This document shows positions 1-33,224 of a stretch of 33,224 nt of DNA, piece after piece. Below the pieces are notes generated by a model that saw only the letters and a list, made by a program, of their open reading frames with translations, was not told the origin of the DNA and made no database searches. The position numbers and the translations under genes were made by a program. Where the stretch lies: NCBI GenBank assembly GCA_903911455.1, contig CAIWDQ010000657.1:1-33224 (forward strand), written 5' to 3'. The DNA is from an uncultured bacterium. Lineage in GTDB: Bacteria > Bacteroidota > Bacteroidia > Bacteroidales > JACABE01. How positions within the stretch are numbered: position 1 is the stretch's first letter; every line of letters begins with the position of its first letter.

Positions 1-235
1 ATACCCGAAGGCAGGGTTTAAATATAATAAAGAAGAAGAAAGACAGCTATTTTTTAGAAAATATAAAGGATAAGTTACAAACCTATAAGGTTATTAACTT
101 AATAAAAGCTAACAAAGACTTTTGTTGTGTAAAATACAATTGGAAAGTTCATAAAAGTGAAACTGCCCATTTGCGATTTTGCTGAGGAGAACCCCATGCC
201 CCGTTTTGAATTATACAGTCATCTAATTACATTTC

Positions 236-685
236 CTATTCTACAGTAATTTCTATTCTGGAATTAAACACTACATATCTTATATATCTTTTTCTATCAG
301 TAAAATCATCCTTTTTTAAAAAAATTGGATTTTTATCACCGTTACTGACTAATTGATAATTTTTTAATATTGTCTTTAATTCCAGTATTTCCTTTAAGTC
401 TTTGCATAAATGATCTGAACAGCCTTTCGCCAATAAAGAATCTCCATAAAAGATATTTATTTCAATCCTTAACTTATTATTTTCATTCACTTTAAGTAAT
501 TCAATTAATTTATCAAATTCTTCAATATTATTAAATCTGCAATCTCTATATATAGGTATATTTAGAATAATAATATCTCCTTTTTTCAGTGCCACTTTAT
601 TAATTGGATAGCCATAATAAACATTTTGTGAATTTACATGAATTCCACATAAAACTAAAATAATTATAAAAAATAAATTCCTCAT
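236..685 (-). CDS. Small exported protein with degenerate OmpA-like C-terminal domain
   Basis: ORF with N-terminal signal peptide (MRNLFFIIILVLCGIHVNSQ). The rest follows an OmpA-like layout (KLIELLKVNENNKLRIEINIFYGDS ... LELKTILKNYQLVSNGDKNPIF ... RIEITVE). Overlaps the upstream gene by 4 bp (ATGA). Confidence 0.55.
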   Translation of the reverse strand: MRNLFFIIILVLCGIHVNSQNVYYGYPINKVALKKGDIIILNIPIYRDCRFNNIEEFDKLIELLKVNENNKLRIEINIFYGDSLLAKGCSDHLCKDLKEILELKTILKNYQLVSNGDKNPIFLKKDDFTDRKRYIRYVVFNSRIEITVE

Positions 686-2757
686 CTTGATAATATTTTT
701 TTAATTAGACTATTAACTGCATTATTATGAAATTCTGTAGTATTTTGTAATATCATTGGTGTGTGTATTGTTTGATAAGTTTCTGAATTAACAGTAAATC
801 CCCAACCTAAAGATACTGTCCTTTTTCCATTTATTAATACTGTAGATTGAGCGTTAAAAGTAACATCCCATTGGGCTCCAGGGTTTTTGTTTCTTTGAGG
901 CCCATCATCTAACGTGGCATTAGGAGTACCATAACCAGTGTATCCATCAAAATACCTTGCTCGGCTTACGTCAGTTGATTCTTGTACTCCATACCCATCT
1001 AGTCTTTCACCAATAGTTTCCTCAGGCAATACTCCATATAAATTTCCGCTGTTTACATCTGTAATATTTGAGGAATATGTTTGAGTCCAACCAACTTCAG
1101 CACTCTTATCCGTAGGTTTAAAAGATAGATTAATTTGTAAGCCACCTGCACCGTTTTGAGTATTGTTTGGTGCAACCCATGTATTCATTACCAATTTCCC
1201 TTCCCCACTAGGAAGCGTATAGCTCTTTGGATTATCGGCGTCACTTGCATAACTATATCCTTGCTTTCCTGCATAATTTTTATCAAATTCTCCTTGGCTA
1301 TTAGTATTGTTATCCCAAAAAACATTTCCTTCATCATTTTTAACCCATCCTGCACTCATTCCATTTGGGTCAACTAACATCACCGGATTCCATGCACAAT
1401 AAGCATAAGGTGATACATTAGGATATTTATCTGACATGGGGTCAACACTTAAAGCGAAAACAACAGGGTCAACTTTATAATCATCACTTGTTTCAATTGG
1501 GAGTAATTGTAATATCTTTTTTGTTTTAGTATTCAGTAATGCATGATAGTATTGAATACTATCAACAGCTTCATGCAGTTCATCAAACATTCCGTTTGAA
1601 AGTGTTGCATAACGTTGCTTTATTTTTATTGATACAAATGGATTAGGTGTTTTATCATTTAAAATAGCTCCTTCATTTCTTTTTTGCATATTCGCAAGTA
1701 TTATTCGTTCAATATCTTTTGGGATTTCTCTATATCCGATTATATATAAATCGCTCAATTGTCTTTCGTAGCTTACTAAGAGCTTTTGTGTTTGTGGATT
1801 TGTTCTGGCATTTGTAAGTTTTATTATCTTGTTTTCTTTCATTGAAGCTAATAATCTATTTTCTGTTATTTCAGCTTTAAGCAATAAAGCATTTAATGAA
1901 AGTGTATCGTACTTAAAAGCAAGGTCGGCACATTGCAATAAAAAGTCACTGGTATTATCATTATATTTATGTTGATAACTTTTAGCAAGATATATTAAAT
2001 TTAAAGCTACTGCTTGCTTATCATTTAACATTCTTTGAGCCATCCCTTTCATAATTGATGTATTGGTAGTATAAGTAAGTGTTTGAATAGTACCATCACC
2101 AGGAAAGGTCTTTGATGCTAATTCAACATTATTAAAATCTCCTCTTCCGTTTCTATTCTGAATGTATATATGATGTGGTGTAATTGTTAATCGTGCATCT
2201 GATTTCAAACGGTCGGAAAACAATTTAAAAAGAACAGCCAAAGAGTAGCAATTGCCTTGCTTTTCATTGCTTTTTAATAGAAATAAAACTTGTGTATTTT
2301 CCCATTTATTACTACCATAGGGATCTTGATAAGTATATGTGTAAGGCTCTTTATAATATTTTTTTTGGTTGATAGTTAGAAAAGCAGTATCTGTAATATA
2401 TTTAAAAATTGCCCAATTAGTGGTATTAAACCTGAACATTTGTTGTTCAAATCTTCTTAAGCCTTTATATTTCTCTTTATAGACTGCTCTTACATTTTCT
2501 GCATAAGCATTTATCATAAATACATGAAAATCTATTAGGTGTTTAAATTCAGTATAATTAAAATAATTATTATGATACGCATTTTCTGTTAGAAATACTG
2601 CTTTCTCATAATTTAAACTGTCTTTTCCTTCCAGCATGCTTTTTAAAGCATCATAAGCTTGATAAAAACTTATCTTAGTTGAATCGTGTTTGTTTGTTTG
2701 CCCATAAGAAACGAACTGAATAAAAATAATTGCGATGATAATAAATTGTTTTTTCAT
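682..2757 (-). CDS. Exported transglutaminase-like protein with RHS-core-like C-terminal segment
   Basis: Signal peptide MKKQFIIIAIIFIQFVSYGQ. Cys/His pair in NEKQGNCYSLAVLFKLF...TITPHHIYIQ, paralogous to the 474-aa neighbour. C-terminal FALSVDPMSDKYPNVSPYAYCAWNPVMLVDPNG resembles the RHS repeat-associated core consensus ([30 protein letters not shown]). Confidence 0.7.
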   Translation of the reverse strand: MKKQFIIIAIIFIQFVSYGQTNKHDSTKISFYQAYDALKSMLEGKDSLNYEKAVFLTENAYHNNYFNYTEFKHLIDFHVFMINAYAENVRAVYKEKYKGLRRFEQQMFRFNTTNWAIFKYITDTAFLTINQKKYYKEPYTYTYQDPYGSNKWENTQVLFLLKSNEKQGNCYSLAVLFKLFSDRLKSDARLTITPHHIYIQNRNGRGDFNNVELASKTFPGDGTIQTLTYTTNTSIMKGMAQRMLNDKQAVALNLIYLAKSYQHKYNDNTSDFLLQCADLAFKYDTLSLNALLLKAEITENRLLASMKENKIIKLTNARTNPQTQKLLVSYERQLSDLYIIGYREIPKDIERIILANMQKRNEGAILNDKTPNPFVSIKIKQRYATLSNGMFDELHEAVDSIQYYHALLNTKTKKILQLLPIETSDDYKVDPVVFALSVDPMSDKYPNVSPYAYCAWNPVMLVDPNGMSAGWVKNDEGNVFWDNNTNSQGEFDKNYAGKQGYSYASDADNPKSYTLPSGEGKLVMNTWVAPNNTQNGAGGLQINLSFKPTDKSAEVGWTQTYSSNITDVNSGNLYGVLPEETIGERLDGYGVQESTDVSRARYFDGYTGYGTPNATLDDGPQRNKNPGAQWDVTFNAQSTVLINGKRTVSLGWGFTVNSETYQTIHTPMILQNTTEFHNNAVNSLIKKILSR

Positions 2758-2763
2758 TTTTGT

Positions 2764-4188
2764 TTATTTTGAAGTTATAAATAAATTCCTCTTTTTAAGA
2801 TTGTCTAATTGCTTTAATTGTTGTATTTTCCCTTTACTATCTTGGTTTTGCACTATTTTATCGTAAGTTGATTCAGAAATTGATTCGTAACCCAATGATT
2901 CTATTTTTGCATCAATTGAATCCAATTCAACTATCAGTTCTTTTGCTTCAGGTATTTTTTCCATTTCTTCCTTTGTTTTGTTTGGATTCTTTTTTATAAT
3001 ACGATTAAGTTTTACAGTTACTATTTTTTCTCTTAATAACCAGCCTGTAATGTTTGCTTCTTTGTTCGGGAAATAATTCATTGCAGAATCTACACATTGA
3101 TTAATAAATTTACCATCAGCAATACCATATTTTTTATAATAACTGCATGCTAGGTCAATCATTGCGCAGGCAACAACTTGTTGTCTGTCCATAGTGTTAA
3201 GATAAATCCCATTCTTAATTGCAAGTGATTTTATATTAAAATTATCCATATACCATTGATCAGAAATCTGCCAATTACTCGTTACTTCAAAATTATGAAT
3301 ATTTCCTTTATTGTCAGGATATTTAATAAAGGAGTGAATTGGAGCAAACGATAAATAACATTTTGCTCCTAATTGTTCAGCTAATATTGAATATACAATA
3401 GGTAGTGTATGGCATTGTCCGTTTCCTGTAGCAAAAGTTTTTGTTACGTAATAACTTCTTTCGTCCTTTTTTGCTTTATAATCCTGATAATCGTAATAAA
3501 ATCCCAAATGTGTCATTTTTATATTTGGCATTTCTTTATTCTTCTTATTTTTTATGGTTAAAGTATCAGTCATAAACTTTTGAATGCCATAATGCAAAGA
3601 AAGATTATTTTTTAAACTATAATGGTTTTCATATAACCATTGTTTAATGAAACTGACACTTTTATTTATCTGTTCGTCATATTCTGCTTTTGTTAGATAA
3701 ACATTGCCACTAGCTTTTTCTATTTCATAGTAAGCATCTTTAATTGATAAAAGCATTTTGCCTGAAAGCATACCTTGCAAATTATTGAAAGCATCAGTAT
3801 ATGATTTTGTTTGTGTAGAAAAACCGGGAGCTTTCCAATATTCATCACTTATGGTTTTATTTCGTTGATATCTTCCGATTATCTCTCTGTTTATCTGCTC
3901 TTGACTATTTTGTCGATTTCTATCTTGTTGGTCTAGAACATTTGGAGGATTATTCTGATTTGTTGAAGGAGTTTGATAATAATTGTTATATTGATTTAAT
4001 TGTTGGTTAGGCTGTACTGTCCCATTATTAGGTAGGTTATAATTTATTGGTGGGATTTGTGGAGATGTAGGATTATTTTGTCCATATATATAACCAGTAC
4101 TTATCAGTATTAATAAGATACCGATAAATAAGGAAGGTAAATAATACTTAAAACAACATCCCAAGTTGTTTAGATTATTTGTTTTCAT
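2764..4188 (-). CDS. Exported transglutaminase-like protein with N/Q/P-rich linker
   Basis: Signal peptide, low-complexity Asn/Gln/Pro linker, then ATGNGQCHTLPIVYSILAEQLGAKCYLSFAPIHSFIKYPDNKGNIHNFEVTSNW, with a Cys-His-polar arrangement shared with the 691-aa neighbour. Confidence 0.6.
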   Translation of the reverse strand: MKTNNLNNLGCCFKYYLPSLFIGILLILISTGYIYGQNNPTSPQIPPINYNLPNNGTVQPNQQLNQYNNYYQTPSTNQNNPPNVLDQQDRNRQNSQEQINREIIGRYQRNKTISDEYWKAPGFSTQTKSYTDAFNNLQGMLSGKMLLSIKDAYYEIEKASGNVYLTKAEYDEQINKSVSFIKQWLYENHYSLKNNLSLHYGIQKFMTDTLTIKNKKNKEMPNIKMTHLGFYYDYQDYKAKKDERSYYVTKTFATGNGQCHTLPIVYSILAEQLGAKCYLSFAPIHSFIKYPDNKGNIHNFEVTSNWQISDQWYMDNFNIKSLAIKNGIYLNTMDRQQVVACAMIDLACSYYKKYGIADGKFINQCVDSAMNYFPNKEANITGWLLREKIVTVKLNRIIKKNPNKTKEEMEKIPEAKELIVELDSIDAKIESLGYESISESTYDKIVQNQDSKGKIQQLKQLDNLKKRNLFITSK

Positions 4189-4229
4189 AATACATTCTTT
4201 TATTTAAAGCATAGTGAAAAATCTTTTTG

Positions 4230-4237
4230 CAAATATA
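4230..4237 (-). promoter_or_regulatory. Putative Bacteroidetes -7 box (TATATTTG) for the 4188->236 operon
   Basis: Reverse complement of caaatata gives TATATTTG, matching TAnnTTTG, 42 nt upstream of the ATG. No convincing -33 box assigned. Confidence 0.35.
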
Positions 4238-4631
4238 ATACATTTTTTTCTATAATTTAAAAACCCAATGTTATTTTAATATTTTATTTTTAATTAATCA
4301 CTCTAGTGTTAAAATTTGATCAAAAAAACAGCGTGGTCTTACTATCTATGCTGCTTAAAACGACCTGTATAAAACTTTATAAAAACAAAAAAGCATTTAC
4401 CAATATTGGTAAATAATATAAAATGAGGTTTTGTATTTGGCAAGTTTAAAGAGCTATTTTTATAAAAAACCACTAATTATATGAAAAAGTTATTGATGCT
4501 TTAATTTTTTGTTAGTTGAGTATGGGGTTAGTTTTGTTAGATTTTTTGTTTTAATTAAAGACATAATTACGACAAATTTTAATGTATTTATGTATAATAT
4601 TTAAGGGGAATAAAGCTAATAGCAAGGTGCG

Positions 4632-4694
4632 GAAATGAGTGCAGAAAAATGTAAGGAAATGTAACAAAATGCACTAAAATGCACTAAAATGCAG
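4632..4694. repeat. Short direct repeats (aaaatgcact x2 plus aaaatgcag and looser variants) next to the tRNA fragment
   Basis: aaaatgcact at 4666-4675 and 4676-4685, aaaatgcag at 4686-4694, related gaaatgagtgcag/aaaaatgtaag/gaaatgtaac just upstream. Confidence 0.6.
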
Positions 4695-4729
4695 ATTGTA
4701 AATATCTGATTTAGTTGATTTACAGTTTC

Positions 4730-4794
4730 GACACGCAGGACTTAAAATCCTGTGACCATTGCGGTCGTGCGGGTTCAAGTCCCGCCCGGGGTAC
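4730..4794 (+). pseudogene. 3' fragment of tRNA-Leu (anticodon TAA), probable att junction
   Basis: Anticodon stem CAGGA-CTTAAAA-TCCTG (4736-4752), long variable arm GACC..GGTC, T-arm GCGGG-TTCAAGT-CCCGC (4769-4785), 3' acceptor CCGGGGT (4786-4792). The matching 5' acceptor strand and D-arm are absent upstream. Confidence 0.85.
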
Positions 4795-4795
4795 A

Positions 4796-4834
4796 AAAAA
4801 AGCTCTTAAAACTTTATGTTTTAAGAGCTTTTTT
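4796..4834 (+). terminator. Intrinsic terminator after the tRNA-Leu fragment (bidirectional form)
   Basis: Perfect 17-bp inverted repeat aaaaaagctcttaaaac / gttttaagagctttttt with 5-nt loop. Confidence 0.85.
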
Positions 4835-4856
4835 GTTATAAACTTATTATCTGTAA

Positions 4857-7223
4857 TTATCTGAGCAATGTGACAGTTCCTGTCTTTTGATACTTTTCAT
4901 TCATAGTATTTATAAAGGAAATAAAGTAAACATAAGCACCTGATTGAGCTTTTGCATTTTTATAATTACCATCCCAACCTATATCCATATTATTAGAATA
5001 AAATACTTGTTCACCCCATCTGTTGTAAACCATCATTTCAAAGTTAAATACACTTGAACCATAAGCTCTAAATGTATTATTTGTACTTAAGTCAGGAGTA
5101 AATGAATTAGGAATAAAAAACTTAGTATCTGGTATTACATAAACCCAAAGTGTTGATGAATCAATACAGCCAACACTATTAGTTACAACAAGTTTAACAA
5201 GATACCTTCCTGTATCTAGTGTATTATATGTATGATAGAAATCATTTTGATTATAAGAAAATCCATCACCTGTTTCCCAGTACCATGTTGAGCCAGTACC
5301 TGATAATTCAGAAAAATGAACTTTAGGATTTGTTAATAATGTTGGATTAGGTGTTGCACTTATCATTGGAATAGGAACAGGACTTATGTTAACATTAGTA
5401 GAGCTAGTATTCTTACAACCATGAATATCTGTGCCTGTTACTGTATACAAAGTGTTAATTGGAGGTGCCACATAAGGATTGTGTAATGTATCTTTTGGTG
5501 GAGGAATATTAGATGACCATAAATAAGTACTTGCTCCTGATGCTAAAAGTTGAATTGAATCACCTAGGCAAATTATCCCTGGATTAGGTGTTATTGTGAC
5601 AGTAGGATTAGGATAAGAGAATACAACTACGGTATCTTTATCAGTAAACACATTTGAGGAATTAGTTACTGTAACTATATACGTAGTTGTTGTAGATGGA
5701 TTAACCTTTACAATGGCTGTTGTATCATTGTTGATAGTATTCCAGACGTACTTAATACCACCTGAAGCATGTAAAGTAGCAGTATCTCCGCCACAAATAG
5801 TAGTATCGGGCCCTGCATTTGCAAACTTACAATATATTGTTATCTTAACAGAATCTTTTGCTATCTGATTACATTGATCTTTTACATTTATATGGTACCA
5901 AGTTGTTGTCATAGGGCTTACTGGAAAAGATGTTATAGTATCTCCTGTACTCCATGTGTAATGATATGGTGCAAACCCACCACTTGCAACTACTCCTATC
6001 GGATTATTTATATTACATACTGTTGTATCACCAAAAGCATTTGCAACTAATGGTGGTTTAGGCAGGATGTGGATAATAATAGTATCGTAACCTCCACAAG
6101 TAGATGTTTGTATAATTAACTTTACTATTTTTGTTGAAGTATCTGTAGGATTATTATAAGGTGAAACAGTTATTAATAAAGAATCTGATCCTGTAGGTAA
6201 ATAAATAGTATTTGGGATGGTAACATAATCTGTTCCATTAACAGCATTACCCTGAACAATTATAGGTATTGGTGTTGGATATGTAGCATGATTAGGAAAT
6301 TTTAGTTTTACTATTGCATCATTACAACCTCTAACAGCATTATTAGAGATATTTGGATGTGCATAATTAGTTGTTATCTGTGTTAATGGACTAGAAAAGC
6401 TATTAGCTTCTAGCCAGACCCATGAGTCATATGCATTATCTCCTCTATCAGAGATTGCTAATTTCATATGATAAGTTGTACATGGAATTACTAATGCCCA
6501 AGCTGTTAGTACAGTAGTTTTCCCATCTGCCTGTAAGGATGATCCTGTATTATTAGTAAAATAAGCACAATTTGAACAAGGTCCTGTATTTGTAGTTCCA
6601 TTGTTTACATTATTAATAGTAATAGGGGTTGTAGTACCGGGGACTAATGCTATATTATATTTATTATAATTAGGTCCTAATGGATTTAAACCTGAAATAA
6701 AAAAAGCAAAAATATCATTATATTGAGATCCAACCCATTCATTATATTCTTCTGAACCGAAAACATATCTAAATTTAATTGTATCTGAAACTGGGATAAA
6801 ATCAAATTCTAAAACAGAAGCATCAAATAAAGTAGAACCAGGGACTAAAGCTAATAAATCCGGATCACTTAAACTTGTAGGTGTAACACCTAATGTAAAA
6901 CTGCCAATATTGTTTGGTCCAACAGCACCAGTTACTCCTCCTGATGCCATTATTAAACCACTATTAAATCCTAGATTAGTAGGTGTGCTTCCAGTCGTAA
7001 AAGCACCGAAGTTATTAAATGTAACAGGAGCACTAGAACCATTATAAGTAACATTACTAACAGTAACTCCAGTTCCAACAAGTACGTTCTGTACTAACGT
7101 TTGTGGAGATAATCCATTTGCTGTAGTTACGGTCATCTGGGCAAATATGCCTTGATTTATATACAATAAAGCTACTGTTATTATTGTTGCAAACCTATTA
7201 ACCGATCTAAATATTTTTTTCAT
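4857..7223 (-). CDS. Choice-of-anchor L / PKD-domain surface protein with T9SS type-B (gliding motility-associated) C-terminal domain
   Basis: N-terminal choice-of-anchor-L-like segment (PTNLGFNSGLIMASGGV...FRYVFGSEEYNEWVGSQYNDIFAFFISG); PKD-like segment; C-terminus FIPNSFTPDLSTNNTFRAYGSSVFNFEMMVYNRWGEQVFYSNNMDIGWDGNYKNAKAQSGAYVYFISF. Confidence 0.9.
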   Translation of the reverse strand: MKKIFRSVNRFATIITVALLYINQGIFAQMTVTTANGLSPQTLVQNVLVGTGVTVSNVTYNGSSAPVTFNNFGAFTTGSTPTNLGFNSGLIMASGGVTGAVGPNNIGSFTLGVTPTSLSDPDLLALVPGSTLFDASVLEFDFIPVSDTIKFRYVFGSEEYNEWVGSQYNDIFAFFISGLNPLGPNYNKYNIALVPGTTTPITINNVNNGTTNTGPCSNCAYFTNNTGSSLQADGKTTVLTAWALVIPCTTYHMKLAISDRGDNAYDSWVWLEANSFSSPLTQITTNYAHPNISNNAVRGCNDAIVKLKFPNHATYPTPIPIIVQGNAVNGTDYVTIPNTIYLPTGSDSLLITVSPYNNPTDTSTKIVKLIIQTSTCGGYDTIIIHILPKPPLVANAFGDTTVCNINNPIGVVASGGFAPYHYTWSTGDTITSFPVSPMTTTWYHINVKDQCNQIAKDSVKITIYCKFANAGPDTTICGGDTATLHASGGIKYVWNTINNDTTAIVKVNPSTTTTYIVTVTNSSNVFTDKDTVVVFSYPNPTVTITPNPGIICLGDSIQLLASGASTYLWSSNIPPPKDTLHNPYVAPPINTLYTVTGTDIHGCKNTSSTNVNISPVPIPMISATPNPTLLTNPKVHFSELSGTGSTWYWETGDGFSYNQNDFYHTYNTLDTGRYLVKLVVTNSVGCIDSSTLWVYVIPDTKFFIPNSFTPDLSTNNTFRAYGSSVFNFEMMVYNRWGEQVFYSNNMDIGWDGNYKNAKAQSGAYVYFISFINTMNEKYQKTGTVTLLR

Positions 7224-7398
7224 TTTACTAAGTATTAAACTTTGTTTTTCTTTGATTATATTAAATAATCTATATCTATAGACAACAATTTTATCAAAAA
7301 AGTTGCCTGCAATAAAAAATAAATAAATAAAACGCCATTCTAATTAATATTATTGTTAATTTTACCGACGTTAATTTTTTACAAAAGTACTAATTGTT

Positions 7399-8772
7399 AT
7401 GAATATAATCAAAGGTTACATAGAAGAAAATAAAGATAGATTTCTGGAAGAACTTTTTGGTCTTATCAGAATACCATCTGTAAGCTCTTTAAATGAGCAT
7501 AAACCGGATATGTTAAAGGCAGCAGAATATTGGAAAGAAATCATCTTAAAAGCTGGTGCTGATAAAGCTGAAGTAATGCCCACTGATGGCAATCCTGTAG
7601 TTTATGGGGAGAAGATAATTGATAGTAGTTTGCCTACTGTTATGGTTTACGGACATTATGATGTGATGCCTGTTGATCCTATTGAACTTTGGGAAACACC
7701 TCCTTTTGAACCTAATATAAGAGATGGGAAAATATATTCCAGAGGTGCTGACGATGATAAAGGGCAGTCGTTTATGCATGCTAAAGCTTTCGAATTGATG
7801 ATTAAGACGAATACCTTACCTTGTAATGTTAAGTTTATGATAGAAGGGGAGGAGGAAATTGGTTCTGTTTGTCTTGCTGATTTCTGTATTAAACATAAAG
7901 AACTACTTAAAGCTGATATCATTTTAGTTTCGGATACTGGTATGATAGCTCAGGATATTCCTTCAATTACAACCGGTTTGCGTGGACTAAGTTATATGGA
8001 AGTTGAAGTTGAAGGACCTAACAGAGATCTTCATTCAGGTATTTTTGGTGGTGCTGTAGCTAACCCTGCTAATATTTTAGCAAAGATGATTGCTTCTTTA
8101 CACGACGAAAACAATCATATTACTATTCCTGGTTTTTATAATGATGTTATAGTTATTAATGAACATGAAAGAGCAGAGATGGCAAAGGCTCCGTTTAATC
8201 TTGAAGAATATAAAAATGTATTGGATTTAAAAGAAGTATGGGGAGAGAAAGGATATACAACTAATGAACGTACAGGTATCAGACCAACTCTGGATGTTAA
8301 TGGTATGTGGAGTGGCTATACAGGTGAAGGTGCTAAGACAGTTCTTCCATCAAAAGCTTATGCTAAGATATCAATGCGATTGGTGCCTAATCAAGACAAT
8401 GAAAAGATAAGTGAGCTCTTTAAAAAACATTTTGAAACTATCGCTCCTGATAATGTTAAAGTAAAAGTTACTGCTTTGCATGGTGGTCAGGCTTATGTTT
8501 CGCCATTAGATATGCCTGCATATAAGGCTGCTGAGATGGCTTATTCTGATACTTTTGGCAAGAGACCTGTTCCTACCCGCAGTGGAGGAAGTATTCCTGT
8601 GATTGCTGATTTTGAAAAGATACTAGGTGTAAAATCTATCTTAATGGGTTTTGGTTTAGAGTCGGATGCTATACATTCGCCTAACGAAAGCTTCCCTTTA
8701 TTTAATTTCTTTAAAGGCATCGAAACGATACCTTTGTTTTATAAGTATTATGCAGCTTTGATGAGGAAATAA
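7399..8772 (+). CDS. M20 family dipeptidase / metallopeptidase
   Basis: MVYGHYDVMPVDP, YSRGADDDKGQ, EGEEEIGS, RSGGSIPV motifs of the M20 family. Confidence 0.9.
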   Translation: MNIIKGYIEENKDRFLEELFGLIRIPSVSSLNEHKPDMLKAAEYWKEIILKAGADKAEVMPTDGNPVVYGEKIIDSSLPTVMVYGHYDVMPVDPIELWETPPFEPNIRDGKIYSRGADDDKGQSFMHAKAFELMIKTNTLPCNVKFMIEGEEEIGSVCLADFCIKHKELLKADIILVSDTGMIAQDIPSITTGLRGLSYMEVEVEGPNRDLHSGIFGGAVANPANILAKMIASLHDENNHITIPGFYNDVIVINEHERAEMAKAPFNLEEYKNVLDLKEVWGEKGYTTNERTGIRPTLDVNGMWSGYTGEGAKTVLPSKAYAKISMRLVPNQDNEKISELFKKHFETIAPDNVKVKVTALHGGQAYVSPLDMPAYKAAEMAYSDTFGKRPVPTRSGGSIPVIADFEKILGVKSILMGFGLESDAIHSPNESFPLFNFFKGIETIPLFYKYYAALMRK

Positions 8773-8774
8773 GA

Positions 8775-8971
8775 AGTACCTTGAGTACTTGGAGTGCCTT
8801 GAGTACTTAAAGTTATTAAGAAGGAGACATCGAAAACTTGAATAGGATTTTAACAAATTCTCAAATTAAAGATATTATTTAATCAACATTTATATATCTA
8901 TAGTTGGTTAAAATAAGTTAACTTAAGGCATTCCCTGCCTGCCGGTAAGCAAGGTAAGTACTTAAGGCACT
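8775..8971. repeat. Inverted-repeat-bounded intergenic segment with nested direct repeats
   Basis: agtaccttgagtactt (8775-8790) and agtgccttgagtactt (8793-8808) are direct repeats. aagtacttaaggcact (8956-8971) is the inverted copy of the second (15/16). Confidence 0.5.
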
Positions 8972-9075
8972 ATTTTTGTTTTAAGAAAATGTAATTTGTA
9001 AGTAAATTTTTTGTAATATTGTAAAATATTAAATCAACTAGAAAAGGCATTATAAATCAAACAATAAATAATAAT

Positions 9076-9561
9076 ATGAACATGAAAAAAGTAATACTTA
9101 TAGTATTTGTATTAATAATTTTAGGAAATATTAAAACTAAAGCTCAAGGTTTTGATCAGGGAGTAATTACTGCCGGAGCAACAGTTGGACAATCGTATGG
9201 AACTTTAGTTAGAGTGAATGGTGAGTATGGTGTTACATCAAATATCGGACTGGGTATTGATTTGGGATACACTACACACGAACCTCGTTTTACTATTTAC
9301 ACTTTAAAAGGTTTCCTTCTTACCGGTAGTTATCACCTTTCTCCTCAGTCAAAATTTGATCCTTATGGTAAACTTGGCTTAGGTTATTTTGTTTGGAGTA
9401 ATGATAGCTTACCTCCTTTAGAAACAGCTACTCATAAAACAGGTTTTGGATTTAATGCCGAAGTAGGTGTTCGTTATTTCTTTACCGACAATTTTGCTTT
9501 ACATCTCTCTGCAGGTTATCCTTATTATTTTGGATTTGGATTTTCTTATAAGTTTAACTAG
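9076..9561 (+). CDS. Outer-membrane beta-barrel protein
   Basis: Signal peptide; alternating aromatic/Gly beta-strand pattern; C-terminus YPYYFGFGFSYKFN. Confidence 0.7.
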   Translation: MNMKKVILIVFVLIILGNIKTKAQGFDQGVITAGATVGQSYGTLVRVNGEYGVTSNIGLGIDLGYTTHEPRFTIYTLKGFLLTGSYHLSPQSKFDPYGKLGLGYFVWSNDSLPPLETATHKTGFGFNAEVGVRYFFTDNFALHLSAGYPYYFGFGFSYKFN

Positions 9562-9652
9562 AGTAATTGGGACTAAGGGATTGAAAATGCCTAAAGTTAT
9601 AAGAGAATTAAGAATTAAAAATTAAGAATTAAGAATAGAAGACAAATTAACT

Positions 9653-9686
9653 CCGTCATTGCGAGGAGGTACGACGAAGCAATCTC
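9653..9686. repeat. Interspersed palindromic-type repeat of the CGTCATTGCGAGG...GACGAAGCAATCTC kind
   Basis: ccgtcattgcgaggaggtacgacgaagcaatctc; near-identical motifs recur in unrelated bacterial genomes (recollection, not searched). Confidence 0.55.
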
Positions 9687-9701
9687 ATTCTATAATAAAA
9701 T

Positions 9702-9739
9702 AAAAAAGCTTCCATCAAATTAATGATGAAAGCTTTTTT
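9702..9739 (+). terminator. Intrinsic terminator downstream of the beta-barrel gene
   Basis: aaaaaagcttccatca-aattaa-tgatgaaagctttttt (one mismatch) followed by T. Confidence 0.75.
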
Positions 9740-9962
9740 TATTGCCTATTGCCTATTAATTTATTAAATCGCCAAATCACAATATCACAAAATCTCTTCC
9801 TATAGAAGGAGAGACTAAGAGATTAAGAATGTCTTTTAGATAAATTTAAACAATCTATTATTTAATAATATTTACTAGGTAAACTTATTCATCCTTTTAA
9901 ATTCATAAAAAGAAGCTAAATTATCATCAAAATAACTAAACAGCTATAAATTAGAGCTTAAT

Positions 9963-10276
9963 ATAAATGTCGAAGCCCTTTTCTGTCAGAGAAAAGGGCT
10001 TCGACATTTATTTATACCCATTTCTGATAGAGAAAAGGGCATCGACATTTATTTATACCCTTTTTTGATAGACACATTGGCATTCGACATATATCTTTGC
10101 CCATTTCTGTCGGAGAAAAGGGCTTCGACATTTATCTTAGTCCATTTCTGATAGACACAATGGCATTCGGCAAATATCTTTGCCCATTTCTGTCAGAGAA
10201 AAGGGCTTCGACAAATATCTTAGTCCATTTCTGATAGACACAATGGCATTCAACAAATATCTTTGCCCATTTCTCT
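9963..10276. repeat. Tandem array, ~41/42-bp units, ~8 copies, two alternating subtypes, each with internal dyad
   Basis: The anchor tttctg (tttttg in one copy, truncated in the last) starts at 9980, 10021, 10062, 10104, 10145, 10187, 10228, 10270, giving steps of 41, 41, 42, 41, 42, 41, 42. Confidence 0.9.
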
Positions 10277-10581
10277 ACATTATAAAAGTGTCCGATAAAT
10301 AATTATCATAATTTCTTTGATTGCTAAGTCTTGTTTTAATGTGTTTTGTGAATTCATTTGTAAAATAATTCTAATTTAGTTGATACAATTATCGGTGTTG
10401 TAATATTTAATTATTGGCTTTCTTTCATTATGCCTGACTATCGGCATGCAGGCATTAATTCTTTTATATTTTATCAATAATTAATTGTCTTTATCTAAGG
10501 CTTTTATAAACAAAGAAATTATTTTAACAAAATAAAATTAAAATATTTTAACTTCGCTATAATAAATGTTAAAATATACGT

Positions 10582-10589
10582 TACTTTTG
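10582..10589 (+). promoter_or_regulatory. Putative -7 box (TACTTTTG) upstream of the A2M gene
   Basis: TAnnTTTG match 77 nt upstream of the ATG in an AT-rich leader. Confidence 0.35.
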
Positions 10590-10665
10590 TTGAAAATTAA
10601 TTTTTCTTTAACAGATAATTTCAATTAATATGTTGCATTAACAATCAAAAAATCAAATCACAAAA

Positions 10666-13600
10666 ATGAAAAACAAAACAATTATTGCCAGCGCTATTGT
10701 TGGCGGCCTTTTATTATCAGTTCTGATAATTTTTGCTGTTACCGGACGTAAACATCATTTCATTAGAGTCAATCCTGCCTTTAAAGAGTATGTTCAGGCG
10801 TTTACTTCGGGCGTTGTATCTACCCACACAGGCATTAAAGTGCGCTTGAATCAGGATTTTGCCGATTCAGTTCTTTTTAATACAGCTATTGATAAGAAAT
10901 TATTTGATTTTGATCCAAACATAAAAGGAAAAGCTTATTGGATTGATAGCCGAACCATTGAATTTAAACCGGATAATCCTCTGCCTCCAAAAGAGTTTTA
11001 TAATGTTAAGTTTTATCTGTCTAAACTGATGAAAGTGCCCGATTCCCTTGCGGTGATGGAGTTTCAGTTTCAGACAATGCAACAGGATTTTGAATTGAAA
11101 GTTGATAATCATAAAGCATATAATAAAAATGATCGCACCAAAGAGAAATTATATGGCAGCATTTTAACTGCTGATGTAGCCGAAGAAAAAGATGTAGAGA
11201 AACTGCTTACTGCCGAACAGAATGGCAACAAACTTCATATTACCTGGACTCATGATGCCAAGAATCGTGTGCATTATTATTTGATTGATTCGGTTAAAAG
11301 GAGTAATACCACAAGTTATGTATCCTTATATTATGATGGCAAAGCTATTGATGTAAATAAAAGTGGTAAAAAAGATGTAGAGATACCTTCGTTGGGTACT
11401 TTTAAGCTTATGTATGTAAGAGTTGTAAATGATAATGAACAATATATTGCTGCATTCTTCTCTGATCCTTTACAGGAAAATCAAAACCTTGAAGGACTTA
11501 TTAAATATGCTAAGAATATGGATGTTCGTTATGCAATTGAGGATAATGAACTGAAAATATATCCGGCTAACAAAAGAGCAGGAAATACAACACTTGAAAT
11601 AGATCCGGGAATAAGAAATGATGCGGGACAGGTATTAGGTACAGGTGTTTCGGAAGCTGTAGAGATGGAAGAAGTAAAGCCTAATGTCAGGTTTCTTGGT
11701 AATGGGGTTATAATGCCTACTTCAAATGGAATGCTTCTGCCTTTTGAAGCTGTTAATCTGAAGGCTGTTGATGTAAAAGTTATAAAGATATACGAAAATA
11801 ATATCCTTCAATTCCTACAGGTTAATGATCTGGCAGGTTCGTCAGAGCTTGCAAGAGTTGGGCGTACTGTGTTAAAGAAGACTGTGTCGCTTACTAAGGT
11901 TGCTGATTATAATAAATGGAACAGGTTTTCTCTTGATCTCTCTGATCTTATCAAAGCAGAACCTGGAGCTATTTATCAGGTTAAATTAAGTTTTAAGAAA
12001 GATTATTCAACTTATAATTGCTCTGACTCAACAGGTATGAGCGAAAACGAAAATGAATATACAACCTGGAATGATGCCAACGAAAAGGAAGAAGATGGCT
12101 GGTATTACGAAAACAATTATTATGATTCTTATTATGATGAAGAAGGCTATTATGATTATGACTGGAGTCGTAGGGATGATCCTTGCAGCCGCACATATTA
12201 CAACAATAAGCATGTAACCCGTAATGTTTTAGCATCAGATCTTGGTATCGTAGCAAAGGCAGGTTCAATGGGAAATTATTATGTTTACGTAACAGATATC
12301 GTTACTACCAAACCTCAGGAAAGTGTAACACTGGAGTTTTATGATTTCCAGCAACAATTAATTCAAAGTGCAGTTACCAATGATGAAGGTAAAGCCGAAG
12401 TAAAGCTTAAAAGACGTCCTTTTGTAGTTGTTGCCAAGAAAGATAAGCAGCGTGGCTACCTTAAACTTATTGAAGGTTCTGCACTTTCGTTAAGTATGTT
12501 TGATGTAAGTGGTGATAAGATTCAGAAAGGTATTAAAGGTTTTATTTATGGTGAAAGAGGAGTCTGGCGTCCCGGTGATTCTCTTTATCTTACCTTTATT
12601 TTAGAAGATAAAGAAAAGATGCTCCCCGATAATCATCCTGTTACTTTTGATCTGACAAATCCTAACGGGCAAATAGTAAAGAGGATTGTTAGAACAACAT
12701 CTGTTAATGGTTTCTATGATTTCAGAACTTGTACCGACAGGGCTGCTCCAACAGGAAACTGGAAGGCTAAAGTAAGAGTTGGAGGTGTTGAGTTTGAAAA
12801 GAATATTAAGATAGAAACAGTGAAGCCAAACCGTTTAAAGATCAAGATTGGTTTTGGGCATGAATATATAGTTAAAGATGAAGGCACAAAAGGGAGTCTT
12901 GATGTAAGCTGGCTAACAGGCGCTATTGCTAAAAATCTTAAAGCAACAGTTAATCTTACTTTAATGAAGTCGGTTACTGAATTTAAAAAGTATCCCGGCT
13001 ATACTTTTGATAATCCTACGACAGGTTTCTCACCTGAAGTTATTAATATATTTAATGGCAAAGTAGATGAAAATGGCAAGGCTGTTATTACGCCTAATAT
13101 CAACATTACGCATGCTGCTCCCGGTATCCTTAAAGCAAACTTTGAAACTACAGTTTATGAGAATGGTGGTGATTTTAGTGTTGATCGTTTTACTATTCCT
13201 TATTTTCCTTTCAAGACATACGTAGGGCTTGCAATTCCTCAGATGAACAAGAATGACCGTATGTTATATACTGATAAAAAGTATACTGTAAGTTTGATAA
13301 ATCTTGATTATAATGGAAACATTGTTCCTAATAGTACTCTTAAAGTATATGTTTATAAATTGAATTGGAACTGGTGGTGGGATAATTCAGAGTCGGGTTC
13401 TCAAGCTGACTTTATATCTACATCATATCATCAGATTGTAGATTCAATGACAGTAAGAACTACGGGAGGAAGAGGGACCTATAACTTTACTGCTAATCAT
13501 GATAATTGGGGACGTTATTTAATTAAAGTCATTGATGAGAAATCAGGACATGCTTCAGGTAAGATTATTTATGTTGACTGGTATGGTTATTACCGAAATT

Positions 13601-16311
13601 CTAATGGAGATAAATCTTCTGCTGCAATGCTTACTTTTAGTGCCGATAAAGAGAAATATAATGTAGGTGAAAAGGCTAAAGTTACTGTTCCTACATCAGC
13701 AGGTGGAAGGATTTTATTAACACTTGAAACAGGAACTAAAGTTTTAAAATCAATCTGGATACCTACTACTGCAACTAAAACTGAATTTACATTTGATATT
13801 ACTGCCGACATGGCTCCAAACTGTTATGCTTATTGCACGCTGATACAACCGCATTCGCAAGCAGTAAATGATTTACCAATCCGGCTTTATGGAGTAATCC
13901 CGATTATGGTGGAAGACCCTAATACTCATCTTAAGCCTAAGATAATTATGAAAGATGTGTTGGAGCCTGAGAAGCTGGCAAGCATCACTGTAAAAGAGGA
14001 AAAAGGAAGGCCAATGACCTATACTCTTGCTATTGTTGATGAAGGTTTGCTTGACTTAACAAGATTTAAAACTCCTGATCCTTGGTTGTCTTTCTATGCA
14101 AGGGAAGCTCTGGGTGTAAAGACCTGGGATCTTTTTGATATAGTGATGGGTGCTTATTCAAGTGAGTTATCGCGTATATTAAGTATAGGTGGTGATGGTG
14201 ATGGAAAGCTTAAAGGTAGTCTTAAAGCCAATCGTTTTAAACCTATGGTTAAGTTCCTCGGACCATTTAATTTGAAAGGTGGCGAAACGAAAACACATAC
14301 CTTCATGATGCCACAGTATATAGGCTCTGTAAGGGTAATGGTTGTAGCAGGAGATCAGGGGAAATATGGTTGTGCTGAGAAAGCTGTTGCTGTAAGGAAA
14401 CCTTTAATGGTATTAGGGACATTGCCTAGAGTTGTAGGCCCCGGAGAAACCGTTAAACTGCCTGTAAGTGTGTTTGCGATGGAGAAATTTGTGAAGAATG
14501 TAAGTGTTAAGATAGTTGCAGATAACATGCTTACAGTTTCGGGTAATACTACTCAGAAACTAACCTTCAATCGTCCCGGTGATGACATAGTTAACTTTGA
14601 ATTAAAGGTAAAAGATGTAATGGGAGTCGGTAAGATAAAGATCATTGCTACTAGTGGAACTCTTACTGCCGTTCATGATCTGGAGATAGACATCCGTAAT
14701 CCTAACCCAAGAATGACTGATGTAATAGAATCAACCGTTCAACCTGGTAAGACTTATAATGCTACTTATAAATTAACAGGTATGTCGGGTACTAATAAAG
14801 GTGTCATTGAAATATCATCAATCCCTTCATTAAACTTAGAAAAGAGGCTTAGTTATCTGATAGATTATCCTCATGGTTGTATTGAGCAGACTACTTCTTC
14901 GGTATTTCCACAGTTATATTTAAGTGATATTATTGATTTATCACAAAGTTATAAAGCTAAAATAAATCAGAACATAACTGCTGCCATTCAACGTTTAAAA
15001 TCATTCCAGACATCTAATGGAGGTTTGAGTTACTGGCCCGGTGAACAGTATTCTGATGATTGGGGAAGTAATTATGCAGGGCATTTTATGCTTGAAGCTG
15101 AAATGAAAGGTTATGCTTTGCCTGTTGGCTTTATGACTAACTGGAAGAAGTTCCAGAAACAAAAAGCTATTTCATGGACTTACAACTCATCTTACTATAA
15201 TAATGATTTGATACAAGCCTATCGTTTATATACTCTGGCTCTTGCTAAAGCTCCTGAGATGGGTGCGATGAACAAGTTATTTGAATACAATGGACTTTCT
15301 CTTGCCGCAAGATGGAGGTTAGCTGCTGCTTATCAATTGGCAGGTAAGCCTGAGATTGCAAAGAAGTTAATTACTAATTTGCCTACTTATATTAAACCTT
15401 ATCGTGAAATGTGGTATACCTATGGTTCGGATGTGAGGGATAAAGCGATGATCATTGAAACTTTCTGCCAGATGAATATGCGCACAAATGCTGCTCCTTT
15501 GATTAATGAACTATCAGCTCAGATGTGTAAAGAAGAATGGATGAGTACGCAGACTACAGCTTATTGTTTGCTGGCTGTGAGTAAATATATAGGAAATACA
15601 TCCGGTAAGGGTATTAATATTTCTTATAAGATTGACAATGGACAGTTGGTTCCTCTGCAAAGTACTAAGTCTATTGCTAAAGCTGATCTTGGTATTAAAG
15701 CTAATGTTACTAAAGGCAATGTTCAGATCATAAATAATGGTAAGAATTTACTTTACGTGAGGGTGATTACAAGTGGAATACCTTTGGCAGGAGATAAAAC
15801 AGCATCACAGTATAACCTTCGTATGAGTATTGATTATAAATCAATGGCTGGAGCTAAAATAGATCCTAAGAAATTAGAACAGGGTACAAACTTCATGGTA
15901 GAAGTTACTGTTGAGAATCCTGGTATGAGAGGTATATATAAGGAGATGGCATTAACGCAGATATTCCCTTCAGGGTGGGAGATATTCAATACCCGCATGA
16001 GTGATTTTGCTAAGGTAAGTACCGAAGCCAAGTCAAAGGAAGAAGGTGATGAGGAAGAAGATAACTATGGCAGAAGGCGAAGAGCTTCTAAACCGGTTAA
16101 TATCTTCACATATCAGGATGTAAGAGACGACAGGGTGTTTACTTACTTTGATCTGGATCCACATCAGTCAAAAACATTTAAGATAATGCTCAACTCAAGT
16201 TACCTCGGTAAATTCTATTTACCTACTGTTTATTGTGAGGCAATGTATGATAATACCATCAATGCAAGAATACCAGGAACATGGGTAGAAGTGGTTTCTT
16301 CAAGCAAATAA
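10666..16311 (+). CDS. Bacterial alpha-2-macroglobulin family protein, thioester type, N-terminal membrane anchor
   Basis: 1881 aa with N-terminal TM segment; GVWRPGDSLYLTFIL MG motif; thioester CIEQ in DYPHGCIEQTTSSVFPQ (codons 14878-14889); followed by pbpC as in other bacteria. Confidence 0.93.
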   Translation: MKNKTIIASAIVGGLLLSVLIIFAVTGRKHHFIRVNPAFKEYVQAFTSGVVSTHTGIKVRLNQDFADSVLFNTAIDKKLFDFDPNIKGKAYWIDSRTIEFKPDNPLPPKEFYNVKFYLSKLMKVPDSLAVMEFQFQTMQQDFELKVDNHKAYNKNDRTKEKLYGSILTADVAEEKDVEKLLTAEQNGNKLHITWTHDAKNRVHYYLIDSVKRSNTTSYVSLYYDGKAIDVNKSGKKDVEIPSLGTFKLMYVRVVNDNEQYIAAFFSDPLQENQNLEGLIKYAKNMDVRYAIEDNELKIYPANKRAGNTTLEIDPGIRNDAGQVLGTGVSEAVEMEEVKPNVRFLGNGVIMPTSNGMLLPFEAVNLKAVDVKVIKIYENNILQFLQVNDLAGSSELARVGRTVLKKTVSLTKVADYNKWNRFSLDLSDLIKAEPGAIYQVKLSFKKDYSTYNCSDSTGMSENENEYTTWNDANEKEEDGWYYENNYYDSYYDEEGYYDYDWSRRDDPCSRTYYNNKHVTRNVLASDLGIVAKAGSMGNYYVYVTDIVTTKPQESVTLEFYDFQQQLIQSAVTNDEGKAEVKLKRRPFVVVAKKDKQRGYLKLIEGSALSLSMFDVSGDKIQKGIKGFIYGERGVWRPGDSLYLTFILEDKEKMLPDNHPVTFDLTNPNGQIVKRIVRTTSVNGFYDFRTCTDRAAPTGNWKAKVRVGGVEFEKNIKIETVKPNRLKIKIGFGHEYIVKDEGTKGSLDVSWLTGAIAKNLKATVNLTLMKSVTEFKKYPGYTFDNPTTGFSPEVINIFNGKVDENGKAVITPNINITHAAPGILKANFETTVYENGGDFSVDRFTIPYFPFKTYVGLAIPQMNKNDRMLYTDKKYTVSLINLDYNGNIVPNSTLKVYVYKLNWNWWWDNSESGSQADFISTSYHQIVDSMTVRTTGGRGTYNFTANHDNWGRYLIKVIDEKSGHASGKIIYVDWYGYYRNSNGDKSSAAMLTFSADKEKYNVGEKAKVTVPTSAGGRILLTLETGTKVLKSIWIPTTATKTEFTFDITADMAPNCYAYCTLIQPHSQAVNDLPIRLYGVIPIMVEDPNTHLKPKIIMKDVLEPEKLASITVKEEKGRPMTYTLAIVDEGLLDLTRFKTPDPWLSFYAREALGVKTWDLFDIVMGAYSSELSRILSIGGDGDGKLKGSLKANRFKPMVKFLGPFNLKGGETKTHTFMMPQYIGSVRVMVVAGDQGKYGCAEKAVAVRKPLMVLGTLPRVVGPGETVKLPVSVFAMEKFVKNVSVKIVADNMLTVSGNTTQKLTFNRPGDDIVNFELKVKDVMGVGKIKIIATSGTLTAVHDLEIDIRNPNPRMTDVIESTVQPGKTYNATYKLTGMSGTNKGVIEISSIPSLNLEKRLSYLIDYPHGCIEQTTSSVFPQLYLSDIIDLSQSYKAKINQNITAAIQRLKSFQTSNGGLSYWPGEQYSDDWGSNYAGHFMLEAEMKGYALPVGFMTNWKKFQKQKAISWTYNSSYYNNDLIQAYRLYTLALAKAPEMGAMNKLFEYNGLSLAARWRLAAAYQLAGKPEIAKKLITNLPTYIKPYREMWYTYGSDVRDKAMIIETFCQMNMRTNAAPLINELSAQMCKEEWMSTQTTAYCLLAVSKYIGNTSGKGINISYKIDNGQLVPLQSTKSIAKADLGIKANVTKGNVQIINNGKNLLYVRVITSGIPLAGDKTASQYNLRMSIDYKSMAGAKIDPKKLEQGTNFMVEVTVENPGMRGIYKEMALTQIFPSGWEIFNTRMSDFAKVSTEAKSKEEGDEEEDNYGRRRRASKPVNIFTYQDVRDDRVFTYFDLDPHQSKTFKIMLNSSYLGKFYLPTVYCEAMYDNTINARIPGTWVEVVSSSK

Positions 16312-18722
16312 AGAACTCTATAAATTTTATTCCCCCGAAATGGTTTAAAACCATTTCGGGGAGAGTAAAAAAGAAACACATCTGGCTTGCTTTCTTCTTA
16401 TTGATCTTTCTGCTCTTCTGGTTCTCGCTTCCCAGGCCTTTGTTCAGCGATCCTGATTCAACAGTTTTACTTGATAAAGATTATCATTTGTTAGGGGCTA
16501 AAATATCTGGAGATGGTCAATGGAGGTTTCCTCAATCAAACAAAGTTCCTGATAAGTTTAAGAAAGCCATCGTGCATTTCGAGGACAGGTATTTCAACTA
16601 TCATCCTGGCTTTAATCCCTACTCAATGGGGAGAGCCGTTTATCTAAACTTTAAAAAGAAGAAGATTGTAAGTGGTGGTAGTACTATCACAATGCAAGTA
16701 ATTCGTCTAGTGAGGAAGAATAAAGAGCGTACCTTCGTTGAGAAGTTTATAGAATTAGTAATGGCATTGAGGATGGAACTTACTTATACCAAGAGTGAGA
16801 TCCTAGAATTGTATGCTTCTCATGCTCCTTTTGGCAGTAATGTCGTTGGATTGGATGCTGCTGCATGGAGATATTTCGGAGTAAGTGCCGACAATCTTTC
16901 GTGGGCTGAGATATCTACGCTTGCAGTTTTGCCTAACAGTCCTGCTTTGATTTATCCCGGGAAAAATCATAATAAGCTTCTGCGAAAGCGAAATCAACTC
17001 TTAGATAAGCTTTACCGACATGGTGTTATAGAAAAGATGACTTGTGAATTATCAAAGAATGAGCCTTTGCCTCTAAAACCTTATCCTCTGCCACAGACTG
17101 CTCCTCATCTATTAGAAAGAGCCATTGCCGAAGGTAAAGGTGGTCAGAATATACATACAACTCTTGATGATGAGTTGCAAGTTAAGGTTAATGAAATTGT
17201 ATCTGTTCACAACAGAGAATTAAAGGCTAATGAGGTTCATAATGTGGCTGCTTTGGTGCTTGAAGTAAGTACTGGAAATGTGCTTGCTTATGTTGGCAAT
17301 GCTTCTGCAATTGATAAAACGGATCATGGGAATGATGTGGATGTTATTACTGCTCCGCGAAGTACGGGTAGTATTCTTAAGCCTTATTTATTCGCATCCA
17401 TGCTTAATGATGGCTTGTTGATACCTACTTCGCTTGTCCCTGATGTTCCTATGCAGATAGGTGGTTTTGTTCCCGAAAATTATAGTCTTACTTATGATGG
17501 TGCTGTTCCTGCAAAGAGGGCACTTTCGCGCTCGCTAAACATACCTGCCGTGAAGATGCTTCAAAGCTATGGCACCGAACAATTCTACAATCAGTTGAAG
17601 AAAATAGGTATGACTACGCTAAGTAAATCATCCGTGCATTATGGTTTGTCGTTGATTCTTGGAGGAGCTGAGGCTAAGCTCTGGGATCTGGCCGGAATAT
17701 ATGCTTCTATGGGGCGAACGCTTAATCATTATTATGAATATAATGGCAAGTATGACAAGGGAGATTTTCATCCTCCAATGTATTTATTTAATGATAAACC
17801 AGCAAAGAAAGCTAATCCTGTTGATAAGACTTCGTGGATGGATGCTGCTTCTATCTGGCTTACTTTTGAGGCAATGGTAGAAGTCTCGCGTCCTGATGAG
17901 GAACAGCAGTGGCAACAGTTTTCTTCTTCATCAAAGATAGCATGGAAAACGGGTACTAGTTTTGGGGGTCGTGATGCTTGGTCAATTGGTGTTACGCCTG
18001 ATTATGTGGTAGCTGTTTGGGTTGGCAATGCATCCGGTGAAGGTCGTCCTGCTCTTTCGGGGATTGGTAGTGCTGCACCTGTGTTGTTTGACATCTTTAA
18101 AGTTTTGCAACCTCAGGGTTGGTTTAAGATGCCTGAAGACGAAATGGTAGAGATACCGGTTTGTCATTATAGTGGCTTCAGAGCTTCTTCTTTATGCGAT
18201 ATGGTTGATACAGTCTGGATACAAAAGAAGGGATTGAAGTCTGCGGTTTGTCCTTATCACCAGATGGTGCATCTTGATAAGACTGAGACCTGGCAGGTTA
18301 ATTCCAATTGCGAATCTCCTGATAATATGGTGCACAAAGCATGGTTTATATTGCCTCCCGTTATGGAATGGTATTTCAAGGCAAGGAATCCTTTTTACAA
18401 GACGCTTCCTCCTTTCCGTAAAGATTGCATGCCTGCAAATGAAACCCGATCAATGGAAATGATTTATCCTTTGCATAACAGTAGAATATATATTCCTGTT
18501 GACCTTGATGGGAAGCCCGGAAGTGCTATCTTTAAAGTTGCTCACCGAAATCCACAGGCAGTTATTTACTGGCATATTGATGATAAGTTTGTAGGCACCA
18601 CAATACAATACCATCAGATGGCAATAAGTCCCGATAAAGGAAATCATAAACTAACTTTGGTTGATGATAAAGGGGAGACACTTATTGTGAAATTTGAGAT
18701 TGCTACTAAAGACAAAAAATGA
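16281..18722 (+). CDS. pbpC: Penicillin-binding protein 1C (transglycosylase/transpeptidase)
   Basis: GT51 motifs (FEDRYFNYHPG, GGSTITMQVIRL), transpeptidase segment (RSTGSILKP, KTGTSFGGRDAWSIG), C-terminal BiPBP-like tail; overlaps the A2M gene by 31 bp. Confidence 0.93.
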   Translation: MGRSGFFKQIKNSINFIPPKWFKTISGRVKKKHIWLAFFLLIFLLFWFSLPRPLFSDPDSTVLLDKDYHLLGAKISGDGQWRFPQSNKVPDKFKKAIVHFEDRYFNYHPGFNPYSMGRAVYLNFKKKKIVSGGSTITMQVIRLVRKNKERTFVEKFIELVMALRMELTYTKSEILELYASHAPFGSNVVGLDAAAWRYFGVSADNLSWAEISTLAVLPNSPALIYPGKNHNKLLRKRNQLLDKLYRHGVIEKMTCELSKNEPLPLKPYPLPQTAPHLLERAIAEGKGGQNIHTTLDDELQVKVNEIVSVHNRELKANEVHNVAALVLEVSTGNVLAYVGNASAIDKTDHGNDVDVITAPRSTGSILKPYLFASMLNDGLLIPTSLVPDVPMQIGGFVPENYSLTYDGAVPAKRALSRSLNIPAVKMLQSYGTEQFYNQLKKIGMTTLSKSSVHYGLSLILGGAEAKLWDLAGIYASMGRTLNHYYEYNGKYDKGDFHPPMYLFNDKPAKKANPVDKTSWMDAASIWLTFEAMVEVSRPDEEQQWQQFSSSSKIAWKTGTSFGGRDAWSIGVTPDYVVAVWVGNASGEGRPALSGIGSAAPVLFDIFKVLQPQGWFKMPEDEMVEIPVCHYSGFRASSLCDMVDTVWIQKKGLKSAVCPYHQMVHLDKTETWQVNSNCESPDNMVHKAWFILPPVMEWYFKARNPFYKTLPPFRKDCMPANETRSMEMIYPLHNSRIYIPVDLDGKPGSAIFKVAHRNPQAVIYWHIDDKFVGTTIQYHQMAISPDKGNHKLTLVDDKGETLIVKFEIATKDKK
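16333..16361 (+). other. Perfect 14-bp inverted repeat (hairpin) at the A2M/pbpC junction, inside the pbpC 5' coding region
   Basis: ccccgaaatggttt-a-aaaccatttcgggg, 21 nt after the A2M stop codon. Confidence 0.85.
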
Positions 18723-18839
18723 TGTAGCTACATTATTTCTCTAATTATTTTTCATATTGATAATCATACCATTTCTTTTGTTTATTAATTTTTAACAAAA
18801 ACAAAAGTGATATTTAAGCGTTTTATTATTTAATTAATT

Positions 18840-18847
18840 TATCTTTG
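18840..18847 (+). promoter_or_regulatory. Putative -7 box (TATCTTTG) upstream of the DUF6132 operon
   Basis: TAnnTTTG match about 20 nt upstream of the ATG at 18867. Confidence 0.45.
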
Positions 18848-18866
18848 CAAAATAAATAAAAACAAT

Positions 18867-19106
18867 ATGGCAGATTCATGCGAAAGAAAAGAAAAACCTA
18901 AAGGATTTAAGGCATTAATTAAAAGCTGGTACTTTTGGAAGCCTGTTACAGGGATTATTTTAGGAGGCATTGGAGGTTTTATATATTATTATAATGTAGG
19001 ATGTGCTTCGGGTACATGTGGCATTGCTTCCAACCCTTACTCAAGTGTTTTGATGGGTGGTTTGTTTGGTTTGTTTATTACTAACAGACCTTGTGGGAAC
19101 TGCTAA
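18867..19106 (+). CDS. DUF6132-like small membrane protein
   Basis: KPVTGIILGGIGGFIYYYNVGCASGTCGIASNPYSSVLMGGLFGLFI, C-terminal CGNC. Confidence 0.7.
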   Translation: MADSCERKEKPKGFKALIKSWYFWKPVTGIILGGIGGFIYYYNVGCASGTCGIASNPYSSVLMGGLFGLFITNRPCGNC

Positions 19107-19204
19107 AGGGACAATTAAGAATTAAGAATATTAAAGCTACAAACTTAATTATAAATAGTTTGTTTTTAGTTAACAACAATTAAATTTAATAAATAATAAA
19201 TAGT

Positions 19205-19411
19205 ATGAAAAAGAACATGGGAATCATTGACAAAGCTATCAGGATACTGGTTGCTGCCGTAGTAGCAATTTTGTTTTTTACAGGAGTAATTACAGGTATC
19301 TTAGGTATCATTTTATTGGTATTGGCCGGAGTATTTGTACTTACAAGTCTTATCAGTTTCTGCCCACTTTATACTTTATTTGGTTTTAAAACAGATAAGA
19401 GTAGTAAATAA
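19205..19411 (+). CDS. DUF2892 / YgaP-type membrane protein
   Basis: MKKNMGIIDKAIRILVAAVVAILFFTGVITGILGIILLVLAGVFVLTSLISFCPLYTLFGF. Confidence 0.85.
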   Translation: MKKNMGIIDKAIRILVAAVVAILFFTGVITGILGIILLVLAGVFVLTSLISFCPLYTLFGFKTDKSSK

Positions 19412-19427
19412 ACATTAAATAAATTAC

Positions 19428-19814
19428 ATGAACTATTATTTTACAACTCAGATAAAGGATTCTTTTGAGAATGCAATTATACGAGTTACTGATGAGTTAA
19501 AGAAAGAAGGTTTCGGTATCATTACAGAGATTAATGTTACCGAAACATTTAAAAACAAGCTTGATGTAGACTTCAAGAATTATAGAATATTAGGTGCTTG
19601 TAATCCTAATTTTGCATATCAGGCTTTAAGTATTGAAGAGAAAATTGGAGTGATGTTGCCTTGCAATGTAATTGTTTCGGAAATTAATCCTGAATTGGTT
19701 GAGGTTTCGGCAATTGATCCTTCTTCGTCAATGCAGGTTGTAGGTGAAGATAAGCTTGACGCAATAGCTTCGCAGGTTAGTGCTAAATTAAAGAAAGTAA
19801 TAGAAAGTTTGTAA
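19428..19814 (+). CDS. DUF302 domain protein
   Basis: KKEGFGIITEINVTETFKNKLDVDFKNYRILGACNPNFAYQAL...LPCNVIVSE is a typical DUF302 core. Confidence 0.9.
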   Translation: MNYYFTTQIKDSFENAIIRVTDELKKEGFGIITEINVTETFKNKLDVDFKNYRILGACNPNFAYQALSIEEKIGVMLPCNVIVSEINPELVEVSAIDPSSSMQVVGEDKLDAIASQVSAKLKKVIESL

Positions 19815-19817
19815 GTT

Positions 19818-20438
19818 ATGAATTTTGATGAAGTAGCTAAAGATTGGGATGTTAATCCTAAGATGATTGAAAGAGCTAATGTTTTAGCTTCAGAACTTAA
19901 AGAATATTTTAAGTTTGATAAAGATAAAATGACTGCTTTTGAATTTGGTAGTGGTACAGGTTTGTTGAGCTATCATCTAAAAGATTCGTTCAAACAAATA
20001 ACATTGGCAGATAGTTCTATAGGGATGGTTAATGTATTGAAGGATAAGATAGCCAACGAGAATATTACAAATCTACATCCTATGCTTATTGATATGCCGG
20101 CGAATAATCCGCAGATTGATAAAGTTGATCATATCTTTACTTTTATGGCTTTGCATCATGTAAAAGATCTTAGTAAAATATTTACAAGTTTTAAAGCAAT
20201 CCTAAAAGATGAAGGCCATTTAAGTATTGGAGATCTGGTGACTGAGGATGGTTCTTTTCATTCTCATGATGCAAGTTTTGATGGACATAATGGTTTTGAT
20301 AAAGAAGAATTAAGTGCTTTGCTTTCGGCTAATGGTTTTGCAGTTGAAAATTATAAGATTTTTTATCAGATAGAAAAAGAATACGAAGGACAAATGAAGA
20401 CATATCCTTTGTTTCTGCTAATCGCAAAGAAAACTTAA
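19818..20438 (+). CDS. Class I SAM-dependent methyltransferase
   Basis: FEFGSGTGLLSYHL glycine-rich motif I, FTFMALHHVKDL motif. Confidence 0.9.
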   Translation: MNFDEVAKDWDVNPKMIERANVLASELKEYFKFDKDKMTAFEFGSGTGLLSYHLKDSFKQITLADSSIGMVNVLKDKIANENITNLHPMLIDMPANNPQIDKVDHIFTFMALHHVKDLSKIFTSFKAILKDEGHLSIGDLVTEDGSFHSHDASFDGHNGFDKEELSALLSANGFAVENYKIFYQIEKEYEGQMKTYPLFLLIAKKT

Positions 20439-20459
20439 AGTTTTATCAGAACATTTATA

Positions 20460-20496
20460 AAAAAGCTCTCACCATTTAGTTGATGAGAGCTTTTTT
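20460..20496 (+). terminator. Intrinsic terminator of the DUF6132-methyltransferase operon
   Basis: aaaaagctctca / tgagagcttttt 12-bp arms, 12-nt loop, T tail. Confidence 0.85.
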
Positions 20497-20562
20497 ATGT
20501 TTTAGAATGCCTTTCAATTATTAATTCTTTCCCGCATGTACGGGATTAATTCTTAATTGAAT

Positions 20563-21567
20563 TTATCTTCTTTTCTTTACCGTAATTCTTATGGTACCGG
20601 TGGCTAGAGGGTCGCTTAGTTTGCCATTTATCTTTTTAGGATATCTCGGACCTATATCCGGAATATTACATTTTGAAATTATACCTTTGGGTGCAACAAA
20701 TGCAAATTCAGGGACTCCTGTTGGTGTTGTGATTGACACAAAAATAATTGCATCACAAGTATTCATTGTATTATCAACAACTAAATAATTTTTAGGAACT
20801 AAACCTGGATAATCAGATGTTGCTATCTGGTCAGCGTCCATTACTAAATCTCTTTCTTTGGCAGTTAATTTTGTGAGGTCTTTTGAATTAGGTTTTAAAA
20901 GAGTAGGATCATAGCTACGTAGCAATGGGCGAATATCAGCTGAATGCTGTGTATATAATTCACCATAATTTTTGCGCAAAGCATCAAATAATTCATCAAC
21001 TAATTCACTAATATTGTCTCTGTCGTCGGTTACATTGTCTTTTTTATGTTCTTTTTTAGTTAGTATGGCTGACAATTCGCCAACCCATGTTGTTACTAAA
21101 GTTAAAACCGTAGGGACTAATGGTTTTGAGGCTATTCTTATCAACCAACCTTCGCAAATAGTTTGTATTGTTTCTTGTGTACCTCTATCAAAAGCAGGTC
21201 CGGTAGCATATAAATAATCTAAAATGGTGTCATCACCCGGGTAGCCAGCTCTTATCAAAGGTTTAATTGCTTCTCTTAAAATAGGCAATTCCAACATTTT
21301 TTCTTCATACTTGGCAGCATCAACTGTTATCTGCCCTAAATCCGCATCTCTGGTTGCCATTGCAGTTCTCAGGTCAGTTATTTTGCTGGAAACGCGAGCA
21401 CGCATTATTATTTCTTCGGGAGTGTAAGGACCGTCGCCAAAACTATTGTAATGGAATACACCATATTCTAATTTTCTGTCTAATGCAAATTTTCTATAAT
21501 TTAAATTTGAATTCTGTATTTTTGAATTTTTTCTGCTTTCTTGTGCAGTAGGAATATAAATGTTCAT
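20563..21567 (-). CDS. Hypothetical protein (334 aa), no recognised domain, no evident signal peptide
   Basis: Long ORF with ordinary soluble-protein composition; function not recognisable by eye. Confidence 0.75.
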   Translation of the reverse strand: MNIYIPTAQESRKNSKIQNSNLNYRKFALDRKLEYGVFHYNSFGDGPYTPEEIIMRARVSSKITDLRTAMATRDADLGQITVDAAKYEEKMLELPILREAIKPLIRAGYPGDDTILDYLYATGPAFDRGTQETIQTICEGWLIRIASKPLVPTVLTLVTTWVGELSAILTKKEHKKDNVTDDRDNISELVDELFDALRKNYGELYTQHSADIRPLLRSYDPTLLKPNSKDLTKLTAKERDLVMDADQIATSDYPGLVPKNYLVVDNTMNTCDAIIFVSITTPTGVPEFAFVAPKGIISKCNIPDIGPRYPKKINGKLSDPLATGTIRITVKKRR

Positions 21568-21645
21568 GTAATGATATGTTTAGAAATATTAATCCCTGTA
21601 AAGGGGAATAAAAAATAATTGTGTAAAAAAAGATAATACCGGAGG

Positions 21646-21691
21646 TTTTGCTATTTAATAAGCGAACATCTTAGAAAGATGCATAGCAAAA
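21646..21691. other. Nested hairpin (two-stem) upstream of the 334-aa gene
   Basis: Outer arms ttttgctat (21646-21654) / atagcaaaa (21683-21691); inner catctt (21667-21672) / aagatg (21676-21681). Confidence 0.5.
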
Positions 21692-21990
21692 GTGGGTTAA
21701 TATTTATTAACGATGTGCATGAAGAGGGTGATATGTAACCAATGTCTGAAAACAATTATTTTATTCAAAATTTATTTTTTTAATTAAGCCATAATCTAAA
21801 TCTGACTTTGCAAAATTAACTTAAATTTAATTCTCCTGCTAATTTAAAACAATAAAAATGCAACATATTGTAATATTAATTTTCAATTAAATCCCAGCAT
21901 CTTACAACAGTCTAATACTACACATTCTACATAAATTATCTTTTTAATAATTATGTAAATTTATATAAATTAAACTTAAAAAGCGTCAAC

Positions 21991-22249
21991 ATTCATTCAG
22001 CGAAGGCATAAATAATTTTAGAAACACACACACTCGTCCAGCGAAGGCATAAATAATTTTTGGAACACACACACTCATTCAGCGAAGGCATAAATAATTT
22101 TAGAAACACACACACTCATCCAGCGAAGGCATAAATAATTTTAGAAACACACACATTCATCCAGCGAAGGCATAAATAATTTTAGGAACACACACACTCA
22201 TTCAGCGAAGGCATAAATAATTTTAGAAACACACACACTCATCCAATGT
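21991..22249. repeat. Tandem array, 41-bp unit, 6 copies plus partial 7th
   Basis: cagcgaaggcataaataattttagaaacacacacactcatc; cagcgaaggc starts at 21998, 22039, 22080, 22121, 22162, 22203, and the degenerate ccaatg copy at 22244, with constant 41-bp step. Confidence 0.95.
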
Positions 22250-22382
22250 ATGTGAAAATATTTTTTTTCACTAATATTCTTTTTTTCTCTTTGGTATGAT
22301 AAAAAATATATGCTGTAACCCCAGCTCGACTTCGCTCGGTGGCCCTAATTGCATCGGTCACTAAACTTAACAGAGGTGTATT

Positions 22383-22412
22383 AAAACTCAATCTTTCTTG
22401 GTTGAGTTTTTT
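22383..22412 (+). terminator. Intrinsic-terminator-like hairpin with no annotated gene directly upstream
   Basis: aaaactcaa ... ttgagtttt 9-bp arms followed by a short T-run. Confidence 0.6.
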
Positions 22413-22657
22413 CTATATATTAGTTGAAATATTAAATACACATGTCAAAATATCATAATAGCTCTTTTTCTTTGCTTATCCCCACCAAATACAACAGAAG
22501 CAATATTAAAATAAATGTCGAATTTCAAAAGCTTCTTTAGATAGTTTATCAAGTATAAGAGATTTGGTTTAATTTCATATTATAGACTTAATTTAAACTA
22601 AAAAGCATATTCTTATAGAGTTTATCATCTTCTTTATAAATAAATCCAAAAAAATAG

Positions 22658-22665
22658 TAACTTTG
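22658..22665 (+). promoter_or_regulatory. Putative -7 box (TAACTTTG) of the polysaccharide cluster
   Basis: TAnnTTTG match 91 nt upstream of the first cluster ATG (22756). Confidence 0.45.
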
Positions 22666-22755
22666 CAACTTAAAACATGAACGATTAAAAACAAAATTTT
22701 TAGTCAGATTGATTTAAGTTATGTTAGAAATATTAATAATTAAAACACAGTATTA

Positions 22756-23712
22756 ATGTCAGCAATAGAGCGTTTAGGATTATCATTAACAGAATTAGAG
22801 AAATTGGATAAACAATATTCTTATGAGCAGGCTCAAACCCAAGATATATTTGGTTTTAAATGGGCTAAAAGAGATACTTACGAATCAGAAGCTGTTAAAA
22901 AAGCAGGTGCAGCATGGTTAATCGAAAGATATTTCGAGAATAGTTATGATAAGATGAATGAGTTTTTGAACAAAGATGGCGAACGTAAAATAATACTTGA
23001 TGCCGGAAGTGGTTCAGGCTATTCTGCATTGCTTTTGTTTGGTGATGAATTGAAGAAACACGATTATTTAGGTGTTGATATTTCGGATGCTGTTAATGAA
23101 GGCAGAGCAAGATTTGCTGAATTAGGTATAAAAGCTGATTTTATTAAAGCAAGTTTGATGGATCTGGATTTTATTCCTGATGGAAGTATAGATATTATTT
23201 TTTCTGAAGGTGTATTGCACCATACTGATAGTACCGAAAACGCTATTAAATATCTTTCTAAAAAATTAAAGAAAGATGGTTCATTTATGTTTTATGTTTA
23301 TTTAAAGAAAAGTGTTATCAGAGAATTTACTGATGATTATATCAGAGAACAATTGTTGCAATATGGCAATCAGGAAGCCTGGGATAAATTAATTCCGTTA
23401 ACAAAATTAGGGAAAGCTTTAGGTGAATTGAATATCGAGATAGATGTAGAAGAGGATATTGATTTATTAGGTATTAAAAAAGGTAAACTTGATTTGCAGA
23501 GATTCTTTTATTGGAATATTTGCAAAGCATTTTACAAACCAGAATACAATATTGATGAGATGAATCATTTGAATTTTGATTGGTTTCGTCCACTAAACTG
23601 TCAGCGTCAAACGCCAGAACAGGTTAATCAATGGTGTGTTGAAGCAGGATTGGAAATAGAACATCAAAACATTCAAGAGGCAGGAATTACAATTATTGCA
23701 AAGAAAAAATGA
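22756..23712 (+). CDS. Class I SAM-dependent methyltransferase
   Basis: [15 protein letters not shown] motif [15 protein letters not shown] motif. Confidence 0.9.
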
Positions 23713-24215
23713 AACTTTTAGATTCATTAATCAATAGTTTGTTAAAAAAGAAAAGGAAAATCCTAAAGGATAAATATAATAGGGTTTTACCTATTGGCGA
23801 TTTGTTATCCGACAGATGGGAAAAGGCAAAATTCCTTGGCTTCGGCGAAGGCACCAGCATTTATGACAGTTGTCTTGTATTAGGTGATGTAAAGATTGGT
23901 GAAAAAACCTGGGTAGGACCATTTACAATATTAGATGGATCGGGAGGGTTAGAAATCGGAAGCAATTGTTCTATCTCAACAGGAGTGCAAATATATTCGC
24001 ACGACACTGTAAGATGGGCAGTTTCCGGAGGAAAAGAACCTTATGAATATGACAAAACAATAATTGGAGACAACTGCTATATTGGTCCGAATACCGTTAT
24101 ATCAAAAGGAGTTAAAATTGGAAAAGGAACCATTGTTGGAGCTAATAGTTTCGTGAACAAATCGTTTCCTGAAGGATCAAAGATTGCAGGTAGTCCGGCA
24201 AAATTAATAGAATAA
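23709..24215 (+). CDS. Hexapeptide-repeat (LbH) acyltransferase
   Basis: Hexapeptide pattern: [40 protein letters not shown]...[49 protein letters not shown]. Confidence 0.92.
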
Positions 24216-24258
24216 TACATCAGGTTTTAGAATAATATTTATCAATACAATTGTAAGC

Positions 24259-25587
24259 ATGCTAAAGAAACTATTCTTTTTTATTTTTTTCATAATAATT
24301 TCTCCATTTTTCTTTGCTGCATACTTCATTATTGTATTTCTAAAAGTATTAAAACCTAAAAGAGAAACACCCAACCTTATCTGGGGACCAGAGCCTTTGA
24401 TAAGTAATAAATACTGGTCGGATGCTTTAAATAAAAAAGGTTTTAAATCCGAAACATTAATGGAAGGTTATTATGCCTCTATTCATAAAGAATCTGACTA
24501 TGATAAATACACCTATAATTTTCTTCCTTTTTTAAAGAATACTGTTTTAAGAAAGGTTAATAATTATATGATTGCTCCATATATTTCGTTTATTTATGCT
24601 ATAAATAACTTTGATATTTTTCATTATCATTTTACCAGTGGCTTTTTAAAAGATACTCCTTTAATGTTTTTTGAATCCGGTTTGCTTAAATTGGCAGGAT
24701 GTAAAGTGATAGTAACAGCTTATGGTGGTGATTTTTATCGCTTGTCGAAAGTGAACAGTATAAGCTGGAGACATGGGCTATTGGTGAATTATCCAATATT
24801 AGCTAAGGTTGAAACTAAGATTGAAAAGAAAGTAAAATACTGGATTAAGAATGCCGATTTTATTATAAATGGATTTCAAATTGATGGTTTGGGAAGATGG
24901 GATATATTCCCATATAATATGGTAGTTATTAATACTGAACAATGGCCTCAGGTAAAAAGAGATTATGCAAATGATGGGGCTAATGGGACTGTAAAAGTAG
25001 TACACACACCTAATCACAGAGGTGTAAAAGGGACAGAATATATTGTAAATGCCATTAAAGAATTAAAAGCAGAAGGCTTAAAAGTTGAATTGGTTTTGTT
25101 AGAGAAAGTGCAGAATGAAGAAGTGAGAAGAATATTGCAGGAAGAAGCTGATATATTGGTTGAACAATTAATATTGGGCTTCGGAATGAGTGCAATAGAA
25201 GGAATGTCGTCAGGATTGCCTGTGATGTCGAATCTATCGGAAGAAGATTATACGAGAGCTTTCAGACGTTTCTCATACTTGAATGAATGTCCGATATTAT
25301 CTTCAACACCTGAAAATGTAAAAGAGAATTTAAGAGCATTGATCACTTATCCTACTTTGAGAAAAGCTTTGGGAGAAGCGGGTAATAAGTATGTTGAAAA
25401 ATATCATTCCAATAAAACTGCTCAAGCAATGTTTTCTGCTATTTATGAAAAGATATGGAATAAAAAAGATATTGAATTAATGAATTTCTTTCATCCTTTG
25501 TTCCCTAATTCATATAATAATTCGCTTCCAATTGTAGAACATCCTCTATTTGAGAATAAATTACCTGACACATTTAAGAGCAATTAA
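24259..25587 (+). CDS. Glycosyltransferase (GT4-like), N-terminal hydrophobic segment
   Basis: VVHTPNHRGVKGTEYIVNAI ... ADILVEQLILGFGMSAIEGMSSGLPVMSNL. Confidence 0.8.
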   Translation: MLKKLFFFIFFIIISPFFFAAYFIIVFLKVLKPKRETPNLIWGPEPLISNKYWSDALNKKGFKSETLMEGYYASIHKESDYDKYTYNFLPFLKNTVLRKVNNYMIAPYISFIYAINNFDIFHYHFTSGFLKDTPLMFFESGLLKLAGCKVIVTAYGGDFYRLSKVNSISWRHGLLVNYPILAKVETKIEKKVKYWIKNADFIINGFQIDGLGRWDIFPYNMVVINTEQWPQVKRDYANDGANGTVKVVHTPNHRGVKGTEYIVNAIKELKAEGLKVELVLLEKVQNEEVRRILQEEADILVEQLILGFGMSAIEGMSSGLPVMSNLSEEDYTRAFRRFSYLNECPILSSTPENVKENLRALITYPTLRKALGEAGNKYVEKYHSNKTAQAMFSAIYEKIWNKKDIELMNFFHPLFPNSYNNSLPIVEHPLFENKLPDTFKSN

Positions 25588-27041
25588 TGATTAAGAAACT
25601 TGTAAAAGACATAGTCATATACGGTGGAAGCGATTTTATTTTCAAATTCATTAACTTTGCTGTATTCCCAATATATGCAAATATATTAAAAGTGTCAGAC
25701 TTTGGTGTAATGTCTTTAGTTATTACCTATTCCAGTTTGATTGGGATCGTAGCAAATGTTGGTTTGAATAATGCTGTTCAACGTTTTTACTGGGATAAAG
25801 TTATACCAGAAAACAAAAGACCCTCATTAGTTAGCACAGGTTTATATGTGCAAACATTTTGGTCGATACTCCTAATAGCAATAGTATTATTATTGACTTA
25901 TTTTTTTGGGCAATCTTATCTTGAGAAAACACAAATCCCCTGGACTTATGTATTGCTTTGTTTGATTGCATCAGTCTTTGACAGAATCATCTTTTTCGGG
26001 ATAGATACAATTAGACTACAGTTAGAACCTTTAAAATATACTTTGCTTTCAAGTGTAAAGAATATCTTCAGTGCTTTCCTTTGCATATTATTTACAATCG
26101 TTTTGCACAAAGGACTTACAGGCTACTTCCAAGGCTTATTAATTTCCTATATGCTCACAACTCCTTTAGCATTATTTTTAGTGAAGAAGAACCTGACTTT
26201 TAAGTTTGATTGGGGTTATGCAAAGGATTTATTAAAGTTTGGATATCCTTTTATATTTGCAGGTTTGGCATATTGGTTGTTTTCGTCAATGGACAGGTGG
26301 ATGTTGTCTACTATGAGTAATAATGTGCAGGTTGGGCTTTACGACATCTCATTTAAGTTTGCAATGGTGATATCTTTTGTAGGAGCCGCATTTGGGATGG
26401 CATGGTCGCCAATGGTGATAAAAATAATAAATGAAGACCCTGATTACAGAGCAACAATTGGAAGGATATTTACTTATTTCTTTTTAATTGTAGGAATGCT
26501 AGGGATATTAATAAGTATGTTTGGCTACGAATTATTATTATTAACAACAAAAAAAGATTATCATGAAGCGCGGCATATAATGCCATTTGTTTCAATGGGG
26601 ATCGTATTTTATTGTACCACTCAGATAACTGCATTAGGGATAACTCTTGAAAAGAAGACTAATTATTTATCATACTTTGCATGGTTTACTGCAATAATTA
26701 ATTTTGGTTTAAACTATTTATTTATCCCAAAGTTTGGTGCAGTAGGTTCAGCATTTGCTACTTTAATATCATACATAGTATTAACGGGAGGATATTATCT
26801 TGTGATGAGAAGAATTCATCCGATAAAAACAGAATACAAAAAGATGCTTTCAATATTACTTTCAATTTTATTATCGTTATTATTTCTTTACTTTTTGAAT
26901 AAACAGGAATGGAGTTTTTACGTTATATTATACAAAGTTATCTTTTTAGCATTAGTCATTATTGCATTGTTTGTAACTAATGTAATAAACATACAACAAT
27001 TAAAAGAATTATGGGGAAAGTTCAGCAAAAGGTCGTTATAA
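25587..27041 (+). CDS. Polysaccharide flippase (Wzx/MATE-like)
   Basis: Many TM helices; N-terminal IYGGSDFIFKFINFAVFPIYANILKVSDFGVMSLVITYSSLIGIVANVGLNNAVQRFYWD typical of oligosaccharide flippases. Confidence 0.92.
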   Translation: MIKKLVKDIVIYGGSDFIFKFINFAVFPIYANILKVSDFGVMSLVITYSSLIGIVANVGLNNAVQRFYWDKVIPENKRPSLVSTGLYVQTFWSILLIAIVLLLTYFFGQSYLEKTQIPWTYVLLCLIASVFDRIIFFGIDTIRLQLEPLKYTLLSSVKNIFSAFLCILFTIVLHKGLTGYFQGLLISYMLTTPLALFLVKKNLTFKFDWGYAKDLLKFGYPFIFAGLAYWLFSSMDRWMLSTMSNNVQVGLYDISFKFAMVISFVGAAFGMAWSPMVIKIINEDPDYRATIGRIFTYFFLIVGMLGILISMFGYELLLLTTKKDYHEARHIMPFVSMGIVFYCTTQITALGITLEKKTNYLSYFAWFTAIINFGLNYLFIPKFGAVGSAFATLISYIVLTGGYYLVMRRIHPIKTEYKKMLSILLSILLSLLFLYFLNKQEWSFYVILYKVIFLALVIIALFVTNVINIQQLKELWGKFSKRSL

Positions 27042-27922
27042 CAGGAGCAGGTGGTTTTCTTGGGAAATATTTAGCTTCCTATTTGGCATCTGAAGGTGAT
27101 AAAGTATATGCTTTAACATTATTCGATCCATCTGATGATGATAAGAAAATGTTCTTTTCTTCCGAAAATATTGTTCTTGTTAAGAAGGATATTGCTAAGG
27201 ATGGTTTTGATGACTTACCAAATGATATAGATGTAGTTATTGCTCTTGCACAATCTCCTTTCTTCAGAGAATTTCCTGACAAAGCTAAAGATATTTTTGA
27301 TGTAAATGTTGCGGCTTTTGCGCAGATCTTACAATGGGCAAATAAGATTAAGGTTAAGAAATTTGTATATGCATCTTCTGGTGGCGTTTATAATGACCCA
27401 CTTGCTAAAGAATATAAAGAGGATGATGTGATTAATCCTAACATTTCAAAAGGATATTATCAGGGTAGTAAGTTGTGTGGTGAGATCTTATTTCAAAACT
27501 ATTATTCTTTCTTTGAGACTTCCATTATATTAAGACCTTTCTTTATTTATGGAAAGACACAGAATAAAGATATGTTTGTAGCCAGAATCATTGATTCAGT
27601 TATTAATGGGAAAGAAATCTTTCTTCAAGGGAAAGAAGGTTTACTTGTTAATCCTATTTATGTTGAGGACGTTGTTAAGGTAATTGTAAAGTCTTTGGAG
27701 CTAAAGAACAATCATATTATAAATGTTGGTGGCCCAGATGTTATTTCTTTAAAGGAAATTGCTGAGGTTATTAGTAAACGAGTTCAGAAAGAGCCTATAT
27801 ATAAGTATGTAGACGCTCCTCCAACTGATTGTGTTGGGAATATTGACAAACTAAAGAAGCTTTTCGATATTGATCTTACTTCTTTTACAAAGGGTATTGA
27901 TTTAACTATTGATACAAAATAA
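27011..27922 (+). CDS. NAD-dependent epimerase/dehydratase (extended SDR)
   Basis: KVVITGAGGFLGKYLASYL Rossmann motif; SGGVYND; YYQGSKLCGE (YxxxK). Confidence 0.9.
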   Translation: MGKVQQKVVITGAGGFLGKYLASYLASEGDKVYALTLFDPSDDDKKMFFSSENIVLVKKDIAKDGFDDLPNDIDVVIALAQSPFFREFPDKAKDIFDVNVAAFAQILQWANKIKVKKFVYASSGGVYNDPLAKEYKEDDVINPNISKGYYQGSKLCGEILFQNYYSFFETSIILRPFFIYGKTQNKDMFVARIIDSVINGKEIFLQGKEGLLVNPIYVEDVVKVIVKSLELKNNHIINVGGPDVISLKEIAEVISKRVQKEPIYKYVDAPPTDCVGNIDKLKKLFDIDLTSFTKGIDLTIDTK

Positions 27923-28993
27923 ATGAAAGTATTACATCTACCATATTCTACAGGGGGCAATAGCTGGGGTTTAGCTTGTGGTGAAAGAGCTATCGGTCTT
28001 GACTCAAAGGTGCTTACTATTGATAAGAACTGGCTTGATTACCCTACGGATATTTGCCTGAATATTGATGTAAAAGAAAGGTATAAGCTGCCTTATAACA
28101 TTATCAAGTTATTTAGTACTTTTCTTAAGATAAGGAATAAGTACGATGTTTTTCATTTTAATTCCGGAGCTAGTTTGATAGATTTTGCAAACTATAAGAT
28201 GCCTCTGTTTGAGCTTCCTTTTTATCCAAAAGACAAAAAGATTATATTTACTTATAATGGTTGCGATATTCGTCAGAAATATCCGACTATGAAGAGGGTA
28301 ACTTTTGCGGCTTGCCACGAAAAAGAATGCTATAGTGGTGTTTGTAACAGTGGTAAGATTGATGAGATAAGAAGGCAGAAGATTAAGATTGTGGAGAAGT
28401 ATGCGCATCATATCTTTGCTCTTAACCCTGATCTGTTGTATTTTCTTCCCGAAAAGGCTACTTTTCTTCCTTATACTGTTGCAAGATGGGAGGAAATTGA
28501 AAGGGTCTACAAGCCTATTGATAATGTTATCAATATTGTGCATTCGCCTACTAATAGAGTTACTAAGGGTTCAAAGTTTATTATTGATGCTGTAACTGAG
28601 CTTCAAAAGAAATATACAAACATCAATCTGATTATGGTAGAGAAGATGCCCCATAACGAAGCTCTTGAGGTTTATAAGAATGCTCATATTATCATTGATC
28701 AGGTGCTGATTGGCTGGTATGGCGGCTTTGCTGTTGAAGCGATGAAGATGGGTAAACCTGTTGGAGTGTTCATTCGCGAAGAAGACCTTAAGTTTTTACC
28801 TGATGGAATGGCTAAAGACTTGAAGGATGCTGTAATTAATATGAATCCTTTTACAATTAAAGATACACTTGAACTTTATCTCCAGAATCCTTCTTTGTTG
28901 AAACAAAAGAGTGAAGCTTCTCTTGCTTATGTCAATAAGTGGCATGATCCTAAATACATTGCAGGTATTACTAAATCTGTTTACGAATCCTAG
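27923..28993 (+). CDS. Glycosyltransferase, related to the product of 24259-25587
   Basis: IVHSPTNRVTKGSKFIIDAVTEL ... AHIIIDQVLIGWYGGFAVEAMKMGKPVGVFI. Confidence 0.8.
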   Translation: MKVLHLPYSTGGNSWGLACGERAIGLDSKVLTIDKNWLDYPTDICLNIDVKERYKLPYNIIKLFSTFLKIRNKYDVFHFNSGASLIDFANYKMPLFELPFYPKDKKIIFTYNGCDIRQKYPTMKRVTFAACHEKECYSGVCNSGKIDEIRRQKIKIVEKYAHHIFALNPDLLYFLPEKATFLPYTVARWEEIERVYKPIDNVINIVHSPTNRVTKGSKFIIDAVTELQKKYTNINLIMVEKMPHNEALEVYKNAHIIIDQVLIGWYGGFAVEAMKMGKPVGVFIREEDLKFLPDGMAKDLKDAVINMNPFTIKDTLELYLQNPSLLKQKSEASLAYVNKWHDPKYIAGITKSVYES

Positions 28994-28999
28994 AATCTT

Positions 29000-30949
29000 A
29001 TGTGTGGCATTGGTGGTATATTTAATCTGAATCATAAGCCTGTTGATGTTGCTAAACTCAATAGGATGGCAAAGATTATCAGGCATCGCGGACCTGATGA
29101 TGAAGGCTTTCTACTTATTAATTCCGAAAGAAAAGTAATAAGGCATTGCTTTGGCGAAGATACTATTCCCGAACTTCAAGCTACTACTGCTCCTCTTGAT
29201 AACGATTTTCAGGCTAATATTGGCCTTGCTTTCCGTCGCCTTTCGATTATCGACTTGAGTGCTAAAGGGCATCAGCCGATGAGTAACGAGGATAAGTCGT
29301 TATGGATAACTTTTAACGGTGAGATTTATAATTATATTGAACTAAGAGAAGAGCTTAAGCAATCTGGTCATATTTTCTACACAAAGACCGATACTGAAGT
29401 CATACTTAAGGCTTACAAGGAATGGGGTGTTAATTGCCTCAATCGTTTTAATGGGATGTGGTCTTTTGCGCTTTGGGATATTGAAAAGCAGCTTTTGTTT
29501 TGTGCCAGAGATAGGTTCGGCATAAAGCCTTTCAATTATTATTTTGATGGTAATCAGTTTATCTTCGGTTCTGAAGTTAAGCAGATACTCGTTAATGATA
29601 TTGATAAAACCCTGAACGAAGAGGTTATTTACAAGAGCCTTAAGTTGGGTTCTTACCTAATTAATTCCAACAATACTTTCTTTAAAAACATACACATCCT
29701 TCCGCATTCCCACTATCTTATTATTAAAGATAATAAGATGGAGATTAATCAGTATTACGATTTGTATCCTAAGCCCTTTGCTAAGTCTAAGCTTAGTTTT
29801 GCTGAAGCTTGTGAGGCTTATAAGGATTTGTTTATTGATGCTGTTAATTTGAGGATGCGCAGTGATGTTGAGGTTGGTAGTGCTTTGAGCGGAGGTTTAG
29901 ATTCTTCTGCCATTGTTGCCACTGCCGTTAATTGTACCGATAAGCAGTTCAAAACTTTTTCATCTTACTATACATATTCTCCGGCATACGATGAGCGAAA
30001 GTGGATTAAGTTGGTTACCGATCGTTTTAACGCTAAGGCTTTCTATGTTTCGGCTAATGCTGAAACTGCCATGAATGACTTGGAAACCATTACCTGGCAT
30101 CACGATTACCCTGTGCCCGGTTCTAGTCCTATTGCTCAGAATTATGTTATGAAGATCGCCAGAGAAAACGGCGTTACTGTGCTGCTCGACGGGCAGGGGA
30201 GTGACGAGATTACGGGCGGGTATCATCATGCTTTTTACAGGTATTATGCTCAGCTGTTGAAGTCTGGGAATCTGATGCGCTTTGCTAAGGAGTATCCTTC
30301 TTACCTTAAAAATAACCCTAAGGGAAGTACTGCTGCCAAGTTGATGAAGCTTGCTGCAGTGTTGTTCTTGTCCGAATCAAAGTTGTATAAAATGGAGGCT
30401 AAGAGCAGGTTGGTGAATCCACTTTCGATAAGTTTCGACGATAATAGCATCTTCAACAATATAAAGGATCTGCATACGGATAAGCTTTCCAACTTCCTTT
30501 ATAATCAGATGATGTCTACTTCTATACAGACGCTTTTGCATTTTGAGGATCGCAATTCAATGGCGCATTCTATTGAGAGCCGCGTTCCTTTTTTAGACTA
30601 TCGTCTTGTAGAGTTTGCGTTTACCCTTCCTTCTCATTATAAAATCAATAAACATAATGGGAAATATATTCATAGGGAAGCGCTCAAAAATATTGTTCCA
30701 AAGGAGATAATGGAACGAACGGATAAGGTTGGTTTCCTTGCTCCCGGCGAACATTTCTGGTTGCGCAATGAGATGAAACCTTTTATGGAAAACCTTTTAA
30801 ATTCCCCTGCTTTCAATAGTAGAGGCATCTATAATCATAAACTAATAAAGGAAGAATATAAAAAGTACCTGAACGGAAGTTCGACTTATGCTAATACGCT
30901 TTGGCAGATCATGGCTTTAGAAGTATGGTTTAAGAAATTTGTTGACTAA
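29000..30949 (+). CDS. asnB: Asparagine synthase (glutamine-hydrolysing) family amidotransferase
   Basis: MCGIGGIF N-terminal Cys2 nucleophile, RHRGPDDEG, SGGLDSSA PP-loop, LLDGQGSDEITGGY. Confidence 0.93.
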   Translation: MCGIGGIFNLNHKPVDVAKLNRMAKIIRHRGPDDEGFLLINSERKVIRHCFGEDTIPELQATTAPLDNDFQANIGLAFRRLSIIDLSAKGHQPMSNEDKSLWITFNGEIYNYIELREELKQSGHIFYTKTDTEVILKAYKEWGVNCLNRFNGMWSFALWDIEKQLLFCARDRFGIKPFNYYFDGNQFIFGSEVKQILVNDIDKTLNEEVIYKSLKLGSYLINSNNTFFKNIHILPHSHYLIIKDNKMEINQYYDLYPKPFAKSKLSFAEACEAYKDLFIDAVNLRMRSDVEVGSALSGGLDSSAIVATAVNCTDKQFKTFSSYYTYSPAYDERKWIKLVTDRFNAKAFYVSANAETAMNDLETITWHHDYPVPGSSPIAQNYVMKIARENGVTVLLDGQGSDEITGGYHHAFYRYYAQLLKSGNLMRFAKEYPSYLKNNPKGSTAAKLMKLAAVLFLSESKLYKMEAKSRLVNPLSISFDDNSIFNNIKDLHTDKLSNFLYNQMMSTSIQTLLHFEDRNSMAHSIESRVPFLDYRLVEFAFTLPSHYKINKHNGKYIHREALKNIVPKEIMERTDKVGFLAPGEHFWLRNEMKPFMENLLNSPAFNSRGIYNHKLIKEEYKKYLNGSSTYANTLWQIMALEVWFKKFVD

Positions 30950-30961
30950 TCACATTCAATT

Positions 30962-31744
30962 ATGAAACATATCATTAAATTCTTTATAAACGTTATTCCA
31001 CGCAAGTACATCCAACTGTTCAGCCATATAGCTACCAAGATTCTTGGTTTGTTTTATATCGGCAACAAGGTTGAATGTCCCGTTTGTAGCCATCATTACA
31101 GAGAGTTCCTACCTTACGGCTACGTTACTCCTCGTCCGAATGCTTTGTGCCCTAACTGTCTGGCATTGGAGCGTCATCGTTTGATGCATCTTTATCTAAA
31201 AGAAAAGACTAACTTCTTTACTGACAACTTAAAGGTGTTGCATGTGGCTCCTGAGTATTGTTTTATCAAGCGTTTTGATGAGCTTAAGAACCTGGATTAC
31301 ATTACTGCTGATTTGGAATCACCATTGGCTAAGGTTAAGATGGATGTTCAGAAGATACCTTTTCCAGAGAATACTTTTGATGTTATCTTTTGCAATCATA
31401 TAATGGAGCATGTTGATGATGTTCATCTTTCTTTAACTGAATTATACAGAGTGTTGAAACCAGGAGGTTGGGGAATAATACAGTCGCCAATTAACGCTAA
31501 AAGAGATGTTACTTACGAAGATAAGAGCATCACATCACCAGCTGAACGTGAAAAACATTTCGGACAGAAAGATCACCTGCGTGAGTTTGGTTTAGATTAT
31601 GGCGAACAGCTTGCTAAAGGTGGCTTCACAGTGGTAGCTGACGAGTACATTAATACTTTATCTAAAGAAACTATCGCTAAGTATGCTTTGCTTGCTTATG
31701 ATGATATAACTATTGAAGAAACAATCTTCTTGGTGCAGAAGTAG
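30962..31744 (+). CDS. Zinc-ribbon-containing SAM-dependent methyltransferase
   Basis: VECPVCSHHY...ALCPNCLALERHR four-Cys module followed by a methyltransferase core (FDVIFCNHIMEHVDDVHLSLTELYRVLKPGG). Confidence 0.88.
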   Translation: MKHIIKFFINVIPRKYIQLFSHIATKILGLFYIGNKVECPVCSHHYREFLPYGYVTPRPNALCPNCLALERHRLMHLYLKEKTNFFTDNLKVLHVAPEYCFIKRFDELKNLDYITADLESPLAKVKMDVQKIPFPENTFDVIFCNHIMEHVDDVHLSLTELYRVLKPGGWGIIQSPINAKRDVTYEDKSITSPAEREKHFGQKDHLREFGLDYGEQLAKGGFTVVADEYINTLSKETIAKYALLAYDDITIEETIFLVQK

Positions 31745-31882
31745 GCTTCATCTTCCGACCTTTACATATTATTTTCATTTATTTTAAAGGGCTCAGGCAA
31801 CCTTTTAAGGCTTTTTGCTGTCTTTAGTAGTAATTAATTTCAAATAAAAACTATTAATAATAATTATTTAAAGACAAACAAA

Positions 31883-32701
31883 ATGAAAAAAAAGTTCCTT
31901 TCTCTGGGCTTATTTATTATGATTGCTGTGTTGATGTCATGCTCTAAAACTGACACTACTGCAGTTATCGATCTTACTCCTCTGCAAAAGCAATATGCTA
32001 TTATGGCAGAAGAAACTTCAACAACCTGTAGTACTTGTGGAAGTATTGGGCACACTAATTTTAATCTTGCCAAGAAAAATAATTCTGGTAAGATAGTTGC
32101 TTTGGCATTTCATTGCAATGGACCTACTGATGCTATGCAAAGTAATTTATTGTTTTCGTATGATGGTGTACATCCTCCACAAGGGTCTGCTATACCTGCA
32201 TTTTATATTGGTGATCATCAGATTGATTTATATAGCCTACAGCCTTCTATTGATTCTATATTAAGGCGTGTACCTGAAGCTGGTGTTAAATTCTCAACTA
32301 AAGTAGTAGGCAACCTAATGCAGGTTACAGCTAAGGTCAAATTCTTTAAACAAGTTACAGGCGATTATTATGTAAGTTTTTACTTATGCGAAAGTGGTAT
32401 TGATGGTAGCCCTACAGCTCCTGTTGGGTATGTACAAACTTCTGGAACTGCTGGTTACATTCATTCTAACGTAGTTAGAGCTGGTAATGCTACCAGCAAT
32501 GCTTATGGCGAAAAGATTACAAAAGCAGCTACTACTCCAACTGGTACTGTTTACGATTATACATGTAATATTACTATAGATCCTACATGGAAAAAGAATA
32601 ATATATTTGTAACCTCTGTTATCTGGAAAGTAAATCCTGATAATTCATCTTCATGTAGATATTTATTTGTTAATGGATGGGATGCTCAGGTTTATAACTA
32701 G
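31883..32701 (+). CDS. Omp28-related outer membrane lipoprotein
   Basis: Lipobox-like LMSCSK; EETSTTCSTCGSIGHTNFNLAKKNNSGKIVALAFHCNGPTD thioredoxin-like CxxC segment typical of Omp28-like proteins. Confidence 0.85.
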   Translation: MKKKFLSLGLFIMIAVLMSCSKTDTTAVIDLTPLQKQYAIMAEETSTTCSTCGSIGHTNFNLAKKNNSGKIVALAFHCNGPTDAMQSNLLFSYDGVHPPQGSAIPAFYIGDHQIDLYSLQPSIDSILRRVPEAGVKFSTKVVGNLMQVTAKVKFFKQVTGDYYVSFYLCESGIDGSPTAPVGYVQTSGTAGYIHSNVVRAGNATSNAYGEKITKAATTPTGTVYDYTCNITIDPTWKKNNIFVTSVIWKVNPDNSSSCRYLFVNGWDAQVYN

Positions 32702-32731
32702 AAGTTTTCATAAATAAAATTAATATTTTGG

Positions 32732-32762
32732 AAGGCTGTCTTTGATAAGACAGCCTTTTTTT
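32732..32762 (+). terminator. Intrinsic terminator after the Omp28-like gene
   Basis: aaggctgtctt-tgat-aagacagcctt 11-bp arms, T tail. Confidence 0.88.
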
Positions 32763-32921
32763 ATCTCTTTAAAATTATTATTTCAAAAAATAAATCTAAA
32801 TTTGGGAATATTTTAATCTGTTGTATTTTAGTCTTATAAAATTATTTACCTACTCGGAATACGAATTTTCAATTTGAAATCTCTTCAAAAAAAGCTTCAT
32901 AACGTTCTGATATAATACCAA

Positions 32922-33131
32922 GTAGTCGAGAGGAAGTATACATGAGCCGAAAGGAAGTATACATGAGCCGAAAGGAAGTGTACATAAGCCGAGAGGAAGT
33001 ATACTTGAGCCGTGAGTAAATACACTTGAGCCGTGAGTAAGTACACATAAGCTGCGAGTAAATACACTTGAGGCGTGAGTAAGTCCAAAAAAGCTCTTAG
33101 AAAGTACACATAAGCTGATAGTAAGTGCAAA
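32922..33131. repeat. Tandem array, 21-bp unit, 10 copies
   Basis: Consensus tgagccg(a/t)(a/g)ag(g/t)aagtaca(c/t)a-like units at a strict 21-bp step from 32922; divergence increases rightward. Confidence 0.92.
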
Positions 33132-33224
33132 GTTGTCGATTTGATAAATAAAGCACCTATTTTAAAAGGCAAAAATATTATGTATTTCTTAAAATTAGTT
33201 GTTAACTCAAATAAATATGCTTAA

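What the first reader, a model, noticed from the sequence alone, without database searches (positions are those of the whole stretch)
4700..4834. 3' tRNA-Leu(TAA) fragment marks the end of an integrated element occupying the left 4.7 kb
About 65 nt of tRNA-Leu (anticodon arm, variable arm, T-arm, 3' acceptor) is present, but the 5' acceptor strand and D-arm are missing and replaced by unrelated AT-rich DNA. The native-looking terminator follows on the right. This is the classic displaced 3' duplicate left by tyrosine-recombinase integration into a tRNA 3' end. The element should therefore lie to the left and chromosome to the right. tRNA-Leu is a documented target of Bacteroides mobilizable elements such as NBU1.
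Basis: partly seen in the sequence, partly recalled or inferred. Interest (0 to 1): 0.75.

Follow-up and report, generated by a model that had tools for sequence, protein, structure and literature searches.

The report
Mobile element end at tRNA-Leu
The 66-base piece of a leucine tRNA gene is the scar left where a mobile DNA element inserted itself into that gene; this is a familiar kind of scar, but it belongs to a little-described family of transferable elements in environmental Bacteroidales.

Summary
Window 4730-4795 is an exact 66-nt copy of the 3' part of the genome's only intact tRNA-Leu(TAA), on contig C354 behind mutS and tRNA-Gly. Left of it lie 12-bp-spaced arm-type repeats, GGTGCGGAAATGAGTGCAGAA (4626-4646); near-identical repeats lie 95-107 nt after the intact tRNA. 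Three related species show the same pair (intact tRNA, terminator, arms, convergent tyrosine integrase; elsewhere arms, then a 57-58-nt 3' fragment); a fourth (G003) has an apparently empty site. All five integrase homologues above 50% identity outside this genome end beside tRNA-Leu(TAA). The relatives' element carries relaxase, VirD4-type coupling protein, ArdC and defence genes, so it resembles an integrative mobilizable element; phage, plasmid and IMG/VR searches found no relative of the integrase. Caveats: here only a 28-codon integrase remnant lies beside the tRNA (an intact integrase is on contig C187, linkage unknown). The two ends are on separate contigs. The right-flank genes lie on the other side of mutS in relative G001, so this lineage's own empty site was not seen. 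The left 4.7 kb is sporadically distributed cargo. New member of a known kind.

The parts
4730..4795 (+). Displaced 3' fragment of tRNA-Leu(TAA) (right attachment site, attR); 66 nt from the 3' strand of the D-stem through the 3' end plus CA
   Evidence: 100% identity to C354:1428-1493, the only other copy in the genome
4736..4752 (+). Anticodon stem-loop CAGGA-CTTAAAA-TCCTG, the probable crossover region
   Evidence: Identity between intact gene and fragment starts at GGACTT (4738) in three related species; anticodon-centred crossovers are one of two main classes in Islander (PMC4383910). Inferred, not tested
4626..4646 (+). Arm-type direct repeats GGTGCGGAAATG / AGTGCAGAA, 12-bp period, about 90-110 nt from the core
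   Evidence: Counterpart at C354:1588-1608; same spacing in G001, part of it in G004 and nzgw131; unique in the window, 0 of 100 shuffles
4595..4729 (+). Element-side DNA of the attachment site, homologous to the element end in related species
   Evidence: 74% over 204 nt (fragment included) to G004 L056, 76% over 163 nt to nzgw131 L078
4796..4834 (.). Hairpin terminator right of the fragment; probably the old chromosomal terminator of the tRNA, possibly shared with the converging CHU_C gene
   Evidence: 17-bp stem, -20.3 kcal/mol; unlike the conserved terminator after the intact tRNA
2764..4188 (-). Cargo gene: exported 474-aa protein with invariant Cys259, His285, Glu301 (transglutaminase-like by inspection)
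   Evidence: No Pfam hit; homologues in 5 other genomes of 58; residues invariant in 7 sequences
682..2757 (-). Cargo gene: 691-aa paralogue of the 474-aa protein with a weak RHS-associated core match
   Evidence: 28% identity to its neighbour; TIGR03696 E 0.0016, below cut-off; pair conserved in G004 and G016
236..685 (-). Small exported protein, 149 aa, no family
4857..7223 (-). First chromosomal gene right of the fragment: PKD/CHU_C (type IX secretion) protein
   Evidence: PF13585, PF00801; 48% homologue 5' of pth-mutS-tRNA in G001

Best explanation
The fragment is the right attachment site (attR) of an integrated element of a tRNA-Leu(TAA)-specific tyrosine-recombinase family. The integrase recombined an element site carrying a copy of the tRNA 3' part with the chromosomal tRNA-Leu downstream of mutS and tRNA-Gly. 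The crossover probably lies in the anticodon stem-loop, with 12-bp-spaced arm repeats on both element sides. The element rebuilt the tRNA at its left end (C354), supplying a new 3' part and its own terminator, and pushed the old 3' part to its right end (window 4730-4795). The element lies left of 4730; the 4.2 kb of genes seen there are cargo. Shown: duplication, orientation, paired arm repeats, integrases at the same site in related species, a complete intact/fragment pair and an empty site in relatives. Inferred: crossover position, that C354 and this window are two ends of one element, and that its backbone is mobilizable. The integrase next to the tRNA in this genome has decayed to a remnant, so the element may be immobile unless the intact integrase on C187 can act on it.
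For: Exact 66-nt duplicate, only two copies in the genome; intact tRNA-Leu behind mutS and tRNA-Gly. Paired arm repeats at both ends, unique in the window. Intact tRNA, terminator, arms and convergent integrase in G001, G004, nzgw131, G043 and G183; 57-58-nt fragments behind matching arms in G001, G004 and nzgw131. Empty site in G003 with the right flank of G001's fragment. Conserved, covarying terminator after the intact tRNA in six species. Relaxase, T4SS coupling protein, ArdC and integrase on G000 C187 and in G001's element.
Against: The two ends are on different contigs. The integrase beside C354's tRNA is a 28-codon tail with two in-frame stops; C187, with the intact integrase, carries no tRNA-Leu piece. 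In G001 the window's right-flank genes (CHU_C, M20) lie left of pth-mutS-tRNA instead of right of the tRNA; a small rearrangement must be assumed, for which mutS and pth being unlinked in G000 (C63 has rplY-pth) is only indirect support.
Confidence: 0.88

Rival explanations
1. Tandem accretion: several elements used the same tRNA-Leu in turn. The fragment was made by one element, while the DNA now left of it and the remnant beside C354 come from different, partly decayed elements.
For: nzgw131 has two 3' fragments 1.9 kb apart and G004 has two. G000's C354 integrase tail differs from the intact C187 integrase: 61% identical over 28 codons.
Against: Only one fragment exists in G000, and its arm repeats closely match those beside C354.
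Confidence: 0.25
2. The fragment sits outside the original locus: a deletion, inversion or recombination between tRNA copies moved the 3' fragment and element end next to CHU_C-M20, so the window's right flank is not the original right flank of the tRNA.
For: In G001 CHU_C and M20 are left of pth-mutS-tRNA-Gly-tRNA-Leu. G000's mutS and pth are unlinked. The G003/G001 right-flank genes are on other contigs in G000 (C163, C164, C606).
Against: CHU_C and M20 are neighbours of the mutS-tRNA locus in both genomes, so an inversion of the mutS block in one lineage is enough; gene order also varies among G001, G002 and G003.
Confidence: 0.2
3. A degenerate tRNA or chance resemblance with no element involved.
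For: No integrase within the window.
Against: 66 nt without a mismatch to the intact gene, truncated near the anticodon stem as in three other species, with arm repeats.
Confidence: 0.01

Closest known systems
Genomic islands mapped by tDNA plus displaced tDNA fragment (Islander, PMC4383910)
   Same: Intact tRNA gene restored by the element, displaced 3' fragment in the same orientation at the other end, tyrosine integrase, anticodon-class site
   Different: Here tRNA and fragment are on different contigs, and the local integrase is a remnant
NBU1 and MTnPi4, integrative mobilizable elements of Bacteroidota in the 3' end of tRNA-Leu (PMC5704250)
   Same: Same phylum, same target gene type and end, tyrosine integrase, relaxase (MobP-type hits, below cut-off)
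   Different: Carries a VirD4-type coupling protein and ArdC, which the review's table does not list for NBU1; duplicated block is 57-66 nt; integrase relationship to IntN1 not tested
G002's 5.7-kb element at the same tRNA-Leu (locus L054)
   Same: Same tRNA-Leu, fragment at the far end, repeats near both ends, integrase at one end
   Different: 18-nt duplicate, repeats TAGTGGAC-type, the integrase lies at the fragment end

Membership tests
tDNA-integrated genomic island (tyrosine integrase) | Intact tRNA gene and a 3' fragment of it in the same genome | tested here: met
   66 nt, 100%
tDNA-integrated genomic island (tyrosine integrase) | Same orientation, 3' fragment downstream, element between them | tested here: inconclusive
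   Element-side repeats are on the right sides of both; linkage not shown in G000. In G001 the flanks agree with the empty site of G003, though its element is split over two contigs
tDNA-integrated genomic island (tyrosine integrase) | Tyrosine integrase inside the element | tested here: inconclusive
   Intact integrases at the site in G001, G004, G183; only a remnant beside the tRNA in G000, intact copy on C187
tDNA-integrated genomic island (tyrosine integrase) | Empty site in a relative | tested here: inconclusive
   Apparent empty site in G003 explains G001's element; no relative has tRNA-Leu joined to the window's right flank
Integrative mobilizable element (IME) | Own relaxase and integrase, no mating-pore genes | tested here: inconclusive
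Integrative mobilizable element (IME) | Excision and transfer | not testable with these tools
   Needs cultured host
NBU1-type element | Insertion in the 3' end of tRNA-Leu | tested here: met
   NBU1 target from PMC5704250
NBU1-type element | IntN1-type integrase and the NBU1 common core | not tested
   IntN1 sequence and paper not held
Prophage | Phage structural genes or matches to phage genomes | tested here: not met
   Integrase has no match in 50,697 phage records or IMG/VR; no structural genes seen in the G001 or C187 sequence scanned. One Phage_rep_O-like protein

The most novel reading that the evidence does not exclude
An undescribed family of Bacteroidales mobilizable elements, specific for the mutS-linked tRNA-Leu(TAA). 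It brings its own replacement terminator for the restored tRNA, matched arm repeats in 12-bp steps, and exchangeable cargo at the attR end, including defence systems (Lamassu, GmrSD-like, Fic, TIR). It has repeatedly accreted in tandem at one hot spot.
Probability: 0.5. Interest if true: 0.4.

Novelty: new member of a known kind. Interest (0 to 1): 0.28.

Why it matters
It fixes the exact border between chromosome and mobile DNA in the window and shows that the mutS-linked tRNA-Leu(TAA) is an integration hot spot in environmental Bacteroidales, used by at least two element families. The paired arm repeats and core give a ready test of what the integrase recognises, and the site is a good place to mine for defence genes. 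It does not change understanding of how tRNA integration works.

Tried and rejected
The integrase was sought in plasmids, phages, IMG/VR and PDB sequences without a match. The C187 integrase as the integrase of this very element: possible, but no tRNA-Leu piece is on C187 and its downstream DNA differs from C354, so it is left open. A conserved segment shared by C354, C187 and C270 contains GACACRC(A/T)G like the tRNA; considered as a second attachment site, but in C187 it is the coding end of the integrase, so not claimed. The AlphaFold model of the 474-aa protein was poor (mean pLDDT 46), so no fold search was run. Degenerate-tRNA and chance readings rejected. Williams 2002 and the IntN1 paper are not held.

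Full report
What is in the window. Bases 4730-4795 are an exact 66-nt copy of the 3' part of a tRNA-Leu(TAA) gene. The assembly (G000, 4.44 Mb, 657 contigs, 97.6% complete) holds two places with this sequence: the window and C354:1428-1493. C354 is a 1,860-bp contig with the end of mutS, tRNA-Gly(GCC) and an intact tRNA-Leu(TAA) at 1407-1492. The window itself has no callable tRNA and only a sub-threshold Rfam match. Base 4729 and those before it do not continue the tRNA.

Element-side repeats. Left of the fragment, at 4626-4646, is GGTGCGGAAATGAGTGCAGAA. Right of the intact tRNA, at C354:1588-1608, is GGTGCGGAAATGGGTGCGGAA. The window pattern is unique in the window and was absent from 100 shuffles. 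Both are direct repeats in a 12-bp step. After the intact tRNA they lie 95 and 107 nt from its end; before the fragment they lie 112 and 100 nt from GGACTT. Repeats of this kind, inside the element and on both sides of the core, are what arm-binding tyrosine integrases use (general knowledge; not tested here).

Relatives. An exact scan for the 57-nt core in one genome per species found 21 contigs. Three other species show both halves. G001 (isolate Cfx3-09): intact tRNA on C21 followed by terminator, arms and a convergent tyrosine integrase, and a 57-nt fragment on C9 preceded by GGTGCGGAA repeats. G004 (Loc090721-8-6m bin-0401) and nzgw131 show the same with GAGTGCTG- or GAGTGCAG-type repeats. 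The repeat type thus changes from species to species in step at both ends. The DNA left of the fragment in the window aligns with the fragment end in G004 (74% over 204 nt) and nzgw131 (76% over 163 nt), fragment included.

Integrase specificity. In 197 related genomes the closest integrase homologues are in G001, G004, G183, G043 and G000 itself; nzgw131 adds one. In all five outside G000 the gene converges on tRNA-Leu(TAA) beside tRNA-Gly. More distant homologues (about 31-33%) lie near other tRNA genes (tRNA-Ala, Val, Asn). The active-site region and tyrosine motif are conserved (by inspection). In nzgw131 and G043 the single stop in the extracted frame lies upstream of the probable start.

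Terminator. Directly after the intact tRNA, six species carry a related hairpin (GCCGAAA...TTTCGGC). Thirteen pairs are predicted, six of them with changes on both sides that keep the pair. The terminators behind the displaced fragments are unrelated to it and to each other. So the element appears to bring a replacement terminator along with the new tRNA 3' part, and 4796-4834 is probably the old chromosomal one. This is inference.

Empty site. In G003 tRNA-Leu is followed by chromosomal genes including a LolE-like and an MsbA-like gene; the same genes lie right of the fragment in G001. This is the missing comparison for the family, but not for G000's own lineage. In G000 the genes right of the fragment are a PKD/CHU_C protein and an M20 peptidase. 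In G001 these lie left of pth-mutS-tRNA. G000's pth is on another contig, behind rplY and without mutS, so the region has been rearranged between the genera. An inversion of the mutS-tRNA block in one lineage would reconcile them.

What kind of element. G000 contig C187 and G001's element share a backbone: coupling protein (PF02534), a small neighbour gene, relaxase (PF03432), ArdC-type antirestriction protein and integrase. No mating-pore gene was seen among the proteins scanned, so it looks like an integrative mobilizable element; the scan was partial. G001's element is at least 53 kb, if both contigs run to their ends within it, and carries Lamassu (LmuA, LmuB), GmrSD-like, TIR and Fic genes. 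In G000 a second contig (C44) matches G001's element. C187 has not been linked to the window. In G000 the DNA beside the intact tRNA holds only the last 28 codons of an integrase gene with two stops.

Left 4.7 kb. Two paralogous exported proteins and a small one. The pair occurs in G004 (68%), G016 (56%) and G051 (45%), more distantly in G029 and G034, and is absent from G001-G003; its context differs, and in G004 similarity stops inside the first gene. Cys259, His285 and Glu301 are invariant in seven sequences, which suggests a transglutaminase-like fold; the model was too poor to test it. This is sporadic cargo, as at the same end in G001 (Fic gene) and G004 (ATPase of a candidate defence family). 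The contig begins inside a palindromic repeat with 48 matches in the genome, which explains why assembly stopped there.

Verdict. The remaining doubts are linkage, the decayed integrase and the unexplained right flank.

Noticed in passing
window 1-60: The contig starts inside a dispersed palindromic repeat (TTATATTTATAACCGAAGNCAGGGTTTAAATATAA) with 48 matches in the genome, some in pairs about 125 bp apart.
   Followed up: partly
L078 618-674 and 2581-2637 (nzgw131): Two tRNA-Leu 3' fragments 1.9 kb apart, the first followed by an element-type terminator and arm repeats: tandem element remnants at one tRNA.
   Followed up: partly
L054 9244-15060 (G002): A different 5.7-kb element at the same tRNA-Leu with an 18-nt duplicate (AGTCCCGCCCGGGGTACA), TAGTGGACTATATAGTGGACGATA repeats and a 466-aa integrase, all on one contig.
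   Followed up: partly
L104 12538-12594 (IMG/VR UViG_3300028571_000286): Phage-like genes directly 3' of an intact mutS-linked tRNA-Leu(TAA), with GGGGGAGGGTA repeats near the tRNA end: possibly a prophage in the same site.
   Followed up: no
L053, L063 and L064 (G001 C21): The relative's element holds a defence set: LmuA/LmuB (Lamassu), GmrSD-type, TIR, AriA-like ATPase-methyltransferase fusion.
   Followed up: partly
L002 1665-1752, L027 3268-3357, L028 7471-7558: A 90-bp segment (77-81% identical) shared by C354, C187 and C270; it encodes the integrase tail in C187 but lies in another frame context in C270, and contains GACACGCAG as in the tRNA-Leu core.
   Followed up: partly
window 32897-33172; L101 1721-2299; L102 8640-8897; L031 2856-3260: Minisatellite-like arrays between genes that read as short repeated peptides; seem common in this genome.
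   Followed up: no
window 22756-31744: Looks like a surface polysaccharide cluster from the translations (methyltransferases, acetyltransferase, glycosyltransferases, flippase, epimerase, asparagine synthase); not tested.
   Followed up: no
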